IMG/VR virus record: IMGVR_UViG_3300042451_001197
Span: 1-64,000 of that record
Source: a virus
Length of the DNA: 64,000 nt
Direction: 5' to 3' (one strand)
In this document: piece after piece, positions 1-64,000 of the stretch
Layout of the letters: each line of letters begins with the position of its first letter
How positions within the stretch are numbered: position 1 is the stretch's first letter
Notes under the pieces: generated by a model
Databases searched by the model: none
Told to the model about the DNA's origin: nothing
The model's input: only the letters and a program-made list of their open reading frames with translations
Position numbers and translations under genes: made by a program

Positions 1-908
1 TAGTTATTATTTTCACCAAAGTTATCATATCTTTTCCCCGCATCTTCCCTAACCGACATAAAAGAATATTTTAAATCTTTTTCATAAGATTTTATTTTTT
101 GATAAAATTCATCAGGAACATCTTTAAGTAGCTCGTCAAAATTATCACCATTACTTAATATTTCCCATATACCAGTAGTTGATATATTGGTCATTATTTT
201 ATGTAAACGAAGATATTCCTGTCCTTTTATTTTAACTCTATCACCATTAGAAAATTTAACAACAAACCCTTCTTCATCATCCTTTATCATTGAACTTAAA
301 GTAGTATAGTCTGATATCCCATCATACTTTTCAACAACCCTAAATCCAAGGTTATTTATCATATTTCTTATTCTTATATCTTCATCACCATCATATAAGT
401 TAACTTCTCTTCCAGTTTTGGTTTCTATTACACCCAATAAAACAACATCTTCAAATGGGTATTGAACTACTATACGATTATCAGAATATATTATCTCAAA
501 CAAATAGGTATATTCAGTTTTTAAGTTTTTGTAACCATACTTTTGTAACATTTCAAACCCTTTAACTGATTGGTTAGAAGTAAATGAACCTCTGGTAGCC
601 ATTATCCATTCACCATTATAGTTAAATAAGATACCTAAACTACCATCCATTTTTGAATAAACTTCAAAATCAGTAGTTGGGGTGTGTTTATTTTCGGACA
701 AGTTAAAAAACTTTCTGAAAGGTCTTGCAACTATATTTCCTTTATCATCAGTTACCAAACCTCTAGTTTGTAGTAACAATTGATGGGTGTGCCATAAATT
801 ATCATATTGCACTTTTTCACTATAATTCCATATAGTAAGATTATGGAAAGGGTGTGTTTGTTTACTCACTAATCCTTCATCATACAATTTATTTAATTCG
901 TTTATCAT
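1..908 (-). CDS. rnlA: T4 RNA ligase 1-like RNA ligase (C-terminus beyond window)
   Basis: ATP-dependent RNA ligase joining 3'-OH and 5'-phosphate RNA ends; in T4 the homologue repairs host-cleaved tRNA. The frame is open from ATG at 908 to the window edge (302 codons), so the C-terminus is missing. Nucleotidyltransferase motifs appear in order: motif I KMDGS with the adenylated lysine at about residue 86, ATRGSF (Ia), LFEIIYSDNRIV (III), EEGFVVKF (IV) and VKIKGQEY (V). The spacing fits Rnl1, not Rnl2. The start overlaps the 3' end of the upstream HNH gene by 20 nt and has no promoter box of its own, so it is probably expressed by read-through. Its first 28 residues are duplicated upstream at 1477-1572. 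Confidence 0.87.
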   Translation of the reverse strand, partial: MINELNKLYDEGLVSKQTHPFHNLTIWNYSEKVQYDNLWHTHQLLLQTRGLVTDDKGNIVARPFRKFFNLSENKHTPTTDFEVYSKMDGSLGILFNYNGEWIMATRGSFTSNQSVKGFEMLQKYGYKNLKTEYTYLFEIIYSDNRIVVQYPFEDVVLLGVIETKTGREVNLYDGDEDIRIRNMINNLGFRVVEKYDGISDYTTLSSMIKDDEEGFVVKFSNGDRVKIKGQEYLRLHKIMTNISTTGIWEILSNGDNFDELLKDVPDEFYQKIKSYEKDLKYSFMSVREDAGKRYDNFGENNN

Positions 909-1440
909 ATCTTTCAATAATTTCTTTTGCCCACATTAATAAATCTTCAACTCTTTGACCAGGGGGGTGATTACCACACCATAATTCTAAATTTTCAGGT
1001 CTATTATCATCTCTTATACCATTAATATGGTGGACAGTTTCGTCCGGAAATAAATCTCTACCAAGTCTTTCAATCATCACTTGTCTGTGAACAGGGATTA
1101 CCTTACCTATTCGTTTATCATAGACTTTGACATACCCATCTTTGTTTTTATGACCTTTTCCTCTTTCACCTATTTTTAAAAAATTTGGGTCACCATGTAT
1201 TCGCCATCTACTATAGTGAGTTCTACAATAACCACAGCTAAGCTTTGTCAATTTTTCACAACCTTCAATTAAACATTTTTGTTCTTCATTTCTTTTTTGT
1301 AATGGTATATCCCAATCATCACGCTTTTGTAAAAACCTATTATAATGTCCATTACATAATTGTTCTTTAAATGTTACTATCGGTTTTTCACAACCTACAA
1401 TTTTACATTTGATTTCAGTATTTTTTTTAATCTTAGTCAT
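889..1440 (-). CDS. HNH homing-type endonuclease inserted at the 5' end of rnlA
   Basis: 183-residue HNH endonuclease. The C-terminal half holds the HNH core: VHRQVMIERLG, then DETVHHINGIRDDNRPENLELW-type residues with the paired histidines and the N of the N-P-E-N-L motif. The N-terminal half holds two similar Cys/His clusters (CKIVGC..LCNGHY near residues 11-36 and CLIEGC..CGYCRTHY near 55-77), probably zinc-binding DNA-recognition modules. A TATTTAT box lies 5 nt before the ATG, so the gene carries its own putative late promoter, as free-standing phage homing endonucleases often do. It sits between a duplicated rnlA 5' fragment and the rnlA body, which points to insertion by homing with co-conversion of flanking sequence. 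Confidence 0.85.
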   Translation of the reverse strand: MTKIKKNTEIKCKIVGCEKPIVTFKEQLCNGHYNRFLQKRDDWDIPLQKRNEEQKCLIEGCEKLTKLSCGYCRTHYSRWRIHGDPNFLKIGERGKGHKNKDGYVKVYDKRIGKVIPVHRQVMIERLGRDLFPDETVHHINGIRDDNRPENLELWCGNHPPGQRVEDLLMWAKEIIERYDKRIK

Positions 1441-1476
1441 ATCCTATAAATATGACGAACTACACTTAAAATCAAA

Positions 1477-1572
1477 TTATATATACTTCCATATAGTTAA
1501 TGGTAGGGTTGGATGAACTTGTTTGTGAAGTAACCCATCTTCGTGATATTTATTTAAGGTGTCTAACATCAT
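1477..1572 (-). pseudogene. Duplicated 5' fragment of rnlA with its original promoter
   Basis: A 31-codon frame (MMLDTLNKYHEDGLLHKQVH...TIWKY) matches the rnlA N-terminus (INELNKLYDEGLVSKQTHP...TIWNY) along its whole length and then stops. It is preceded at once by a TATCTTTG promoter box. I read it as the original rnlA start, cut off when the HNH gene arrived. It could still be translated as a 31-aa peptide. Confidence 0.7.
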
Positions 1573-1574
1573 TA

Positions 1575-1582
1575 CAAAGATA
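1575..1582 (-). promoter_or_regulatory. TAnnTTTG -7 box of the original rnlA start
   Basis: TATCTTTG on the minus strand, two nt before the first ATG of the rnlA fragment. It matches the Bacteroidetes primary-sigma -7 element. Confidence 0.65.
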
Positions 1583-1608
1583 ATAAATTTTTTTTAAATT
1601 TCAAAATT

Positions 1609-2154
1609 ATGAAACAATATTCTATCGAAGAATTAAAAGGAGAATTTAACAGATTAGGTTATAAATGGTTTGATTTTCAAATTGTTGGTATTAGATCGAA
1701 AGCCAATTTACCAAATGTTTTTGATGATTTAATCGCAGTCATTAACAAAGATAAAATTCAATGGTTTACTTGTACAACAAACCCAGGAACTCATTGGTTA
1801 AAGAATTTACTTAATCCAAAAGGGGCGGCATTACTTAAACCAGGTCAATATGTTGATACTTGGGGTGTTGGTTTACATCAGGGTAAATACGAAGCATTAA
1901 CACAACAAAAACCTGTTACCGTTTTTAGAGATAAAGATTTAGATGATTTAGCCGAAGAAACTGCGGTTACTGATACAGGAATTTTCGGTATTAATATCCA
2001 CAGAGCGAATGATAAAATGGTCTCAAAATTCATAGATAAGTGGAGTGCAGGTTGTCAAGTGTTAAATGACCCTAATCAGTTTAAAGAATTATTACACGAA
2101 TGTAAGTTATCGGGTAAAAAATTATTTACCTACTCGCTTTTAAAGGAATTTTAA
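1609..2154 (+). CDS. Putative YkuD-like (L,D-transpeptidase-fold) protein
   Basis: 181-residue protein. Near residues 128-155 it contains INIHRA followed about 18 residues later by WSAGCQVL, which resembles the H...S-x-G-C catalytic signature of YkuD-type L,D-transpeptidases that act on peptidoglycan peptides. The central part (TNPGTHWLKN, GLHQGKYEAL) looks like the substrate-channel half seen in phage relatives. No signal peptide is visible, so any cell-wall role would need release at lysis or delivery in the virion. It is divergent from the rnlA unit and convergent with the small gene at 2140, overlapping it by 15 nt. The assignment rests on one motif; it may equally be an inactive relative. 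Confidence 0.45.
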   Translation: MKQYSIEELKGEFNRLGYKWFDFQIVGIRSKANLPNVFDDLIAVINKDKIQWFTCTTNPGTHWLKNLLNPKGAALLKPGQYVDTWGVGLHQGKYEALTQQKPVTVFRDKDLDDLAEETAVTDTGIFGINIHRANDKMVSKFIDKWSAGCQVLNDPNQFKELLHECKLSGKKLFTYSLLKEF

Positions 2155-2322
2155 TTCGTTTTCACTAATTATATCTTTATTATTCAATCTGTATTGATAA
2201 TTACCTTTTGAATATAATACTTCCTCAACAATGCCGCTTGAGTAGATATTCCCATCTATTTTAACGACTTTGACTTTATCCCCAATTTTAAATTTTGGGT
2301 TATTTTTTCTAGGTCTTCCCAA
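2140..2322 (-). CDS. Small KOW/SH3-like protein with AT-hook-like N-terminus
   Basis: 60-residue protein beginning MGRPRKNN (GRP is the AT-hook core), followed by FKIGDKVKVVKIDG, a beta-barrel start typical of KOW/SH3-like small phage proteins. The start codon is TTG; a TATTTAT box lies about 14 nt upstream. Function unknown. Confidence 0.6.
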   Translation of the reverse strand: MGRPRKNNPKFKIGDKVKVVKIDGNIYSSGIVEEVLYSKGNYQYRLNNKDIISENELKFL

Positions 2323-2344
2323 CTTCTTTATTCCATAAATATCT

Positions 2345-3001
2345 TCAAAATGAAGTTTGGGTATGATGGTCGTAATTCATCTCGCTGGTTATAGGTCTTA
2401 CTTCCATTAATGGTGACACTTCTCTTAATACGTGATAAGGACGGAATTCGGGGTGACCATCCATGCCGACATCCATACGCCTTCCTATACCAAATCGGAG
2501 TTTAGTCGGTAAATGCGAATGACCGTGAAGGTGTGCCACTCCCTTATTTAAACCATCCCAAGAACTAATCGGGTAGTGCATCAAACGAAACTTACGTTTT
2601 CCGATTACTAAAGTTTCGTAATGACTTACAGACAGAAATAGTTCTTGAATATTATCTCTATTCTTTTCTATGTGTTCATCGTGATTTCCAAGTATTAAAT
2701 GTATGTTTTTACAAACAATTCTGTTGTGAAATTCTCTTATTGAATCAAATCCACCAAAAGACCAATCACCCAAATGAATCAGAATATCATCTTGTTTAAC
2801 CACACTATTAATGTTATCAACAATTAAACTATTCATCCTCTCAAGTGAGGTGAAATCCCTTGTATAATCAACTGGGACTTCACCATTTTCATCTCTCCAT
2901 TCACTAACTCCTCGACATATATTCTTGTGATTGTAATGTGTATCCGATGTTATCCAAACATCAGGAAACCTACCTTTACCATCACCTTCAATTTTAATCA
3001 T
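2345..3001 (-). CDS. Calcineurin-like metallophosphoesterase
   Basis: 218 residues with the full set of metallophosphoesterase metal ligands: SDTHYNH (residues 19-25), HLGDWSFGG, LGNHDEH, MHYP and LHGHSHL. This is the class of small phage and bacterial phosphoesterases acting on nucleotides or RNA ends; the substrate cannot be told from sequence. Its ATG shares one base with the stop of the CYTH gene upstream (TAATG), so the two are translationally coupled. The pairing with a CYTH (polyphosphate/triphosphate) enzyme and an RNA ligase nearby suggests RNA-end or nucleotide metabolism. Confidence 0.85.
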   Translation of the reverse strand: MIKIEGDGKGRFPDVWITSDTHYNHKNICRGVSEWRDENGEVPVDYTRDFTSLERMNSLIVDNINSVVKQDDILIHLGDWSFGGFDSIREFHNRIVCKNIHLILGNHDEHIEKNRDNIQELFLSVSHYETLVIGKRKFRLMHYPISSWDGLNKGVAHLHGHSHLPTKLRFGIGRRMDVGMDGHPEFRPYHVLREVSPLMEVRPITSEMNYDHHTQTSF

Positions 3002-3483
3002 TACTCGGCTAATTTCTTATTTGTAAATTCTTTAATTCCTGTTACTTCAAATAAAATCTCTTTTTCAATTGATTCGGGAAACACTATATCCTGTTCAATA
3101 TCGTCAAGTTCAACTTCCAATGTAATCAAACTTGTATTTTCGTAGGAGTCAATCTCAAATTTTAAATCATTTTCTTTAACGACCGTTCTAACTTTTTTAA
3201 TTTTAGAATAACTACTCAAATCCAATTTTTCAAATTCTTCGTTAGTTATTATCGTTGTTTCTTCGTGATTAACCCCTCTTGATAATGTTACTTTTTTTTC
3301 CTTAAAAATGGTAACCTGATTATTTTTTTGGTCTACTTGATATCTGTATCTATAACCATCAGGAGAATACCACTGCTCAATATCATAAACAATATCTATC
3401 TTATCTAATTTTGGAAATCTTTTCAACAAAAATTTTCTCTCAATTTCTTTGTGCCCACCCGTCATATCTATCTCATTTTTCAT
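3001..3483 (-). CDS. CYTH-domain (triphosphate tunnel) protein
   Basis: 160 residues with the CYTH signature EIERKFLL at residues 13-20, then alternating basic and acidic strands (YRYRYQV, VTIFKEKK, LKFEIDSYE, LITLEVELDD) that build the tunnel barrel. The family includes class IV adenylate cyclases, thiamine triphosphatases and inorganic triphosphatases. EVELDD near residue 127 supplies the usual metal-binding acids. A TATCTTTG promoter box ends 4 nt before the ATG, so the transcript is probably leaderless. It forms an operon with the phosphoesterase downstream. Confidence 0.8.
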   Translation of the reverse strand: MKNEIDMTGGHKEIERKFLLKRFPKLDKIDIVYDIEQWYSPDGYRYRYQVDQKNNQVTIFKEKKVTLSRGVNHEETTIITNEEFEKLDLSSYSKIKKVRTVVKENDLKFEIDSYENTSLITLEVELDDIEQDIVFPESIEKEILFEVTGIKEFTNKKLAE

Positions 3484-3487
3484 AATA

Positions 3488-3495
3488 CAAAGATA
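3488..3495 (-). promoter_or_regulatory. TAnnTTTG promoter box, leaderless start of CYTH gene
   Basis: TATCTTTG on the minus strand, 4 nt before the ATG at 3483; this fixes the start codon. Confidence 0.65.
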
Positions 3496-3528
3496 ATATT
3501 TTTTTGTGAATCCTCCAAATAAAAAAAG

Positions 3529-3768
3529 TTAATTATTGAAGTATTTTTTATAAATTTTAAACATTAAAAATAAAGGAACTAAACAAATTACACCAACAAT
3601 TACTGAAACCGCTGCGGTTCGTATTAAGAAAAAATAGAATGTATAGATATGTTCATATAAACTCATCCCTTGTATTGGAAGTAAGAAAAAGAATGTTAAA
3701 CATATAATTAATGAAAGCATTAAACCTGCGGTTAAGATAAATAATCCTTTTAAGATGTTTTTTTTCAT
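3529..3768 (-). CDS. Two-helix small membrane protein
   Basis: 79 residues with two strongly hydrophobic segments (about residues 8-32 and 48-71) and a basic C-terminal tail (KIYKKYFNN). No family recognised. It is followed upstream on the same strand by the 40-aa membrane protein at 3773, with only a few bases between them. Confidence 0.6.
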   Translation of the reverse strand: MKKNILKGLFILTAGLMLSLIICLTFFFLLPIQGMSLYEHIYTFYFFLIRTAAVSVIVGVICLVPLFLMFKIYKKYFNN

Positions 3769-3772
3769 AGTT

Positions 3773-3895
3773 TTAAATTATTAGTATTAAAGTTATTATT
3801 AGTAATATTATGTTTAGGTAAATCATAGTGTAAGAAAACTCGATTTGTTGTTCACTTTTACCTTGCCAATCATCATCCCATTCTATTTTTTCCAT
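3773..3895 (-). CDS. Tiny membrane protein with DWQGKS motif, copy 1
   Basis: 40-residue frame: an acidic head (MEKIEWDDDWQGKSEQQIEF) and one hydrophobic helix rich in Ile/Leu. It is clearly related to the 48-residue frame at 4141 through the shared DWQGKS-x-EQ motif followed by a helix. The conserved head in two adjacent, otherwise different frames is good evidence for a real gene. Function unknown. Confidence 0.6.
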   Translation of the reverse strand: MEKIEWDDDWQGKSEQQIEFSYTMIYLNIILLIITLILII

Positions 3896-3901
3896 ACGTT
3901 T

Positions 3902-4111
3902 TTAAAGAGTCTCCAATTCATTAAGATCGATTAAAATATTACCTTGTCTATCAATTACTTCATTCTCGATTAGGTTCATAGCGGTTCTACCATAATGACC
4001 CTGTAATGTCCAAGCATTACCTGTTTTAACAAGTTCACTAAAAAATTCAACCATATCTTTGTCACTCATTTCACCACCTTCGTAAGCAATAATTTTTTCA
4101 ACTGAAATCAT
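3902..4111 (-). CDS. Small phage protein with LQGHYGR motif
   Basis: 69 residues: IIAYEGGEMSDKDMVEFF, then WTLQGHYGRTAMNLIE. I recognise this YEGGE...LQGHYGRTA pattern as a widespread small phage (and plasmid) protein family with no assigned function. A TATCTTTG box lies about 20 nt upstream of the ATG. It sits between the two DWQGKS membrane genes. Confidence 0.75.
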   Translation of the reverse strand: MISVEKIIAYEGGEMSDKDMVEFFSELVKTGNAWTLQGHYGRTAMNLIENEVIDRQGNILIDLNELETL

Positions 4112-4131
4112 AATTTATTAATTTTATAATA

Positions 4132-4139
4132 CAAAGATA
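4132..4139 (-). promoter_or_regulatory. TAnnTTTG promoter box
   Basis: TATCTTTG on the minus strand, 20 nt before the ATG at 4111, overlapping the 3' end of the upstream gene region. Confidence 0.55.
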
Positions 4140-4140
4140 C

Positions 4141-4287
4141 TCAAATAATTTTATTTACCAAATAAAAAACTCCTAAAACTATTAACAAGATACTAACAAC
4201 TATTAAACATAGTGACGCGACCTTTGTTGAGTAATCTACCTGTTCTTTACTTTTACCTTGCCAATCCTCTAAATTCCAATCACTCAT
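4141..4287 (-). CDS. Tiny membrane protein with DWQGKS motif, copy 2
   Basis: 48 residues: MSDWNLEDWQGKSKEQVDYS, then a single transmembrane helix (LCLIVVSILLIVLGVFYLV). Paralogue of the frame at 3773. Its ATG overlaps the TGA of the zincin gene upstream (ATATGAGTG), so expression is coupled to it. Confidence 0.65.
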   Translation of the reverse strand: MSDWNLEDWQGKSKEQVDYSTKVASLCLIVVSILLIVLGVFYLVNKII

Positions 4288-4886
4288 ATGTTTTCCTCCT
4301 TAAACACTTTAAAAACTTTTTTAGACATTTTATTATAATTCATATTGAATTTTGTACTCATCACTCCCAAAACTTTTTCGTTTTTATATGGCGAATTTTT
4401 AGGGGTACTCCATCTTCTTGTGTAATACATCCAATTATAAAACATTACATAAGCATTTGCCTTTTTGATGTAATCAGTTATATCAATACTTAAACCCCAC
4501 TCTTTTATCAGTTTAACTGACCTTTTTTCATTATCCAATTCAAGGTCTCGACAATTTGATAAATGTTTTTGAATGTTCCTAACTTCTTTACCCGACAACC
4601 ACTCGTCTAATTTAACCAATGAATTTAACGTTGTATTCCATAGTGGTATACCATCCTGCCATTGAGTTAGATGAGCATATTCGTGAACCAAAACACCAAA
4701 CCCATCGGGACTTTTTATGGCGACTACAAGTTTTTTATTTTCAGAATCAAACCAACCAGAACACTTGGCATTACTACTATACTTAACATAAGAAACATTT
4801 CTTATATCACATTTAACCCCCAATTCTTTACAATGGGATTTAACGTGTTTAATAAATTCCTTATCTTTTTCTGTCAATCCCCTCAT
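4284..4886 (-). CDS. Zincin-like protein with HEYAH motif
   Basis: 200 residues. VLVHEYAHLTQW near residues 86-97 is an HExxH zinc site in a context (LVxxHExxHxxQ) typical of predicted metallopeptidases. The preceding stretch KLVVAIKSPDG is the edge strand usually found there, and the C-terminal part is helical and basic. No signal peptide; a cytoplasmic phage zincin of unknown substrate. A TACCTTTG promoter box lies about 20 nt upstream. Related HEYTH proteins occur at 50050 and 51446. Confidence 0.65.
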   Translation of the reverse strand: MRGLTEKDKEFIKHVKSHCKELGVKCDIRNVSYVKYSSNAKCSGWFDSENKKLVVAIKSPDGFGVLVHEYAHLTQWQDGIPLWNTTLNSLVKLDEWLSGKEVRNIQKHLSNCRDLELDNEKRSVKLIKEWGLSIDITDYIKKANAYVMFYNWMYYTRRWSTPKNSPYKNEKVLGVMSTKFNMNYNKMSKKVFKVFKEENI

Positions 4887-4906
4887 ATTAATAAACTTTT
4901 ATAATA

Positions 4907-4914
4907 CAAAGGTA
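4907..4914 (-). promoter_or_regulatory. TAnnTTTG promoter box for the 4284 zincin
   Basis: TACCTTTG on the minus strand, 20 nt before the ATG at 4886. Confidence 0.55.
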
Positions 4915-4943
4915 CGATTTTTTTTTGAAATTACCAAATTTTT

Positions 4944-4973
4944 TTAACAAAAAAACCACCTGAAAATGGTGGT
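4944..4973 (-). terminator. Rho-independent terminator (minus strand)
   Basis: On the minus strand the stem ACCACC / GGTGGT encloses a 7-nt loop and is followed by TTTTTTTG. It ends transcription coming from the gene at 5116-5385. A run of ten G follows on the plus strand at about 4976. Confidence 0.7.
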
Positions 4974-5115
4974 GTTGGGGGGGGGGTTTAGGTTTGTATT
5001 GTTAGTAATCCCAGTTCTATATTTACCTTTTATTGGGAGATTCCTTAAACCTGAGTCGGAATCACAATTTAATAATAATTATCCTAACCCTCAACAAAAT
5101 AATGTTAAGAAATTG

Positions 5116-5385
5116 TTAATTAAAACCCAAAGGGTTTAATTCACTACCAATAGGTAAGTTTTGTAGTTCTAACATTTCCTCGGTTATTTCTTCGGGAGTT
5201 AAGTGACCTTTAATATCAGAATCACAACTTCTCCAAATTTCAAAAGTATTGATACCATCACCATATAAACCAACGCCTCCACCAACAACCGAAATTTTGT
5301 GACCATTATCAAACTCCATTATGGCTTGTTTTCCACCTGTCAAACTTTGTTTTGGTTTGAACTCTAAATCATTAAATGTTTTCAT
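5116..5385 (-). CDS. Hypothetical small protein
   Basis: 89 residues with a beta-rich core (KISVVGGGVGLYGDGINTFEIW) and the acidic stretch LTPEEITEEMLEL. No family recognised beyond its look of a small phage protein. TACATTTG ends 4 nt before the ATG (leaderless promoter), and a terminator follows the gene, so it is an independent transcription unit. Confidence 0.65.
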   Translation of the reverse strand: MKTFNDLEFKPKQSLTGGKQAIMEFDNGHKISVVGGGVGLYGDGINTFEIWRSCDSDIKGHLTPEEITEEMLELQNLPIGSELNPLGFN

Positions 5386-5389
5386 ACCA

Positions 5390-5397
5390 CAAATGTA
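5390..5397 (-). promoter_or_regulatory. TAnnTTTG promoter box, leaderless
   Basis: TACATTTG on the minus strand, 4 nt before the ATG at 5385. Confidence 0.55.
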
Positions 5398-5433
5398 GTA
5401 ATATTTTTTGAATCCACAAAATTTTTTAAAATA

Positions 5434-5463
5434 AAAAACCCACTTTATTAGAGTGAGTTTTTC
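5434..5463 (-). terminator. Terminator after the adhesin gene
   Basis: Hairpin ACCCACT / AGTGAGT (one mismatch) flanked by A-rich and T-rich tracts on both strands. It follows the 5547-11087 gene and the short frame at 5464. Confidence 0.5.
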
Positions 5464-5550
5464 TTATAATTTACCAAATATATTTCTCAAATCACATTTT
5501 TCTTTATGTGTTTGAATCTTCCTTAAAAAATTTAAAATCTTCCTTATCAT
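5464..5550 (-). CDS. Possible 28-aa basic peptide coupled to adhesin stop
   Basis: A short frame MIRKILNFLRKIQTHKEKC... starts inside the adhesin stop codon (ATGA overlap) and ends at the terminator. It is basic and could be chance; kept because of the exact overlap geometry seen for real genes here. Confidence 0.25.
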   Translation of the reverse strand: MIRKILNFLRKIQTHKEKCDLRNIFGKL

Positions 5551-8500
5551 TCAATTATAAATAATTCTTTAATTAATGTATTGTTTTTGTTATCTCTAAC
5601 CATTATAAAATATATTCCCGTATTAAGACTGGTTAGATTTAATTGGTCTTCGGATTTATTATAACCCGAATAAACAACTTGTCCTAAACTATTCTTAACC
5701 TCAACAAAATAAATATCACTTTCACCTCTAAAAACTCTAAATTCCATAATTCCTTTACCAGGATTTGGGTAGACAATAAAATCTAAGTCTTTATTATTGT
5801 TGTCATCTAAACCAACCATTCTTACATCACAAACTTTATTGACCCCAAAATAACCCATAGGACTTGACCCACAAGTATTCACACCCATAACACTAAAAGT
5901 TCCCCCAAAGAAAGATGACGATGTTTTAGCATATACCACATTACCCGTGGTCGAACCTATAAAAGAAGTTCCGTTGGGGTTACTCCAAATATAACTCGCA
6001 TTTCTTGGTGATATCGATGCGGTTAACATTATGGTGTCAGGAAAACAAGCTTGATTTATACCTGTAATTGTCGGTCTTTGTGTTAGTAACCCAATTCTTC
6101 TAGTACTCTTTACGGTACCACAAGAAAATTGTGTTGTTAATCTAATACTATCACAAGAGTTATTAATACAAGTTGACTCAAAATTACTTGGGAAAAATAC
6201 ACTTATTGAATTAGTTCCCTGACCACTAACTATCTGAGCATTATTTGGTACCGACCAAGTAAATGATAATGCTCCTGTTGTAGAAACACTATAAGTATTT
6301 GTATAACCATTGTCAACACAACTTGAACCATTTATAGTTACGGTTGGAAGTCCTACACTTACAACTCTAGTTAATGTTACAGGATTTCCACATCCTCCTG
6401 TTATGACTAACTGAATATTACCTCCAGTAAATCCATTTTGGAATGTTACTTGAATCGAATTTGTTCCTTGACCACTAACTATTGTTGAATTAACGGGAAC
6501 TGACCAATTGTAATTAACCCCACTTATTGGTGTAACACTAAAAGTTGTTGATGTATTTGTTCCAATTATACTACAAACACTTCTTACCCCTGATATTGAA
6601 GATGATGAAATTGTTGATTGGGTTGTTGATAAAGTTTTAGTTGATGATATACTACCACCACAACCATTATTTAGATTAACACTAATTGTTCCCGAAACAA
6701 ATGAGTTAGACACTAATACATTTATGACATTAGTTCCTTGACCTGATTGTATTGTCATATTTGTTGGAACTGACCAAGTAAATGTTCCACTTTGGTTTGT
6801 TACACTATAAGTTACCGATTGACCTAAGTATGGACATAAATCTCCAGGACCTGATATTGTACCAATATTACTATAAAGGTTGTTATTTGATACTGAACCA
6901 TAAGTCATAGGTGAACTACCACATTGATTAACTGACATTACACTAAACTGACCTGAAGTAAACGTGGTACTAAATTTAACTTTGATAGTGTCATTGTTAT
7001 TATTACCAACTAAAGAAACTCCATTCGGTAATCCCCATATATAATTAAATGAAGTTGGGACTGAATCTACACGATAGGTATAAATTGTATTACCATCAGA
7101 ACAAACCGTGGAAGGTCCTAAAATTGAAGTTGGTCTTGTAACATATTTGTCAATGGTAAATGTTTTAGTCGTGGTACTACAAGCGTTTGTTGCGGTAACC
7201 GAAGCGACTGAACCTGTAACAAAGTACATACTAAATTTAAACTGAACCGTATCATTACCTTGTCCTGAAAATACGTTAACCCCATACGGAGGAACCCAAG
7301 TATAAGTTGTATTTGGTTGTGAATTTGTAACTATATATTGTTTAATACTACCAATAGGGTCACCACAGAAATTACCTGAGATTGTAGGTTTGTTAGGTAA
7401 TTTAGAAACCCAAATACTTCTATGATAAGTAATGCCATTTGAAACAACATCAACTTCAATACTATCTTGAATAAACCCACTTGAAAAAGTTACATTAACA
7501 TTTTGACTACTCAACCCATTGGAAGATGTAACACTATTTGGTAATATCCAAGAAATGGTATTAGGTACCCCATTAGAATAGTTTATGGTGTACGTTGTTG
7601 AGTTAATACCACATATTGAACTAATACCACTAATTTGTCCTACAATAATTGGTGTTGAGTTACAACCCAAATTTACAGATGTTTGTGACGTACAACTTTT
7701 AGAATCAGTTACCGTTAAAGTGTAATTACCCGAAGGAATGTTTGTTAAATTTTGTGATGATGAACCATTAGACCAAGAATAAGAATAAGGTGATGTCCCA
7801 CCAACAACACTTACATTAATACTACCATTATTAAACCCACAGGTTGGTGTTACCGATGATGTAACAGAAATACTTAATTGATTTGGTTGACTTACATTTA
7901 AAGTTGTGATTTTATTACAACCTTTGTTATCAGTTATAGTTACGTTATAGTTACCTGCAGTTAAATTACTAATCGTATTTTGATTACTACCATTACCCCA
8001 TAAAATAATATAAGGTGATGTTCCACCTGAGATGTTTGTTACTGAAAGACTACCATTACTTTCACCAAAACAATTTACATTTGTTACTGAAGTGGTAACC
8101 GTAATTGTTGATGGTTGTGTTATTGTAACTGAGTTGGTTGTTGTACAACCTTTACTATCCGTGATTGTTACTGAATAAGTGTTTGCTGGTAAATTATTTA
8201 AGTCTTGATTAGTAGAACCATTAGACCAACTATATGAATAAGGTGAAGTTCCACCACTTGGGGTTAAGTTAATACTACCATTGACACCATTAAAACAACT
8301 AACATTTACGGAAGTTAATGATGATGTAAGTAACGTAGGTTGTGTGATTGTAACCGAGTTAGTTGAACTACATAGGTTGTTATCAGTAATTGTAACTGAG
8401 TAATTACCCGATGTTAGATTAGATATATCTTCAATTGTTCCACCATTTGACCAACTAAAAGTAAAAGGACTATTTCCTGTTGGTGTTAAATCTATCGAAC

Positions 8501-11087
8501 CATCACTACCACCATTACAAGAAACATTAATTGAAGTTAGTGTTGAAGTTGGCGGATAAGCTATAGTCCAACTAGATAAAATATCATAAGCATTGTTCGT
8601 ACAACCAATTCCTGTTGTACAATTTCCTCTTCTACCTCTAATTTGAACCGTAATCCCATCACTTAAAGATGATGTTGATATTGTTGTACCAGGAATATAA
8701 TTTGACCAAGAAGTTCCGTTAATTGTATATTGAAATATGTCAGAACAACCAACCCCACTTGAACCTGAATTGAATGTTGCGGATAAATCAGTTCCGACAC
8801 AAACATTATTAGTATTCGGTGTTTTAGTATTTAATGTTGGGTTAATTGGGTCAGGAATGACCGTAACCGTATGAATGTTTGATGTATCTTTACAACCATT
8901 ACCATCTGTAACGATAACTCTATAATCTCTCGTTACGGTTGGGGTTGCATTTATTGTTGAGGTGGTTACCGTATTTGACCAACTACCACTATTAAATTGC
9001 CATTGATAGGTATATGTCGGTATTCCCAATGTAACTGATGAAGTTATGTTGTTTGTTCCTGAACCACCCGCACAAATCTGTGATGAACTTGGTATTGTTA
9101 CAATCGGACTTGTGGCTAAAGATAATGTAACCGTATTTGAGTTTGTCGATTGATTACAACTATTTGTAACTTGAACATAGTAGTTTCCAAGGGTTGATGT
9201 TGAGTATGTGTCACTATTAGCTCCCGATATACTAACTCCGTTACGATACCATTGATATGTAAATGGTGTTCTAACCCCTGACGCAACAACTGAAAATGTT
9301 TGTGGTGTTGTACAAGTTTGTAAATTAATTGGTTGGGTTGTAATAGTTGGTGGTGATGAAGTATAAGTAACACCTAACTGAAAGTTTCCTTTAGCACTTC
9401 CATAACCTGTGACTAAAACATAATAGTCAGTATTGTTTGTTGAAGTGAAGGTAACTCTTGATTGTGTCGAACAATCGTCATCATTATAAGTTAAACAAGT
9501 TAGAGAACCACAAACTCCCGTATATACAAATAATTTAGTATCGAATGAAGTTCCTGTACATAAACTTAAAGTTATGTTTTGTCCATTACCAACCACCTTA
9601 TACCAAACACCAGGTGCTGTCCAAGTTTCAAAAACGTCTGTGAAACAACTCGGAGAATCCCCTGTTTGAGTTGCGTAATTAGTACTTCCATTCCAAGTTA
9701 CATCACAAGTTGTTGAGATTGCACCCGAACATAAATCGTTTGATGGGAGTGGAATACTACATTTTACTTGTCTTGTTCTGCTAACAGACTGAGTTCCACA
9801 ATTACTATTAGTATGAGTATAAAATCGAACAACTTCATCTGAAGTTGGTGTGTAGATTATTGGTGTTGTTCCGTAAATATATTTTGTTGTTCCACCACTA
9901 TTTGTTATGGTAATAAAATCTGTGGAAACTGAACTATTAAATGTATATTGAACGTTTGAAATTAAACTAACGTTTGAGTATTCACCCGCATATCCTAATG
10001 TTGTAATGTTTTCAAAAGAACCTGAACAAGATGGTGAGTATGTTGTAGAAGGATATAAAGTTCCGTTCGTACATCCAGGTGTTGATGTTGTAAATGACCA
10101 AGTTGAACAACTTAAAGCCGTACCTGCCGAATTTTTAGGAATAACCTTCCAATAATAAGTGGTCGAATTTGACAACGTTGGTGTATATGAAGTACCTGAT
10201 TGATTAACTACAAATGGGGGTGAACTATTTGTTCCAAAGTAAACGTCATAACTTGTTGCGTTACTAACCACACCCCAATTTAAAGTTTGTGATAATAAAA
10301 TGTCTGTTGAATTGTTTGTCGGTGATGTTAGTGTGGCACAAACGGGTATTGCGGTATAGGTTAATATTACACGACCCGCAGCTCCCGCTCCACCATTTCT
10401 TGATGTGGTGTTGTTTTTAAATGCTCCTCCACCCCCACCACCAGGTGTTGAACCTGCCGTACCATTACCACCCGAAGCGTGTCCACTACCACCATTACCA
10501 CCACCTGAAGGGGCTGTTGCTCCTGCAGTTCCTGTAGCATCAGTACCATTAGCAGAAGTCCCCGCACCTGAACCACCACCTCCAGAAGTTACTCCACCAA
10601 CCCTACCTGAACCACCTCGATATATTGTTTGTCCAACCGAATTAGTTGTTGTCCCGACACCCGCAGTAGTTCCAACCGCACTTTGACCGCCTTTTGCTAA
10701 GACACCATCATTAGAAGATGTGGGAGATGAGTTAGTTAATTCATTGACCCAAGTGTCATTTCCATTTGCAGCGTTACCTGATGTTCCTGTTCTTGACGCT
10801 CCAACCACCCAATAAATAATTTGACCAGGAGTTACGGATATTGTTGATATAGAATGAGAACCTCCCGCACCACCCGCTAAACCACCTGTTCCTGTGGTTG
10901 ATTGTCCTGTTCCCGCACCTCCACCACCCCAAGCATCAATCTTAATTGAATACACGTTTGAAGGTACAATCCAAGAACCCGAACCAGAACCTACTAAAGT
11001 TCCTGATGCAGGCATTGCAGTTTGTGAAAATGATTTAATACATAATAGTGTGAATAGAGTTAAAAATATGTATGTTATTTTTTTCAT
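5547..11087 (-). CDS. Giant multidomain surface adhesin with T9SS sorting domain
   Basis: 1846 residues, the largest gene in the window. Order: signal peptide (about 1-22, ending SFSQ), glycine-rich region (35-245, many GGxGG), fibronectin-III-like domain (about 250-335), a PPC-like domain (about 450-580, FDTKLFVYTGVCG), Ig-like domain with YQWYRNG, at least four SprB-type repeats (about 860-1160; SYSWSNGS...GNYSVTITD), a long run of PKD-like modules with GQGTN motifs (about 1180-1750), and a C-terminal type A T9SS sorting domain (about 1770-1846; VYPNPGKG, LNTGIYFI). It should cross the inner membrane by Sec and the outer membrane by the host type IX machinery. The sorting domain is intact, so it is built for host-cell display or secretion, not for virion assembly. 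Upstream lies a structured leader of about 90 nt with TATTTAT at its far end. Confidence 0.88.
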   Translation of the reverse strand: MKKITYIFLTLFTLLCIKSFSQTAMPASGTLVGSGSGSWIVPSNVYSIKIDAWGGGGAGTGQSTTGTGGLAGGAGGSHSISTISVTPGQIIYWVVGASRTGTSGNAANGNDTWVNELTNSSPTSSNDGVLAKGGQSAVGTTAGVGTTTNSVGQTIYRGGSGRVGGVTSGGGGSGAGTSANGTDATGTAGATAPSGGGNGGSGHASGGNGTAGSTPGGGGGGAFKNNTTSRNGGAGAAGRVILTYTAIPVCATLTSPTNNSTDILLSQTLNWGVVSNATSYDVYFGTNSSPPFVVNQSGTSYTPTLSNSTTYYWKVIPKNSAGTALSCSTWSFTTSTPGCTNGTLYPSTTYSPSCSGSFENITTLGYAGEYSNVSLISNVQYTFNSSVSTDFITITNSGGTTKYIYGTTPIIYTPTSDEVVRFYTHTNSNCGTQSVSRTRQVKCSIPLPSNDLCSGAISTTCDVTWNGSTNYATQTGDSPSCFTDVFETWTAPGVWYKVVGNGQNITLSLCTGTSFDTKLFVYTGVCGSLTCLTYNDDDCSTQSRVTFTSTNNTDYYVLVTGYGSAKGNFQLGVTYTSSPPTITTQPINLQTCTTPQTFSVVASGVRTPFTYQWYRNGVSISGANSDTYSTSTLGNYYVQVTNSCNQSTNSNTVTLSLATSPIVTIPSSSQICAGGSGTNNITSSVTLGIPTYTYQWQFNSGSWSNTVTTSTINATPTVTRDYRVIVTDGNGCKDTSNIHTVTVIPDPINPTLNTKTPNTNNVCVGTDLSATFNSGSSGVGCSDIFQYTINGTSWSNYIPGTTISTSSLSDGITVQIRGRRGNCTTGIGCTNNAYDILSSWTIAYPPTSTLTSINVSCNGGSDGSIDLTPTGNSPFTFSWSNGGTIEDISNLTSGNYSVTITDNNLCSSTNSVTITQPTLLTSSLTSVNVSCFNGVNGSINLTPSGGTSPYSYSWSNGSTNQDLNNLPANTYSVTITDSKGCTTTNSVTITQPSTITVTTSVTNVNCFGESNGSLSVTNISGGTSPYIILWGNGSNQNTISNLTAGNYNVTITDNKGCNKITTLNVSQPNQLSISVTSSVTPTCGFNNGSINVSVVGGTSPYSYSWSNGSSSQNLTNIPSGNYTLTVTDSKSCTSQTSVNLGCNSTPIIVGQISGISSICGINSTTYTINYSNGVPNTISWILPNSVTSSNGLSSQNVNVTFSSGFIQDSIEVDVVSNGITYHRSIWVSKLPNKPTISGNFCGDPIGSIKQYIVTNSQPNTTYTWVPPYGVNVFSGQGNDTVQFKFSMYFVTGSVASVTATNACSTTTKTFTIDKYVTRPTSILGPSTVCSDGNTIYTYRVDSVPTSFNYIWGLPNGVSLVGNNNNDTIKVKFSTTFTSGQFSVMSVNQCGSSPMTYGSVSNNNLYSNIGTISGPGDLCPYLGQSVTYSVTNQSGTFTWSVPTNMTIQSGQGTNVINVLVSNSFVSGTISVNLNNGCGGSISSTKTLSTTQSTISSSSISGVRSVCSIIGTNTSTTFSVTPISGVNYNWSVPVNSTIVSGQGTNSIQVTFQNGFTGGNIQLVITGGCGNPVTLTRVVSVGLPTVTINGSSCVDNGYTNTYSVSTTGALSFTWSVPNNAQIVSGQGTNSISVFFPSNFESTCINNSCDSIRLTTQFSCGTVKSTRRIGLLTQRPTITGINQACFPDTIMLTASISPRNASYIWSNPNGTSFIGSTTGNVVYAKTSSSFFGGTFSVMGVNTCGSSPMGYFGVNKVCDVRMVGLDDNNNKDLDFIVYPNPGKGIMEFRVFRGESDIYFVEVKNSLGQVVYSGYNKSEDQLNLTSLNTGIYFIMVRDNKNNTLIKELFIIE

Positions 11088-11200
11088 TGTTACACATAAT
11101 TTCTACTCTCTTAAAAGAACTTCTTAATAGAAGACCCCCAATTTCCTTGGGTAGGTTGAGTTATTTATATAAATATAAAAAAAGAAATAAAAAAATCAAA

Positions 11201-11680
11201 TTAGTTATAAATAAACCAATCAGGGATATTCCTATTTTTCCAATTCGCAAAATCTTTTTTTTCTTTTCTGTAATATTCTCTATAAGAGTCAATAGCATTT
11301 CCTATTTTACACTCAATAGGCATTGCTAAAGCAAAAGGAGTTAATTCTCCAATACTTTTTATCTTAGGTTTATTAATTATGCACCACTCAATAACATCTT
11401 GAGATTTATGTCTTTTTCCGTACCTATAAGTATATTCGGAACATAATTCCATACCCAAATCACATAACCAAACGTAATTCTCATAACACTCTCTTACCCA
11501 AATAGAACAAGGGTGATTTTTGTGAGACAATTTGTATGGTACTTCATTAGTTACTTGGTCGGTCATATGATGAACACCACATAAAAGTTGGGAACTTTCA
11601 AGTATCATTTTAACAACGTGTTTATCACAATGATATTCCGCACACTTTTTTGGATTATAATCTAAAACAAAAATATTCAT
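11201..11680 (-). CDS. Conserved phage/virus protein with CDKHVVKMILE motif
   Basis: 159 residues beginning MNIFVLDYNPKKCAEYHCDKHVVKMILE. I recognise this Y-H-C-D-K-H-V-V-K motif from small proteins of many phages and large viruses; function unassigned as far as I know. Later conserved bits are HKNHPCSIWVRE, ELTPFALAMP and YREYYRKEKKDFANW. Cys/His content suggests metal binding, but that is inference. The stop overlaps the next gene's ATG region by one base. Confidence 0.7.
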   Translation of the reverse strand: MNIFVLDYNPKKCAEYHCDKHVVKMILESSQLLCGVHHMTDQVTNEVPYKLSHKNHPCSIWVRECYENYVWLCDLGMELCSEYTYRYGKRHKSQDVIEWCIINKPKIKSIGELTPFALAMPIECKIGNAIDSYREYYRKEKKDFANWKNRNIPDWFIYN

Positions 11681-11943
11681 TAGTATTTTTTAAGAATGTT
11701 TTCAATTACTTCTATATCTTTCATAGACATTTGAAGTCTAATTTCAGATAATTTTTGACAATTTTGATTCCAATTTTTATCTGAGATTAATTGATCATTT
11801 TCAGGGATTGGAGTCGTTACATTTGTAAGATGTCCTTCCTCATTTAACCATTTAATAACTTGTTTAATTTCTTTAGAACCGCAAGATGATAAGAATTCAT
11901 CTACTTCAACTTCCACTTCAGCATAAGTTTCAAAATAAGGCAT
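11680..11943 (-). CDS. Hypothetical protein with acidic N-terminus
   Basis: 87 residues; acidic start (YAEVEVEVDEFLSSC) then helical segments. The N-terminal E-V-D-V-x-E-F pattern recurs in small phage proteins of unknown role. Coupled to the gene at 11201 by a one-base overlap. Confidence 0.55.
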   Translation of the reverse strand: MPYFETYAEVEVEVDEFLSSCGSKEIKQVIKWLNEEGHLTNVTTPIPENDQLISDKNWNQNCQKLSEIRLQMSMKDIEVIENILKKY

Positions 11944-11955
11944 AGTTTTTAAATT

Positions 11956-12594
11956 TTAATTATTATTGATTATATTTTTACATTTAGAACAGAAATCACC
12001 ACTATCATACTCGTCATTAGCGATGGCCATAATACAAGTCAAATCAGAACAATGGTCTAAACCAAGAGTGTGACCGATTTCGTGGATAGTCGTTTCTTTA
12101 ATAAACTCAGGTTTACCTCTCATAATAATAGTATTACCGTAGATTGTTGTATAACCTCTTAATCTCATACCATCTTTTGTGTATAAATTATTGTTGGTAA
12201 TATAGATAGTTTTAACATCTTTTCTCAAAGATGTGACACACTTGTAGGCGTCTAATGTATCACCATTAATAAACAAATCTGATGTAACTTGTTCAGGATT
12301 ACCAATACTTGTAGAATAACCATAAAAATCTTTAATTACATTAGATGTCTCTTCAAGTATAGAGTAATCAATGTTACCTAAAGGAACTATGTTTATATGT
12401 TGATTATTTTTTCTAACGGACTGATAATCAACGCTCTCTGTTCGAACTTCTTCATAAATTACAGGGGTTTCCGTAACTACCTGATTTTCAATACGTTTAA
12501 CATTTTTATTAATTTCTCCTTTGTTGTTTTTAACATATTCAGCAATTGTGAATACTACAACTACAAATAAAATGGTGGTGATTATATTTTTCAT
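11956..12594 (-). CDS. Membrane-anchored or secreted metzincin (archaemetzincin-like)
   Basis: 212 residues. An N-terminal hydrophobic helix (residues 3-20) is a signal peptide or anchor. The C-terminus holds HEIGHTLGLDHC (about residue 172), followed by CIM and then FCSKCK. That is the extended HExxHxxGxxH zinc site, the Met-turn and the extra cysteine pair of archaemetzincins. The gene is likely leaderless: TATATTTG ends 4 nt before the ATG. The product would act in the periplasm or outside the cell; substrate unknown. Archaemetzincins usually lack a signal peptide, so export here is unusual. Confidence 0.8.
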   Translation of the reverse strand: MKNIITTILFVVVVFTIAEYVKNNKGEINKNVKRIENQVVTETPVIYEEVRTESVDYQSVRKNNQHINIVPLGNIDYSILEETSNVIKDFYGYSTSIGNPEQVTSDLFINGDTLDAYKCVTSLRKDVKTIYITNNNLYTKDGMRLRGYTTIYGNTIIMRGKPEFIKETTIHEIGHTLGLDHCSDLTCIMAIANDEYDSGDFCSKCKNIINNN

Positions 12595-12598
12595 ACCA

Positions 12599-12606
12599 CA
12601 AATATA
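12599..12606 (-). promoter_or_regulatory. TAnnTTTG promoter box for metzincin gene
   Basis: TATATTTG on the minus strand, 4 nt before the ATG at 12594. Confidence 0.65.
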
Positions 12607-12674
12607 TGAACTTTTTCCTAATTGGCAAAATTTAATTTAAAATTCTTTTTATTTAGATTTAGTCTAAATAAAAA

Positions 12675-14999
12675 TCATAAATTTTTCTTACCACTAAAAA
12701 TATTTGGTAAATTGTTTCTTCTATTTGGTCTAGAAGGTATTACTTTTTCGATAGTTTTCCGTATAGAATCTTTCTTAATTTCTATGAGTTTTTCTCTATC
12801 AATAGGTTTTTTTTCTGAAACTATTCTAACATCTTGCTTTACAGGTTCAGTATTTATTATAGAATTTACTTTATTGTAATTTATTTCTTTTCTCTTATTT
12901 AAAGATTCTTTTATCGATTTTTTAATTAAGTCCGATTTTGAATGAATAATTTCAATATCTTTAGATATTTTGTCATTAACAATTATTTCAACTTTAATTT
13001 CTGTAAAAATTTCAGTAACTAAACTAGGTAACTTTAATTCTCCGTTATTTTTGAAACTTAAAATTCTGTAATCCTTTCTTATTTTTGAATCATATCCTGT
13101 TTCAGGACTTTGGGTTAAACTATTTGAATGTAATCTTCTAAAAAAACAATTATTTTTTGTAAATCCTAAAGATAGTCCGTTTTTATAAACTCTATTTGAA
13201 AAGTTTGAATCCGCCTCACATCTCCAAGGTTCAAATCCGTTCATAGACATAAAAACTTCTTTTTTAATTGAAAAGACACCTTCTCCGTAATATGTTATTT
13301 TTTTATGGTTGTTAACATTGTCTATAAAATCATAATACTTAGGTTTAACAATGTCTTTGGTTTTATGTAATTCCAACATATCCGCAACCATATTTTCATT
13401 CATAATATCATCCGAATCAAAGAATAATATTATTTCTGAGTTAGATATACTACATAAAGAATTTTTAATAATGTAAGGACCAACATTTTTTTCAAAAAAA
13501 TAAAATCTAATTCTGTTATCAAATTTTTTAGTTTTTATATAATTTAATGTCTCTTTACATCCGTCAATTCCTACAATAATTTCACAATCTAAATTTTTAA
13601 CTGACAATAAAACAGAATCTAAACATTCTTGTAAATATGAAGTATTTTTATAGGTTGGAATTATAATAGTGAGTATTTTTTCATTAATATCGAAATTACT
13701 AATTAATGGTTGTGTTTTTCTAAAAATCGGGTGCATCTTTGAATCGTCATTTCCGGTATGTTCCACTAAAGAACCGTAATTCTTTACTTTATAATTTAAA
13801 TTATTCAAACGCCTTGTCATTTGACACCCAACCCCGGATGAATTCATTTTACCTGTTGAGTTGATTGGATGTAACTCAAAATTTATCTTCTTGAAAAATG
13901 AATGTGGGGCACAAAAAGCACCGTCAACCCAATTTAGATAACCCCAATTAGTCTCTCCAATTCCTTTTTGTGTAAATAATCTAACAATTTCATTTTCATT
14001 AATAATTGTTTTTAATTTTTCAAAATATCCATTAATGAGTTTGAAGTCGTCCGCCAACATAACCCCATATTTAAATTTATATTTAGACATTTCATCTAAT
14101 AATTTGTTAACGGTTACCCAATACTTTTCTTTACCATTATTATTAGTATTTTCCAAATAGATAATATTTTTATTCAAATTTTTTAAATCTAAATACCTAT
14201 CATCTTTCGATCCATCATTTATAATAATGATTAATGTATTTGTATGACTTTCTAATATATTCTCAATTAAATTTTTTATTTTTTCATATCTCTCGTATGT
14301 GGGTATTATATATACAAAATCATATTTAACTTCTTTTTTATACCAAAAATATGTCGGGGTTGACGCGTAATTGACTTTATCGGTCGAGTACCCCAACTCA
14401 TTGGCAATTCTTTCAAAATTATTAAATTCCTCATCATTTCTAAGCTCGGCAATAATAATAGGATTGTATTTTAATATTATTTTTTTAGCACCCTCTAAAA
14501 CATTTGATTCGTAACCCTCAACATCTATCTTTATTAAATTTATATCCTCAAAATCATTTAACAATATATCTAAGCTATTTACAACAACATCACCTCCATC
14601 CCCAACAATTTTAGTCATACCAATATTTGTCATATCAATATCTGACACAACCACTTTTTTAGGTCTTTCTCCGACCGCCGCATTAATAGTAATTACATTA
14701 TCAGTATTTAAATTTTTAATATTTTCTTCCAGCACATTGAATATCATATAATTCATCTCGATTGAGACTACTTTGTCGGAATTACAGAATTTTGAAAAGA
14801 ATATTGTGTGATTACCTATGTTCGACCCAACATCAACATACGTTCCTTTTAAATTTAAAGATTTGACTTTTTCTAGTAATTTTAATTCGTAAAAATTACC
14901 CGTTATTTTTAAATGTTTAAAAATATGATCGGTCTCAGATAGACTAGTTAATAGTAATTTATTATTATTATAATTTATTTCTGTTACACTATTTCCCAT
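12675..14999 (-). CDS. FkbM methyltransferase fused to two glycosyltransferase domains
   Basis: 774 residues with three enzymes in one chain. Residues about 50-205 are an FkbM-type SAM methyltransferase (VDVGSNIGNHTIFF, SIEMNYM, LIKIDVEGYESNVLEGA). About 225-430 are a GT-A glycosyltransferase (VYIIPTYERYEKI, IIINDGSKDDR, MLADDFKL as the DxD-like site). About 440-650 are a GT2 glycosyltransferase (LTIIIPTYKNTSYLQECLDS, FFDSDDIM, EPWRCEADSNFSNR). A lysine-rich tail of about 100 residues ends the protein. It probably builds or methylates a glycan on host surface polysaccharide, phage DNA or virion protein. The start overlaps the glycosyltransferase gene upstream by 16 nt. Confidence 0.82.
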   Translation of the reverse strand: MGNSVTEINYNNNKLLLTSLSETDHIFKHLKITGNFYELKLLEKVKSLNLKGTYVDVGSNIGNHTIFFSKFCNSDKVVSIEMNYMIFNVLEENIKNLNTDNVITINAAVGERPKKVVVSDIDMTNIGMTKIVGDGGDVVVNSLDILLNDFEDINLIKIDVEGYESNVLEGAKKIILKYNPIIIAELRNDEEFNNFERIANELGYSTDKVNYASTPTYFWYKKEVKYDFVYIIPTYERYEKIKNLIENILESHTNTLIIIINDGSKDDRYLDLKNLNKNIIYLENTNNNGKEKYWVTVNKLLDEMSKYKFKYGVMLADDFKLINGYFEKLKTIINENEIVRLFTQKGIGETNWGYLNWVDGAFCAPHSFFKKINFELHPINSTGKMNSSGVGCQMTRRLNNLNYKVKNYGSLVEHTGNDDSKMHPIFRKTQPLISNFDINEKILTIIIPTYKNTSYLQECLDSVLLSVKNLDCEIIVGIDGCKETLNYIKTKKFDNRIRFYFFEKNVGPYIIKNSLCSISNSEIILFFDSDDIMNENMVADMLELHKTKDIVKPKYYDFIDNVNNHKKITYYGEGVFSIKKEVFMSMNGFEPWRCEADSNFSNRVYKNGLSLGFTKNNCFFRRLHSNSLTQSPETGYDSKIRKDYRILSFKNNGELKLPSLVTEIFTEIKVEIIVNDKISKDIEIIHSKSDLIKKSIKESLNKRKEINYNKVNSIINTEPVKQDVRIVSEKKPIDREKLIEIKKDSIRKTIEKVIPSRPNRRNNLPNIFSGKKNL

Positions 15000-15661
15000 T
15001 TTGACACTATTTTAGTTTGTTCATAATCTTTTTTTGATTTAAAATCCTCATATATTGTCCATTTATCCGACATTTTATCACTATATTTAATCCAATTCGT
15101 ATTTCTAGATATTGAATATGATTTTATATTTTGTTTTTTACACATATCACCTAACCATATGTCGGCCATATTAGGTATTGGAAAATCTGATAACTTTATA
15201 TTTAAAATCGAGGTATCAATTAGACAGGACGATGTAGCGACTAAATCAACCTCAATATCTGTTAACAACTCATTAAATCCGTGAAAAACTTTTCTATTTT
15301 TATAATAACTATTAACCGGTTTAGTTATTTTAACTCCGTGTAAACCGACAACTGATTTATATTTTTGACATTTTTCTATTAAAACATCACAATAATCGTT
15401 AGGATATATTATATCATCATCACAGGCGAAATAATAGTCATTCATATAGTTATCAATTTTATAAAATTTTGCAGCATCCCCCAATGAGTTATCAAGTAAA
15501 TAACATTCAATTTTTTTCATATCCAAAAAATAAGGAATTTCTTTATAATTATTCAATCCGATAATTATCTTGTCAACTTGATCATATAGGCTAAAAATAG
15601 TTTCTTCTAAAGATTCAATTCTATCTGGTAGAGAGGCGATACCAACAATTTTTCGTTTCAT
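14984..15661 (-). CDS. Glycosyltransferase, GT-A fold
   Basis: 225 residues: GIASLPDRIESLEETIFSLY (nucleotide-sugar binding start), then YYFACDDDIIYPNDY with the DDD metal/sugar-nucleotide motif at about residue 77, and later VATSSCLIDTSI and NMADIWLGDMCK, which match an acceptor-side acidic motif. This pattern is common in phage and capsular glycosyltransferases of unknown product. A TATTTAT box lies 4 nt before the ATG. It forms an operon with the FkbM/GT fusion. Confidence 0.75.
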   Translation of the reverse strand: MKRKIVGIASLPDRIESLEETIFSLYDQVDKIIIGLNNYKEIPYFLDMKKIECYLLDNSLGDAAKFYKIDNYMNDYYFACDDDIIYPNDYCDVLIEKCQKYKSVVGLHGVKITKPVNSYYKNRKVFHGFNELLTDIEVDLVATSSCLIDTSILNIKLSDFPIPNMADIWLGDMCKKQNIKSYSISRNTNWIKYSDKMSDKWTIYEDFKSKKDYEQTKIVSKWEIV

Positions 15662-15713
15662 AAAAATAAATATATATATTGGTAATTAAATTTTTTTATT
15701 TATATTTAAAAAT

Positions 15714-16205
15714 ATGGATAAAGTTTTAGTTTTAAACTCAGATTATTCTCCCTTAAATGTTACCTCAATTTATAGAGGTTTTAATTTAGTTATTAGTGGT
15801 AAGGCCGAAATATTAAAGTCCTCAGACAAACCAATTCTTGCGGGCGAAAAAACTTACATTAAACCGTTGATTATCCGTTTATTTTACTACATAAAATATC
15901 GTAGTAGGACATTAAAAATAAATAGAGAAAGAATCTTAAAAAGAGATAGTTACGAGTGTGTTTATTGTGGTAAAAATGAAAATTTGACCATCGATCATAT
16001 AATCCCAAAATCAAGAGGTGGAAAAAATACTTGGACAAATTTAGTGACTTGTTGTAGTAAATGTAACGCATTTAAAAATGATAGGACACCTGAAGAAGCT
16101 AATATGATTTTAAAATGTATCCCACACGAACCCTCAATACTTCACGACATTTTAAATCCAAACATTAGATCGGTTTGGGAAGAATTTAAAAACTCATTTA
16201 TATAA
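15714..16205 (+). CDS. HNH endonuclease, McrA-like
   Basis: 163 residues: N-terminal MDKVLVLNSDYSPLNVTS, then a zinc-bound HNH core YECVYCGK (residues 83-90), LTIDHIIPKSRGGKNTW and CCSKCNAFKNDRTPEEA. This combination is the standard bacterial HNH family often annotated as McrA-like and common in Bacteroidetes. The four cysteines (two CxxC) and D-H...N...N-A-x-K-x-x-R are all present, so it is probably active. A TATTTAT box lies about 12 nt upstream. Confidence 0.85.
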   Translation: MDKVLVLNSDYSPLNVTSIYRGFNLVISGKAEILKSSDKPILAGEKTYIKPLIIRLFYYIKYRSRTLKINRERILKRDSYECVYCGKNENLTIDHIIPKSRGGKNTWTNLVTCCSKCNAFKNDRTPEEANMILKCIPHEPSILHDILNPNIRSVWEEFKNSFI

Positions 16206-16211
16206 AAACAA

Positions 16212-16236
16212 AAAGGTGTCTTTCGACACCCTCTTG
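16212..16236. terminator. Bidirectional terminator hairpin
   Basis: Stem GGTGTC / GACACC with a 4-nt loop (GAAA when read on the minus strand), followed on the minus strand by TTTTTG and on the plus strand by CTCTT. It separates the HNH gene (plus) from the gene at 16286 (minus). Confidence 0.75.
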
Positions 16237-16285
16237 TTAGATATGGAATACCCCCTTTCTGTTACTGGTTTATCCCATCCGGGTT

Positions 16286-16957
16286 TTACCCCGCTGGTTT
16301 CTCGCCGGAGCCGATTGATTTATTACCAAAAGACTCTGAAAATTTTCCACTAAATTTTTGAACTACAGGACAAATAAACTCAGCAATTTTAGATTGCATC
16401 TTTTGTCCTATGTTTGATTCGCCAATTATTTCGGCTAAAGTATTTCTTAATGTATTCGCAAATCCTGATTCCATTCCTCCGCCAACACTATGTTGTAATC
16501 TTAATGCCATCGTTTCCCCTAAATTTTGTGCAATTTCTCCTGACAAATACTTACAATCTAATAATTTAGTAATTTCGTGTAATTTAATGTTACTAATTGA
16601 AACTGCGATTAAGTCAGTCATAAAACTATTTTTATCCATACCAAGAGATACTAACAATTGTCTGACGATATTTTCTTGTATAGTCTCCCAAGTACCTCTA
16701 CCTATATCTGATATTAAACTTCCCCATTGTTCATTAATTAAATTATGATTGAAATTTTCTTTCATCATTTTCGCAACTTCATTAAGAGCTTTTAAAACAA
16801 CTTCCTCTTTTTGGGATTCGGTTTTCACAATTTTGTTTTCGGTGATTAGACTAAACCTCTTTTCGATAATCCTTCTTTCTTTTACTAAAAGACTTTCTTT
16901 CATTTGTTTAGTTTTAATTAAGTTTTCTTTAACTAAATTATTTAATTTTTTTTCCAT
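16286..16957 (-). CDS. Putative structural/internal protein, helical
   Basis: 223 residues. The first 60 are charged and helical (LNNLVKENLIKTKQMKES, RFSLITENKIV) and contain the I-T-E element seen in the tag family. The rest alternates amphipathic helices with small residues (ISDIGRGTWETIQENIVRQL, VGGGMESGFANTLRNTLAEI) and ends with a Gly/Ser-rich tail. No enzyme motif. It is the last gene of a four-gene minus-strand operon (18064 to 16286) that looks like a virion or scaffold module. Confidence 0.6.
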   Translation of the reverse strand: MEKKLNNLVKENLIKTKQMKESLLVKERRIIEKRFSLITENKIVKTESQKEEVVLKALNEVAKMMKENFNHNLINEQWGSLISDIGRGTWETIQENIVRQLLVSLGMDKNSFMTDLIAVSISNIKLHEITKLLDCKYLSGEIAQNLGETMALRLQHSVGGGMESGFANTLRNTLAEIIGESNIGQKMQSKIAEFICPVVQKFSGKFSESFGNKSIGSGEKPAG

Positions 16958-16966
16958 TTCTATTAA

Positions 16967-17215
16967 TTATAATAAGGTATTTGCCTTACCTCTGTTTATT
17001 TTAACTATATCTTTCCATTTAGTTAGACCTATTTGATTTGCTGGACCTCTTGTCGCTCCACTCTCCCATTTAGTTACCGTTGGATAAGGAGCTGTCGACC
17101 CTCCTCCCCCTGACGATGTTCCTCCTGCATCGTCTTGTTCAGAAAATTCACCTTTATCCTCGATAGTGGTAAATCTCTTCATAAGATTTATTAAAGTATT
17201 TACATCTGTTTTCAT
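16967..17215 (-). CDS. Hypothetical small protein with Gly/Ser linker
   Basis: 82 residues: helical N-terminus (VNTLINLMKRFTTI), a low-complexity linker (GGTSSGGGGST), then basic GPANQIGLTKWKDIVKINRG. No family recognised. ATG overlaps the stop of the gene at 17215 by one base. Confidence 0.55.
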   Translation of the reverse strand: MKTDVNTLINLMKRFTTIEDKGEFSEQDDAGGTSSGGGGSTAPYPTVTKWESGATRGPANQIGLTKWKDIVKINRGKANTLL

Positions 17216-17517
17216 TAAAACAATTCAGGTTTGGGTGTTCTTTTTGGATAAACCATATAATATTCGTTTAAAAAAGTGACGATTTCATCATCATCAATAT
17301 AATCTAAACCTTTATATAATTCATCAATATCTTCATAATCTTCATCAGATTCATTTATAGTGTTATTTAAAAAATCATAACCAAATTCAGTAATTTCATC
17401 TAAACTAATAAAGTCCTGTCTATATTGTTCTTCACCATCGTCAATGGTTCTAAAGGACACCTCTAATAAGTTTGATACATCATCTATATAAAACGAAATT
17501 AAATCTTTAACCTCCAT
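17215..17517 (-). CDS. Hypothetical very acidic protein
   Basis: 100 residues, extremely acidic (ESDEDYEDIDELYKGLDYID). No motif recognised; could be a DNA-mimic or a scaffold partner, but that is a guess. Two nt separate it from the gene upstream at 17519. Confidence 0.55.
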   Translation of the reverse strand: MEVKDLISFYIDDVSNLLEVSFRTIDDGEEQYRQDFISLDEITEFGYDFLNNTINESDEDYEDIDELYKGLDYIDDDEIVTFLNEYYMVYPKRTPKPELF

Positions 17518-17518
17518 A

Positions 17519-18064
17519 TTAATATTTATTAAATCTTTTAAACATATTAAGTGTCTTTAAAACCTGTTCTTGTATAGGCTCAATCACATCTTCATCAATA
17601 TCCTGTTCGTCAATATATTTAATAACCATTTCATCATTTGTTATGTCATCATCAACTCGTAAATCTAAAACATCGGTTTCTTCTTTATCATCGTGACCGA
17701 AAGTTCCGTGTTCTAAATCATCTTTTCTATCACCTATCATATCTAATGGTGCTCCAACGCTAAGGTATTCGCTCTCAAAAGTTTCTTCAGGATGAAATGC
17801 CGATCCTGATTGAGCGTCTTCATCAAACAATCCTGTCGATTTTCCATCGAATCTCATTTCATTAATTCCCACATTTTTATATTCGGAAACATCCCCTTTA
17901 TTATTTACGGTTAAACCCATCTTATCATTTGCCAAATCCTGAACATATAATGGTTGAGTATTAGATTGAGAATAATTGGTTACATATCCATCATAGATAG
18001 TTCTATGTTTATTGAGAATACTTTCCTTTTCTTCTCTTGTCATCTTAAAAAGATATTGATTCAT
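17519..18064 (-). CDS. Putative virion protein with MTREEKESIL N-terminus
   Basis: 181 residues. The N-terminus MNQYLFKMTREEKESILNKH followed by YDGY belongs to the same class of short leading helices as the tag at 46321 (ITEEEKKHILSLY). The middle is polar; the C-terminal third is very acidic (DDDITNDEMVIKYIDEQDID). I recall this opening from structural proteins of uncultured Bacteroidetes phages. TATTTAT lies about 20 nt upstream of the ATG. It heads the operon reaching 16286. Confidence 0.6.
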   Translation of the reverse strand: MNQYLFKMTREEKESILNKHRTIYDGYVTNYSQSNTQPLYVQDLANDKMGLTVNNKGDVSEYKNVGINEMRFDGKSTGLFDEDAQSGSAFHPEETFESEYLSVGAPLDMIGDRKDDLEHGTFGHDDKEETDVLDLRVDDDITNDEMVIKYIDEQDIDEDVIEPIQEQVLKTLNMFKRFNKY

Positions 18065-18096
18065 AATTTTTATTTTTTATATAAATACATTTAAAC

Positions 18097-18438
18097 CTAT
18101 AAAACTTTACTAACCAAATTAATTAGTTGTTTTTTAGTTATAAGATAAGATTCTTTTTTTATTCCTCTTTTTTTATCGGTATAATATGGGTCTTTTGTCC
18201 AAGTATCTTTTTTAATTGAGAGAGATAATGTACTTATTCTTTTACCAATATTGTCATAATCTCCATCATCCCAAGACACTTTATACATCCATTCACCGGC
18301 CGCGTCAAACAATTCTCCCGCAACTCCCCAACTTCCTGGTGATAAACTTTCACCATCCATAAATAATAGACATACTCTATCACCAATTTCTAACTTTGGA
18401 TTTATTCTTGAATCGGGATTTAAATCGTTAGGTCTCAT
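18097..18438 (-). CDS. KOW/SH3-like protein with C-terminal tag-like sequence
   Basis: 113 residues. Residues 15-60 are a small beta barrel (LEIGDRVCLLFMDG, MYKVSWDDGD). The last 18 residues, ESYLITKKQLINLVSKVL, look like the tag found at the N-terminus of many other proteins here, moved to the C-terminus. TATTTAT lies about 25 nt before the ATG. The true function is unknown; the terminal tag suggests it shares a destination with the tagged set. Confidence 0.6.
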   Translation of the reverse strand: MRPNDLNPDSRINPKLEIGDRVCLLFMDGESLSPGSWGVAGELFDAAGEWMYKVSWDDGDYDNIGKRISTLSLSIKKDTWTKDPYYTDKKRGIKKESYLITKKQLINLVSKVL

Positions 18439-18491
18439 ATATTTTTACGTATTTTATTAATAATAAATATTATCAAAGTATTTATTGTCGT

Positions 18492-19124
18492 ATGGGTATT
18501 ACAATTTTAATTAATGAAAATCAAAAAAGAAGACTAATCCTTGAAGGTAGTGGTGATTTTATTGTTGAGATATTATCAAAAAATTATGAATTTGTTAAAA
18601 AAGTTATTAAGGATTCATCAAGTCAGATAGGTCTTAATTTAGAGTTTTTGGTTAGTTGGGGGGCAACTATTGGTGGATTTGTAGGTCCTTTAGAAGAATT
18701 TTTAAGAGGTGTTGAACCTAGTTTATCTGATTTGGAAATTAGTTTAATCTTAACAGGGGTTATTTCGTCTTATTATCTCGATAATAAAGAATACGTCAAA
18801 AAAATTATCGATACTATAAAAGAAAAAGGTTTATATAAACCATTTAAAAAAGTCTTAACTAAGAGTAAAGAATTTAAATCTGTTTTTTCTGATTTTATTG
18901 GTAGTTTAGGTATTACATTACATAAAGTAACTAACATATTAAGTTATACTTTTATATTACCATTATTACCCATACTATATAATATGGTTACCGAGAATAA
19001 TATTAGTTCATCTGAAATTAGTGACCTATCTAAAAGACTAATAGGGTTTGGTCTTTTAACCGTATCTGGTTTGGTATTAAAACAATTAATATCAAAAATC
19101 GCAAAAAGATTTAAGGGTAAATAA
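18492..19124 (+). CDS. Tagged membrane protein
   Basis: 210 residues. The tag MGITILINENQKRRLILE ends in I-L-E. Downstream are hydrophobic segments near residues 55-75, 85-105 and 155-205 (YTFILPLLPILYNMV, LIGFGLLTVSGLVL), and a basic tail. TATTTAT lies 6 nt before the ATG. It could be a membrane-active protein delivered from the virion; this is inference from the tag. Confidence 0.65.
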   Translation: MGITILINENQKRRLILEGSGDFIVEILSKNYEFVKKVIKDSSSQIGLNLEFLVSWGATIGGFVGPLEEFLRGVEPSLSDLEISLILTGVISSYYLDNKEYVKKIIDTIKEKGLYKPFKKVLTKSKEFKSVFSDFIGSLGITLHKVTNILSYTFILPLLPILYNMVTENNISSSEISDLSKRLIGFGLLTVSGLVLKQLISKIAKRFKGK

Positions 19125-19184
19125 TAATTTGTCTATTTGTTTTTATTTTACTATATTTTATTAGAAATATTAGTTTTTTAAAAA

Positions 19185-20216
19185 ATGGATAAAAAATTCG
19201 ACTTTAAGGATATCACATTAGTTCCTGAAACAATCAGTTCAATTTCATCAAGAAAAGAGGTAAATCCCTTTTATGAAAATGGTAAATTACCAATATTTGT
19301 ATCACCAATGGATACCGTTGTTGATGGGGATAATTGTGAGTTATTTCACGAAAACAAATTAGAGGTATGTTTACCAAGAGGAGTTTTTTCAGGTGAAGAT
19401 GATTCATTTAGTTCAATATCGTTAACGGATTTTGAGAAAATAATTAATTGGTTTAGTGATGGTTCATTAGAAACTAAAGAGACTCGATTTTTAGTTGATA
19501 TCGCTAATGGTCATATGGAAAAATTACACGAATTATGTAAAAAATTCATAGAGACAAGAGAATCTGAAAAATATGAAATTATGGTTGGTAATGTCGCCAA
19601 CCCAAAAACATTTGAGAAATTTTGTGAAATAGGTGTTGATTATGTTAGAGTCGGTATTGGTGGTGGTAGCGGTTGTTTAACATCTGCGAATACCGGAGTT
19701 CACTATCCTATGGCGTCTTTAATTTCTGAATGTTATATGATTAAAAAAAATAACGGGTTTAAAACAAAAATAATAGCGGATGGTGGATTTAGAAATTATG
19801 ATGATATTATCAAAGCCATTGCTTTAGGTGCTGATTATGTTATGTTAGGAGGTATTTTAAATAAAACTTTAGAATCTTGTTCACCAACAAAATTATTTGA
19901 TTTAATACCGATTAGTGAGAAAACTACAAAATTAATATGGGAAAATTTTCCAATATTAAAAAAACGTCTATATAAAGATTTTAGAGGTATGAGTACTAAA
20001 GAAGTTCAAGTAAAATGGGGTAAAAATAAACCAACAACATCTGAAGGTATTTCAAAAACAAATAGAATTGAGTACACTTTAAATGGATGGGTTAGTAACT
20101 TTGAGGATTATCTTAGATCGGCTATGTCGTATACAAATTCAAAAGATTTAGAACAATTTAAAGATAGTGATTATATTTTTATCACCGAAAACGCTCTTAA
20201 TCGTTATAATAAATGA
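19185..20216 (+). CDS. IMP dehydrogenase / GMP reductase family enzyme
   Basis: 343 residues, a single (beta/alpha)8 barrel without CBS domains. Visible family landmarks: ITLVPE at the N-terminus, PMDTVVD, the nucleotide loop VGIGGGSGCLTSANTG with the catalytic cysteine (about residue 164), IADGGFRNYDDIIKAIALGADYVMLGG (phosphate site, quoted in part: IADGGF, ADYVMLGG), FRGMSTKE, and the C-terminal LRSAMSYTNSKDL. It should oxidise IMP to XMP or reduce GMP to IMP with NAD(P). The catalytic loop is GSGCLTS rather than the usual GSxCxT(R/Q), so which reaction it runs is not clear. It would shift the purine pool during infection. Confidence 0.85.
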   Translation: MDKKFDFKDITLVPETISSISSRKEVNPFYENGKLPIFVSPMDTVVDGDNCELFHENKLEVCLPRGVFSGEDDSFSSISLTDFEKIINWFSDGSLETKETRFLVDIANGHMEKLHELCKKFIETRESEKYEIMVGNVANPKTFEKFCEIGVDYVRVGIGGGSGCLTSANTGVHYPMASLISECYMIKKNNGFKTKIIADGGFRNYDDIIKAIALGADYVMLGGILNKTLESCSPTKLFDLIPISEKTTKLIWENFPILKKRLYKDFRGMSTKEVQVKWGKNKPTTSEGISKTNRIEYTLNGWVSNFEDYLRSAMSYTNSKDLEQFKDSDYIFITENALNRYNK

Positions 20217-20222
20217 TGTTTG

Positions 20223-20822
20223 TTATTTAAGATATATTTTAACTTTTAAATCACCATCACCTTTAATTAACCTGTGATACACACCTTTTGGTATAAAATA
20301 TTCTTTACCTTCAGTTAATTTAATTGGTAGTTCATTATCCATTTGAAAATACCAATTATTTTTATGTTGAGGTATTACCACTCTATCTTGTTCATCAAAA
20401 TGCCATTTTAATTCTTCGGTTTTAACATTCTCAGAAAATGTTCTTATTTTAAGTTTTTTGGAAATATTTTCATCTAAAAAAGGAAATGTTTCTAAATCTT
20501 TTTGAGAACCGATCGGTAATGAATTTAAGAACATTCTAATATCATATCTGTATATATCAATATTAAGTAATTTTAAAATCTGTTCTAATTCTTCAAAAAC
20601 CGCGTACCAAAGGTTTGTAGGTTCTCCATATTCATCTTCTATAGTGTGTTCTAATTCTTGGGGTTCTGTATCGACAAAGATATATATTTTACCTTGATTA
20701 GACATTATTTTTTTAACTCTAACTTGTAAATCGTGGTCAATAAAATATTCATCAATAATATTTTTATTACCATACTCATCAAAATATCGATTAATTATAT
20801 TAATTAATTTTTCAATTTTCAT
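20223..20822 (-). CDS. Hypothetical protein with cupin-like C-terminus
   Basis: 199 residues. The N-terminus MKIEKLINIINRYFDEYG resembles the tag helices. The C-terminal 60 residues (WHFDEQDRVVIPQHKNNWYF, FIPKGVYHRLIKGDGDLKV) have the turn P-K-G-x-x-H and flanking strands of a small cupin barrel. Its metal ligands are not complete by eye, so catalysis is doubtful. Two nt separate it from the tagged gene at 20824. Confidence 0.55.
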   Translation of the reverse strand: MKIEKLINIINRYFDEYGNKNIIDEYFIDHDLQVRVKKIMSNQGKIYIFVDTEPQELEHTIEDEYGEPTNLWYAVFEELEQILKLLNIDIYRYDIRMFLNSLPIGSQKDLETFPFLDENISKKLKIRTFSENVKTEELKWHFDEQDRVVIPQHKNNWYFQMDNELPIKLTEGKEYFIPKGVYHRLIKGDGDLKVKIYLK

Positions 20823-20823
20823 A

Positions 20824-21444
20824 TTACCAACTTCTACTACTCTTTAAACCCAATTTTTTTCTATGTCTTGACACATTACAACTCCAATATCCTGCGGTAG
20901 TTCTATCTTTCTTTTGGTCACACTTATGACGAGCTCTGAATGATTTTGCTCTACCTTTATTAGCATTTTTTATCCTTAAATTAGGGTCACCAAATGTAAC
21001 TTTTTTAACGGTTCCTTTTGGTGTTTTAACATATACCGCAAATTTCTTAGGGCCTCCAGGCGTTCTGAATGGACTATTAAGTTTAACATTTTTTCCGCCC
21101 TTTTTAGCTTCAGTTAATATATCTTCTAAATCAGTTTCATAAATAGGTGCGTCCAACCAAACCTCATCACCATTCTCCAATAACACTTTTTTACCTAAAT
21201 CGGACTCAACAATCCATATATCATTTTCATTTAAACTGATTAAGTTTTTATCATATAAAGACCTAACTTCATTAATTAAATTAAAGAATTTATCTGAATA
21301 TACTCTGAAAATATTCTCATTTAAAGGTATTTTATTTTCAATATGGTAACTCAGTTCTTCAGATATTTGAACGTCTTTTATCAATTTCATAGGTGGATTT
21401 TTAATCTCACTTAAAACTTTACCTATTAGATTATCTATTTTCAT
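20824..21444 (-). CDS. Tagged protein with conserved phage C-terminal domain
   Basis: 206 residues. The N-terminus MKIDNLIGKVLSE ends in L-S-E. The C-terminal 70 residues (VTFGDPNLRIK, KSFRARHKCDQK, TAGYWSCNVSR) form a Cys-containing module that I recall from structural proteins of T4-like phages (pattern FGDPN...RARHxC...YWSC). TATTTAT lies about 21 nt before the ATG. It is probably a virion-associated protein. Confidence 0.7.
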   Translation of the reverse strand: MKIDNLIGKVLSEIKNPPMKLIKDVQISEELSYHIENKIPLNENIFRVYSDKFFNLINEVRSLYDKNLISLNENDIWIVESDLGKKVLLENGDEVWLDAPIYETDLEDILTEAKKGGKNVKLNSPFRTPGGPKKFAVYVKTPKGTVKKVTFGDPNLRIKNANKGRAKSFRARHKCDQKKDRTTAGYWSCNVSRHRKKLGLKSSRSW

Positions 21445-21474
21445 AAACCTCTTTTTTATATTAATAAATATGTC

Positions 21475-21482
21475 TATATTTG
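21475..21482 (+). promoter_or_regulatory. TAnnTTTG promoter box, leaderless kinase gene
   Basis: TATATTTG, 4 nt before the ATG at 21487. The minus-strand TATTTAT of the divergent gene lies in the same 43-bp gap. Confidence 0.6.
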
Positions 21483-21486
21483 ATAT

Positions 21487-21879
21487 ATGAATGAAAAAAT
21501 ATTATATATCGTTAGAGGATGTCCTGGCTCAGGTAAAACAACATTCGCCAAACAATTAACGTCAAACGTATTTGAGGCCGACCATTTTTTCTATGATGAA
21601 AATTGTGTCTATAAATTTGACCCATCAAAAATAAAAGACGCCCATAAAGAGTGTCAGGAATCTGTTGAGTATGCGATGCAATCAAGTATAAATAAAATTG
21701 CAGTATCAAATACATTTACCCAAGAGTGGGAAATGAAACCTTACTTTGAATTATCCGAAAAATACGGATACAAACTTTTCACCGTTGTAGTTGAGAACAG
21801 ACACGGGGGTAAAAATATTCACGGAGTTCCTGATGACAAATTAGAAATAATGAGAAATAGATTTGAATTTAAGTTATGA
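21487..21879 (+). CDS. P-loop kinase-like NTPase
   Basis: 130 residues with a Walker A motif GCPGSGKTTFAK at residues 11-22, EADHFFYDE at the strand 2 acid, and a short lid region (ENRHGGKNIHGVP). The pattern matches the AAA_33/zeta-like kinase group that includes polynucleotide-kinase-like phage proteins. It is short for a full PNK and has no phosphatase domain. It may pair with the RNA ligase at the window start for RNA repair; that is inference. The stop overlaps the next ATG. Confidence 0.8.
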   Translation: MNEKILYIVRGCPGSGKTTFAKQLTSNVFEADHFFYDENCVYKFDPSKIKDAHKECQESVEYAMQSSINKIAVSNTFTQEWEMKPYFELSEKYGYKLFTVVVENRHGGKNIHGVPDDKLEIMRNRFEFKL

Positions 21880-22073
21880 GAAGTTTTTTTTATGTTATAT
21901 CGATAATAATAAGACTTTTAATTATCTATAAAGTATTTGTACTATTATTTACAACGTCAACATCAGTAGACGAAGAATCTTTTAAAAAATTAATATGGTG
22001 GGGAGTTTTTCTAATATTTGACATATGGTTACAACAATCTTTTCCTTTCGATAATAATGATAAAGAAGACTAA
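21876..22073 (+). CDS. Small membrane protein
   Basis: 65 residues with two hydrophobic stretches (about 4-28 and 42-56) and an acidic tail (DNNDKED). ATGA overlap with the kinase gene. No family recognised. Confidence 0.55.
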   Translation: MRSFFYVISIIIRLLIIYKVFVLLFTTSTSVDEESFKKLIWWGVFLIFDIWLQQSFPFDNNDKED

Positions 22074-22116
22074 ATATTTATCATTATCACAATATTTATA
22101 AAAAAAAGATTTTAAT

Positions 22117-22626
22117 ATGAAAAGAGTTATATTAGACGAAAAAAAAATTCGTAAAATAATCAGACAACAATTACTTGAGGATGTCTCATTAGAAAAAGAA
22201 AAAACAGATTCTAAACCAAGATGTTTAACAACTAACACCATTCCATTAGACGACATCGTTGGTACATCAAAAGATTTTAACTTATACATCTCAAATTTGA
22301 ATAAAAGAGATGGGGGTATTAATGGTATGGTCGATGCTCTTGATATTTTAAGAACTTTAAGACTACATCCTCATATTAATGATGGTGGTGAACATTTATC
22401 ATATGATTTAATGAATCACCTTAATATGTTCAGAAATAAACATTATTATGACGAAACAAATGGAGATTGTCTTAGCGCGATGGATAAAGTAATTGAACTT
22501 TATAAAGAAAATGAGCACGGCGAAGAATTGGTTAAGGACATTGAAAAAGTTTTAAATCATAAAGACCCGACCCCTAGAGCTAAAGAGTATTTAAAACGTT
22601 GTTTGAATTTAATAAAAGAAAAATAA
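22117..22626 (+). CDS. Tagged protein, helical
   Basis: 169 residues. The tag MKRVILDEKKIRKIIRQQLL is followed by E, giving L-L-E. The rest is mostly helical with no catalytic signature (MVDALDILRTLRLHPHIN, CLSAMDKVIELYKE). ATATTTAT lies 20 nt before the ATG. A strong terminator follows at 22676. Confidence 0.65.
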   Translation: MKRVILDEKKIRKIIRQQLLEDVSLEKEKTDSKPRCLTTNTIPLDDIVGTSKDFNLYISNLNKRDGGINGMVDALDILRTLRLHPHINDGGEHLSYDLMNHLNMFRNKHYYDETNGDCLSAMDKVIELYKENEHGEELVKDIEKVLNHKDPTPRAKEYLKRCLNLIKEK

Positions 22627-22675
22627 TCCTCATATAGTTGGGGACTTTTAGGATCGTTATCGTTACGGTAACATT

Positions 22676-22707
22676 AAAAGGGGAGGTTCGCTACCATCCC
22701 CTTTTTT
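22676..22707 (+). terminator. Strong intrinsic terminator
   Basis: AAAAGGGGA pairs with TCCCCTTTT around a 12-nt loop that can add two GC pairs, followed by TTTT. It lies between two tagged genes; as the downstream gene shows no promoter box, this may act as an attenuator. Confidence 0.75.
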
Positions 22708-22721
22708 AAAAATAAAAAATT

Positions 22722-23924
22722 ATGGAAAGAAAAATATTATCAGAAGAATTAGGGAGAATGTCTTACCTTTTTGCATATAAAAGAGGTGTTGTTGTAAGTG
22801 AACAACAAATTAATATCGAAAGACCTAATTGGGGTAAAAAAACTAAAGGTAAATTAAATTTTGGTTTAGTTAAGTATGCGGAATTTACAAATAATAACTT
22901 ATTTCCGAATATTGGTCGCGAAACATTACTAATTTCCTCAGTTTCTTTAGGGGTTAAATTAGAGGAAATGGCTTCAGAATCTTCAGCACCAATTGAATTA
23001 TCTTTCTCGATTAAAGATCCGTTTAAATTTGATAAAACAGATCTTACCGAATCTGGTGAAAATAATTTTATAAGTTTTATCAAAGATTATAATTTAAAAA
23101 AAGAAAAAAATATCGATAATTGGTCTAATTACTTGGAATTTATTAAAACAAATGGTGGTGTTAAAGTATTTGGATATTCTTCTCAGGATTCTAATCCAAA
23201 TGATAATGATGGTGGTCGATTACCGGCTTGTTCGTCTTATGGGGTTGGTAAAGGTCCCAGAAAACAATATAATTTATGTTTATCGCAAAAAAGAGCTGAA
23301 ATAATTAAGGAAAAATTAATTAAAGAATTACCGGAATTAGATGGGATGGTTAACGCGATAGGAAAAGGTGAGAATTGTGACAATGATTTGTGTTGGACTA
23401 AGAATAATAAAATTACCCCTGAAGAAACTTCTGAAAATAGAAAATTTTTAATTGTGTTTCCTAAATACATTTCAAATGTATCTGATGTAAATTTAGATAG
23501 TGAAAAAACTAATAAATTTTATAATAAAGAAAGTGAAGTAAAATGGGACTCTATAAATACGTATGTTGATTTAACTGAATTTGGATACGGTAAAGTTAAG
23601 GCAGTTAAAGACAATAATAATATGATTATCTTACCTTATGAAGAGATTATGAAAATTGCGAAGAATTTACCTATAATAGGGGGCGGAAAAATAAATGACT
23701 CAATAGAAGGTGTGGGTGAAATATCTGAAGATGGTTTTATTTTAAATTCCGGAGGTAAAAAACACGTATTTAAAAATTGGAATGATCCTAACGAAATTTA
23801 TAAAGAAACTAATTACGATAAATCCCTATTCAAGGTAAGTAATAGTATATTAGCGGTTAATGATAGTCCTATTAGGTTAAAAAAAATTTCTATAACTCTA
23901 TCTTATAAATCTTATTCAGAATAA
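22722..23924 (+). CDS. Tagged protein with OmpA-like domain
   Basis: 400 residues. The N-terminus MERKILSEELGRMSYLFAYK...VVVSEQQ is a longer tag variant. Residues about 140-245 resemble an OmpA C-terminal (peptidoglycan-binding) domain: VKVFGYSSQDS, LSQKRAEIIKEKLIKEL, AIGKGEN and then ENRKFLIVFP. Cysteines at ACSS, NLCLS and CDNDLCW may form disulfides. The C-terminal 150 residues are beta-rich. A virion protein that contacts the cell wall is plausible. Confidence 0.6.
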   Translation: MERKILSEELGRMSYLFAYKRGVVVSEQQINIERPNWGKKTKGKLNFGLVKYAEFTNNNLFPNIGRETLLISSVSLGVKLEEMASESSAPIELSFSIKDPFKFDKTDLTESGENNFISFIKDYNLKKEKNIDNWSNYLEFIKTNGGVKVFGYSSQDSNPNDNDGGRLPACSSYGVGKGPRKQYNLCLSQKRAEIIKEKLIKELPELDGMVNAIGKGENCDNDLCWTKNNKITPEETSENRKFLIVFPKYISNVSDVNLDSEKTNKFYNKESEVKWDSINTYVDLTEFGYGKVKAVKDNNNMIILPYEEIMKIAKNLPIIGGGKINDSIEGVGEISEDGFILNSGGKKHVFKNWNDPNEIYKETNYDKSLFKVSNSILAVNDSPIRLKKISITLSYKSYSE

Positions 23925-23938
23925 ATAAGTGGTAATAT

Positions 23939-24583
23939 TCACTCTATAAAATTTAAACAAATTCTTGTTATTTTAGTTTCTTTATTATAAAGAACGCAAC
24001 ACGCGAACATAGTTCTTATTTTTAATTTATATTTTTCATAGGCAACCACATCGTGAGAAAGTCCTCTTATAGCACAACTATGTCTAATTGACCTGTCCCA
24101 ATTTTTAATAGTCCTTTCCGCCAATTCTTGATATGTCTCCAATTTACAATTATAAAATGTGTAAACATTTTCCACGTAATCTATAAATGAACTTTCATAA
24201 AGTATTTTTGGTATATCTTTATAACTTTTATAGAACTCTTTTCTTATAAGTTTACTATTATCCTCATACCATTTACTTCTGTCTATATGATATGATATAG
24301 TTGTTGGGTTGGATACCATATCTTTACAATTTGGTAGTGAAATTGTTTTGTAGACCCATTCAGACCATCTAGGTTTGGTTAGTTCAGGGTATAATAAAAT
24401 CTCAGGATGATTTTCTGACCATTTTTGACCGGATCGATAACAATCAATAGTGTCTCTAAAATTTAAAAACGTTTCCGCCAATACTTTTGTCGCAATTTCA
24501 GAATTGAAATTATTAAAATCTATTTTTTGCGATTTAACATACAAACTAACAGAAATTAGTATTATAATTAATATTTTTTTCAT
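23939..24583 (-). CDS. Exported CAP-like protein, copy A
   Basis: Start placed at the internal ATG at 24583 (214 residues), because TATATTTG ends 4 nt before it and a clean signal peptide follows (MKKILIIILISVSLYVKSQ). The mature part has several cysteines and a C-terminal half resembling CAP/SCP-like proteins (YQELAERTIKNWDRSIRHSC, KIRTMFACCVLYN). It is a distant paralogue of the gene at 24752, with the same upstream sequence. Probable secreted or periplasmic host-modifying protein. Confidence 0.6.
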   Translation of the reverse strand: MKKILIIILISVSLYVKSQKIDFNNFNSEIATKVLAETFLNFRDTIDCYRSGQKWSENHPEILLYPELTKPRWSEWVYKTISLPNCKDMVSNPTTISYHIDRSKWYEDNSKLIRKEFYKSYKDIPKILYESSFIDYVENVYTFYNCKLETYQELAERTIKNWDRSIRHSCAIRGLSHDVVAYEKYKLKIRTMFACCVLYNKETKITRICLNFIE

Positions 24584-24587
24584 ATTA

Positions 24588-24595
24588 CAAATATA
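24588..24595 (-). promoter_or_regulatory. TAnnTTTG promoter box for CAP-like copy A
   Basis: TATATTTG on the minus strand, 4 nt before the ATG at 24583; a TTTTG element lies 19 nt further upstream. Confidence 0.65.
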
Positions 24596-24646
24596 CAAAT
24601 TAAATTTCATTCTACAAAATTTTTATATAAATAAATAATTAAAAAT

Positions 24647-24697
24647 ATGGTAAAACTTCAGTTAAAGGATAAATCACTAAAAATAATGCAAAATTGA
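24647..24697 (+). pseudogene. Degenerate copy of the small basic gene at 25439
   Basis: Upstream sequence is nearly the same as that before the 25439 gene (attaaaaatatgg, then aaaa), but the frame MVKLQLKDKSLKIMQN stops after 16 codons. It marks the left end of a segmental duplication that also covers the CAP-like gene starts. Confidence 0.5.
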
Positions 24698-24751
24698 TAG
24701 TTCGGTTGAATTACGTGTTTACAAAGTTGTATTGTCAGAAAGTTAATTTTT

Positions 24752-25375
24752 TTAAAAATTATCAAAAGATATAACATCTTTACCTGAGTAACCTTTATAT
24801 TCTAAAACAAAAAATCCTGTAACTGATAAACAATCTGTATTAGGATTATAGTGTGTTTTATATTCTCCACACATATTTCCATAATCAATCATATCATAAA
24901 GTAGTGCAATTTTATGAAATTTTGATGACATAAAATTCTTTATAATATCTTCAGCGTAATTTTGGTAAGTTTTTTTATCGATACCCATATAGTTTATGGT
25001 GGTCACATTTTTATATTGAAATAAAATCTCCATTTTATTTTTATATTCTTTTTTAGTTTTTTTATTTTTCAAAAAATAATTAAATCTATCACTATGTTTT
25101 TCTAATAATACATTACGAAAAATTTTATGGTTTTCGTGACTAAATACTGAGTAGTGCGACATATACTCAGATTGATATTTCGCAGATTCACCACAAACTT
25201 CATCGTGTTTCATTCTACTAACATTCGCCTTTTTTCTTTCTTTCATCGCCTCTTCAAATACTAAAGAATCTAATAATTTTAAATTTATTTTTTTGAAGTT
25301 AATGACATCATCTTTTGTTTGTGATAAAAGTAATGTTGAAAACAACAATGCGATAGATATTAATATTTTTTTCAT
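24752..25375 (-). CDS. Exported CAP/SCP-like protein, copy B
   Basis: Start set at 25375 (207 residues) by analogy with copy A; signal peptide MKKILISIALLFSTLLLSQ. The mature protein has CAP-like features: a helix with AKYQSEYMSHYSVFSHENH, then NYAEDIIKNFMSSKFHK, YGNMCGEY and SVTGFFVLEY. These match the four conserved CAP blocks (helix 1 His, GEN-like segment, S-x-x-H, final strand). CAP proteins are secreted; the ligand here is unknown. The -7 box is a weaker TATATTAG. Confidence 0.65.
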   Translation of the reverse strand: MKKILISIALLFSTLLLSQTKDDVINFKKINLKLLDSLVFEEAMKERKKANVSRMKHDEVCGESAKYQSEYMSHYSVFSHENHKIFRNVLLEKHSDRFNYFLKNKKTKKEYKNKMEILFQYKNVTTINYMGIDKKTYQNYAEDIIKNFMSSKFHKIALLYDMIDYGNMCGEYKTHYNPNTDCLSVTGFFVLEYKGYSGKDVISFDNF

Positions 25376-25438
25376 ATTACTAATATACAAATTAAATTTC
25401 ATCTGGCAAAATATTTATATAAATAAATAATTAAAAAT

Positions 25439-25567
25439 ATGGCAAAATTAACTAAAACAACATCATCATCTAAAGTAACTTTCGGGATTAAAAGAAAGGG
25501 AAAAATAAAGAAAAAATACGGACCTAAAGCCCAAAAACCTAAGAAGTATAGAGGTCAAGGTCGTTAA
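25439..25567 (+). CDS. Tiny basic protein ending KKYRGQGR
   Basis: 42 residues: a Ser/Thr head (MAKLTKTTSSSKVTFGIK) and a very basic tail (KKKYGPKAQKPKKYRGQGR, 13 Lys/Arg). The KYRGQGR ending looks like a small conserved phage protein. It could bind DNA or RNA; that is inference from charge. A decayed duplicate lies at 24647. Confidence 0.65.
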   Translation: MAKLTKTTSSSKVTFGIKRKGKIKKKYGPKAQKPKKYRGQGR

Positions 25568-25616
25568 TATAATAATTATTCTGAAAATGTAAATATTTAT
25601 AGTATAAAACAATACT

Positions 25617-25916
25617 ATGAATAAGAAAAAATACTTTTTTGGGTGGAATAATATTAAATGGGTAATTAAAGAAGCCGTTAATATTTACTCAAGTAAAAAA
25701 TCATTTTTCTCAAAGAAAAGAATTGAGTCCGGAATAGCGTTTGTTATTGCACAATGGGGAATGATATTTTTCCTATTGGAAAATATAAATAAAATGAGTG
25801 CTTCAGACCTTTTTATTTGGTCAGGTATAGAATTTGCGGTTTCAGGTTATATTATTAACCAAATTCAAAAAGAAAAAAAACAGGAAGAATCTGAAAAAGA
25901 AAATCCCGAACTTTAA
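25617..25916 (+). CDS. Small two-helix membrane protein
   Basis: 99 residues with a basic N-terminus, hydrophobic stretches near residues 42-60 and 68-85, and a charged tail (KEKKQEESEKEN). The topology would suit a holin or a virion membrane protein, but no family marker is visible. ATATTTAT lies 18 nt before the ATG. The stop codon lies inside the terminator hairpin. Confidence 0.6.
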   Translation: MNKKKYFFGWNNIKWVIKEAVNIYSSKKSFFSKKRIESGIAFVIAQWGMIFFLLENINKMSASDLFIWSGIEFAVSGYIINQIQKEKKQEESEKENPEL

Positions 25917-25926
25917 TCGGGATTTT
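25901..25926. terminator. Convergent bidirectional terminator
   Basis: AAATCCCGA / TCGGGATTT with a 7-nt loop and T-tracts on both sides; shared by the plus gene ending at 25916 and the minus gene ending at 25913. Confidence 0.8.
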
Positions 25927-26251
25927 TTAATTTACCTAAATCTTCTTTTAATCTTTCTAAAAAAGATTCTTCCCCATCATCACCTGATATTAACCAATCT
26001 ATTCTTTGAGCGTAAATTTCGGCTTTACGAAGAATTTCCAAACCTTCTTTGAATTTTTCAATCACTTCATCAGGATACTTGTAATGAAATTTATCTTCAG
26101 GATATTTTTCATACCAATCAGGGTCTCTCCAACCCTCATCTTTCATCTCTTCTTTGGTTTTTTCTTTACCATTTTTTCTGATTAGTTGTTCAACCTCATC
26201 TGCAATGTAACCAATTTTATATTGGCTATATTCAAAAGCTCCTCCTGACAT
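25913..26251 (-). CDS. Conserved phage protein (MSGGAFEYSQY family)
   Basis: 112 residues: MSGGAFEYSQYKIGYIADEV, then EVIEKFKEGLEILRKAEIYA and RIDWLISGDDGEESFLERL. I recognise this SGGxFxYxQ...QRIDWLxSGDDGEESF pattern as a family found in phages and bacterial chromosomes; function unknown. The transcript starts at a TATCTTTG box about 20 nt upstream, with an A-rich leader. Confidence 0.75.
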   Translation of the reverse strand: MSGGAFEYSQYKIGYIADEVEQLIRKNGKEKTKEEMKDEGWRDPDWYEKYPEDKFHYKYPDEVIEKFKEGLEILRKAEIYAQRIDWLISGDDGEESFLERLKEDLGKLKNPD

Positions 26252-26271
26252 AGTTTATTAATTTTAGAATA

Positions 26272-26279
26272 CAAAGATA
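26272..26279 (-). promoter_or_regulatory. TAnnTTTG promoter box
   Basis: TATCTTTG on the minus strand, 20 nt before the ATG at 26251, immediately after the dnaK terminator. Confidence 0.55.
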
Positions 26280-26281
26280 TA

Positions 26282-26310
26282 AAAAATCCTTGGGATTTCC
26301 AAGGATTTTT
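26282..26310. terminator. dnaK terminator
   Basis: 12-bp perfect stem AAAAATCCTTGG / CCAAGGATTTTT with a 5-nt loop, followed by T-tracts in both directions. Confidence 0.8.
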
Positions 26311-26317
26311 ATTTTTT

Positions 26318-28180
26318 TTACTTAACTTCCTCAAACTCAACATCATTTGGGTCTATTGTGGTTGATTGGTCTCCATCGCCACTACTTTGATACATTTCTT
26401 GTGAAATTTTGTGGAAATGTTCATTTAATTCATCCATATGTTTTGTAACAGACTCAACATCTTTTTTACTATGAGATTCTTTTAATAAATCTAACTTAGA
26501 ATTAATTTCGGTTTTTTGTTCTTCTGTTAATTTATCTGATAAATCATTCATTGATTTGGTAATATTGAATATTGTACTATCCGCCATATTTAAAACCTCA
26601 GCATCTTCTTTGGATTTCTTATCTGATTCGGCATTTAATTCCGCATCTCTTTTCATTCTTTCAATATCTTCTTGCGATAAACTTGATGAAGATTCAATTC
26701 TAATTGATTGTGTTTTGTTTGTGGCTTTATCAACCGCAGAAACATTAATTATACCGTCTGCATTCACATCAAACACGACTTCTATTTGAGGTGTTCCTCT
26801 CATAGCGGGTGGAATACCATCTAAATGAAATCTACCAATAGTTTTATTATCTTTTGCCATAGCTCTCTCACCTTGTAATACGTGAATTTCCACACTTGGT
26901 TGATTATCTGATGCGGTAGAAAAAACTTGTGATTTTTTGGTTGGAATTGTTGTATTTGACTCGATTAATTTTGTAAACACACCACCCATAGTTTCAATAC
27001 CTAAAGATAATGGTGTAACATCTAACAATAAAACATCCTTAACATCGCCCGCTAAAACACCTCCTTGAATTGCCGCTCCTAAAGCTACAACTTCATCAGG
27101 ATTTACCCCTTTTGATGGGTCTTTTCCGAAGAATTTCTTAACTGCGTCTTGGATTGCAGGAATTCTTGTTGTACCACCAACTAAGATAATTTCATCAATA
27201 TCACTCGGATTTAATTTCGCGTTTCTTAATGCTGACTTACAAGGGTCAATAGTTCTCTGAACCAAAGAATCTACCAATTGTTCAAATTTAGACCTTGTAA
27301 GTGTCTTAACTAAGTGTTTTGGAATACCATCTACCGGCATAATATAAGGTAAGTTAATCTCTGTTGAAACGCTTGAGGATAGTTCTATTTTAGCCTTTTC
27401 AGCGGCCTCCTTTAATCTTTGCAATGCCATAGGGTCTTTAGAAATATCGATACCATTCTCATCTTTAAACTCCTTAACTAACCAATCTATGATTGTATTG
27501 TCAAAATCATCACCACCTAAATGAGTATCACCATCTGTTGACAATACTTCAAAAACGCCATCACCTAATTCTAAAACTGATACATCGTGAGTTCCACCAC
27601 CACAATCAAATACCACGACCAAAATATCCTTATCTTTCTTATCAAGACCATAAGCTAGAGCGGCCGATGTGGGCTCGTTTATGATACGTCTTACATTTAA
27701 CCCCGCAATCTCACCGGCCTCTTTAGTTGCCTGTCTTTGAGCATCGTTAAAGTAAGCGGGTACGGTAATAACCGCGTCAGTCACAGAAGTTCCTAAATAA
27801 TCTTCAGCGGTCTGTTTCATTTTTTGTAAGATGATTGCCGAAACCTCTTGTGGGGAGTATTTTCTATCATCAATCTCAACTCTTGGAGAATTATTATCAC
27901 CTTTCACTACTTTATAAGGAACTCTTGTTAATTCCTTTTTGGATTCTTCAAAAGAAGTCCCCATAAATCTTTTAATTGAATGGATTGTTTTATCGGGGTT
28001 TGTAACCGATTGTCTTTTAGCAGGGTCTCCTATTTTTCTTTCCCCACTTGTTGTAAAACCAACGATTGATGGTGTTGTTCTCTTACCTTCACTATTAGGT
28101 ATCACCACAGGTTCATTACCTTCCATTACCGCAACACACGAATTCGTGGTCCCTAAATCAATTCCTATTATTTTTCCCAT
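26318..28180 (-). CDS. dnaK: Hsp70 chaperone DnaK, full length
   Basis: 620 residues, close to the usual 635-640. N-terminal ATPase: [16 protein letters not shown] (phosphate 1), [35 protein letters not shown] (phosphate 2; the C and H replacing L and F are, as I recall, usual in Bacteroidetes DnaK) and [11 protein letters not shown]. The substrate-binding part has [14 protein letters not shown] and the helical lid. The C-terminus ends [11 protein letters not shown], the acidic tail of bacterial DnaK. It appears functional, with no broken motif, and was probably taken from a Bacteroidetes host. It is transcribed alone, terminator at 26282, behind a leader of about 80 nt containing a perfect palindrome. 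Confidence 0.97.
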
Positions 28181-28216
28181 ACTTTTTTTTTGTTTAATTA
28201 TATTAATATTTTATTA

Positions 28217-28230
28217 TGGAGTCAACTCCA
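28217..28230. promoter_or_regulatory. 14-nt palindrome in the dnaK leader
   Basis: TGGAGTCAACTCCA, a perfect inverted repeat 37 nt upstream of the dnaK ATG. It could be a repressor site or a small RNA hairpin. Confidence 0.5.
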
Positions 28231-28266
28231 AAATTCGCTTATTAAAAACTATACCAAACAAAGGGG

Positions 28267-28283
28267 TATGACAAAATGTCATA
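28267..28283. promoter_or_regulatory. Operator-like palindrome TATGACA-AAA-TGTCATA
   Basis: 17-nt perfect palindrome between the divergent dnaK and 28348 genes, with a second half-site ATGACA at 28299. The same hexamer lies inside both promoters flanking the 50.5-kb RNA. Confidence 0.55.
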
Positions 28284-28335
28284 AAAATTTTAAAAAATAT
28301 GACAAAATTTATTTGGTGGATTAAAAAAAAGTTCA

Positions 28336-28343
28336 TACCTTTG
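28336..28343 (+). promoter_or_regulatory. TAnnTTTG promoter with TTTG -33 element
   Basis: TACCTTTG 4 nt before the ATG at 28348, with TTTG 20 nt further upstream. Confidence 0.7.
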
Positions 28344-28347
28344 TCTT

Positions 28348-28569
28348 ATGAGAAAGAAAAAAACAACCACAACAGAAACAACAACACAAAAAGTTACTAC
28401 CACTAAAAGTACTAAATGGCAAAGAACATATGAAGATGAATTTAGAATCTCAATTTGGAAATTTGATAGTAAAATAAGTATGGTAAATCCTTACGAAGTG
28501 GAAGTTAAATTCAAAAAGGAAATTACTATGGATATGCCTAAGTTAAAGGTTAAAAGAAAAAAATCATAG
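28348..28569 (+). CDS. Hypothetical Thr/Lys-rich protein
   Basis: 73 residues: a low-complexity Thr/Lys head (KKKTTTTETTTQKVTTTKST) and a short beta-like body (FRISIWKFDSKISMVNPYEV) with a basic tail. Leaderless from a host-type promoter. Function unknown. Confidence 0.6.
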   Translation: MRKKKTTTTETTTQKVTTTKSTKWQRTYEDEFRISIWKFDSKISMVNPYEVEVKFKKEITMDMPKLKVKRKKS

Positions 28570-28606
28570 TCTTTACATATTTATCATCTAATATTATTAT
28601 TAAATT

Positions 28607-28789
28607 ATGACAGAAGAAATGAAAGCCAACCTTTATGGTCAATTATTAAACGAACATACTCGTATTGGAAATAAAATATCCGAAATTAAAGGTCAAAATA
28701 TCGAACCTAATCAAAAACAAAAAGAAGAAATTAGAAAGTTGGAATTACAACAAATTAAAATTATGAATGATATTAGAAAGTTATTTTAA
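28607..28789 (+). CDS. Small coiled-coil protein
   Basis: 60 residues, almost all helix with heptad-like spacing (LYGQLLNEHTRIGNKISEIK, EEIRKLELQQIKIMNDIRKL). ATATTTAT lies 25 nt upstream of the ATG. Similar short coiled coils are common in phage genomes; role unknown. Confidence 0.6.
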   Translation: MTEEMKANLYGQLLNEHTRIGNKISEIKGQNIEPNQKQKEEIRKLELQQIKIMNDIRKLF

Positions 28790-28810
28790 TATATTTATAT
28801 AAAAAAAATT

Positions 28811-29293
28811 GTGCCTAATACTGAAAATTTAAGTAAGAAAGAAATCAAAGGGATTGATCTGGTTGTAAAAGCATTAAAGAAAAAATATCCTTTTATTAGC
28901 GGTTTTAATATTTTCCCTGATTATGAAAATAAATACAGATATACGCTATTTGTTGATTTAAAAATTAATTTTGAAGAGTTATCAAAATATTCTGGATTTG
29001 AATTATCTGATTCTTATTTTAAAGATAAAGATTCACTAATAAGTAAAACTTTTTTAGCTCTTTATTTTAATTCGGAATCAATAGGTAATCAAGACTCTGT
29101 TGATGTGTTGGTTGATTATTTTATTGAATTAAAAAGTTCAATAGATAAAGATATGGGGGATTTTTATGGAAATAGCATTCCAGATGAATTTAAAATTAAA
29201 ATTAAAGATTCTGATGCTAGTTACTTAGGAGAATATTTTTCAGGTCTTAGTTTAGACGGATTTACTGACGATTCTATATCAGAGAATAGTTGA
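28811..29293 (+). CDS. Hypothetical protein, GTG start
   Basis: 160 residues beginning at GTG (MPNTENLSKKEIKGIDLVVK). TATTTAT lies about 11 nt before the GTG, which supports that start. The opening KEIKGIDLVVKALKK is weakly similar to KLKGIKLVLIKHS in the gene at 52966. No motif with a known function. The 3' end overlaps the convergent gene at 29279 by 15 nt. Confidence 0.55.
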   Translation: MPNTENLSKKEIKGIDLVVKALKKKYPFISGFNIFPDYENKYRYTLFVDLKINFEELSKYSGFELSDSYFKDKDSLISKTFLALYFNSESIGNQDSVDVLVDYFIELKSSIDKDMGDFYGNSIPDEFKIKIKDSDASYLGEYFSGLSLDGFTDDSISENS

Positions 29294-30121
29294 ATTAATA
29301 TCTATTATTCCCCTATTACCACCTTTATTTTTTAATAAAGGGTTTGTTGTAAAATCAATTAAAAAAATATCACCTTTAGTAAAATCATCTTTATCTAACA
29401 TATCTGTTTTTATATTATCACCCCAAATTAAAATATTTTTAGGGTTATTAACGATTTTTAAATAACTTTCATTTTCAAATTTATCCAAATCAGATTTTGT
29501 TTCTAAATTAGAAAATTGGTTATCTTTATCCCAACTTAAATAAATCATTTGTTCTACTTCTAAATAATCATCCATTTCCATCTCACCTGAACCTTCACAA
29601 TATTCACAATCTTCTCTACCATCATAACAATCTGGGCAGTTTACGTATCCGGTACCTTCGCAAGTTGAACAAGTATCTTTTCCTTCTCCACCACAATTAT
29701 CACAAGAATTATCTTCATCATCTTCACCACTACCACCACACTCATCGCAATCAATTTCTCCATCACCACCACATTCGTGACAAGTTATATCGGAATCACC
29801 ACCACAACTTGAACATTTTTGAGTGCCGTACCCACTACAAAACTCACATTCATCCATTACATCTTCTTCAGTTATTTCACCAATACAAAAAGAATATAAG
29901 TTATTTTTTATTTGGTCGTAGGTGTTTTCCAAATCGGTGTTGCCTCTATTTATTTCGGACACCAAAAAACATAAAATCACGGTATCGATAGGGTTATAAC
30001 TATCAAAAATATTATGATAATCAGACATTCTCTTTAATTCTCTATAAAAATCAGATGGAATTTCATCAGAATATGTTCCAGAAAATTTATTCGCTAATTT
30101 TATTAATTTATTTTTATCCAT
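29279..30121 (-). CDS. DnaJ-like zinc-finger protein with eight CxxC motifs
   Basis: 280 residues. Residues about 90-185 hold eight CxxC(x)GxG-type motifs in series (CEFCSGYG, CSSCGG, CHECGG, CDECGG, CDNCGG, CSTCEG, CPDCYDG, CEYCEG), twice the four of a DnaJ Cys-rich domain. There is no J domain: the N-terminus is a helical region and the C-terminus (NILIWGDNIKTDML, GDIFLIDF) a small beta region. It probably binds four zinc ions and unfolded protein, or scaffolds a complex. It lies 1.1 kb from dnaK, but without a HPD-containing J domain it cannot stimulate Hsp70 in the usual way. Confidence 0.75.
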   Translation of the reverse strand: MDKNKLIKLANKFSGTYSDEIPSDFYRELKRMSDYHNIFDSYNPIDTVILCFLVSEINRGNTDLENTYDQIKNNLYSFCIGEITEEDVMDECEFCSGYGTQKCSSCGGDSDITCHECGGDGEIDCDECGGSGEDDEDNSCDNCGGEGKDTCSTCEGTGYVNCPDCYDGREDCEYCEGSGEMEMDDYLEVEQMIYLSWDKDNQFSNLETKSDLDKFENESYLKIVNNPKNILIWGDNIKTDMLDKDDFTKGDIFLIDFTTNPLLKNKGGNRGIIDINSTIL

Positions 30122-30158
30122 TTTGATTATATTAAATAAATATTATATATTTATATAT

Positions 30159-30428
30159 ATGACAAAAAAAGAAAAATTATCTTCATTATTCGATAGACTT
30201 CGTAAAGTCGAATCTTATTCCGATATTGAATCTGTTTCAAAAGAAATTGGAGAGTTTTTCAATGAAAACCAAATTAAAGACCCTGAATTAAAAAAAACTC
30301 TTGATAGTTTAATATCTTTATTAAAGTTAAAATTTAAAAAGCGTAAGAAACAAAACGAAAGTTTAAAAACATCAAATTACGTTATTAGCGAAACTCAGTT
30401 ACAATTTATAATTAATAATATAAAATGA
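30159..30428 (+). CDS. Small helical protein with C-terminal tag
   Basis: Start placed at ATG 30159 (89 residues), with ATATTTAT directly before it; a TTG further upstream is not needed. The body is helical and basic (LLKLKFKKRKKQNES). The C-terminus SNYVISETQLQFIINNIK is the ITE-type tag (I-S-E then an amphipathic helix) found at the N-terminus of many other proteins. This is the clearest C-terminal copy. Confidence 0.65.
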   Translation: MTKKEKLSSLFDRLRKVESYSDIESVSKEIGEFFNENQIKDPELKKTLDSLISLLKLKFKKRKKQNESLKTSNYVISETQLQFIINNIK

Positions 30429-30652
30429 AAAATTTAATAATACTTGTCTTAGTATTTTTAATTTCCTGTTGTCAAAACCCCCAAGAAAAAGTTAAATTTA
30501 AAAAATGTGTAATTACAAGTATTAGTGTAATTAGAAATAAATCATCCATAGAATTCGGATTAAAATATTTTTACCATACCGATTGTGATGTCACATTTAC
30601 AAATAGAAAAAACATTTATCAGATTGGTGACACAATTAATATAATCGATTAA
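30425..30652 (+). CDS. Small lipoprotein
   Basis: 75 residues: signal peptide MKNLIILVLVFLISCC with a lipobox (L-I-S-C, lipidated Cys at about 15 or 16). The mature part is short and basic with a beta-like pattern (KKCVITSISVI). ATGA overlap with the upstream gene. It could be a superinfection-exclusion or lysis-related lipoprotein; that is a guess from size and export. Confidence 0.65.
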   Translation: MKNLIILVLVFLISCCQNPQEKVKFKKCVITSISVIRNKSSIEFGLKYFYHTDCDVTFTNRKNIYQIGDTINIID

Positions 30653-30653
30653 T

Positions 30654-31817
30654 TTACTTTCTACGTCTATACTTCAACTCAGTTTCAAATTGTTCACCTG
30701 TTTTATTTATTTTGTGATGTAATTCCCAATTCTTAATTGATGAATTTTTTTCTTTGGCAAGAGACCAAAGTTTTGATAATCTTTTCATAATTTTTGATGA
30801 TACAATTTTCATTTTCTTTTCTTCAGTTAAATAAAATCCTAAGATATTATTATCAAATTTATTAAAATAATCAATCATATCATAAAATATTTTTTGTTTT
30901 TTACCTATAAAACCAATAATTTCTTCAAAATCACTTGTTGTCATCATTTCTTTAACTTTGGTGATTGTATTATTGGTTAAATTAATATAAACAATTCTTA
31001 GCAATTCGTCAACTAATTCATCATCGGTTTTAAATGATTCAACATTTTCTACACCAACTCTCTTTAAGAAAATTTTAACGGCTTTTGAATCCTGTTTTAA
31101 TTCTTCTCTCATTTTTTCATAAGAAAAATTATTAATCTTCTTTAACATTTTATAAGTTTCATTGTTTGTTAGAAAATCATAAAAACCTTCTTTATCTATT
31201 TCATTAGACCTCATAAGCGAAGAAACCTCAATTGGTCTAACCAAATTTTCAACCGCATGAGTAAAATAAACGTAATGTAAAAATTTCTGTATTGGGTAGA
31301 ACGGAAAAGATGTTGAGGCAATTCCGGCATAACTCGGAACTTCTTTTATTGATTTGTATTTTTTCTTATAATTGTTATATGAGTGACCTAATTCGTGAGA
31401 CAAAGAACTAGTAATCTCCTTAGATTTTTTTTCAAAAAATTCTATAATTTCTTTTTTTGTTGTTCCTTCAGGTCCTGCCAAATTAATAATCATATTAATT
31501 TGACCTTTATCTATTTTAGCTTTTAATTTTAAAATTTTATTATTAAAAATCGTTCTTTGAGCAACCGCCATAGAATAAAACTCAACATCTGATAATTTAT
31601 CATATTCTTCAAACGTTATTGTTAAAAAAACATCAGTAATATATAAGTCGGATATAGATAATTCAGTTTCAATATCAAATTCCATTTCATTGTCTAATTC
31701 ATTAGGAATGGTTTGTAATTCATTATATATTTCATTATATAATATTTCGGACGATTCTAAAACACCTTCAGGAACACCAACGGCTTCTTTTAATATTCTT
31801 CTAATTAAATCTCTCAT
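30654..31817 (-). CDS. Tagged zincin (HELGH)
   Basis: 387 residues. The tag MRDLIRRILKE ends in L-K-E. The zinc site SSLSHELGHSYNNYKKKY lies near residues 137-154 (HExxH with a downstream basic helix), and VENLVRPIEVSS about 50 residues later could give the third ligand (E). The rest is helical. TATTTAT lies 5 nt before the ATG. A protease carried in the virion and delivered with the DNA is a reasonable inference from tag plus HExxH; substrate unknown. Confidence 0.65.
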   Translation of the reverse strand: MRDLIRRILKEAVGVPEGVLESSEILYNEIYNELQTIPNELDNEMEFDIETELSISDLYITDVFLTITFEEYDKLSDVEFYSMAVAQRTIFNNKILKLKAKIDKGQINMIINLAGPEGTTKKEIIEFFEKKSKEITSSLSHELGHSYNNYKKKYKSIKEVPSYAGIASTSFPFYPIQKFLHYVYFTHAVENLVRPIEVSSLMRSNEIDKEGFYDFLTNNETYKMLKKINNFSYEKMREELKQDSKAVKIFLKRVGVENVESFKTDDELVDELLRIVYINLTNNTITKVKEMMTTSDFEEIIGFIGKKQKIFYDMIDYFNKFDNNILGFYLTEEKKMKIVSSKIMKRLSKLWSLAKEKNSSIKNWELHHKINKTGEQFETELKYRRRK

Positions 31818-31872
31818 AATAGATAAATAGTTTCAAAATTTAATTTGATTTTGAAATTAGTTTTTTTATTCT

Positions 31873-31880
31873 TATATTTG
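31873..31880 (+). promoter_or_regulatory. Bacteroidetes promoter for thyA
   Basis: TTTTG (31849-31853), 19-nt spacer, TATATTTG. A near-perfect host-type promoter. Confidence 0.75.
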
Positions 31881-31897
31881 TTGTGGTATTAAAACTT

Positions 31898-31957
31898 ATG
31901 AACAAACTAGATAAACAATACACAGACCTACTTCAAGACATTTTGGATAATGAATAA
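31898..31957 (+). CDS. 19-aa leader peptide overlapping thyA
   Basis: MNKLDKQYTDLLQDILDNE begins 18 nt after the promoter box and overlaps the thyA start by 8 nt (TAATGAATAA). It may couple translation to thyA or be a remnant. Confidence 0.4.
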   Translation: MNKLDKQYTDLLQDILDNE

Positions 31958-32780
31958 ATCTGACAAATATTACATAGACAACCTTCGTAAAATAATTTCG
32001 GAAGGTTCTTGGGATGAAAATCCTAGACCAAGGTATCTTGATGGAGCTCCAGCACATACTAAATTCATATCACAAGTATTTGAAGAATATGATATCTCAA
32101 AAGACGAATTTCCAATACCTACTTTAAGAGATACTGCAATTAAGACTGGTATAAAAGAGATATTTTGGATATACCAAGAACAATCATCGTCACTTGATGT
32201 CGCCCATAAAATGGGGATTAAATGGTGGGACGAATGGGATATTGGTGACGGTACAATTGGTCAAAGATATGGAAGAACGATTGCTAAATATCAATTGATG
32301 GATAAGTTATTGAGTGGTTTAATGAAAGATCCGTTTAGTCGTAGACATATTATTAATATGTACCAGTATTCAGATTTGGAGGAAACAAAAGGACTTCACC
32401 CTTGTGCCTACGAGATTATGTTTTCAGTTAGGAAAGAACAAGACGAATTAATACTTGATATGACACTAATCCAAAGGTCTAACGATTACTTAGTCGCGGG
32501 TTTTATAAATAAAATACAATATACAGCACTTTTAATGATGGTTGCAGGACATTGTAACTATAAAGTCGGCAAGTTTTGTCATTTAGTTCAAAATCTTCAC
32601 ATTTATGATAGACATTTTGACGCAGTTTTCGAACTCTTAAATAAAGAACCTTTGAATATTCAACCAAAATTAATTTTAAAAGAAAATAAAAATTTTTATC
32701 AATATACAATTGATGATTTTGAAATAATCGGAACAGAAGGTGTTACTAAATTAAATTTAAAATTGGAGTTGGCAATATAG
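31950..32780 (+). CDS. thyA: Thymidylate synthase ThyA
   Basis: 276 residues. Makes dTMP from dUMP with methylene-tetrahydrofolate. Landmarks: GDGTIGQRYG, the arginine-containing DPFSRRHIINM, the active-site loop GLHPCAYEIMF with the catalytic cysteine (about 151), LIQRSNDYLVAGFINKIQY with the Asn that marks thymidylate synthase rather than dCMP hydroxymethylase, and LHIYDRH near the end. The variant (WDENPRPRYLDGAPAH near the N-terminus) matches ThyA forms of Firmicutes and phages. Expressed behind a strong host-type promoter. Confidence 0.95.
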   Translation: MNKSDKYYIDNLRKIISEGSWDENPRPRYLDGAPAHTKFISQVFEEYDISKDEFPIPTLRDTAIKTGIKEIFWIYQEQSSSLDVAHKMGIKWWDEWDIGDGTIGQRYGRTIAKYQLMDKLLSGLMKDPFSRRHIINMYQYSDLEETKGLHPCAYEIMFSVRKEQDELILDMTLIQRSNDYLVAGFINKIQYTALLMMVAGHCNYKVGKFCHLVQNLHIYDRHFDAVFELLNKEPLNIQPKLILKENKNFYQYTIDDFEIIGTEGVTKLNLKLELAI

Positions 32781-32819
32781 TTTATCAAATTAATTCATAT
32801 TTACAATAAAAGGAAAACC

Positions 32820-34445
32820 GTGAAAAAAATAATTTTCATACTATCATTCTTAATAAGTTGTGTCATTAATTCACAAGTTTCTTCCGTTTATACGTTTAGT
32901 GAAACTACAGGCACATATACACCAATAACAGGTGGGGTTCAGTTGGTAACAACTACTGGTGGTGTCACATCATACGATACTGATGGTAGTAGTGTTACAT
33001 TATCAAGTGGTTCACAATTTGTATTTAATGGTTCAACCATAACATCTGTTAATATGACCGCGGATGGTTCATTGTGGTTAAATCCAACAACTACAACAAC
33101 AGGAAATGGGGTTACTGGCCCAATCTCTTCAAATAGTGGTGCGGCGGGTGTAATTTCCGCTTTGGGTATGGATTTAAGAAGTACCGCAATAAGTTCACAA
33201 CTCTATGAAAGAAGGTGGGAAGATTTAGGTTCAGAGGTAGTATTTCAATGGCAAAATTGTGCAAGGTATCTTCAAAGTAGTACGGAACGTTTTTCATTTC
33301 AAATTAGAATTGAAAAATCAACTGGTAATATTAGAGTAGTTTATGGTAATATGACAACTATCGCCAATAGTACAACATATCAACCACAAGTTGGTTTAAG
33401 GGGTACAACCAATGCGGACTACAACACAAGGAGATTGACAAACTCAGTTCCAGACGCTTCTCCAAATTGGGGAGCCCCTAATGGAACCACGGCCGGAACA
33501 TCAAATGCACATACTTGTAGATTCACCAGTAATGGTACTTGTTACCCAACATCAGGGTTAATTTTTATTTGGACATATACCGGTGCGCCTAACAATAACG
33601 ATTTTTGTTCAAATGCAACGACAATAACTACACCATATTCGAGCGGTATTGTTTCCACCATAGGTTCAACTTCTGATGTACCTAATAGTACGTCAAGTTG
33701 TGCCACTCAATCGAATAATGTTTGGTATAAAATAACGGGTACAGATAAGAATTTAATTGCTTCCACTTGTAATAATTCAACCAATTTTGATACGGAAATA
33801 AGAGTTTATACAGGTACTTGCGGGTCTTTGAATACTATGGTTGAGGTTGATTGTAATGATGATGAAGCGACTTGCGCTTATAGTACCGTTCAATCCGTTG
33901 TAACTTGGTGCGCAACTAGTGGTGTTAATTATTACATTTCAGTTGGTTACTTCTCATCTACAGGTGGTACTGGTAATTTTATATTGTCAGTCACCGAAAA
34001 TGGTGTTTGTGGTGCGGCATTACCAATTGAGTTATTAGATTTTAGTGGTAAATTTATTGAAAATTATAACTTATTAAATTGGGTTACGACATTAGAAATT
34101 AATAACGATTTTTTCACAATCGAAAGAAGTATTAATGGCTCTGATTGGGAATTTACCGATAATATTGATGGTTCCGGTAATAGTTCTATAAAAAAAGAAT
34201 ATAATTATAAAGATTATAAATTTGTCGATAAACAAATAAATTACTACAGATTAAAACAAACCGATTATAACGGAAATTTTAAATACTTTAATGTCATCAG
34301 TATCGATAATACTAATTTAAAAAAACGTCAATTAATTAAAATGACTGATATTTTAGGTAGACCTGTTTCATCCGAATATGTGGGAATTATTTTCCTAATA
34401 TATGACGATGGTAGTTATGAAAAAATAATTAAATTTATGAACTAA
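32820..34445 (+). CDS. Secreted protein with PPC-like domain and T9SS-type C-terminus
   Basis: 541 residues, GTG start 8 nt after AAAAGGAA, a Shine-Dalgarno-like stretch that is rare in this window. Signal peptide MKKIIFILSFLISCVINSQ. Residues about 60-240 are beta-rich (galactose-binding-like); 255-390 a PPC-like domain (FDTEIRVYTGTCG, YYISVGYF) with six or more cysteines. Then the flavobacterial PIELLDFSG...FFTIERSINGSDWEF module and a short C-terminal sorting tail ending RPVSSEYVGIIFLIYDDGSY. It is probably exported through the host T9SS. The FDTxxxVYTGxCG block is shared with the adhesin at 5547. Confidence 0.8.
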   Translation: MKKIIFILSFLISCVINSQVSSVYTFSETTGTYTPITGGVQLVTTTGGVTSYDTDGSSVTLSSGSQFVFNGSTITSVNMTADGSLWLNPTTTTTGNGVTGPISSNSGAAGVISALGMDLRSTAISSQLYERRWEDLGSEVVFQWQNCARYLQSSTERFSFQIRIEKSTGNIRVVYGNMTTIANSTTYQPQVGLRGTTNADYNTRRLTNSVPDASPNWGAPNGTTAGTSNAHTCRFTSNGTCYPTSGLIFIWTYTGAPNNNDFCSNATTITTPYSSGIVSTIGSTSDVPNSTSSCATQSNNVWYKITGTDKNLIASTCNNSTNFDTEIRVYTGTCGSLNTMVEVDCNDDEATCAYSTVQSVVTWCATSGVNYYISVGYFSSTGGTGNFILSVTENGVCGAALPIELLDFSGKFIENYNLLNWVTTLEINNDFFTIERSINGSDWEFTDNIDGSGNSSIKKEYNYKDYKFVDKQINYYRLKQTDYNGNFKYFNVISIDNTNLKKRQLIKMTDILGRPVSSEYVGIIFLIYDDGSYEKIIKFMN

Positions 34446-34448
34446 TAT

Positions 34449-34772
34449 ATGTCAAAAAAAACCACAAAATATCAAAAAATAATTAAAGAGTGGAAAGATG
34501 CCACCACAAAAGAAATATGGGAAGGTATTAGAGATAATTTTATATTTGGTTTTATTGGAGCAACTCTAGTTGTTTTTATTTCAACAAAATCTGATTTAGC
34601 GGTCTTAATTGGGTATTTGACTTATTATTCATTTATGGGTAAAATAGTTAACCGACCTAAATATGTTACAGATTTGGGTAAATTAATAGTATTTCCATTA
34701 CCATCGGCTTTAGGGGCTTTCACAGGATATAAAGTTTCCTATATGTTAATAAAATACATTATGTATTTATAA
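34449..34772 (+). CDS. Small multi-pass membrane protein
   Basis: 107 residues: basic head (MSKKTTKYQKIIKEWKD), then hydrophobic segments near 28-45, 50-62 and 78-95. Three bases separate it from the T9SS gene. No family recognised. Confidence 0.55.
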   Translation: MSKKTTKYQKIIKEWKDATTKEIWEGIRDNFIFGFIGATLVVFISTKSDLAVLIGYLTYYSFMGKIVNRPKYVTDLGKLIVFPLPSALGAFTGYKVSYMLIKYIMYL

Positions 34773-34779
34773 TTTTTAA

Positions 34780-35382
34780 ATGAAATTAAACACAAATATA
34801 CCTTATTTTAAATGTTTAGTTAAACAATCTTATTTTACTAAAAATAAAGAACACGAAAACATATATAATAATTGTTACGCTTTCGGAATTCAATCAGTAC
34901 CTTCTAAAATTTTAACATTTCACGTTATTACTGATTATGGTATGGTAAGATCAAGAGTCCCAATATCTGAAATATATTTAAAAGAACCTAAAAATGACGT
35001 TCCTTTTTATTTTAAACAACTTTGGGATTGTTTTGGTTATGATGTATCAATAACAACTTATGATTTTTTAAAGGAGAATAGATGTGAAGTTTTATTAAGG
35101 GATAAAACAAAGGTTTGGGCGACGTATATATTCACCGTTGATTGGTATGATAATCCTTTTAGTGATGAACCGTCAGATTATAAATGCGGTCATATTTTAG
35201 TGTCTGACGATGGTTATTTATTATGTATGCCAAATAACAGAATTTATTGGAGAGACTCTAATTGGGTAACTAAAGAATTTCCCGTATTACCGCAAGAAAT
35301 AAAAGTAGATACTGATTTACCTAGTGTTGAAAGTATTTCAGATAGATGGGTTTCAGACGACACAGATTCATTTTACTATTAA
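34780..35382 (+). CDS. Conserved phage protein (QLWDCF motif)
   Basis: 200 residues: FKCLVKQSYFT, YAFGIQSVPSKILTFHVITD, FKQLWDCFGYDVSITTYDFL, YIFTVDWYDNPF, and CGHILVSDDGYLLCMPNNRI. I recognise the QLWDCFSYxxSV...FTVDW...HKCGH...QPNNR pattern from many phage genomes, where it is uncharacterised. First of four overlapping small plus-strand genes. Confidence 0.7.
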   Translation: MKLNTNIPYFKCLVKQSYFTKNKEHENIYNNCYAFGIQSVPSKILTFHVITDYGMVRSRVPISEIYLKEPKNDVPFYFKQLWDCFGYDVSITTYDFLKENRCEVLLRDKTKVWATYIFTVDWYDNPFSDEPSDYKCGHILVSDDGYLLCMPNNRIYWRDSNWVTKEFPVLPQEIKVDTDLPSVESISDRWVSDDTDSFYY

Positions 35383-35412
35383 AAAATTATTTATTATCTT
35401 TATAAAAAAACT

Positions 35413-35598
35413 ATGGAAAATTTGTATAACTACGTATTTTGGTACAATTCTTATCAAGAATTATGGTACGCAATCGAAACAACTAAGTACACCGAATTTA
35501 TGTCGGGACATCTCAGAGATGAAAATACTCTAACCTCAAATAAAATTGAGACTTTAATTGAGTTAATTAATAATCCGGCTCGTATACCTGAAGAATGA
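35413..35598 (+). CDS. Small conserved phage protein
   Basis: 61 residues: LYNYVFWYNSYQELWYAIET, YTEFMSG, IETLIELINNP. The pattern (YVFxYNxYxxLWxA) is one I recall from small phage proteins. TATTTAT lies about 20 nt upstream. Confidence 0.65.
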   Translation: MENLYNYVFWYNSYQELWYAIETTKYTEFMSGHLRDENTLTSNKIETLIELINNPARIPEE

Positions 35599-35756
35599 TT
35601 TGGGATATTACAATATTAAAAAAAGTGGATGACCATTTCATTGTTATGAATGTTAATGGTGATACTCATCTAATAAACCGAGACTCTTTGAATGTCTTTT
35701 TAAGAAACGGAAGAGTTTCAAATGCAAAAGAATTTGGTTTCGATGATAAAAAATAG
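35595..35756 (+). CDS. Small hypothetical protein
   Basis: 53 residues (MIWDITILKKVDDHFIVMNV...RVSNAKEFGFDDKK). The ATG overlaps the TGA of the preceding gene, and its 3' end overlaps the next gene, the normal geometry of this operon. Beta-hairpin-like; function unknown. Confidence 0.55.
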   Translation: MIWDITILKKVDDHFIVMNVNGDTHLINRDSLNVFLRNGRVSNAKEFGFDDKK

Positions 35757-36402
35757 AACACCTTATGTTGGTAAGATAAAACTATTATTTGAGAAACATC
35801 CTCATTATAGGTCGTCAGATAGTTTATTAAATAAAGTTCATTTTGATTTTGGTTTTACAAAATTAGTTAGTCGCATGTTTCCAAATAAAACTAAAGAGTT
35901 AGGTTGGGAAATAGATAAACGTAAAATAAACTTAATTAATAAAAACACAGGAGGATATATACGAAATTATATTCATAATGATTTTGTTTTAGAGAATTCT
36001 TTTTTGGGTGATAATGGATTATATATTGGAGACATCGAAACAGGATGGTGGTATTACAACAATAACTTTAAAGTTTGTGACGATTATCCAAAAGGAGTTG
36101 CCGAGGTTTGGAGGTTTGGTAAATTAGAAGGTTATTACGGATATACTCACAGGGGTGGTCAGACCTTTACTATTGGTGATAAATTATTTGACGAGAATTG
36201 GATTCCTACTTTTGATGAGTTAGATGAATATTGGATCGAATCATATGAACAATCAACAGGAATTGAGGTTAAAAATATTAACGATGAATTTTTAAGTGAG
36301 ATAGTTTCTTATATACCATTTAAGAAAAGAGGTTCTGTCACAATATCCAATTTTGAGGAATGTAAGCAATCCGCAATAAATATGTCAAAATATCTTTCTT
36401 AG
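35743..36402 (+). CDS. Conserved hypothetical phage protein
   Basis: Start chosen at 35743 (219 residues; overlaps the upstream stop by 14 nt). Blocks: YVGKIKLLFEKHPHYRSSDS, WYYNNNFKVCDDYPKGVAEV, GYYGYTHRGGQTFTIGD (Gly-rich), EYWIESYE. No catalytic signature seen; looks like a family protein of phages. Confidence 0.55.
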   Translation: MIKNRTPYVGKIKLLFEKHPHYRSSDSLLNKVHFDFGFTKLVSRMFPNKTKELGWEIDKRKINLINKNTGGYIRNYIHNDFVLENSFLGDNGLYIGDIETGWWYYNNNFKVCDDYPKGVAEVWRFGKLEGYYGYTHRGGQTFTIGDKLFDENWIPTFDELDEYWIESYEQSTGIEVKNINDEFLSEIVSYIPFKKRGSVTISNFEECKQSAINMSKYLS

Positions 36403-36415
36403 ATATTTATTATTT

Positions 36416-36805
36416 ATGAAGGTAACCATAATTCATAAACAATCCGGAATTCCTGAAAAACAATATAAATTTTACGATAAGTTTATTGAGTTTTTACAGG
36501 AAGAAATTCCATTACGAGAAGATTTAACAATTTTATTTATCTCTGAAAGATTTGGTAGTATGACAACAGGAAGTAGAGATGAAAAGGGTAGATTACGTAT
36601 TCTAACTAAAAATAGAATAAATAGAGATATATTTAGAACTATCGCTCACGAATGGGTTCACGAAAATCAAATGAAGGTTTTAAAAAGAAAAAAAGGACCT
36701 GATATTGGTGGTCAAAATGAAGATGAGGCGAATGCCAAAGCCGGAAGTTTAATCAAGAAATTTGAAAAAAGACACCCAAATTTAGAAAAATTAATGTACG
36801 CCTAA
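36416..36805 (+). CDS. Small zincin with HEWVHENQ motif
   Basis: 129 residues: FRTIAHEWVHENQMKVLKRK near residue 80 carries HExxH, followed by ENEDEANAKAG-type residues (NEDEANAKAGSLIKKF) whose glutamate is a likely third zinc ligand. The size and layout fit minimal phage metallopeptidases. TATTTAT lies 5 nt before the ATG. Confidence 0.7.
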   Translation: MKVTIIHKQSGIPEKQYKFYDKFIEFLQEEIPLREDLTILFISERFGSMTTGSRDEKGRLRILTKNRINRDIFRTIAHEWVHENQMKVLKRKKGPDIGGQNEDEANAKAGSLIKKFEKRHPNLEKLMYA

Positions 36806-36827
36806 ATCAATAGACGTACAATTTAAT

Positions 36828-37259
36828 TTAAGCAATTCCGACCACTTCTAAATCAAAGATTAGTTTTTTACCCGCCAAAGGATGGTTAGCATCTACGATA
36901 ACACTTTCATCTTTTACCTCAATTATTTTAACCATAATCGGTCCTTGAGGACCATTGCCTTGTAAGGTATCACCAACTTTTGGATTTTCAGGTATTTGAT
37001 TCTTAGGGACTTCAGCAGTCATCTCAATCAAATACTCTCCATAAGCGTCAGAAGGATTAATTTCGATGGTCTTCTTCTCACCTTCAGTCATTTCCAAAAG
37101 ACCATTTTCAAAACCAGGAATTAATTGCCCTTCACCGATTTTTGATTCCAAAGGATCCCTACCTTCAATCATAGAAGTATCGAAAATTGTTCCGTCTTCT
37201 AATCTACCTGTGTAATTCACCTTTACGGTGTCTCCATTTTTTATTTTTTTCATTTCCAT
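36828..37259 (-). CDS. SlyD-type FKBP peptidyl-prolyl isomerase
   Basis: 143 residues: FKBP core (GDTVKVNYTGRLEDGTIFDT, LIPGFENGLLEMTEGEKKTI, PSDAYGEY) with an inserted IF chaperone flap (about 75-120; VPKNQIPENPKVGDTLQG, VDANHPLAGKKLIFDLEV). This is the SlyD/FkpB arrangement that combines prolyl isomerase and chaperone activity. It lacks the His-rich metal-binding tail of E. coli SlyD. Together with DnaK it points to a phage-encoded folding toolkit. Confidence 0.9.
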   Translation of the reverse strand: MEMKKIKNGDTVKVNYTGRLEDGTIFDTSMIEGRDPLESKIGEGQLIPGFENGLLEMTEGEKKTIEINPSDAYGEYLIEMTAEVPKNQIPENPKVGDTLQGNGPQGPIMVKIIEVKDESVIVDANHPLAGKKLIFDLEVVGIA

Positions 37260-37323
37260 CTTTTTAGATAATTATAATAATAAAAAAAAGATAAATCAAA
37301 TTATTTTTTTAAAATAAAATTTT

Positions 37324-37331
37324 TATTTTTG
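37324..37331 (+). promoter_or_regulatory. TAnnTTTG promoter box
   Basis: TATTTTTG, 17 nt before the ATG at 37349. Confidence 0.5.
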
Positions 37332-37348
37332 TAACAAATATTAAAGAT

Positions 37349-37519
37349 ATGTCTAACGAAAAACATTTAGAAGAAATTTTACACGAATTACACATTAGAG
37401 GTTTAATAAACATTTTTAATGAAAAGATAAAAGATTTAAATTTTAAAGATGGTAGAGATAGATACTATACTGAGGTATTTAAAATTTATGAAGAAATCAT
37501 ATTAATTCAAAAGAATTAA
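37349..37519 (+). CDS. Small helical protein
   Basis: 56 residues, helical (HLEEILHELHIRGLINIFNE, YTEVFKIYEEIILIQKN). The promoter upstream and the HELH...YEEI layout, familiar from small phage proteins, support it. Its 3' end overlaps the convergent gene by 23 nt. Confidence 0.5.
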   Translation: MSNEKHLEEILHELHIRGLINIFNEKIKDLNFKDGRDRYYTEVFKIYEEIILIQKN

Positions 37520-37769
37520 CTAACATAAATTTTTCCCCATAAAGACCTGTATATTTCCAAGATTCTTCCATAATATAATTAATACCATCATTCTGTATTA
37601 AATTAAAAGAATCTACGTCCTTAACGTGTAATGTACAATCTATGGAGTAATAATGCCCGTTTGTTGAGTATCTAACTTCATTTATGGTGACATACGAACC
37701 AGGTCCATATAATAGTTCAATATCTTCTTTATGAATATTATTTACCATTATCATCAAACACTTCTTCAT
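37497..37769 (-). CDS. Hypothetical protein
   Basis: 90 residues, mixed alpha/beta (GPGSYVTINEVRYS, YYSIDCTLHVKDVDSF, MEESWKYTGLYG). An internal ATG a few codons in is a possible alternative start. No family recognised. Confidence 0.5.
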   Translation of the reverse strand: MKKCLMIMVNNIHKEDIELLYGPGSYVTINEVRYSTNGHYYSIDCTLHVKDVDSFNLIQNDGINYIMEESWKYTGLYGEKFMLVNSFELI

Positions 37770-37825
37770 ATCTATAATTATAATGAAAAATGTTTATTAT
37801 TTAAATGAATAGATATTTATAAATT

Positions 37826-38155
37826 ATGAGATTTATTATAACAGAATCCCAAAATAATTTTCTATGGTTACTTAGAAGATTACACGACCCTGAAATTAAA
37901 GACCATTTAACTGAAATAGTTGTTGAGGGTCTTGATATCTATAACCCTTGTGATTATACTCTTGATGAGTATGTGAATATAATTGTAGAAGGTTCGGCAG
38001 AAACATTCATTCTATCTTATGAAGATAAATTTACAGGTAAAGAAAATATAGATTCATTACGTCAATTTATAAAAGAATTCATAATTGATAATTATGACAC
38101 TATCATATCTAAACATTACGATTTTATAATAAACGAATTCGATGATTGCGTTTAA
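37826..38155 (+). CDS. Tagged small protein, ITESQ-WLLRR subgroup
   Basis: 109 residues. The tag MRFIITESQNNFLWLLRRLH is nearly the same as that of the minus-strand gene at 48463 (MKFIITESQSNRMWLLRRYD), while the rest of the two proteins differs. The remainder is acidic and helical. ATATTTAT lies 5 nt before the ATG. Confidence 0.65.
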   Translation: MRFIITESQNNFLWLLRRLHDPEIKDHLTEIVVEGLDIYNPCDYTLDEYVNIIVEGSAETFILSYEDKFTGKENIDSLRQFIKEFIIDNYDTIISKHYDFIINEFDDCV

Positions 38156-38264
38156 TTTACCATTATCCCCATATTTATAGATGGTAATATTAATATGATT
38201 TGATTTTTTTTAAAAATTAAATTAATATTTGTTTATAATAAACCTACGATATATATAAAAACAT

Positions 38265-38978
38265 ATGGGAAAGGATATGAGAGACCTACTTGATGGGTAT
38301 GGTAAAATATTAAACGAGTCCGACTACACTAGTCTTAAACGTAGATTATCGGGGGAATTATTTGCGGAAATTAAATCTCATCAAAAATCACAAATACAAG
38401 AAAGTTCACTTAATAGAATTTTACATCACGTTAGTGAACACGATTGTGCGGTCATCACCGCTTTTAGAAAAAAATTAATTAATTGTGTGAATGGTGAAGA
38501 AAGTGAAAATGTTTTAAACATTAAAACAAATAAAGGAAGAAATATCACTCTAAAATCCACATTATTGTATTTGGGTTATCAAGTTACTGAAGTTAAAGGT
38601 ACTTATATCGAAAATTATATGCAAGAAAATGAAGTTGAGGTTAAAGAAGATAGTTTTTTTGTGGTTAACTCTGATGACAATCCTAAATTTTCTCAAGATA
38701 TGTTTGATTTAGGTGAGTTATTTTGTCAAGATAGTGTGTTAATGTTCACAAATGGGGGTGGTAATAATTACTTGATAGGTACTAACAATTCCGATTTTCC
38801 TGGTTACGAACAAAAATCTCAATTAGGTAAGATTAAACCGGGAATGGAGGGTGAATTTATGACTAAAGTTGGTGGAAGACCTTTTATGACTGAAGATTTT
38901 AAAACTCTACAAATCAACACAAAAAAATTAGTTACCGAAATCGGTAGACCAATTGCTCAACACATAAGAAAAAAATAA
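38265..38978 (+). CDS. Tagged DUF3293-like protein
   Basis: 237 residues. The N-terminus MGKDMRDLLDGYGKILNESD ends a helix in L-N-E. The body HDCAVITAFRK, LLYLGYQVTEVKGTYIENY, EDSFFVVNSDD, FCQDSVLMF and YLIGTN resembles the DUF3293 fold (AxITA...G...VxEE.FlV). I recall the same protein from other phages. Function unknown; the final 60 residues carry the conserved GEFMTKVGGRPF. Confidence 0.65.
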   Translation: MGKDMRDLLDGYGKILNESDYTSLKRRLSGELFAEIKSHQKSQIQESSLNRILHHVSEHDCAVITAFRKKLINCVNGEESENVLNIKTNKGRNITLKSTLLYLGYQVTEVKGTYIENYMQENEVEVKEDSFFVVNSDDNPKFSQDMFDLGELFCQDSVLMFTNGGGNNYLIGTNNSDFPGYEQKSQLGKIKPGMEGEFMTKVGGRPFMTEDFKTLQINTKKLVTEIGRPIAQHIRKK

Positions 38979-39020
38979 TTTTTTTATCATTTAAAATTTT
39001 GATTTTTCTAATTTATTTAC

Positions 39021-39028
39021 TAAATTTG
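39021..39028 (+). promoter_or_regulatory. TAnnTTTG promoter, leaderless
   Basis: TAAATTTG, 4 nt before the ATG at 39033, with TTTG about 20 nt upstream. Confidence 0.6.
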
Positions 39029-39032
39029 TTTT

Positions 39033-39251
39033 ATGGAATTTATAGAAATCAAAAACGAATTTAATTGGGTTATTAAAATCTTAAACTCAAGTAAGACTAA
39101 AGAACATATTTCGGCATCCGAAAAATTATTTGAAAATTTTATAAAAAAATGGGATTTTGAAATATCGGACATTATGAAATTAAAATATCAAAACGAGTTT
39201 AATTTACTAAAAAACGATAAAATTTCAGATTTATTTTTACAAAAAGTTTAA
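39033..39251 (+). CDS. Small hypothetical protein
   Basis: 72 residues, helical, charged (FIEIKNEFNWVIKILNSSKT, EKLFENFIKKWDFEI). The host-type promoter just before the ATG supports it. Confidence 0.55.
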   Translation: MEFIEIKNEFNWVIKILNSSKTKEHISASEKLFENFIKKWDFEISDIMKLKYQNEFNLLKNDKISDLFLQKV

Positions 39252-39275
39252 TTTTTTTATTTCAGAAATAATTTG

Positions 39276-39283
39276 TATCTTTG
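39276..39283 (+). promoter_or_regulatory. TAnnTTTG promoter, leaderless
   Basis: TATCTTTG, 4 nt before the ATG at 39288; it decides that start over one five codons earlier. Confidence 0.65.
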
Positions 39284-39287
39284 TATT

Positions 39288-39839
39288 ATGAAAAAAGTAA
39301 TTGAAAACATTGGACTTTGGTGGAAATTTGAGGGTAGATATTACCACAAAGATTTTGTCAATGGTATTAAAAATCTAATCAGATGGTTTCCAACTATTTG
39401 GAAAGATAGAGATTGGGACGACCATTTCATTTGGGAAATAATGATGAAGAAAATTACCTTTCAAGCCGATTACATTGGTAAAAGAGATTTTCATACTCGA
39501 GCTAAACGTGATGCTGAAATAATGATGACCTGTGTTAGGTTGATGGGTAAAGTTCGTGAAGAGTATTACCATATGGAATATATGGATTATCACGAGTCTA
39601 CATATGATTTTGTTGATTGTGATACACCAGGACATAAGGAATTGAAAATCACTGAAGTATCTGAAAACTTTGATGACTACTTCAAAAAATATCCAAGAAC
39701 TTATAAAAATATTTTGAGTGAAAATCCCAATGAGTCAAAAAGTAGAATTGCGTCATTAATTTCTATGGAAAATCATAGAAAAGCAAAAAGAGTACTGTTC
39801 AAATTAATGGAGAATAATATAGAGGCTTGGTGGGATTAA
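39288..39839 (+). CDS. Conserved phage protein (IRWFPTIWKDRDWDD)
   Basis: 183 residues: GIKNLIRWFPTIWKDRDWDD, YIGKRDFHTRAKRDAEIMMT, VREEYYHMEYMDYHE. I recognise the NLIKWFPVIWKDRDWD...HTRAKRDAEIMM pattern from many phages of unrelated hosts. It is uncharacterised; the conserved Trp/Asp/His residues suggest an enzyme or nucleic acid binder, which is inference. Confidence 0.75.
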   Translation: MKKVIENIGLWWKFEGRYYHKDFVNGIKNLIRWFPTIWKDRDWDDHFIWEIMMKKITFQADYIGKRDFHTRAKRDAEIMMTCVRLMGKVREEYYHMEYMDYHESTYDFVDCDTPGHKELKITEVSENFDDYFKKYPRTYKNILSENPNESKSRIASLISMENHRKAKRVLFKLMENNIEAWWD

Positions 39840-39863
39840 TTTGGTAAATTAAAATAAATTTTG

Positions 39864-39871
39864 TATCTTCG
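39864..39871 (+). promoter_or_regulatory. TAnnTTTG-like promoter, leaderless
   Basis: TATCTTCG (one mismatch), 4 nt before the ATG at 39876. Confidence 0.5.
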
Positions 39872-39875
39872 TACT

Positions 39876-40082
39876 ATGATAATAAACATAACAACCTTGG
39901 ATTTTTTTACAATTAAACGTACTGTAGAATTTATTAAATCTCAACCTGATTATGATAATCAAGGGGTTAGAAAATACGTTTTCGATAGAGCTAAAGAATT
40001 AGGTATTTCTATTAGGGAGTGTATTGATGACTTACAAATATCTGCAATTGATTTATATGTTGACAAAAATTTTGTAAATTAA
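39876..40082 (+). CDS. Small hypothetical protein
   Basis: 68 residues (TTLDFFTIKRTVEFIKSQPD, YVFDRAKELGISIRECIDDL). Start chosen from promoter spacing. Helical, DNA-binding-like size; no family recognised. Confidence 0.55.
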   Translation: MIINITTLDFFTIKRTVEFIKSQPDYDNQGVRKYVFDRAKELGISIRECIDDLQISAIDLYVDKNFVN

Positions 40083-40093
40083 AATAAATTACG

Positions 40094-40101
40094 TATCTTT
40101 G
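40094..40101 (+). promoter_or_regulatory. TAnnTTTG promoter, leaderless
   Basis: TATCTTTG, 4 nt before the ATG at 40106. Confidence 0.65.
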
Positions 40102-40105
40102 TATT

Positions 40106-40795
40106 ATGAAAATCACATTTATATCCGACACTCACAATAAACACAATCAGATAACCAAAGATTTACCAGGTGGTGATTTGTTGATTCATGCTGGTGATAT
40201 ATCTTCGATGGGATATAAACACGAAATTCAACAATTTTGTAAGTGGTTTAATGGTTTAGATAATTACACTAATAAAATCTTTATCGCTGGTAATCACGAT
40301 TGGGGATTTCAAGACAACCCAGAACAAACCAAAGAAATTTTAGATTTCTATAAGAATATTACTTACCTACAAGACCAAATCGATATGATTGGTGAAAATA
40401 CTGAAGATATGATTAAGGTATGGGGTAGTCCTTGGCAACCTGAATTTTATAATTGGGCTTTCAATCTACCTCGTAATGGTGAGGAACTAAAAGGTAAATG
40501 GGATTTGATTCCTAATGATATTGATATTCTAATAACACACGGACCTGCTTGGGGTTATGTTGATAAAATTTTTGGTAGTCAAACTCCGTTAGGTTGTGAA
40601 CTACTGACCACAAAAATAAAGGAAATAAAACCAAAAATTCACGTTTGCGGACATATCCATAGCGCTCGTAATGTAGTTTTTGATGGAAACACTCATTTTA
40701 TTAACGCATCTGTATTAAATGAGAGTTATTTTTACGATTACAAACCATTCACGGTAGAATGGAATCCAAAAACAAATGAAATTGAGTTCCTGTAA
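40106..40795 (+). CDS. Metallophosphoesterase, MPPED-like
   Basis: 229 residues with all metal ligands: FISDTHNKH, LIHAGDISSMG, IAGNHDWGF, ITHGPAWGYVDK and VCGHIHSARN. The THGP-x-x-GxxD form and size match the MPPED1/2-like cyclic-nucleotide phosphodiesterase group, also common in phages. Substrate not predictable; cyclic nucleotide signals (defence messengers) are a possibility to test. Followed by a strong terminator. Confidence 0.85.
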   Translation: MKITFISDTHNKHNQITKDLPGGDLLIHAGDISSMGYKHEIQQFCKWFNGLDNYTNKIFIAGNHDWGFQDNPEQTKEILDFYKNITYLQDQIDMIGENTEDMIKVWGSPWQPEFYNWAFNLPRNGEELKGKWDLIPNDIDILITHGPAWGYVDKIFGSQTPLGCELLTTKIKEIKPKIHVCGHIHSARNVVFDGNTHFINASVLNESYFYDYKPFTVEWNPKTNEIEFL

Positions 40796-40797
40796 AG

Positions 40798-40826
40798 AAA
40801 AAACCCCTCAATAGAGGGGTTTTTTA
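40798..40826. terminator. Bidirectional terminator
   Basis: CCCCTC / GAGGGG with loop AATA, flanked by A6 and T6, between convergent genes ending at 40795 and 40827. Confidence 0.85.
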
Positions 40827-41423
40827 TTAAGACAATAATTTATAATATTCTTTAAAGTGTTTTATCCTGTCGGCAAGACCTATATTACCACCATTAACTC
40901 TTTTTGTTACTTGAGTTACCACATCATCAGTTGCTCCTTTATCGCAAATCGTCCATAACTTATTACTATCAAAGAAAAAGGCTGCGGATGATAACGGATA
41001 TTTGGTTGCAACTAAATCAGGATTAGATGTACAATCTTCACCAATAAATTTTGTAAATTTTTCATAATTCACCTTTCCGGTTAATTGTATAAAACCTCTA
41101 CCTCTAAATTTAAAGCCTTCCTTAGTTGTTTCATCACCATTACCCATTCTACTACCATACACTCTTGATGCAATTTTTTCGGGGTTTCTTGCGTAAGATT
41201 CCGCTAAATTACCAGGAAAGTATTTTGGAAAAATTTTCATAAGACCATCTTTAGAGTAATTTAGATTCTCAGACACCGCCTTAAAATTTCCTGATTCGTG
41301 AGCACATTGCGATAAGAAGTGCGCTAATCTAAGATTAGAGTTTATATTAAATTTACTAATTGCATCGGGTAATTCCTTCATAACTGATTCAGGAATGTGA
41401 CCTCTTAATTTTTCAATATTCAT
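40827..41423 (-). CDS. GH19 endolysin (chitinase-like lysozyme)
   Basis: 198 residues. AHFLSQCAHESGNFKAVSEN (catalytic Glu at about residue 43), YGSRMGNGDETTKEGFKFRG and RGRGFIQLTGKVNYEKF are diagnostic of phage GH19 lysozymes that cleave the glycan strand of peptidoglycan. No signal peptide, so it needs a holin or equivalent to reach the wall. The genes directly upstream on the same strand (41425, 41800) form an operon with it; one may serve in lysis or packaging. Confidence 0.92.
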   Translation of the reverse strand: MNIEKLRGHIPESVMKELPDAISKFNINSNLRLAHFLSQCAHESGNFKAVSENLNYSKDGLMKIFPKYFPGNLAESYARNPEKIASRVYGSRMGNGDETTKEGFKFRGRGFIQLTGKVNYEKFTKFIGEDCTSNPDLVATKYPLSSAAFFFDSNKLWTICDKGATDDVVTQVTKRVNGGNIGLADRIKHFKEYYKLLS

Positions 41424-41424
41424 T

Positions 41425-41799
41425 TTATAAATTTTTTAAATATTCACTTAATAAATTAATATCCCAAGATATTTCGTTTAATATTTCTACCACATTACTA
41501 TCATCTCTATTGTAATAAAATTTTTCAGGGTCTTTAATTTCTTTAATTAAATTAAAGAAATAATCCTGTTGTTTAACAGGTATATAATTTTTTAAAGTGT
41601 TATATAGATTCTCGGTTAATATTATTAATAAAGTACCAATACTATAGGGGTATTCATTTTTTTGAATTTTCTCCGTAACCTCAATATACAATAGAGAAAT
41701 TATTCTAAACAAATTAGATATTCTCTCCTTTAATTCAGTATTTTGACTTAAAAGACCTGTAAATAATTCTTTTATAAAATTTATAATATCGGTCCACAT
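41425..41799 (-). CDS. Hypothetical protein next to endolysin
   Basis: 124 residues. The N-terminus WTDIINFIKELFTGLLSQN is an amphipathic helix; the rest is helical (LFRIISLLYIEVTEKI). It abuts both the endolysin and the tagged gene at 41800. A lysis role is possible from position only. Confidence 0.5.
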   Translation of the reverse strand: MWTDIINFIKELFTGLLSQNTELKERISNLFRIISLLYIEVTEKIQKNEYPYSIGTLLIILTENLYNTLKNYIPVKQQDYFFNLIKEIKDPEKFYYNRDDSNVVEILNEISWDINLLSEYLKNL

Positions 41800-42768
41800 T
41801 TATTCTTCGTTTAATATATCAATAATAAAACCATCCTCATACGGTCTTTTTTGGTTATCTCCCTCATCCTTTGTATATTGAAATATGTCATCTAACATTT
41901 TTTGAATATTGTTTCTACCTATTTGAGATGTTAGAGCACTATCAAAGAAAATATCCTTATCAACATCAAAAGACCTTCTTCTTCTTTCATCTCCATACTT
42001 ATCAAGAACAAATTCTGCCAAATATTTAATTTTTTCTTCTTTACTTAAATTTTTATCAAATACAATTACACCATATTTAGTTATCGCACAACTTAAATCT
42101 GAAGATTGTATTAATTGTCTCCACATATTTTGAGCGGATTCAGATGCGTCAGATCCGGATTGTATAAATCCTTTATCATCCAACATTTTTCTATATACTT
42201 TAACACCTAAATTAAGACCTAAAAACGAGTAGGGTAACCCTCCAGGAAAATGGGTTCTATTTAATGTACCACTATCTAAATATAACTCAATGCCTGATAC
42301 TCCTTTAGGTAAATTCGAATAGTCTGACATATATCCATTTATGGCGACGTACATACTTTCAAGTTCATTACTAAATCTAAATGTTTTTAAAAAATGACCT
42401 TTATAGTGATAAATGTCTTGTATTTTATCATATAATTTATTAAATGCGGTACACATTGACATTATTTTTCTTGGAAAAATTACATAATAATGTCTATTGT
42501 ACTGGTATAATTTTAACTCCCTCCAATCAAGGTTTTTTATTGATTCTCTTATGTTATTGTACATTTCAGATAAAGATTCGACTAAACTATCAAACTTCAT
42601 CTGTTTTAGTTGAATCTTTTCACTTTCTTTTTTATTCTTCTCTTTAGCCTTCATTGATTTGACTAAATAATTTCCGGGTTGTCTGGACACTAGTTTGTTA
42701 ATCTTAATACCCATCTCCTTAACTTCGGATTCCTCTCTTAATATATTTTTAATAATATTATCAATCAT
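41800..42768 (-). CDS. Tagged protein with conserved phage C-terminal domain
   Basis: 322 residues. The tag MIDNIIKNILRE ends in L-R-E. Residues about 150-240 (GIELYLDSGTLNRTHFPGGL, LGLNLGVKVYRKMLDDKGFI, SDASESAQNMWRQLI) resemble an acetyltransferase-like module that I have seen in other tagged phage proteins. ATATTTAT lies 5 nt before the ATG, inside the end of the gene at 42765. Confidence 0.6.
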   Translation of the reverse strand: MIDNIIKNILREESEVKEMGIKINKLVSRQPGNYLVKSMKAKEKNKKESEKIQLKQMKFDSLVESLSEMYNNIRESIKNLDWRELKLYQYNRHYYVIFPRKIMSMCTAFNKLYDKIQDIYHYKGHFLKTFRFSNELESMYVAINGYMSDYSNLPKGVSGIELYLDSGTLNRTHFPGGLPYSFLGLNLGVKVYRKMLDDKGFIQSGSDASESAQNMWRQLIQSSDLSCAITKYGVIVFDKNLSKEEKIKYLAEFVLDKYGDERRRRSFDVDKDIFFDSALTSQIGRNNIQKMLDDIFQYTKDEGDNQKRPYEDGFIIDILNEE

Positions 42769-43172
42769 AACTTATAAATATCTGTCTTATAGACATTCTT
42801 CACCATTTTATATAAGTTATTTTGAGTATGTTGGGAATATTCCCTAACATATATCTCAAGCTTATCTACTATTATCGGTATAAAGTAATCAAAATACTGA
42901 TATAAACTATCCATATTTGAGGTATCAAAACAAGTATTAAATTTACCGTAAGAATCGATATCACCGAAAAAAGCGGTCGAATTTCCTGATGGATAATGAA
43001 ATATCATCGCGGGTTCTTTAAAAAAAATCTCATAGTTATTGTTAACTACTAAAGTATAATTTAATGGATGGTAGTGGAGTTCTAAAATTTGTTTAACTGA
43101 CTTTAATAATTTCTCATTATAAAAGTTATTATTTTGTGGTAAAACTTTTATATTGTTTGTCAGTTCAAACAT
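42765..43172 (-). CDS. Hypothetical protein
   Basis: 135 residues, alpha/beta (LKSVKQILELHYHPLNYTLV, EIFFKEPAMIFHYPSGNS). The C-terminal part is similar in layout to the tagged small-protein family but the N-terminal tag is absent. ATGA-type overlap with 41800. Confidence 0.5.
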   Translation of the reverse strand: MFELTNNIKVLPQNNNFYNEKLLKSVKQILELHYHPLNYTLVVNNNYEIFFKEPAMIFHYPSGNSTAFFGDIDSYGKFNTCFDTSNMDSLYQYFDYFIPIIVDKLEIYVREYSQHTQNNLYKMVKNVYKTDIYKL

Positions 43173-43178
43173 ATTTTT

Positions 43179-43514
43179 TTAAATTTTAATTAAAGTAACT
43201 CCATAAACTTCTAATTCCCACTCCGACCCATATTCTGTAAGACCTAAACCAAACATACTATCAAGAGAATTAAATAAATTCCTTCTAATATCATAAGGAA
43301 ATCTATTGTGTATATCTTCTAAATTACCATTAGATCTATTAAATGGGTCGACTACCACACAAATAACATTTCTTGTAATTGACTTGTCGTCTGATGCTAA
43401 ATATACACCTTGTTCTTTAAACGACACACTAATAACATTTAAGTCTGAAAATTCATTTAATATAAAATTTTCAATAATTTTCTCTAATTTAGATTCTGTT
43501 AAAAGGTATTTCAT
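43179..43514 (-). CDS. Tagged small protein, ITENKL family
   Basis: 111 residues. The tag MKYLLTESKLEKIIENFILN is followed by E (L-N-E). The C-terminal part LFNSLDSMFGLGLTEYGSEW aligns with the LxxMFS...W core of other family members. TATTTAT lies 5 nt before the ATG, inside the methyltransferase gene's end. Confidence 0.65.
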   Translation of the reverse strand: MKYLLTESKLEKIIENFILNEFSDLNVISVSFKEQGVYLASDDKSITRNVICVVVDPFNRSNGNLEDIHNRFPYDIRRNLFNSLDSMFGLGLTEYGSEWELEVYGVTLIKI

Positions 43515-44333
43515 TTAAGATAAATATTGTGAAATTCTGTTTTGGGCAAATTCCACATAACTTTCCTGTATTTCAAAACCTATAAAATTTCTCTTTATCT
43601 CTTTACAAGCGACCCCTGTTGTTCCAGCACCCATAAACGGGTCTAAAACCAAATCACCTTCCTTTGTAGATCCTTTAATGAAATATTTTACAAACTCTAC
43701 AGGATATACCGCCACGTGATTATCCACAATTTTTTTTGATTCTGAAGATATGTTAACAAGTGTTGTTGGTAATGCCCCTAACGGATTTGGTGCCCAATCT
43801 TTATATTCTTTTAAATCATCATCACCTTCATTTCTAGAATATCTTTTTTTGAGTGGTTTTTTCATTCTATTTATTGAAACTTCAGAATAAGGTGTTCTCA
43901 TAGAATCAATATCAAAATAAAATCCTTTTTGTTTTGCAAACCAAAATATATACTCAACCCTATCACCAAATCTACTTCTATTTGGTAGACCTTTCATTTT
44001 ATTCCAAAACAATCTCTCAAATAATTTAAGATTTGATTCTTTATGTAATCTTGAGATTAAATCGAATACATATGGATGTCTAAACCCATCTTCTACTTTA
44101 TCGTTAATGTTAAGAATGAAAGAGCCCGTTGGTTTTAAAACTCTACATATCTCAACACAATAAGGAATAAACCAATCAACATAATCATCTGCTAATATAC
44201 CTTTAAAATCGATATATGTTTTCATATCGGCATAAGGTGGTGATGTTATGACAAGATCAATAGAATTGTCAGGTAATTCTTTTAATAAATTTAATGAATC
44301 TCCTTGGTATATTTTATTTAAATCAAACTTCAT
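43515..44333 (-). CDS. DNA methyltransferase, N4-cytosine/N6-adenine type
   Basis: 272 residues from the ATG at 44333, which precedes the conserved MKFDLNKIYQGDSLNLLKEL start. Motif IV is TSPPYADMK (residues about 35-43) and motif I DPFMGAGTTGVAC near the C-terminus, so it is a beta-class enzyme; the SPPY form favours N4-cytosine methylation. Other landmarks: VLKPTGSFILNI, FWNKMKGLPNRSRFGDRVEY and PTTLVNI. No cognate restriction enzyme is adjacent. It most likely protects phage DNA from host restriction. Confidence 0.9.
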   Translation of the reverse strand: MKFDLNKIYQGDSLNLLKELPDNSIDLVITSPPYADMKTYIDFKGILADDYVDWFIPYCVEICRVLKPTGSFILNINDKVEDGFRHPYVFDLISRLHKESNLKLFERLFWNKMKGLPNRSRFGDRVEYIFWFAKQKGFYFDIDSMRTPYSEVSINRMKKPLKKRYSRNEGDDDLKEYKDWAPNPLGALPTTLVNISSESKKIVDNHVAVYPVEFVKYFIKGSTKEGDLVLDPFMGAGTTGVACKEIKRNFIGFEIQESYVEFAQNRISQYLS

Positions 44334-44375
44334 TAGATAAAATATAACTAAGATATATTTAAATGTCAAAAGTTA

Positions 44376-44870
44376 TTATTCTTCTATAGAACCAACACTA
44401 ATTCTTATACCTATTTTGGTTCTAATCTCTTCATCAAAATACTCATTAATACAATCAACAACTTCACCTTCAACTTCCCAACCGTAATCCTCATTACTTA
44501 AAGCGTCATCTAGTGACATTTGGTCATCTCCCTGAATATTCACCATACCATTTTTAGTATCAACTTTACAATCAACCAAGAAATCATTTTCGTTATGAAC
44601 ACTTTTTATTTTTGTTGTAAAAGTAAAATCATATGAACTATGATTACTTGGTTTTATATGATGTTCTTTACTAAGAAATTCACGAACCTCTTTTATTGCT
44701 TTATCCTTTCCAATATATTCAAATAACATATATTCTATATCAGATTCACTAATACCATTTTTCGCAGTATCAAAAAAATTTTTAAAACTTCTATCATAAC
44801 CAGGTCCTGCGGTATCCCAATACTTAAAGAAAAGTTTTTTATAAAAAGGTTTAACTTTGTTCTCTTCCAT
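44376..44870 (-). CDS. Hypothetical acidic protein
   Basis: 164 residues (FYKKLFFKYWDTAGPGYDRS, ISESDIEYMLFEYIGKDKAI, acidic C-terminus). ATATTTAT lies 5 nt before the ATG. It shares a short divergent promoter region, with direct repeats, with the tagged gene at 44937. Confidence 0.5.
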   Translation of the reverse strand: MEENKVKPFYKKLFFKYWDTAGPGYDRSFKNFFDTAKNGISESDIEYMLFEYIGKDKAIKEVREFLSKEHHIKPSNHSSYDFTFTTKIKSVHNENDFLVDCKVDTKNGMVNIQGDDQMSLDDALSNEDYGWEVEGEVVDCINEYFDEEIRTKIGIRISVGSIEE

Positions 44871-44881
44871 AATTTATAAAT

Positions 44882-44930
44882 ATAAATAAATTAACTATTT
44901 ATTTATATTTATAAATAAATTAACTATTTA
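44882..44930. repeat. Two 20-nt direct repeats in a divergent promoter region
   Basis: ATAAATAAATTAACTATTTA occurs at 44882-44901 and 44911-44930 (29-nt period) between divergent genes. Each copy carries a TATTTAT box in one direction and an ATAAATA in the other, so both genes may be driven from here. Confidence 0.75.
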
Positions 44931-44936
44931 TTACAT

Positions 44937-45290
44937 ATGAAATACTTAATATCAGAAAATAAATTGGACAATCTAATATATGATTATGTTGTTGATATGT
45001 TTATGAACAATGAAGAGGGTGAGTTAAATTTTACTTACGATTATGATGAAGATGGTAATGAGACTGACGACGCAATTCAATTTTATTTTAGTGATTATGG
45101 TGAAGACTATGAAGCGTTTCGTTGGTATTCGGAAGAATATTTTGATGATGGTTGTGAAAGGTGTCCCATTGTAGAGTTAAGTCGTGAATTAAAGGATAAT
45201 TTGGATTCAATGTTTTCCGATAAATGGGAAAGTCAGTTTAAAAAATGGATGAATAATGAATTTAACATTTACGTTAAAACTATTCAGTAA
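44937..45290 (+). CDS. Tagged small protein, ITENKL family
   Basis: 117 residues. Tag MKYLISENKLDNLIYDYVVD, then a very acidic body and the family core NLDSMFSDKWESQFKKWMNN. TATTTAT lies 5 nt before the ATG. Confidence 0.65.
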   Translation: MKYLISENKLDNLIYDYVVDMFMNNEEGELNFTYDYDEDGNETDDAIQFYFSDYGEDYEAFRWYSEEYFDDGCERCPIVELSRELKDNLDSMFSDKWESQFKKWMNNEFNIYVKTIQ

Positions 45291-45292
45291 AA

Positions 45293-45610
45293 TTATCTTC
45301 TTTTAAAATACAATGAAGGTTCATAACCCGTAAGTTTATAATATTCTCTAGGGTCATATAATTTGGCGGAACAAAATTGTTGTTCAAGAGCGTTAAGATA
45401 ATCGTCAATATAATAATTTATTGCGTCCTGAACCGTCTCGTCTTCAGATTCACTTAAATAATCTTCAATATCTTCATCGGTAATTAAAAATTCTTCAACC
45501 TTTTCTACAGGATTTTTACGATTAGGACATTTAATTACAGCAATAAATTTATGACCAGATAATTCTTCCATTATTAATTTATGTTGTGATTCAGTTATTA
45601 TTATTTTCAT
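45293..45610 (-). CDS. Tagged small protein
   Basis: 105 residues. Tag MKIIITESQHKLIMEELSG (contains I-T-E and I-M-E), then FIAVIKCPNRKNPVEKVEEF and an acidic helical part. It follows the gene at 45612 by one base and lacks its own box. Confidence 0.6.
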   Translation of the reverse strand: MKIIITESQHKLIMEELSGHKFIAVIKCPNRKNPVEKVEEFLITDEDIEDYLSESEDETVQDAINYYIDDYLNALEQQFCSAKLYDPREYYKLTGYEPSLYFKRR

Positions 45611-45611
45611 A

Positions 45612-45971
45612 CTATTTCAAATTCATAAGCTTAACACCAACCGTATTCCCAAAAGACCTTGTATCTACGCCAATATTGGATAACATATCTTTAATTTCAT
45701 TTGATAATATGCTATGATGGAATCCATCAAGTTTCTTTTTTATTTTATATTCATCATTATAGTTAAATGTTCGAGGTAAAGGAATGTCAGTATAAACCTC
45801 AACAATCCAATTATAATATTCATCGTCATTAGCGTGTCTTGATTTTATTTCAAACTCATAATCAAAATCTATGTCGGTTACTTTTTTAAGATAAGAATTA
45901 ATTACGTTATTAATTGTTTTTCCAAATACAACGTCAAATGACTTATTTCCAAAATACGAATGTAATCCCAT
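45612..45971 (-). CDS. Small protein related to tagged family, without tag
   Basis: 119 residues. The body FEIKSRHANDDEYYNWIVEV and the end SNEIKDMLSNIGVDTRSFGN follow the layout of the tagged family core, but the N-terminus (MGLHSYFGNKSFDVVFG) has no tag. TATTTAT lies 4 nt before the ATG. Confidence 0.5.
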   Translation of the reverse strand: MGLHSYFGNKSFDVVFGKTINNVINSYLKKVTDIDFDYEFEIKSRHANDDEYYNWIVEVYTDIPLPRTFNYNDEYKIKKKLDGFHHSILSNEIKDMLSNIGVDTRSFGNTVGVKLMNLK

Positions 45972-45983
45972 AACAATAAATAT

Positions 45984-46307
45984 TTACACGGCTTTAATAA
46001 AATCGATATCAATCTCGAATTTATATTCTACAAATTTTTTAAAAATTGGAATCCAATGTTCGCTAAATAAACCATTCATAGTATCAATAAAATTGGTATC
46101 ATAAATCTCAAGTACGTTATCACCTGAATTATTATAATCTCTCGAATAATAAAAAACATCGGTATAATCACCACTTGTATCTATAACAAATAAATTATCT
46201 TCAAATTCCTCATCCTCCTCGGTATAAAGTTCATCCCAGTTATAATACTCCTCAATATATTTTAAAATAGAATCGTTTAATCTGTTTTCGGTTATAATGT
46301 ACTTCAT
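45984..46307 (-). CDS. Tagged small protein, ITENKL family
   Basis: Start placed at the ATG at 46307 (107 residues), 4 nt after TATTTAT and at the tag MKYIITENRLNDSILKYIEE. Acidic body, then TMNGLFSEHWIPIFKKFVEY, the family core. Confidence 0.65.
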   Translation of the reverse strand: MKYIITENRLNDSILKYIEEYYNWDELYTEEDEEFEDNLFVIDTSGDYTDVFYYSRDYNNSGDNVLEIYDTNFIDTMNGLFSEHWIPIFKKFVEYKFEIDIDFIKAV

Positions 46308-46320
46308 AATAATAAATATT

Positions 46321-47826
46321 TTAGATTCCGGCAATTTTATCATAAACTACCGAGCCAATGTATTCCATTTGGTCTTTGAAATTGTCGGAACTACAACCTC
46401 CTTCAAAAATTTCATAATATAACCTTTCATACAAAGTATTAATAACATTATATTTGTCTACTTTTTTTCCTGTGAAATGTCTAATTTCGTTATTTATTAA
46501 ATCTTTATTAAAAAAATTATTATTAACTTCATTAAAAAAACATTTTTTAAATCCTTCAATCATTTCTTTTTGTTTTTTTCCAAGTTCGTCTTCAAGTGTT
46601 TTTATATGTTCATTAAATTTTTCGTCATAATCATCTTCATCACCATCCAAAAGTTGTTGAATGCTATAAGTAATTTCACGCATCATATCAGATTCCGCCA
46701 TATTATAAAAATCCTTAGAAATTTTATCAATATTTTCCACAAAAACTTTTTTAATTCCTTCGGTTACCTCATTAAGAAAGTCGTCATTAAAAATACCAAT
46801 TCTTTCAGGACTATCGGCGTATAGTTTTTCATTTAAACAATAAAACCCTTCTTTACCAACACCATTAATTTCACTTAAAATATTATCAACCGTTTGTTTA
46901 AATTCAGGTCTTCCTTGACCATACATTTGTTCATCAGATACCAAAATAAAATCATTTTTATTTTGTTCATTAATATATGGTTTAATGTTTAAAACTGAAA
47001 TGGGGTTTTTAATGTCCTTATCATTTTTATTAATTAAATATGAAACCAATGAACCTTCCTTAACATCTTCAATAATGTATTTAACGTTTTGACCTCTTTC
47101 TTTTCTACTTTCAATCTCTCTTTCTAATTTATCGATTTTTTTTGATACGGCCGCGGCATCGTCAAATTTTTTCTTCATTCCATCAAAATCAATATCTTCA
47201 CCACGACTTAATTTTTCATAATTTTGTTTTCTTAAAATATCTTCGGTATCTGGATTATTTTTAATTAAATCCTCATATTCTTTTTTTAACTTTTGAACTC
47301 TCTGTGATGATTCGTGACCCATTGTCATACAATTTGTCCAATTTCTATCTGTGTCCGAACCAGCAATATCATAAGGGTGTCTTGAAATAACAACCAATAA
47401 ACCTCCAGAGTCAGATGTTAAAGCTTTCCTTGATTCATCCGAAACAAATTTTTTCATTAAGTTATCGGCTTTCATTCTTGTTAAAGCTTTACCAATTGTT
47501 GTCGTATTTTTTGATTCACCAAATTTTACAATACCCTTAATATAATCCAATACCTGATATCCATTTTGTTTTAAAAAATCCTCAACCTCTTTTTGTATTG
47601 GTGATACAGGACCTTCTTTTTTTCCTTCAACCAAAGGAATATAAATTCTATAATAATTTTTATCGTGGTCGTATTTATCTCCCAAGGTTTTAAATATCTC
47701 AGAATATCTTTCTCTATTAAATTCTTTAACGTAAGGTCTATATTGTGATGGGGTTAATGCCTCATCAATATTATATAACGATAAAATATGTTTTTTTTCT
47801 TCTTCTGTAATTAGAAATTTTCCCAT
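46321..47826 (-). CDS. Large tagged protein, probable virion or injected effector
   Basis: 501 residues. The tag MGKFLITEEEKKHILSLYN is followed by I-D-E. The middle region (VVISRHPYDIAGSDTDRNWT, NCMTMGHESSQ, GSLVSYLINKNDKDIKNPIS, VSDEQMYGQGRPEFKQTVDN) forms a domain I recall from other tagged phage proteins; its Arg/His/Asp content suggests an enzyme, unidentified. The C-terminal 150 residues are helical and acidic. TATTTAT lies 4 nt before the ATG. Confidence 0.6.
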   Translation of the reverse strand: MGKFLITEEEKKHILSLYNIDEALTPSQYRPYVKEFNRERYSEIFKTLGDKYDHDKNYYRIYIPLVEGKKEGPVSPIQKEVEDFLKQNGYQVLDYIKGIVKFGESKNTTTIGKALTRMKADNLMKKFVSDESRKALTSDSGGLLVVISRHPYDIAGSDTDRNWTNCMTMGHESSQRVQKLKKEYEDLIKNNPDTEDILRKQNYEKLSRGEDIDFDGMKKKFDDAAAVSKKIDKLEREIESRKERGQNVKYIIEDVKEGSLVSYLINKNDKDIKNPISVLNIKPYINEQNKNDFILVSDEQMYGQGRPEFKQTVDNILSEINGVGKEGFYCLNEKLYADSPERIGIFNDDFLNEVTEGIKKVFVENIDKISKDFYNMAESDMMREITYSIQQLLDGDEDDYDEKFNEHIKTLEDELGKKQKEMIEGFKKCFFNEVNNNFFNKDLINNEIRHFTGKKVDKYNVINTLYERLYYEIFEGGCSSDNFKDQMEYIGSVVYDKIAGI

Positions 47827-47847
47827 AATAATAAATATAATAAAAAA

Positions 47848-47880
47848 TAAAAAACCCCACCTGTATATGAAGGTGGGGAC
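47848..47880 (-). terminator. Terminator, cassette copy 1
   Basis: CCCCACCT / AGGTGGGG with an 8-nt loop, followed on the minus strand by TTTTTTATTTTTT. Nearly the same hairpin ends the genes at 48814 and 49318. Confidence 0.8.
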
Positions 47881-47900
47881 ATATTAAATTATTTTTTTAT

Positions 47901-48362
47901 TTAAACATCATTAAAACTTGATAATATACTATTTGTAATTTTAAGAGCCTGAGATTCATTTCCTGATATATCTAATTGTCCTCTTTTACCATATTTGTCT
48001 TTATAAAAGAAAAATATCCCACTTTGTGTTTTAGTAAATCTAATGGAGGCAAATTCATCAGGAGTACCATTTACAAATACTGACCATTGTAATGGTTTAT
48101 TATAATCCCAACATCTTGTATCTCTAGTAACATCACCAACTTCCTTTACATTAACTTTTATTGACGACGCATAAAATTCGTTATTTGGATTTGGTTTCCA
48201 ATGAGGAAATTTATTAGATATATTACCGCAATCAAAACCCTTTAAAAAATTGGATAATGATTTTACTGAAGATGGTAAAGTGGAAGATTGTTCTTCATTT
48301 ATAACTCTTTTAATGAGTTTTACTAAATCAGATTCAGTTAATCTTATAACTCTTTTTTTCAT
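47901..48362 (-). CDS. Tagged protein, LTESDL subgroup
   Basis: 153 residues. The tag KKRVIRLTESDLVKLIKRVI is followed by N-E (I-N-E). The remainder is a small domain with two cysteines (FDCGNIS, TRCWDY) and FASIRFTKTQSGIFFFYKDK. TATTTAT lies 17 nt before the ATG. It shares tag, promoter and terminator with the gene at 48814 but not the body. Confidence 0.65.
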   Translation of the reverse strand: MKKRVIRLTESDLVKLIKRVINEEQSSTLPSSVKSLSNFLKGFDCGNISNKFPHWKPNPNNEFYASSIKVNVKEVGDVTRDTRCWDYNKPLQWSVFVNGTPDEFASIRFTKTQSGIFFFYKDKYGKRGQLDISGNESQALKITNSILSSFNDV

Positions 48363-48389
48363 AATATTATTTTTATATATAAATATATC

Positions 48390-48455
48390 GTAATCTCAAA
48401 AAAAAAGGGGGCGGGGGGATTGAGATCGAACGAAGTGAGTTCGGTCGGTTCGGGG
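48390..48455. repeat. G-rich stretch with inverted repeats
   Basis: ATCTCAA (about 48393) and TTGAGAT (48420-48426) enclose an A9-G5-C-G6 run; next to it GAAC/GTTC around 7 nt forms a second hairpin (48428-48442). Read on the minus strand this follows the 48463 gene and may terminate it. Confidence 0.5.
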
Positions 48456-48462
48456 TTACGAA

Positions 48463-48741
48463 TTAACATCGTCTATCAAAATACAACTCAGTTATCTCAA
48501 CATAAAACATATCTTGCAGTTCCTTCATTGTTCCCTTATAATCAAATCCTTCAATGTCATAAAAATGGGGATGAAGGTCATCCATCATATAATATAAAAA
48601 TCTTCTTTCATAGTCATTAAAAGAATTAAATTTACAACGGTTAACATATTTGGCCGATTCCTTAAAAGCCTCCTCAACCAAATCATACCTTCTCAATAAC
48701 CACATTCGATTACTTTGTGATTCTGTTATAATGAATTTCAT
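48463..48741 (-). CDS. Tagged small protein, ITESQ-WLLRR subgroup
   Basis: 92 residues. The tag MKFIITESQSNRMWLLRRYD matches the gene at 37826. Body helical/acidic (FNDYERRFLYYMMDDLHPHF). TATTTAT lies 4 nt before the ATG. Confidence 0.65.
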   Translation of the reverse strand: MKFIITESQSNRMWLLRRYDLVEEAFKESAKYVNRCKFNSFNDYERRFLYYMMDDLHPHFYDIEGFDYKGTMKELQDMFYVEITELYFDRRC

Positions 48742-48767
48742 ATAGATAAATATATTAACAAATAAAA

Positions 48768-48792
48768 AACCCCACCTATATAAGATGGGGGG
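48768..48792 (-). terminator. Terminator, cassette copy 2
   Basis: CCCCACCT / AGATGGGG (one mismatch), T-rich on the minus-strand side. Confidence 0.7.
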
Positions 48793-48813
48793 ATTTAATT
48801 AATATCTAATTTA

Positions 48814-49236
48814 TTATTTTTGGTATTCAGTTGCCGAAAATACGGAAAAAAATTCAGTTAAATCGTCTTTAACTTTTTGAGCGTTATCAAATGATATTGG
48901 TATACTTGTTAAACTATTAAAGTTATATCCTCTATTTTTCCACCATATTTTAATTTCAGGTGTTTTAATTTGAGCTTCTATTGAAATCTCAGGTTTAACA
49001 TTATTAATTGATACCGAATATAAATAATTTGGTGATGTAAACCAATTTAACGCTTGAGCATTTTTCTGTTCTGGATAATTATATTTAAAGTCACGTAATG
49101 TTGGTTTTGGTTTTACGGTCATCATAACTTTAACAAAATTTTCCCATAAAAGATTGTTATCTGTAGATTGTTCTTTAATCACCCTTTTAACCAGTTTTAT
49201 CAAATCGGACTCAGTTAATCTTATAGTTTTTTTCAT
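48814..49236 (-). CDS. Tagged protein, LTESDL subgroup
   Basis: 140 residues. The tag MKKTIRLTESDLIKLVKRVI is followed by K-E (I-K-E), nearly the same as at 47901. The body (PNYLYSVSINNVKPEISIEA, IKIWWKNRGYNF) is beta-rich. TATTTAT lies about 17 nt before the ATG. Confidence 0.65.
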   Translation of the reverse strand: MKKTIRLTESDLIKLVKRVIKEQSTDNNLLWENFVKVMMTVKPKPTLRDFKYNYPEQKNAQALNWFTSPNYLYSVSINNVKPEISIEAQIKTPEIKIWWKNRGYNFNSLTSIPISFDNAQKVKDDLTEFFSVFSATEYQK

Positions 49237-49267
49237 AATAATATTTTTATATATAAATATATTAAAA

Positions 49268-49303
49268 AATAAAAAACCCCACCTGTATAAGAGAGTGGGG
49301 ATT
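49268..49303 (-). terminator. Terminator, cassette copy 3
   Basis: CCCCAC / GTGGGG stem with the same flanking AAAAAATAAAAAA as copy 1. Confidence 0.7.
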
Positions 49304-49317
49304 TAATAATAAATACA

Positions 49318-49596
49318 TTATTGATTATCCCTATATATGTTTCTAATATACTCTTGAAAATGGTCATCAATAAAAGACATTAAATCATCCCTATCAATCT
49401 CATTCCAATGTAATCCTTCCTTATCTCCCAAAAATACATTCTTATAAACCAAATCTTTAATATCATTATAGAATTCATCCTCATCGTAATACATATCAGG
49501 ATTACTTGATAAATTATCAATTAGTTTTTTAATCTGACCATATCTTCTTTTATATATAAGGTCATTAAATTGTCTTTCGTTAATAATAATTTTCAT
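49318..49596 (-). CDS. Tagged small protein
   Basis: 92 residues. Tag MKIIINERQFNDLIYKRRYG (I-N-E), then an acidic helical body (EFYNDIKDLVYKNVFLGD, DDLMSFIDDHFQEYI). TATTTAT lies about 16 nt before the ATG. Confidence 0.6.
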   Translation of the reverse strand: MKIIINERQFNDLIYKRRYGQIKKLIDNLSSNPDMYYDEDEFYNDIKDLVYKNVFLGDKEGLHWNEIDRDDLMSFIDDHFQEYIRNIYRDNQ

Positions 49597-50037
49597 ATTC
49601 TTATTTTAATCATAAATACAAATATAAGAATTTCCTTAAAATTTTTCCAGAATTTTTTTTTCAGTTTTACACGCCTTTAGAAATATGGGGGATTTTTCTT
49701 AAAAATTTTTTCCAGATTTTTTTTACATATACTTTGCAAAAGGGATTAAGGCGGGTTTTTACAAGTCAAAATGTCATATATAGGGGGGGATACGGGGGAG
49801 GGAGGGGGTATACCCCCATATACCCCCACTCAGAGGGGAGGTATGTCATACTATTTGGTCTTTTAACCCCCCTACCAATTAGGTCTTCTTATAAGTAAGA
49901 TATGGGGGTGATGTAATTACAATGACATAACCAAATAAACTTATCAACATATAATCCACCATGCCAAATATTGTTAATAAGTTATAATGTTAATAACTAT
50001 TAATACATTTTTATTTGGTGGGGGAGAATAAAGTTTG
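49597..50037. other. Non-coding region with G/C-run palindrome
   Basis: About 440 bp without a credible gene. It holds two imperfect copies of TTTTCCAGA-T8 (about 49645 and 49708), a cluster of G-runs, the perfect palindrome GGGGGTATACCCCC (about 49804-49817), several ATGGGGG words, and TGTCAT/ATGACA hexamers at about 49775, 49845 and 49922. It could be a replication origin, a regulatory region, or the boundary of an acquired module. Confidence 0.55.
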
Positions 50038-50045
50038 TATCTTTG
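50038..50045 (+). promoter_or_regulatory. TAnnTTTG promoter, leaderless
   Basis: TATCTTTG, 4 nt before the ATG at 50050; TTTG 20 nt upstream. Confidence 0.65.
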
Positions 50046-50049
50046 TTAT

Positions 50050-50454
50050 ATGAAAAGTTCTACTAAACTAAACACCTTAACTAATAAACAATTAACGAAG
50101 GTACTGAAAAGTTCCCTTCAGTATTGTATGGTTACATTTGGGGTTAATAAAAGAAAGAGAACTACTCTTGGTATTAAGATATATGGTAACATGCTTGGGG
50201 ATAAGAGATGTGCTGGTTGTTATGACCCCATTGATAATAGTATATCATTATTTCTTAATGCTAATAAAACCGTTGGGGAGTTACTAAGAACATTTGTTCA
50301 CGAGTATACACATTATCTTCAACCTTGTAGAACTAAGTATATGGAACTGCTTAATACTCACGGGTATGATAATCATCCATTTGAGATTGAGGCATATTCT
50401 GTTGAGAAGAAGTATGGGAGAAAGTTATTAAACGTTATTAAAAAAGAAGTGTAA
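50050..50454 (+). CDS. SprT/zincin-like protein, paralogue 1
   Basis: 134 residues. VHEYTHYLQPCRTKYMELLN near residue 94 carries HExxH; downstream HGYDNHPFEIEAYS supplies a conserved His and the Glu of a likely third ligand. Upstream the strand NSISLFLNANKTVGELLRTF leads into the zinc helix. Paralogue of the gene at 51446 with the same HEYTHYLQPC...HGYxNHPxExEA block. Probably a phage metallopeptidase of unknown substrate. Confidence 0.75.
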   Translation: MKSSTKLNTLTNKQLTKVLKSSLQYCMVTFGVNKRKRTTLGIKIYGNMLGDKRCAGCYDPIDNSISLFLNANKTVGELLRTFVHEYTHYLQPCRTKYMELLNTHGYDNHPFEIEAYSVEKKYGRKLLNVIKKEV

Positions 50455-50494
50455 TATTATCTTTAATAAATTTGTTTATGTCAAAATAATTTAG

Positions 50495-50502
50495 TATCTT
50501 TG
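50495..50502 (+). promoter_or_regulatory. Promoter of the 50.5-kb RNA (sense)
   Basis: TTTG (50471-50474), 20-nt spacer containing TTATGTCA, TATCTTTG. No gene follows within 200 nt, so the product is probably a non-coding RNA. Confidence 0.7.
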
Positions 50503-50507
50503 TATTG

Positions 50508-50630
50508 TCGGTGGTGATAACCGAGACGGGTTCGATGGGGGTTCTTATCGCAGAGGGTATACTCCTTCACGCCCCAACTTTTATTTTACATATATAAGCA
50601 GGGTGGAGTATACTCGGTCCCCATCTTTAA
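50508..50630 (+). ncRNA. Structured non-coding RNA candidate
   Basis: The stretch begins about 6 nt after a perfect host-type promoter and has no frame. It can fold into nested long-range stems: GATGGGG (50534-50540) with CCCCATC (50619-50625), and inside it GTATACTCC (50557-50565) with GGAGTATAC (50605-50613). A 5' hairpin AACCG-AGA-CGGTT-like (about 50519) and GATAA/TTATC pairing are also possible. The outer stem is followed by TTT. It is much richer in G and C than its neighbours. No match to a known RNA family comes to mind. Confidence 0.65.
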
Positions 50631-50645
50631 CAAATGATTACAATA

Positions 50646-50653
50646 CAAAGGTA
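50646..50653 (-). promoter_or_regulatory. Opposing promoter facing the RNA (antisense)
   Basis: On the minus strand: TTTG, 20-nt spacer beginning TTATGTCA, TACCTTTG, then TATTG. It is an inverted near-copy of the sense promoter and would transcribe the RNA region in antisense. Confidence 0.6.
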
Positions 50654-50701
50654 TGAAAAAAAAATGACATAAACAAATTTTTTTATTTACAAATTATTTC
50701 G

Positions 50702-50709
50702 TATCTTTG
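50702..50709 (+). promoter_or_regulatory. TAnnTTTG promoter, leaderless operon start
   Basis: TATCTTTG, 4 nt before the ATG at 50714. Confidence 0.65.
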
Positions 50710-50713
50710 TATT

Positions 50714-51043
50714 ATGGAAGATGTTGTAATCAGAATGGGAGTTAAATATCTTAAATCAAAAAGATTTAATGTTAATCAGCAATATGGATTTTACAAATTC
50801 TATGAATCTATAAACCATAATGAAATTGAGTTAAGTAAGAGTTGTTCATTCATTGATATCTATTCTTCCATATATAATGAACTTAAATATATATTATCTA
50901 CGGATGATGATACTATTAAGGTTATTGTAAAATCATTTCTTTCAGATAGTCTTTCAATACCGATGGATGAATTAACTGATACAATAGTTTGTTTTCCATT
51001 CAACATATCACTTTCAGGAACATCCTTTACAATTAATGGATAA
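50714..51043 (+). CDS. Hypothetical protein
   Basis: 109 residues (VVIRMGVKYLKSKRFNVNQQ, ELKYILSTDDDTIKVIVKSF, PMDELTDTIVCFPFNISLSG). First of three overlapping genes ending with the zincin at 51446. No family recognised. Confidence 0.55.
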   Translation: MEDVVIRMGVKYLKSKRFNVNQQYGFYKFYESINHNEIELSKSCSFIDIYSSIYNELKYILSTDDDTIKVIVKSFLSDSLSIPMDELTDTIVCFPFNISLSGTSFTING

Positions 51044-51449
51044 GAAAAAGAAAATAATATTTGATTGGCTTGATGATCAGTTTAGGGACTGCACCATTCA
51101 TTCACATTGTGATTATCCCCAATCTTACTTTTATAAAAAAGGTATTACTATAATCGGGGAACAGGATGTTAAGAACAATTACTTTTGGGTTCATAATGAT
51201 GAGGTGTGGGGATTTATTGAAAAGGTATTCACTATGGGGAAAGAAGAAGTAAGGGATGTATTAATGGAATGGTTTGAGCATATTGGAAACAAGAAACTTG
51301 GAGTTGGTCACATCCCCCTTTATGTTGTAGAGTTAGATAAATTATTAAACCCACCTATAACTGAATTAAAATATTATACTCCTCTCATTATTACAGATAA
51401 CGATTTAAGACCAGTATTAAAAGACGGAAAACTAAAACAAATAAGATGA
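51036..51449 (+). CDS. Hypothetical protein
   Basis: 137 residues (IIFDWLDDQFRDCTIHSHCD, VWGFIEKVFTMGKEEVRDVL, IPLYVVELDKLL). Overlaps its neighbours by 8 and 4 nt. No family recognised; the N-terminus resembles a short DNA- or RNA-binding helix. Confidence 0.55.
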   Translation: MDKKKKIIFDWLDDQFRDCTIHSHCDYPQSYFYKKGITIIGEQDVKNNYFWVHNDEVWGFIEKVFTMGKEEVRDVLMEWFEHIGNKKLGVGHIPLYVVELDKLLNPPITELKYYTPLIITDNDLRPVLKDGKLKQIR

Positions 51450-51868
51450 AACTAAAAAAGAAAATGAAATTAAAAGATATCCCCAAAGAAGATATGTGGT
51501 ATATTGTGGACCTTCTCTCAGTTTTCTGTGGGAAAGAGATGGGGATTAATAAAAGAAGAAAAAAAGAATTGGTTTATGTCTTGGGGAAAAAAGAAGTTGA
51601 TGGTGTTCACGGGTATTACGACTCGGATGATAATGAGATTCACTTTATGAGAAAAAAAATTAAGACCTTGGATATGTTTATTAAAACTTTCATTCACGAA
51701 TATACTCATTACTTACAACCTTGTAAGACCCACTACTCAAGATTGTTAGATCTTCACGGATATGAGAATCACCCCTATGAAGTTGAAGCTTTTTCTAATG
51801 AGAATGTTTACTTTAAAAAAGCGTATAGAGAAATTAAGTATTGTTTTTCTTTAAGAGAAAATCCATAA
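51446..51868 (+). CDS. SprT/zincin-like protein, paralogue 2
   Basis: 140 residues. FIHEYTHYLQPCKTHYSRLL and LHGYENHPYEVEAF match paralogue 1 at 50050 in sequence and spacing. The N-terminus differs (KLKDIPKEDMWYIVDLLSVF) and adds a Lys-rich start. ATGA overlap with the upstream gene. Confidence 0.75.
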   Translation: MKLKKKMKLKDIPKEDMWYIVDLLSVFCGKEMGINKRRKKELVYVLGKKEVDGVHGYYDSDDNEIHFMRKKIKTLDMFIKTFIHEYTHYLQPCKTHYSRLLDLHGYENHPYEVEAFSNENVYFKKAYREIKYCFSLRENP

Positions 51869-52145
51869 CCCTATCATATGAATGATTTCTGATATCCATT
51901 GATACATCGTGAAAATCTTCTGATGATAATTTTTGGTTGTTGTGAATATCCTCTATAATGTCCCCCATCTCACAATGTGTTAATAATAGACACCTCTGAG
52001 AGATGGGTTTTTTATTTCCATTAAGATTCAGTTCCCTATACTCACAAGTCCCCTTATAATCATTTTTCTCATAATATACTTTGTATATGTTCTCGTTTTT
52101 TTCTATTGAGGTTTTGTAGTCCTCTAAAATACCTGTTTTGTACAT
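51834..52145 (-). CDS. Hypothetical protein
   Basis: 103 residues (TSIEKNENIYKVYYEKNDYK, LTHCEMGDIIEDIHNNQKL, DIRNHSYDRVMDFLLKK). Converges on the zincin gene with a 35-nt overlap. No family recognised. Confidence 0.5.
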   Translation of the reverse strand: MYKTGILEDYKTSIEKNENIYKVYYEKNDYKGTCEYRELNLNGNKKPISQRCLLLTHCEMGDIIEDIHNNQKLSSEDFHDVSMDIRNHSYDRVMDFLLKKNNT

Positions 52146-52965
52146 ACTTTTTATATAAAAATAATTGAGATATTGGTATTAATAAAGGGGATTGTTAATA
52201 AAAATATATGTTAAATTTCTTGATTTTGTCAAAATGTCAGTTGAGTGTCAGATAGGGGATAATCCCCTTCACTAACATTTCTTACCACTTATTCCCACTC
52301 CACCATTATTATTTACCCCCATTATTGTCGTTCTCAGTATCAAAAACGTAAAAAATCCCTTCTCCTGATATCGTAGGAACCATTTTTTTTACTATATACG
52401 TTTCCCAGAGAAAAATTAGAGTTATTGTCCATAAACGCGGGAAACACTTTAGTGTGTTAGAAGAGTCATTCATATACCTTCAACGGGGAACTTTAGTGAC
52501 AACTAAAGTGGTCAATTTACACCACTTTAAAGTCCCCTTCATTATGGGGAATATACTATTCTGATACCATATAAGTTATTAGTATTATCTTCTTATGAGA
52601 TGAAATCTCCCCATATAGATATTAAATTAACTTACCATAAATTATCATACTAAACAATTCCCCATTTTGGTTATTTTAAAATTTAGCTTGGACACTTTGT
52701 CCAAGTATATGTCCAAGTTCGATGATTTTTTTACTCAAATAATATCTTAATAACCGAATTTATCTACAACACAATAATAGAATTACCATATCATACTTAT
52801 AATTCCCTTCGTAAATGGGGACACCATAAATGGGGGAAAATAAAGGAACACAATTACGAATGAAAGTTTTTTAGTGACCCACATCGTAGATGGGGGGAAC
52901 GATTACGAAGTAAAAAAAACGTGAGTGAGTGATTGGGTTAATTTATTTTCGTATATTTATACTAT
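52146..52965. other. 820-bp non-coding region with many palindromes
   Basis: No credible frame in either strand. Inverted repeats: GGGGAT-A-ATCCCC (52255-52267); ACACTTTAGTGT (52444-52455); a compound element at 52485-52537 in which GGGGAACTTTA can pair with TAAAGTCCCC, or ACTTTAGT with ACTAAAGT, or TAAAGTGG with CCACTTTA; and CTTGGAC-ACTTT-GTCCAAG (52687-52705) followed by a third GTCCAAG (52711). AAATGGGG words recur at 52810-52900. Candidate origin of replication, packaging site or regulatory RNA region; I cannot choose between these. Confidence 0.6.
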
Positions 52966-53244
52966 ATGGATATTTCTAAATCAAAATTAAAAGGTATTAA
53001 ATTAGTTTTAATTAAACATAGTAATGAATTGATTACTGATGTTGACTTCTTTGTTAACTACTTGGGTTATAGACCTGAGTTAGTTTTAATGGTTGATATT
53101 GATTGGGATAAATTACCCGATGATGTAAAGAACAAACCCGTTTATTATTTAAAGGAAAAGTATGGTGAATCTGTCCACAATATTTTAAAGATGTTGGAGA
53201 TTCCTTTTAATGGTGACATTAATTTTGAGGTGATGAACAAATAA
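52966..53244 (+). CDS. Small protein heading the paralogue array
   Basis: 92 residues (MDISKSKLKGIKLVLIKHS, LVLMVDIDWDKLPDDVKNKP, VHNILKMLEIPF). TATTTAT lies 5 nt before the ATG; the 30 nt before the ATG are repeated almost exactly before the gene at 53620. It lacks the ITE tag. Confidence 0.55.
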   Translation: MDISKSKLKGIKLVLIKHSNELITDVDFFVNYLGYRPELVLMVDIDWDKLPDDVKNKPVYYLKEKYGESVHNILKMLEIPFNGDINFEVMNK

Positions 53245-53253
53245 TTATACTAT

Positions 53254-53586
53254 ATGAAATTTGAGATAGGTGACGATAAATTGGAACAGGTAATCTTTAA
53301 GTATTTAGATAGAAAAGATTTCATTATTGAGGAGACTGATGATGACTATTATTTTTTAGAAGATAAGAGTGATATAATTTCTAGGATTAGGGTTAAAAAA
53401 GATAATATGTATTGTCTTGTTCATTATAAATTATCAAAAGAACTTAAAACATTTTTTTCACTAAACGATGATTACTTAATTAAGGTATTAACAAATTATG
53501 TTAATAAAACTTTGGATATTAAATTATCAAAAATTGAAATAAAAAATGTTATTGGTTTATTCGTCGTTAACTATTGGTCTGAGTAA
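53254..53586 (+). CDS. Tagged array paralogue A
   Basis: 110 residues. Tag MKFEIGDDKLEQVIFKYLD, core EETDDDYYFLEDKSD, RVKKDNMYCLVHYKLSKEL, then FFSLNDD and the repeat-like end YVNKTLDIKLSK, with a variable 16-residue tail. Member of the FFSI...YVENxLNIKVSKT family. Confidence 0.65.
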   Translation: MKFEIGDDKLEQVIFKYLDRKDFIIEETDDDYYFLEDKSDIISRIRVKKDNMYCLVHYKLSKELKTFFSLNDDYLIKVLTNYVNKTLDIKLSKIEIKNVIGLFVVNYWSE

Positions 53587-53619
53587 TTATGTTAATTTAT
53601 TTTCGTATATTTATACTAT

Positions 53620-53913
53620 ATGAAATTTGAAATTAATGAAAATAAGTTGGAGAAGGTTATCTTTAAGTACTTGGATAATAAGAATTTTGTTATTAGGGAA
53701 ACTCCTTTGGAGTATATCTTTTTGACTTTGGATGATAAATATCCTCCGATTAAGATTAGAAAAAACAATATGATTTGTCTTATTTATTTTAAATTAGTAA
53801 AGGAAATTAGTTCCTTTTTTTCTATTAGTGAAATTGATTCTAAAAACTTTATAAGTAGGTATGTTAAAAACAAATTTAATCTTAAAATTTCTGTCTCCTA
53901 TATTGACGGATAA
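53620..53913 (+). CDS. Tagged array paralogue B
   Basis: 97 residues. Tag MKFEINENKLEKVIFKYLDN (contains I-N-E), core RETPLEYIFLTLDD, KIRKNNMICLIYFKL, SFFSISE and a short end YVKNKFNLKISVSYIDG. TATTTAT lies 5 nt before the ATG. Confidence 0.65.
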   Translation: MKFEINENKLEKVIFKYLDNKNFVIRETPLEYIFLTLDDKYPPIKIRKNNMICLIYFKLVKEISSFFSISEIDSKNFISRYVKNKFNLKISVSYIDG

Positions 53914-53944
53914 TTAATCTTACCTCCCTTATATTTATTACTAT

Positions 53945-54250
53945 ATGAAATTTGAAATTAATGAGAATAAGTTAGATAAGATTATCTTTCGGTATTTAGA
54001 TGGTAAAAACTTTATCATTAAGGAGACTGATAATTTTTATTATTTTTTTGAAAATGAGTCCGATGAATATGTTGAGATTAAGGTTAGAAAACGTGATATG
54101 AGTTGTTTTATTAGATACGAATTATCTGATGAAATTAAATCGTTTTTTACAATTGATAATCTTAAAGTAAAAGATGTTTTAAAAAAATATATTAATAATA
54201 TTTTAAATGTTAAAATAACTAATTCTTACGATAGTATTAATTGGAGGTGA
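53945..54250 (+). CDS. Tagged array paralogue C
   Basis: 101 residues. Tag MKFEINENKLDKIIFRYLDG, core KETDNFYYFFENESDEYVEI, KVRKRDMSCFIRYELSDEI, SFFTIDN and end YINNILNVKITNS plus tail. TATTTAT lies 6 nt before the ATG. Confidence 0.65.
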   Translation: MKFEINENKLDKIIFRYLDGKNFIIKETDNFYYFFENESDEYVEIKVRKRDMSCFIRYELSDEIKSFFTIDNLKVKDVLKKYINNILNVKITNSYDSINWR

Positions 54251-54271
54251 ATTATATATATTTATTACTAT

Positions 54272-54697
54272 ATGAAACTACAAGAACAAATACATAGAAT
54301 ACAAGAGATGATGGGTTTGAATGAGGATTATAAACCTATGGGAAAGAAACATAAACCAAGTAAATTTGTTTATCATAAATCCCCGCCTTTGGTTAGAGAT
54401 AGTATTCTTAAATCAGGTTTATTGGTATCTGTTGGTGATTGTTATAAAACATACTCTGAAAACTTTTCTAAAGAAGAATGTGTTCCCGCTGTGTTTGCAA
54501 CTGATTCTGAAAATGAAAATTATTGGTATGAATCAACTTGGGATGATGATGTTTGGATGATTGATACAGAATGTGCTGGTGTTACTTGGTATAAAGATAA
54601 TCATTATGAAGATTATGATTACCATATTGTCACCTTTGAAGATATATCTCCCGATTGTATAAAATTAATCTATAAAGGAACGGGGGAAGATAATTAA
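54272..54697 (+). CDS. Tagged protein, possible ADP-ribosyltransferase-like fold
   Basis: 141 residues. The tag MKLQEQIHRIQEMMGLNE ends in L-N-E. The body FVYHKSPPLVRDSILKSGLL, AVFATDSENENYWYES, DVWMIDTECAGVTWYKDN and YHIVTFEDISPDCIKLIYKG has the layout of small ADP-ribosyltransferase/RES-like domains (H-x-[ST] strand, helix ending in GL, later V-F-A-T strand). T4 injects such an enzyme (Alt) with a cleaved targeting sequence, which makes the idea attractive, but the catalytic residues are not proven by eye. Confidence 0.5.
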   Translation: MKLQEQIHRIQEMMGLNEDYKPMGKKHKPSKFVYHKSPPLVRDSILKSGLLVSVGDCYKTYSENFSKEECVPAVFATDSENENYWYESTWDDDVWMIDTECAGVTWYKDNHYEDYDYHIVTFEDISPDCIKLIYKGTGEDN

Positions 54698-54698
54698 T

Positions 54699-55010
54699 AT
54701 GAAATTCGAGATAAGTGATAATAAGTTGGAGAAGGTTGTCTTTAAGTATTTGGAAGGTAAGAACTTTATCATTAGGGAAACCCCTTATGATTATTACTTT
54801 TTGGAAAACGAGGGCGATAAATATGTTCAAATTAGAATCAGAAAAAATGATATGGTTTGTTTTATTTATTACAAATTAAGTGAAGAAATTGAATCGTTTT
54901 TTTCAATTGAATTTCCTATGGTTAAAGATGTTTTAAAAAAATATGTTGAGAATATCCTAAATATTAAAGTATCTAAAACATTTTTATCTCCAACTATTTT
55001 AATTGCGTAG
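54699..55010 (+). CDS. Tagged array paralogue D with one repeat unit
   Basis: 103 residues. Tag MKFEISDNKLEKVVFKYLEG, core RETPYDYYFLENEGD, RIRKNDMVCFIYYKLSEEI, SFFSIEFPM. The end VENILNIKVSKT is encoded by a 36-nt repeat unit (54945-54980), followed by a 29-nt unique stretch (FLSPTILIA, stop) and a truncated second repeat copy out of frame (55010-55028). Confidence 0.7.
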   Translation: MKFEISDNKLEKVVFKYLEGKNFIIRETPYDYYFLENEGDKYVQIRIRKNDMVCFIYYKLSEEIESFFSIEFPMVKDVLKKYVENILNIKVSKTFLSPTILIA

Positions 55011-55046
55011 TTGAGAATACCTTAAATTAATCTATTTATGTAATAA

Positions 55047-55373
55047 ATGAAATTTTTAATAACAGAAAATAAATTGGATAATATAATCTTTCAGTATTTG
55101 GATAATAAGAACTTTATCATTAAAGAAACTCCTTATGATTATTACTTTTTAGAAAACGAAGATGATGAATATCTTCAGATTAGAGTTAGAAAAAGTGATA
55201 TGGAGTGTTCTTTATTCTATGATTTAACCGAAGAAATTAAATCATTTTTTTCAATTAATAAACTTAAAATCAAAGATGTTTTAACAAGATATGTTGAGGA
55301 GACCTTAAACATTAAAGTTTCTCACGTATGGATGGATGGGTCGTTACACATCTCGATGTTAAAAAAGGGTTAA
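55047..55373 (+). CDS. Tagged array paralogue E
   Basis: 108 residues. Tag MKFLITENKLDNIIFQYLDN, core KETPYDYYFLENEDDEYLQI, RVRKSDMECSLFYDLTEEI, SFFSINK, end YVEETLNIKVSHVWMDG and a unique tail. TATTTAT lies 7 nt before the ATG. Confidence 0.65.
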   Translation: MKFLITENKLDNIIFQYLDNKNFIIKETPYDYYFLENEDDEYLQIRVRKSDMECSLFYDLTEEIKSFFSINKLKIKDVLTRYVEETLNIKVSHVWMDGSLHISMLKKG

Positions 55374-55392
55374 AATATTATATTTATGTTAT

Positions 55393-55749
55393 ATGAAATT
55401 CTTAATCACCGAAAATAAATTGGATAGGATTATTGATTCTTTTATCACCAAACAATTTGAAAATTTGGAACATATTAAAGAAGGTAATTTGGTTGTTTGG
55501 GTTGACCCTGATAAAAAACCATATGTACTTATTAGACACGATGATAATGGTGATTACGATATTAATATTTTGGAAAGTATTTATTTTTTGATTAGTGATA
55601 TGTTTTCTATTAAAGAACTTGAAGATGTGGAGAAATACTTATTAAAATGGTTTGAAAAACACACGGGGATGATTGCCGATGTTGTTTTCGCATTTGATAA
55701 CGATATAACCTATGAAGAAATTATTAGTATATATATTAAAGGTGCCTAA
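55393..55749 (+). CDS. Tagged array member J (divergent)
   Basis: 118 residues. Tag MKFLITENKLDRIIDSFITK, then EGNLVVWVDPDKKPYVLIRH, YFLISDMFSIKELEDVEKYL and a helical end. Closer in core to the 43-46 kb members than to A-H. TATTTAT lies 5 nt before the ATG. Confidence 0.65.
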   Translation: MKFLITENKLDRIIDSFITKQFENLEHIKEGNLVVWVDPDKKPYVLIRHDDNGDYDINILESIYFLISDMFSIKELEDVEKYLLKWFEKHTGMIADVVFAFDNDITYEEIISIYIKGA

Positions 55750-55819
55750 CACCAATAAAGAATTTTACCGGTTTTTCAATTTATTGATAATACCTTAAAT
55801 TAATGTATTTATGTAATAT

Positions 55820-56167
55820 ATGAAATTCTTAATCACCGAAAATAAACTTACCAAAGTTATTCAAAAATATATTAATTTTAAAACTAATGACCCTGAATTT
55901 AATTGGGTGGATAAAATTGTTATTGAACGTGGAACAACTGAAGGAATTGGTTCTGATATATTCCCCCTGTATACTTACAAAGTTTATTTTAAAGAAGATA
56001 ATCCCGATTACGAATCACAATTAAAATTATGGCATGTTATATCTTCCGCCCATAAGTTATTATTTCAATCGGATAATGAGGGAAATCCTGTGGCTTATTT
56101 TACCACATCTTCCATTAAACCTGATGGTTCAACTGATTCATTACCAAGCTATCAAAGTAAAAGTTAA
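55820..56167 (+). CDS. Tagged array member K (divergent)
   Basis: 115 residues. Tag MKFLITENKLTKVIQKYIN, then VDKIVIERGTTEGIG, FPLYTYKVYFKEDNPDYES and LKLWHVISSAHKLLF. The C-terminus is unlike the other members. The leader before its TATTTAT box repeats the paralogue end-cassette (ATACCTTAAATTAA). Confidence 0.6.
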   Translation: MKFLITENKLTKVIQKYINFKTNDPEFNWVDKIVIERGTTEGIGSDIFPLYTYKVYFKEDNPDYESQLKLWHVISSAHKLLFQSDNEGNPVAYFTTSSIKPDGSTDSLPSYQSKS

Positions 56168-56183
56168 TGCATATTTATACCAT

Positions 56184-56504
56184 ATGAAATTCGAGATAAA
56201 TAGTGATAAATTGGGGCAGGTAATTTTTAAGTATTTGACTATTAAATTATCTATTAAAGAAACTCCCGACGGTTATTATTTTTCAGAAGATGGAAATAAT
56301 GCACATATTGTGGTTAGAAAAGACAATATGATTTGTTATGTTAGTATTGATTTTTTGGATGAAATTGAATCATTTTTTTCTATTGAATATCCTTACTCTA
56401 TAGATTTTGTTAGTGAATACGTTGAAAATATTTTAGGTGTTAACTTGCTCAGGACTGTACCATATCTTAAAAGTTGGATTGTTCCTCCCCCTGATAATAA
56501 TTAA
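56184..56504 (+). CDS. Tagged array paralogue F
   Basis: 106 residues from ATG 56184, chosen because TATTTAT lies 6 nt before it and the tag MKFEINSDKLGQVIFKYLT starts there. Core KETPDGYYFSEDG, VVRKDNMICYVSIDFLDEI, SFFSIEYPYS, end YVENILGVNLLRT with a 15-residue tail (PPPDNN). Confidence 0.65.
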   Translation: MKFEINSDKLGQVIFKYLTIKLSIKETPDGYYFSEDGNNAHIVVRKDNMICYVSIDFLDEIESFFSIEYPYSIDFVSEYVENILGVNLLRTVPYLKSWIVPPPDNN

Positions 56505-56541
56505 TTAAAATTTTGTATTTGTTTATTTGATAATTTATCAT

Positions 56542-56549
56542 TATCTTTG
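56542..56549 (+). promoter_or_regulatory. TAnnTTTG promoter of the repeat gene
   Basis: TATCTTTG, 4 nt before the ATG at 56554, with TTTG 20 nt upstream. This is the only array gene with a host-type promoter. Confidence 0.65.
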
Positions 56550-56553
56550 TATT

Positions 56554-57276
56554 ATGATTTCAGATAAAATTAAAAAAATTATATTTGATAAATTATATAA
56601 GGATTTATCTAATGTTGAGATTATTCCCCACGAAAATAGTATTTGGTTTATAGATAGGGAAGAGAAGTATTGGTATTTTGAATTTACCAAGTCAGGTGAA
56701 TTGTGGTGGAGATATTCTTTCTTTGTTGATTTTTTTCAGTTTTTTTCTATGGAATATAAGGAGTTTGTACCGATTATTAGTGAATGGGTGGAAGAGGTTT
56801 TGAATTCTAAGGTGTTTGAAACAGGGAAATTATTTTACGACTATGCACCTGAAGTGGAAGAGATATTAAATTCTAAGGTATCTACAACTGAAAGTTTATC
56901 CTTTAAGTCAGTAGGGTTGGTGGAAGAGGTATTAAATTTTAAGGTGTCTACAACTACTTCTAAATTTTCAAAAAAAAGCATTATGGTGGAAGAGGTATTA
57001 AATTCTAAGGTGTCTACAACTACGAAAAGACATTCCCCACATATCAGACAGGTGGAAAAAGTGTTAAATTCTAAGGTGTCTACAACAATTCAGGCACAAT
57101 TTCTTCTTCAGTCTCGGGTGGAAGAGATATTAAATTCTAAGGTATCGACAACTTGGTTAAATGGTTGTAATAGGGATGAAAAGGTTGGGGAAGTATTGGA
57201 TTGTAAGGTGACTGAAACCAAATTAGGTCCTACAAGTAAATTTTATGAAATAAATAAGGTTTTATCTCAAACATAA
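56554..57276 (+). CDS. Array paralogue L with seven 22-residue repeats
   Basis: 240 residues from the leaderless ATG. The N-terminus MISDKIKKIIFDKLYKDL is a helix but lacks the ITE tag. The core WFIDREEKYWYFEFTKSGEL and FFSMEYKEF matches the family. From residue 79 the paralogue end motif is repeated seven times: VEEVLNSKVSTT-like 12 residues plus 10 unrelated residues. The 10-residue segments share nothing with each other, while repeats 2-6 are almost the same at DNA level. No stop occurs in any unit. It may be a protein with hypervariable loops, or a coding array built by stepwise insertion; it is described as a finding. Confidence 0.7.
   Translation: MISDKIKKIIFDKLYKDLSNVEIIPHENSIWFIDREEKYWYFEFTKSGELWWRYSFFVDFFQFFSMEYKEFVPIISEWVEEVLNSKVFETGKLFYDYAPEVEEILNSKVSTTESLSFKSVGLVEEVLNFKVSTTTSKFSKKSIMVEEVLNSKVSTTTKRHSPHIRQVEKVLNSKVSTTIQAQFLLQSRVEEILNSKVSTTWLNGCNRDEKVGEVLDCKVTETKLGPTSKFYEINKVLSQT
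56788..57249 (+). repeat. Seven 66-bp units: 36-nt conserved + 30-nt unique
   Basis: Exact 66-nt period. Conserved part in repeats 2-6 is GTGGAAGAG(G/A)TATTAAAT...CTAAGGT(G/A)TCTACAACT-like with few changes (quoted in part); repeats 1 and 7 are more diverged. The 30-nt segments between are unrelated. Geometry equals that of type II-C and VI-B CRISPR arrays, but the array is in frame inside a gene and repeat changes are largely at codon third positions or conservative. Confidence 0.9.
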
Positions 57277-57307
57277 CTTAATTCAACATCTCATATATTT
57301 ATATGAT

Positions 57308-57616
57308 ATGAAATTCGAGATTAGTGGTGGTAAATTGGAACAAGTAATATTTAAATACTTGGACGGTAAAAACTTTACCATTAGGGAAACTCCAACCAAT
57401 TATTATTTTTTTGGTGAGCCTCCACACCATTACGCAACAATAAATGTTAGAAAAAGTGATGAGAAGTGTTTTATATATCCAAACCTAATTGAACATCTAT
57501 CTTCTTTTTTTTCTATTAGTGATATAATGTCAACTGACATTATATTAAAATATACCGAAAGTAAACTGAATAATGAATCAACTTCATTATCTCTAAAACT
57601 ATATGGTGATAATTAG
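57308..57616 (+). CDS. Tagged array paralogue G
   Basis: 102 residues. Tag MKFEISGGKLEQVIFKYLDG, core RETPTNYYFFGEPPHHYATI, VRKSDEKCFIYPNLIEHL, SFFSISD, with a diverged end (YTESKLNNESTSLSL). TATTTAT lies 6 nt before the ATG. Converges on the gene at 57613 with a 4-nt overlap. Confidence 0.65.
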   Translation: MKFEISGGKLEQVIFKYLDGKNFTIRETPTNYYFFGEPPHHYATINVRKSDEKCFIYPNLIEHLSSFFSISDIMSTDIILKYTESKLNNESTSLSLKLYGDN

Positions 57617-57993
57617 TCGTTCACCCTCTCTATATTAACCATTTTACCATCAGTAAACTTAGCTGAGAACTCAAACCAAGTTTCATTAACATTTGTGTAG
57701 AATCTAACATATCCGTGGTGATTAATTGTCTCAAGTCTTTCGTTAACTCTTCTTAAACAACCAAAAAGATTAGATATTCCAACCTCATTCATATATGGTC
57801 TTTCTTCATTTGGAACTTCTTCCATTTCAAACCTGTTAACTTTAATCTCACCTTCATTGGTTATGTAAATTTCAGTTAATTCTCTGTCAAAATCCTTTGT
57901 CTGAAATTCGTGATTTTCACCAATTAGTTCCTTTTCTTCTTTTGTTATTGGAAGTAAATTTGTATCAATAAATAAGTAATCGAACATTCCCAT
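57613..57993 (-). CDS. Conserved phage protein (MGMFDY family)
   Basis: 126 residues: MGMFDYLFIDTNLLPITKEE, FQTKDFDRELTEIYITNEGE, YVRFYTNVNETWFEFSAKFT, DGKMVNIERV. I recognise this MGMFDYV...LP...FQTKDFD...FYTN pattern as a widespread phage family of unknown function. Host-type promoter box TACCTTTG about 16 nt upstream. The only minus-strand gene inside the array. Confidence 0.75.
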   Translation of the reverse strand: MGMFDYLFIDTNLLPITKEEKELIGENHEFQTKDFDRELTEIYITNEGEIKVNRFEMEEVPNEERPYMNEVGISNLFGCLRRVNERLETINHHGYVRFYTNVNETWFEFSAKFTDGKMVNIERVND

Positions 57994-58009
57994 ATCTTTT
58001 TCTTTTTTA

Positions 58010-58017
58010 CAAAGGTA
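58010..58017 (-). promoter_or_regulatory. TAnnTTTG promoter box
   Basis: TACCTTTG on the minus strand, 16 nt before the ATG at 57993. Confidence 0.5.
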
Positions 58018-58052
58018 ATAAAATATTATGGGAAAAACAAATATTTATTAAT

Positions 58053-58379
58053 ATGAATTTTGAGATTAACGAAAACAAATTACAAAATATTGTCTTCAAG
58101 TATGTGGACAATAAAAACTATGTCATTAAAGAAACTGATAATGATTATTACTTTATAGAAAACGAAGAAGATGAGTATGCTCAGATTAGAATTAGAAAAA
58201 GTGATAAAGTTTGTGTTATTTATCACAAATTAACTGAAGAAATTGAATCGTTTTTTTCAATTGAATACCCTATGGTTGAAGATGTTTTAACGAGATATGT
58301 TGAGAATACCATAAATATTGAGGTGTCTAAAACCCTATTAGGTATAAATCTTAAAGCAGAAGCGTTGAGAATACCTTAA
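58053..58379 (+). CDS. Tagged array paralogue H with one repeat unit
   Basis: 108 residues. Tag MNFEINENKLQNIVFKYVDN, core KETDNDYYFIENEEDEYAQI, RIRKSDKVCVIYHKLTEEI, SFFSIEYPMVEDVLTRYVEN. Repeat unit at 58299-58334, 29-nt unique part, then the start of a second unit (58364 on) read out of frame as LRIP and stop. TATTTAT lies 4 nt before the ATG. Confidence 0.7.
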   Translation: MNFEINENKLQNIVFKYVDNKNYVIKETDNDYYFIENEEDEYAQIRIRKSDKVCVIYHKLTEEIESFFSIEYPMVEDVLTRYVENTINIEVSKTLLGINLKAEALRIP

Positions 58380-58397
58380 ATTAAACTATTTATCATT

Positions 58398-58766
58398 ATG
58401 AAATACCTAATCACAGAAAATAAATTAGAAAAGGTTGTCTTTAAATTTTTGGATGGTAAAGATTTAAAAATGATTAAGAAAAAAATTAAACATTATAGTA
58501 ATATCACAAGTACTAGAATATTTTTTGTTTTAAATGAGTCTGATAAAACTTCTGAAATAACTTATGACGGTTGGAGTGGTAAACTTTTTATTAGTTCCGT
58601 TTTATGTGATGAGGTTTTTAATTTCTTTTCTCTTGAGGATGAGGATGATTCTGAATTAATAATTCAAGATTGGGTTGAATCGAAAATTAATAAGGAAATT
58701 GATATTTTTAAAGTACAATCATATCATCCCAATAGTTTTTCAGGAAGTATTTTTGAGATTGATTAA
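58398..58766 (+). CDS. Tagged array member I (divergent)
   Basis: 122 residues. Tag MKYLITENKLEKVVFKFLDG, then a different core (IFFVLNESDKTSEITYDGWS, VFNFFSLEDEDDSELIIQDW) and tail. TATTTAT lies 4 nt before the ATG. Confidence 0.65.
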   Translation: MKYLITENKLEKVVFKFLDGKDLKMIKKKIKHYSNITSTRIFFVLNESDKTSEITYDGWSGKLFISSVLCDEVFNFFSLEDEDDSELIIQDWVESKINKEIDIFKVQSYHPNSFSGSIFEID

Positions 58767-59155
58767 AAGGTTTCTAATTCGCCATCAAATTCATCACAGG
58801 ATTTAACTTTTTTGTGATAAACATCCACAGGAATATTTGTAAAGTTATGAGTATAATCCCAAGCGTCGTCCATTAGTTTGTAATACATATCTTGGACTTT
58901 CATTGTTTGAGGCCAAAACTTGGTTCCGTAACCACCAATTACATAAAGAGTGACACTATAATGTTTGTATTTTGGTTGTCCTTCTAAAACTTCTCTATTG
59001 TCGGGATGTGTGACCTCAATCTTACATACAGCATCTTTATTTGGTTCAAGAATGGTTTGATTTAATAATGTCTCAATTAGTCCTGACAAATCTTTTTTGG
59101 ATTCGTTTAAAGACATCATTGATTGTATTCTTGATATTTGTTCTTGTAGTTTCAT
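58763..59155 (-). CDS. Tagged protein, LQEQI subgroup
   Basis: 130 residues. The tag MKLQEQISRIQSMMSLNE ends in L-N-E and is nearly the same as at 54272 on the other strand, while the bodies differ. Body: LSGLIETLLNQTILEP, YSVTLYVIGGYGTKFWPQTM, YKLMDDAWDYTHNF. No known domain. Follows the gene at 59167 by 11 nt. Confidence 0.6.
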   Translation of the reverse strand: MKLQEQISRIQSMMSLNESKKDLSGLIETLLNQTILEPNKDAVCKIEVTHPDNREVLEGQPKYKHYSVTLYVIGGYGTKFWPQTMKVQDMYYKLMDDAWDYTHNFTNIPVDVYHKKVKSCDEFDGELETF

Positions 59156-59166
59156 TCCTTTTCAGA

Positions 59167-59775
59167 TTATTTTAAATTATTACTATCAGGTAAGTTTAAA
59201 AGAACACCCTCATTTCTCGAAAGATAATTATCTATTATTCTAATTATTTCAGGGGTCATATTTGGTATATCAGATATTTCAAAATTAAAACCCCATAATG
59301 GATTATCTTCCATATCGTATATACCATTTTCTGGTGAGTAATATACAATATTGGTTGCGAAGTTATTTATGTCATTTGATATTGTGACATAATAGTCACC
59401 CATCTCTTGTTCGTTTTTAAATTGATAACCTAATATTTCACAAACATCCGCAAAACGATATCCACCTTCATCCCATCTTGACATAATTAAAATCTCTGAT
59501 GGTATTGGTTGTCCTGTGATACCTATCTTTTCTTTCTTTGGTTTTCTTTGAATGATAACCGCGTGTTTACCTTTATGGTAATCTTCCCACTCACCAACAT
59601 CACTATTAATACACCATTGACAGAAACTTGCGTATTTCTGTAAAGCCTTATGTGTTAATGGAACAACCACAATAACATTATCGTCTTTGTAAAGTTCAAC
59701 TTTTTCTTTTTTTGGAACTCTTACTTCATTAAGTTCTTCCTTTAATATTCTTCTTATGGTTTGTTGTAAGTTCAT
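59167..59775 (-). CDS. Tagged protein with WCINSD motif
   Basis: 202 residues. The tag MNLQQTIRRILKEELNE ends in L-K-E or L-N-E. Body: VIVVVPLTHKALQKYASFCQ, WCINSDVGEWEDYHKGKHAV, IIQRKPKKEK, then a helical acidic half. The VPxTHxAxxKYxxxxxWC block recurs in phage proteins I recall, function unknown; Cys/His/Asp suggests an enzyme. TATTTAT lies 6 nt before the ATG. Confidence 0.6.
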   Translation of the reverse strand: MNLQQTIRRILKEELNEVRVPKKEKVELYKDDNVIVVVPLTHKALQKYASFCQWCINSDVGEWEDYHKGKHAVIIQRKPKKEKIGITGQPIPSEILIMSRWDEGGYRFADVCEILGYQFKNEQEMGDYYVTISNDINNFATNIVYYSPENGIYDMEDNPLWGFNFEISDIPNMTPEIIRIIDNYLSRNEGVLLNLPDSNNLK

Positions 59776-59836
59776 TACAATATAAATATCGTTATGGTAA
59801 CTATTATACCGTAACGAATTGAGAAATTAATTTGTG

Positions 59837-60043
59837 TTATTTCTCTATAATGAATGGTACTGATGGGTTTGGTTGTAACATCGGATACATAACTTTAATT
59901 TTATCCAGTAACCCATTTTTTTCCAAATAATTTAATTTGAATATACATTCTTTTATTAATGGTATTCTTTTAGACTTTCGTAAATTCTTAATATTAACAT
60001 CACTTAGATATTTTTTAATTATTTGTTTTACTCTTGGTGTCAT
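59837..60043 (-). CDS. Hypothetical basic protein
   Basis: 68 residues, basic and helical (VKQIIKKYLSDVNIKNLRKS, ECIFKLNYLEKNGLLDKI). ATG overlaps the stop of the gene at 60040 by 4 nt. Confidence 0.5.
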   Translation of the reverse strand: MTPRVKQIIKKYLSDVNIKNLRKSKRIPLIKECIFKLNYLEKNGLLDKIKVMYPMLQPNPSVPFIIEK

Positions 60044-60252
60044 AGTTTTTCTATTTCGGTTTTAAGTTCAATTAACTCATCAATAAAAATCTTTCTTATT
60101 GTGTAGTCTATTCCTATCATTTCATTTTCAATGTAATTAATTTGATTATTAACCGCTATCAAAGCACATTGTTTTGATGTATCCGGGTCAATATCCCATC
60201 TCACATCTCTAAATTTGTTCCTTAACTCTATCGCTTTTTCTTTTAACATCAT
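60040..60252 (-). CDS. Hypothetical protein
   Basis: 70 residues, helical (LKEKAIELRNKFRDVRWDID, VNNQINYIENEMIGID). Similar short helical proteins are often found beside phage replication genes. ATGA-type overlap with the gene at 60249. Confidence 0.5.
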   Translation of the reverse strand: MMLKEKAIELRNKFRDVRWDIDPDTSKQCALIAVNNQINYIENEMIGIDYTIRKIFIDELIELKTEIEKL

Positions 60253-60548
60253 ATATTAGTTTTACTCATTACTCTCCACTCACCCATTATTGTATCAGCT
60301 ATTATGTAACAAACCTCTTCGTTTGTTTCCTTTCTTTTAAATGGTATTCTGTAACTACCATATTCACCCGATGTAAATAAACCCATTTCTATAGAGAATA
60401 TGAGACCCATTCCATATTTGGGTATAATCACTTCGTTTATTAGTTTGGATAATGTTTTACAGAACTCCTCTCTATGTTTTTTGGTGTAGTCTGATTCACC
60501 CGTTTGTATAAAACAGGAATAGGTTGGATTGTTTCCATATATGTTCAT
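60249..60548 (-). CDS. Hypothetical protein
   Basis: 99 residues (YSCFIQTGESDYTKKHREEF, IPKYGMGLIFSIEMGLFTSG, EEVCYIIADTIMGEWRV). No family recognised. Follows the gene at 60555 by 6 nt. Confidence 0.5.
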   Translation of the reverse strand: MNIYGNNPTYSCFIQTGESDYTKKHREEFCKTLSKLINEVIIPKYGMGLIFSIEMGLFTSGEYGSYRIPFKRKETNEEVCYIIADTIMGEWRVMSKTNI

Positions 60549-60554
60549 ATTGTA

Positions 60555-61166
60555 TTAATTTAAAGAGTTGGGTAAGAATAATAATGAGGGATTCTTTTTT
60601 TGTACATCAGGTACATCACCTTGTAATAACATATATTTATTAAACTCAAGAACGTCAAATCTTTTAGTTATTAAGTGGTATCCGTTTTTGGTTGGAATGG
60701 TTGCAATCACTTTATCTCCTTCAGGTCTGATAGAATTAATTAACTTACTAATTTTTAATAAAGCCTTTTCATCCTTACTATCAATATCGCAAATCCACCT
60801 TTTTTCGTATGTCTTAATCTGACCAACAACGGAATCAAATAAACCTTTTTGATTATGACTTCCATTCTTAATTCTCTCCGCTAATGACATCATCATTTCC
60901 AAGGAAACATCCTTATGATTTTGTTTCTGAACGTGAATGTATGCTCTCGCTTTAAACATCTCACAGAGTTGTTTAATTTCATCGTATCGTTTATGTAGAT
61001 ATTCAATACTTTCAACACAATAGGTCTTGATGGTTCTTACCGACTGATGATTATCTCTTTCTCCTTCGGGTTGGTCCTTCTTTCTTTTAAGAACGTAGAC
61101 CATATAGAAATCACCTTTTTCTTCAAAGTTCAGTAATGGTTTAATAAGTTCAATGTTGTCTATCAT
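60555..61166 (-). CDS. Conserved phage protein, possibly primase-like
   Basis: 203 residues: IKPLLNFEEKGDFYMVYVLK, RAYIHVQKQNHKDVSLEMMM, KTYEKRWICDIDSKDE and IATIPTKNGYHLITKRFD. The CDID followed about 35 residues later by NGYHLIT resembles the D-x-D and histidine of archaeo-eukaryotic primase (AEP) folds; I also recall close relatives in other phages without a known role. Downstream small genes form an operon. A TATCTTTG promoter lies about 20 nt before the ATG. Confidence 0.55.
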   Translation of the reverse strand: MIDNIELIKPLLNFEEKGDFYMVYVLKRKKDQPEGERDNHQSVRTIKTYCVESIEYLHKRYDEIKQLCEMFKARAYIHVQKQNHKDVSLEMMMSLAERIKNGSHNQKGLFDSVVGQIKTYEKRWICDIDSKDEKALLKISKLINSIRPEGDKVIATIPTKNGYHLITKRFDVLEFNKYMLLQGDVPDVQKKNPSLLFLPNSLN

Positions 61167-61185
61167 AAGTTTATTTTCTACATCA

Positions 61186-61193
61186 CAAAGATA
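61186..61193 (-). promoter_or_regulatory. TAnnTTTG promoter box
   Basis: TATCTTTG on the minus strand, 19 nt before the ATG at 61166; drives the four-gene run to 59837. Confidence 0.55.
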
Positions 61194-61219
61194 GTAAATT
61201 ATATTAACATTTACAAATA

Positions 61220-61248
61220 AAAAACCCCGAGGATTATCTCAGGGTTCT
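61220..61248 (-). terminator. Terminator after the 61280 gene
   Basis: AACCC-C-GAG / CTC-A-GGGTT with a 6-nt loop and TTTTTTATTTG on the minus strand. Confidence 0.7.
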
Positions 61249-61279
61249 TAATTGTTTTGAATTTAACAAAAATAACTTA

Positions 61280-61570
61280 TTAAAATTCTGGTACTTCTAT
61301 CTCAGGACCGATTTTTTCAACCTCATCAATATAAATACCCATTGATGACGAGTCACCCACTCCACCAGGAAGGAAACACTCATCCCCCTCTTCATACGAA
61401 TAAAATGAATCAGGTCCCATATACCAACAAGGTTTTGGTTTTTTATAACCCTTAATTAAAACCCAATACCATCCACTTTTTTCAGGTAATTGTTTATTAC
61501 CTTCAGTATTACTATCTTCCTTTAATAAGTTCTTAAACTTATCCATTTGTTCTCTCATTTCTTTGCTCAT
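61280..61570 (-). CDS. Tagged DUF551-like small protein
   Basis: 96 residues. MREQMDKFKNLLKED resembles the tag helices, with L-K-E. The body SGWYWVLIKGYKKPKPCWYM has the W-V-L...CWY pattern of small phage DUF551-like proteins. TATTTAT lies about 17 nt before the ATG, the same box as the other tagged genes. Confidence 0.6.
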   Translation of the reverse strand: MSKEMREQMDKFKNLLKEDSNTEGNKQLPEKSGWYWVLIKGYKKPKPCWYMGPDSFYSYEEGDECFLPGGVGDSSSMGIYIDEVEKIGPEIEVPEF

Positions 61571-61622
61571 AATTTCTTTTTATTATAAATACTCCACAAA
61601 ATAAAAAATACTATCTATCATC

Positions 61623-61805
61623 TTAGTAACTCCAATATTCGTTTTGTATTTTTCTTACTTCTTCAATTCCTTCCATTATTTTTTTAAATGCCGGTTCCAA
61701 CTCTGAGTTATCACCATAAAAGATATGACCATATTCTTCTATATGATGATAGAAGTCAATTATCTCTTCCATTTCCACTTTTCTAATGTCTTTAATGTTC
61801 GGCAT
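61623..61805 (-). CDS. Small hypothetical protein
   Basis: 60 residues, acidic and helical (EMEEIIDFYHHIEEYGHIFY, FKKIMEGIEEVRKI). Overlaps the phosphoesterase stop by 14 nt. No family recognised. Confidence 0.5.
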   Translation of the reverse strand: MPNIKDIRKVEMEEIIDFYHHIEEYGHIFYGDNSELEPAFKKIMEGIEEVRKIQNEYWSY

Positions 61806-62550
61806 CCTGATTTACTTCTATGTTATCAATATTTTGTTCCAAGTTGTTTAATATCTTAAATTCATTTGTTTCTTCAGTATAAACAATATAACTATTATTT
61901 TCAATCCAATCACCACAATTTAGATAATGTATTCCGTTAATAGTTTTATTTTCAGGTTTATGAATATGTCCACAAATTACCCCAATACAATTTCTTTTTT
62001 TAGCCTCATCAGCTAATTGATTTTCATAATTAGTAATAAACTTAACCGCGTTCTTTACTTTGTCTTTTGCCCACTTACTTAATGATTTTCTATATCCAAT
62101 AGATTTCAAAAACATATCAATTGTAATTGCTAATTCATAACCAAATGAACCTAACTTACCTAACCACTTTAATTTAACAATACCATCGTATAAATCTCCG
62201 TGTGTTATGTAATAGTTGTTCCATACATACTCATCACAAATTTTAATGTTATTTCCAAATTTTATTGGGGTGTATTCTCTTAAAAAGTCATCGTGATTTC
62301 CTGTAATGTAAACTACCTCACAACCTTTCTTAGACATTGATAATATTCTCTTAATAACTGAAGTGTAGTTATCAGTCCAAAAATGTCTTTTCTTTAATAA
62401 CCAACCATCAATAAAGTCACCGACAATGAATAGTTTTTTAGGTTTATATTTCTTCAGTATTGTTAGTAGTTCTTTTGATTTAGAACCTTTACTACCTAAA
62501 TGTACATCTGAAATGAAAAGTGCATCTATTTTAATCTTTTTTGGTTTCAT
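61792..62550 (-). CDS. LpxH-like metallophosphoesterase
   Basis: 252 residues: FISDVHLGSKGSKSKELLTI, FIVGDFIDGWLLKKRHFW, ITGNHDDFLREYTP, YITHGDLYDG, VICGHIHKPE and HYLNCGDWIE. The DGW...GNHDD...HGD...GHIHxP...Y-N-x-G-D-W order matches the UDP-2,3-diacylglucosamine hydrolase (LpxH) group, which acts in lipid A synthesis, and its phage relatives. Whether the phage protein acts on lipid A or on another phosphodiester is not clear. Overlaps the lipoprotein gene upstream by 20 nt. Confidence 0.82.
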   Translation of the reverse strand: MKPKKIKIDALFISDVHLGSKGSKSKELLTILKKYKPKKLFIVGDFIDGWLLKKRHFWTDNYTSVIKRILSMSKKGCEVVYITGNHDDFLREYTPIKFGNNIKICDEYVWNNYYITHGDLYDGIVKLKWLGKLGSFGYELAITIDMFLKSIGYRKSLSKWAKDKVKNAVKFITNYENQLADEAKKRNCIGVICGHIHKPENKTINGIHYLNCGDWIENNSYIVYTEETNEFKILNNLEQNIDNIEVNQDAEH

Positions 62551-62854
62551 TATCTTGAACTTTAAAATTATTGATTGGATAATCTAATTCTATTTCCCAC
62601 CCCTTATGTTTTTTATGTACAAAGTATAGTAAGTTTTGAACCTTGTCTGCATGATTCATATTCGTTAGCTTAAAGGTCATTTCCTTGACATACTTTCCAT
62701 TGTCGATTGAGTATTCAATTGCACTTAATGTTGCCACTGTATCCTTTTCATATAGGATTGTATTGTCTATGGAATGAAATCCTGTCGTGTCAATCTTTTT
62801 GATTGATGTACACCCAATTAAGAGTGTTGATAGTAGTATTGTTAGTTTTTTCAT
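62531..62854 (-). CDS. Lipoprotein
   Basis: 107 residues with signal peptide and lipobox MKKLTILLSTLLIGC (Cys 15). Mature part: beta-like (DTVATLSAIEYSID, KEMTFKLTNM). Exported and lipidated in the host. It precedes the LpxH-like gene with an overlap, so the pair may act together at the envelope; that is inference. Confidence 0.65.
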   Translation of the reverse strand: MKKLTILLSTLLIGCTSIKKIDTTGFHSIDNTILYEKDTVATLSAIEYSIDNGKYVKEMTFKLTNMNHADKVQNLLYFVHKKHKGWEIELDYPINNFKVQDNETKKD

Positions 62855-62864
62855 ATTGTGTTGT

Positions 62865-62951
62865 TTAATAAATGTATTCTCCTACTAATTGAGTAAGACC
62901 TTGTGAGTTAGTTGTTGTTTTAGGTATTGATTGACCAAAGAAATTGACCAT
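62865..62951 (-). CDS. Possible 28-aa peptide upstream of lipoprotein
   Basis: Frame MVNFFGQSIPKTTTNSQGLT, ending LVGEYIY. A 17-codon frame (MEGTEF-like, METEFCAYG) starts 22 nt earlier, 4 nt after a TATCTTTG box, in another frame. One of the two may be a leader; support is weak. Confidence 0.3.
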   Translation of the reverse strand: MVNFFGQSIPKTTTNSQGLTQLVGEYIY

Positions 62952-62977
62952 ATGCGCAAAATTCTGTTTCCATAACA

Positions 62978-62985
62978 CAAAGATA
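62978..62985 (-). promoter_or_regulatory. TAnnTTTG promoter box for lipoprotein/LpxH unit
   Basis: TATCTTTG on the minus strand, 4 nt before an ATG at 62973 and upstream of the lipoprotein, LpxH-like and 61623 genes. Confidence 0.55.
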
Positions 62986-63009
62986 CAATTATTTTAATTG
63001 AAAAACAAA

Positions 63010-63585
63010 TTAATATTTGTCATAATATTCCCAAACTTCATCCAATTGAGATGGGTCAACAATAAAAGATTCCCAATCATCTTTTGCTACTTCAACATCC
63101 CTAACATCAATATAAAATGTTTTGGGTGTGAATGGGAATGATTTAACATATCCTCGTTTGTCAATCATTAAATTTCTATCTCCGTTCAACCAATCTTCTT
63201 CATTTAACCAACATCTTCCACTCCAAGTAATTCCTCTTTGGTCACGTTTGATGATAGCATCAATGTAGTAAGGTTTTCCATCTTTACCATCTTTGAATAA
63301 ACCCGAACAACGTTTGTTTTGATACCAGGGTTTGCCATCACCTAAATCTCTAACATCACTCCATTCTTCGTCTTTACCTGTAATAGGTTGTAGTGATTCG
63401 TACTTAGCCAATTTATGAAATAAACTAGCAACCATCGGTGCTGACATTCCCGAATGTCCTTGTTTGGAAAATAATTCAATTAATTCCATTACGGATTTAC
63501 CAGTGGCTCCTTCATAGAAGTCTCCTTTTTTATCAAATAGTCCCGCTATTTCGAGTTCCATTTTCGCGTGTTCAATTAGTCCCAT
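63010..63585 (-). CDS. Conserved phage protein (SKQGHSGMSAP family)
   Basis: 191 residues: EHAKMELEIAGLFDKKGDFY, VMELIELFSKQGHSGMSAPM, YQNKRCSGLFKDGKDG, and TWSGRCWLNEEDW. I recognise the DFYGGxTGxxVMELIxxFxxQGHSGMSAP pattern as one of the most common uncharacterised phage families, found in phages of many hosts. No function known. Confidence 0.8.
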   Translation of the reverse strand: MGLIEHAKMELEIAGLFDKKGDFYEGATGKSVMELIELFSKQGHSGMSAPMVASLFHKLAKYESLQPITGKDEEWSDVRDLGDGKPWYQNKRCSGLFKDGKDGKPYYIDAIIKRDQRGITWSGRCWLNEEDWLNGDRNLMIDKRGYVKSFPFTPKTFYIDVRDVEVAKDDWESFIVDPSQLDEVWEYYDKY

Positions 63586-63658
63586 ATTTTTATTTTACTT
63601 GTTTTTTCATATTTTTTATTTAAGTTAAAAATACTAAATTTTAATCACATAAACAAGT

Positions 63659-63925
63659 CTATTTTTCTCTATATAATATCGCATCCTTCCAGAAATATCC
63701 TGAGTGTACTTTACCTATATCAAGTCGTGATACCCAATAATACACTTGAGTATCTCTATTGATAGAAGTTATGGTTACATATTCAATTCCATATTGTTCT
63801 TTATCAAAGTCGGATGCTTTTAGTTTGTCTCCTACGTTATATAGGTACTTGTTACTGATTGGTGTGTCTTTGGGTTTTGGTCTTCCTCTATCTCCTCCTA
63901 TTCTATTGTCTGTAAATTGTCCCAT
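63659..63925 (-). CDS. Hypothetical small protein
   Basis: 88 residues: IGGDRGRPKPKDTP (AT-hook-like GRPK), then LYNVGDKLKASDF and a small beta-rich body (YVTITSINRDTQVYYWVSRL). The ATG shares a base with the stop of the gene running off the window edge. Confidence 0.5.
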   Translation of the reverse strand: MGQFTDNRIGGDRGRPKPKDTPISNKYLYNVGDKLKASDFDKEQYGIEYVTITSINRDTQVYYWVSRLDIGKVHSGYFWKDAILYREK

Positions 63926-64000
63926 TATCTTATTTGAAATTTAGTTACAACCCAATCAAAATCATTGTAATCTGTTACCTTGAAGTAATAATGTCCACCT
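63925..64000 (-). CDS. Partial gene, C-terminus only
   Basis: The last 24 codons of a minus-strand gene that starts beyond the window, ending YFKVTDYNDFDWVVTKFQIR and a stop that overlaps the next ATG (TAATG). Too short to identify. Confidence 0.55.
   Translation of the reverse strand, partial: GGHYYFKVTDYNDFDWVVTKFQIR

What the first reader, a model, noticed from the sequence alone, without database searches (positions are those of the whole stretch)
56788..57249. Seven 66-bp units with CRISPR-like geometry inside a gene: 36-nt conserved, 30-nt unique
Seen: exact 66-nt period. Repeats 2-6 are nearly the same over 36 nt, yet the five 30-nt segments beside them share nothing. Simple tandem duplication would copy both parts, so either conversion homogenised the 36-mers, the 30-mers were inserted or replaced one by one, or the 30-mers are under very strong diversifying selection. 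36/30 is the geometry of type II-C and VI-B CRISPR arrays in Bacteroidetes, and the repeat ends (GTGGAAG...TACAAC) recall type VI-B repeats. Against a plain CRISPR array: all seven units stay in frame without stops, several repeat changes are synonymous, and the repeat encodes the C-terminal motif (VENILNIKVSKT) of neighbouring paralogues. It may be a coding array with interchangeable 10-residue loops.
Basis: partly seen in the sequence, partly recalled or inferred. Interest (0 to 1): 0.9.

Follow-up and report, generated by a model that had tools for sequence, protein, structure and literature searches.

The report
Translated CRISPR-like array in phage gene
Large uncultured viruses, probably of Bacteroidota bacteria, carry genes whose tails are built like CRISPR arrays (a fixed 36-letter DNA repeat alternating with ever-changing 30-letter inserts) and, in this family, the inserts are translated, so the virus appears to collect DNA snippets of unknown origin and turn them into new peptides.

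Summary
The window (an IMG/VR phage record) has a 240-aa gene at 56554-57276: a well-predicted ~78-residue head plus seven 66-nt units. About 50 related array genes in ~30 phage contigs show unit gain, loss and replacement: head-proximal inserts turn over, distal ones are shared and their repeats decay (permutation p=0.0002); no array holds a duplicated insert (0 of 696 pairs). The unit is defined in DNA: repeat borders are one base out of codon phase, synonymous sites at its ends are frozen, and in related genes, two of them in this window, repeat copies persist at or beyond the stop codon with inserts of 29-31 nt. This is CRISPR geometry, polarity and dynamics without cas genes. Yet here the reading frame is kept (168 of 172 units) and shared inserts are under purifying selection (dN/dS about 0.29). 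Best reading: a Cas1-Cas2-like ruler integrase, most likely the host's, writes inserts into repeat-like 3' ends of phage genes, and translation makes them hypervariable peptides. Not shown: the integrase, and any source of the inserts (none in INPHARED, 2.56 Mb of related phages, or ~400 candidate-host genomes).

The parts
56554..57276 (+). array gene, 240 aa (ATG 56554; an in-frame TTG lies at 56527)
   Evidence: relatives; no Pfam or PHROG family
56554..56787 (+). head domain (~78 aa), predicted helix, three to four strands, two helices; no clear PDB relative
   Evidence: AlphaFold2 mean pLDDT 94.9; PDB best E 0.58, viral library finds only unnamed phage proteins
56787..56822 (+). DNA repeat 1 (degenerate: VEEVLNSKVFET)
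56823..56852 (+). insert 1, encodes GKLFYDYAPE
56853..56888 (+). DNA repeat 2
56889..56918 (+). insert 2, ESLSFKSVGL
56919..56954 (+). DNA repeat 3
56955..56984 (+). insert 3, TSKFSKKSIM
56985..57020 (+). DNA repeat 4 (GGTGGAAGAGGTATTAAATTCTAAGGTGTCTACAAC)
57021..57050 (+). insert 4, TKRHSPHIRQ; no exact match to its 26-nt core elsewhere in IMG/VR
57051..57086 (+). DNA repeat 5
57087..57116 (+). insert 5, IQAQFLLQSR
57117..57152 (+). DNA repeat 6
57153..57182 (+). insert 6, WLNGCNRDEK
57183..57218 (+). DNA repeat 7 (degenerate: VGEVLDCKVTET)
57219..57248 (+). insert 7, KLGPTSKFYE
57249..57276 (+). truncated, degenerate terminal repeat (INKVLSQT-stop), like the half repeat that ends the other arrays
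54699..55010 (+). paralogue ending in a single unit
54944..54979 (+). repeat of the single-unit paralogue (TGTTGAGAATATCCTAAATATTAAAGTATCTAAAAC)
54980..55008 (+). 29-nt insert (shifts the frame; gene stops at TAG 55008-55010)
55009..55021 (+). second, partial repeat copy (GTTGAGAATACC) at and beyond the stop codon, not translated
58053..58379 (+). paralogue ending in a single unit
58298..58333 (+). repeat of the single-unit paralogue (TGTTGAGAATACCATAAATATTGAGGTGTCTAAAAC)
58334..58362 (+). 29-nt insert
58363..58379 (+). second partial repeat copy, read in another frame (..LRIP-stop)

Best explanation
The 3' end of this phage gene is a CRISPR-like array that is also coding sequence. A Cas1-Cas2-like integrase with a length ruler, most likely supplied by the Bacteroidota host and acting in trans, inserts 30 +/- 1 nt DNA fragments next to a 36-bp repeat-like sequence in the gene and duplicates that repeat each time, preferentially at the head-proximal (leader) end; recombination between repeats removes units and distal units decay. 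Shown: DNA-level units, turnover, polarity, absence of tandem duplication, frame-independent copies in relatives and neighbours. Inferred: that an integrase does it and that it is the host's adaptation machinery. In VEEVLN-type genes such as this one translation through the array is maintained by selection, so each captured fragment becomes a 10-residue hydrophilic peptide on a probably disordered tail behind a conserved folded head. The likeliest benefits are (a) a renewable display of peptides in an arms race with host proteins, or (b) a bait that draws spacer acquisition away from the host's own array; the evidence does not separate them, and (a) is favoured for the translated arrays because inserts are under purifying selection.
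For: Out-of-phase repeat borders. Codon identity between diverged arrays is 1.00, 1.00, 0.99 at GTG GAA GAG and 1.00 at AAT and AAG of repeat 1, but 0.55-0.56 in the head and 0.23 at the last Thr codon. Repeats identical 36/36 beyond stop codons, with 29, 29, 31 or 31, 29, 30 nt inserts, the former in four separate metagenome contigs. Single-unit genes with repeat spacing 65/67/66 in 8/5/3 of 16 cases, including two in this window. Polarity: sharing rises with distance from the head (rho 0.37, permutation p 0.0002) and repeats decay distally (36 of 40 arrays; p 3e-7). No similar insert pair within an array, 0 of 696. Translation kept in 168 of 172 VEEVLN units against 53-61% expected for random 30-mers per unit; dN/dS 0.29, binomial p 5e-5; GRAVY -0.63 against about -0.07 for random stop-free 30-mers. 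Published precedent: 36-bp repeats sharing leader-distal GTTGT, acquisition in trans by a type II-C Cas1, and spacers taken from phage and host genome in Flavobacterium columnare (PMC8092290); virus-borne mini-CRISPR arrays without cas genes (PMC6858448). The phage repeats read GTTGT...CCACC on the other strand with GTTGT at the distal end.
Against: No source for any insert was found. No Cas1 in the phage contigs; the host is unknown. DNA just upstream of the first repeat is not conserved (codon identity 0.56), although type II systems read the leader-repeat junction (PMC6895254). Some novel inserts sit inside arrays, not at the leader end. The last repeat is usually only half a repeat. Repeat RNA shows no conserved hairpin. 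Repeat length and ends of loci L211-L282 were fixed by the search pattern.
Confidence: 0.5

Rival explanations
1. Units are shuffled only by homologous recombination between array genes of co-infecting phages: the repeats are crossover sites, a large standing pool of 66-nt cassettes supplies novelty, and no integrase is involved.
For: Unit order is conserved between orthologues and units are lost or gained inside arrays. Some distal ends are exchanged between paralogous arrays (DVEMSVMNYV in two array groups; THMYNNGEIW/THMYTNGEIQ in two arrays of one phage).
Against: Inserts are shared only between orthologous or sister arrays; about 150-160 distinct segments with no general pool. It explains neither where segments come from, nor 29/31-nt inserts between perfect untranslated repeats, nor the leader-end bias.
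Confidence: 0.25
2. These are ordinary virus-borne mini-CRISPR arrays that make guide RNAs for the host's Cas9 or Cas13b (interviral conflict); being inside a gene is incidental.
For: Geometry, polarity, degenerate terminal repeat and frame-independent copies; known virus mini-arrays without cas genes (PMC6858448).
Against: Translation is kept in 168 of 172 VEEVLN units, inserts are hydrophilic and under purifying selection, repeats fold poorly, no protospacers, no leader. It remains open for the untranslated arrays.
Confidence: 0.15
3. Ordinary protein tandem repeat with fast-evolving 10-residue loops.
For: In-frame 22-aa period, purifying selection on shared loops.
Against: Out-of-phase DNA borders, frozen synonymous sites, repeats conserved beyond stop codons, 29/31-nt inserts, no duplicated loops, wholesale replacement between close relatives.
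Confidence: 0.04
4. A multi-core peptide precursor: the 12-aa constant segments are processing or recognition sites and the 10-aa segments are released as separate peptides.
For: Constant segments, hypervariable cores and a conserved head resemble cyanobactin-type precursors (general knowledge; literature search).
Against: No modification or protease genes were tested for or identified; untranslated repeat copies are not explained; cores within one array are unrelated.
Confidence: 0.05

Closest known systems
Virus-borne mini-CRISPR arrays (Sulfolobales viruses SPV1/SPV2; PMC6858448)
   Same: Repeat-spacer arrays on a virus, no cas genes, spacer turnover between close relatives, spacers thought to be added by host machinery.
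   Different: Those are intergenic, with host-like leaders and spacers matching related viruses. Here the array is the 3' part of a gene, is translated, has no conserved leader and no matched spacer.
Bacteroidota type II-C / VI-B CRISPR arrays (Flavobacterium columnare; PMC8092290)
   Same: 36-bp repeats, leader-distal GTTGT, variable leader end, acquisition in trans documented.
   Different: No Cas1 in these phages, repeat middle differs between gene families, coding.
False-CRISPR elements from protein-coding tandem repeats (PMC5294841)
   Same: CRISPR-like repeat layout that overlaps coding sequence.
   Different: Spacers here are unrelated within an array and turn over whole; copies also lie outside any reading frame.
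Diversity-generating retroelements
   Same: Targeted diversification of a phage protein (general knowledge).
   Different: No reverse transcriptase in the contigs; change is by insertion of whole segments, not by mutation at adenines.
Multi-core RiPP precursors such as cyanobactin PatE
   Same: Conserved leader and constant flanks, hypervariable short cores.
   Different: Frame-independent DNA repeats, 30 +/- 1 nt ruler, growth polarity; no tailoring genes recognised.
Phage-encoded CRISPR systems of huge phages (PMC7162821)
   Same: Compact arrays on large phages, mostly without spacer acquisition genes.
   Different: Those are CRISPR systems with effector genes or guide arrays, not gene tails that are translated.

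Membership tests
CRISPR array | near-identical direct repeats of constant length (about 21-48 bp) | tested here: met
   36 nt; up to 36/36 identical
CRISPR array | unrelated spacers of near-constant length | tested here: met
   148-164 distinct inserts; spacing 64-68 allowed, found 66 mostly with 65 and 67
CRISPR array | growth at one end, degenerate terminal repeat | tested here: met
   terminal half repeats
CRISPR array | conserved leader next to the first repeat | tested here: not met
   codon identity 0.56 in the 10 codons upstream, as in the rest of the head
CRISPR array | spacers match foreign or host DNA | tested here: inconclusive
   no match in related phages, INPHARED, ~400 genomes, three exact IMG/VR scans; true sources may be unsampled
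CRISPR array | cas adaptation genes in the same genome or host | tested here: inconclusive
   no Cas1 over cut-off in any tested phage record; host unknown
CRISPR array | transcribed and processed to crRNA | not testable with these tools
   needs small-RNA data; no conserved hairpin
CRISPR array | noncoding | tested here: not met
   168 of 172 VEEVLN-type units stay translated; dN/dS 0.29
Type VI-B / II-C repeats of Bacteroidota | 36 bp with leader-distal 5'-GTTGT (PMC8092290) | tested here: met
   only repeats found by protein search count, the L211-L282 set was selected for these ends; no type VI-B repeat sequence was aligned, so this shows resemblance, not membership
Diversity-generating retroelement | reverse transcriptase | tested here: not met
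   no RVT_1 match
TIGR-Tas | Nop-domain Tas protein | tested here: not met
   no PF01798 match over cut-off
Ordinary protein tandem repeat | repeat unit maintained only as protein, in frame | tested here: not met
   repeats conserved out of frame and after stops
Multi-core RiPP precursor | adjacent tailoring enzymes and protease | not tested
   neighbouring small genes gave no useful PADLOC or Pfam match; RiPP enzymes were not searched

The most novel reading that the evidence does not exclude
Phages have turned the host's CRISPR adaptation machinery into a protein-diversifying device: genes end in a repeat-like target site, the host integrase writes 30-nt fragments of available DNA into them, and the phage translates the fragments into a heritable, renewable array of peptides used against host factors. 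This would be an acquired repertoire read as protein instead of as guide RNA.
Probability: 0.3. Interest if true: 0.97.

Novelty: categorically new. Interest (0 to 1): 0.9.

Why it matters
If right, spacer acquisition is not only an immune memory of cells but a way for a virus to gain new protein sequence in one step, and CRISPR-like arrays can be read as protein. It would give a natural example of new coding sequence arising by insertion of foreign DNA with a length ruler, a new kind of hypervariable phage protein, and perhaps a counter-defence in which the phage baits the host's adaptation complex. It makes testable which DNA ends a Bacteroidota Cas1-Cas2 really needs. It also warns that array finders on viromes may mix coding and noncoding arrays.

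Tried and rejected
Protospacer searches: 164 distinct inserts against 2.56 Mb of 32 array-carrying contigs, slight and unconvincing excess over reversed and shuffled controls, longest exact match 19 nt; about 90 inserts against INPHARED, one 25-nt hit at E=4; about 70 inserts in ~400 genomes of the order of the genome with the closest DnaK, none at E<=1e-4 although the method finds exact 30-mers; three inserts exactly in IMG/VR, found only in their own arrays or not at all. Genome collection scanned with the head domain: none; with the repeat pattern: mostly chance, a few CRISPR-like arrays such as L330. My first statistic 'no stop in 1480 codons' was discarded because inserts had been cut out of open frames; one search replaces it. 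Random stop-free 30-mers from Bacteroidota or phage DNA do not reproduce the inserts' codon signature or hydrophilicity. Full-length structure prediction gave a poor model, tail pLDDT about 30; the head-only model is good but matches no known fold clearly. The DGR, TIGR-Tas and phage-encoded Cas1 readings were rejected. Whole-genome download was not available, so contigs were fetched in pieces.

Full report
What is there. The window is base 1-64000 of an IMG/VR virus record of 106,819 bp. Gene 56554-57276 encodes 240 aa: a head of about 78 residues followed by seven units of 22 residues and a truncated last repeat. The array repeat occurs nowhere else in the record at up to three mismatches. 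The head has no Pfam, PHROG or PADLOC family. With 34 sequences it is predicted with mean pLDDT 94.9 as helix, three to four strands, two helices, without a convincing solved relative and with only unnamed uncultured-phage proteins in the viral library. The tail is unpredictable (pLDDT about 30). The phage probably infects Bacteroidota: its DnaK is up to 75% identical to genomes of that phylum and it encodes an 1846-aa protein with SprB repeats and a Por secretion tail.

The family. Protein and pattern searches gave 43 distinct array ORFs and, with whole contigs, about 50 array genes in some 30 IMG/VR contigs of up to 326 kb; none in INPHARED and none in 84,980 genomes by the head. Several phages carry three or four array paralogues, often side by side.

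Turnover. Within four orthologous groups, inserts appear, vanish or are replaced whole while neighbours stay: for example DSTQYVMDGG-ASRFRSFKQG-QQFSFTSNDM-KNMTLSNNYL-[CYSQTVLREQ]-EYLHPRGNLE-VRDVGEGNFL-EEYISRRAES. The head-proximal insert is shared with 27% of orthologues on average and the last with 73%; rank correlation 0.37, within-array permutation p 0.0002. Repeats lie closest to the array consensus near the head (34.3 of 36) and decay distally (31.1 of 36; p 3e-7; 36 of 40 arrays). Not one of 696 within-array insert pairs is similar, so units do not arise by tandem duplication.

The unit is a DNA unit. (1) Its borders cut codons: the third base before the repeat is G in 136 of 148 inserts whatever the amino acid, and the third base of the final Thr codon is free. 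(2) Between arrays whose heads are below 85% identical, codons GTG, GAA, GAG, AAT and AAG of repeat 1 are identical in 99-100% of same-residue comparisons, against 55-56% in the head, while several codons in the middle of the repeat are as free as elsewhere. (3) Single-unit paralogues carry the same arrangement, repeat, 29-31 nt, partial repeat, in any frame: spacing 65 in 8, 67 in 5 and 66 in 3 of 16 units. Two are in this window, at 54944-55021 and 58298-58379, where the 29-nt insert shifts the frame and the second repeat copy starts at the stop codon or is read in another frame. In G008 a 23-nt repeat copy lies after the stop codon. (4) A scan for GGTGGA-N25-ACAAC-N29-31-GGTGGA in IMG/VR found further gene families whose repeats are identical 36/36 although translation has ended, for example L213/L230/L251/L255 (29, 29, 31 nt; four contigs) and L272 (31, 29, 30, 30 nt). 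For that set the repeat length, its ends and the spacing were conditions of the search; the 25 inner bases and the position beyond stop codons were not.

It is also protein. In VEEVLN-type arrays, counted on DNA regardless of frame, 168 of 172 units keep translation, against 53-61% of random 30-mers that would be stop-free. Substitutions in inserts shared by orthologues are 25.5 nonsynonymous to 23.5 synonymous, dN/dS about 0.29 (head 0.16), p 5e-5 against neutrality (counts are small and come from nearest-neighbour comparisons). Inserts are hydrophilic, GRAVY -0.63 against -0.07 for random stop-free 30-mers of Bacteroidota DNA, and richer in G+C (0.40) than the phages (about 0.31).

Mechanism. 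A constant repeat, unrelated inserts of 30 +/- 1 nt, exact copying of the repeat, growth at one end and a degenerate last repeat are together what Cas1-Cas2 integrases produce (established knowledge; PMC6895254). These phages have no detectable Cas1 and no reverse transcriptase, so the enzyme would be the host's. The published case that fits best is Flavobacterium columnare, where II-C and VI-B repeats are 36 bp, share mainly the leader-distal 5'-GTTGT, and the II-C Cas1 adds spacers to the VI-B array in trans, from phage and from host DNA (PMC8092290). The phage repeats read GTTGT...CCACC on the other strand with GTTGT distal to the variable end. This step is inference: there is no insert of known origin and no conserved leader. 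Recombination between repeats can account for losses and some exchanges but not for the novelty.

Function. The translated arrays behave as a conserved head with a renewable set of 10-residue peptides. Because inserts, once present, are kept by purifying selection, they do something as peptides or at least must not harm solubility. The untranslated and single-insert versions fit a bait for the host's adaptation complex. I hold the integration mechanism at about 0.5 and do not separate the two benefits.

Comparison with the known. Virus-borne mini-CRISPR arrays (PMC6858448), CRISPR systems of huge phages (PMC7162821), false-CRISPR elements in coding repeats (PMC5294841), diversity-generating retroelements, TIGR-Tas and multi-core peptide precursors were each considered. 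It works like a CRISPR array in layout and growth; it is not filed as one, because leader conservation and noncoding status were tested and not met and no protospacer is known. My literature searches found no description of such translated arrays; the library holds open-access papers only.

Limits. All phages are metagenomic; contigs may be incomplete; the same populations were probably sampled more than once; orthologue groups have five to eight members.

Noticed in passing
window 5547-11087 (-): 1846-aa protein with SprB repeats, PKD-like domains and a Por secretion (type IX) tail encoded by the phage; points to a Bacteroidota host.
   Followed up: partly
window 26318-28180 (-), 36828-37259 (-), 19185-20216 (+), 31950-32780 (+): Phage-encoded DnaK (75% to Bacteroidota), FKBP, IMPDH/GMP-reductase-like and thymidylate synthase genes.
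   Followed up: partly
window 16000-59800, many small genes: Dozens of small proteins share a short N-terminus (MK-F/Y-L/I-ITE-x-x-L or MKK-x-IRLTESDL-x-x-L-V/I-KRVI), reminiscent of capsid-targeting leaders of T4-like internal head proteins (from memory, untested).
   Followed up: no
window 55784-55805: Repeat-like TTGATAATACCTTAAATTAATG lies in noncoding DNA 34 nt after the stop of gene 55393-55749 (family D9), possibly a decayed unit.
   Followed up: no
G007 (IMGVR_UViG_3300042541_001626) 12471-13001: A second array gene with a different head and repeat (WVDEAYNLRGVTT) in a phage that also has VEEVLN arrays.
   Followed up: partly
L330 (JAFTEV010000081.1, Bacteroidaceae MAG): Three-spacer array GGTGGAAGCGGATGAGAAAAAGAGGGTAGTTACAAC (30, 29, 30 nt) without an array protein; no Cas1 in that MAG. 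Could be a cellular orphan array or a phage contig.
   Followed up: partly
G012 97222, G010 107070, G011 7667: Array genes with irregular unit lengths and eroded repeats, apparently decaying arrays.
   Followed up: no
L220, L257 (IMG/VR): Much longer array proteins (361 and 494 aa, L257 with about a dozen units) with an extra conserved C-terminal region.
   Followed up: no
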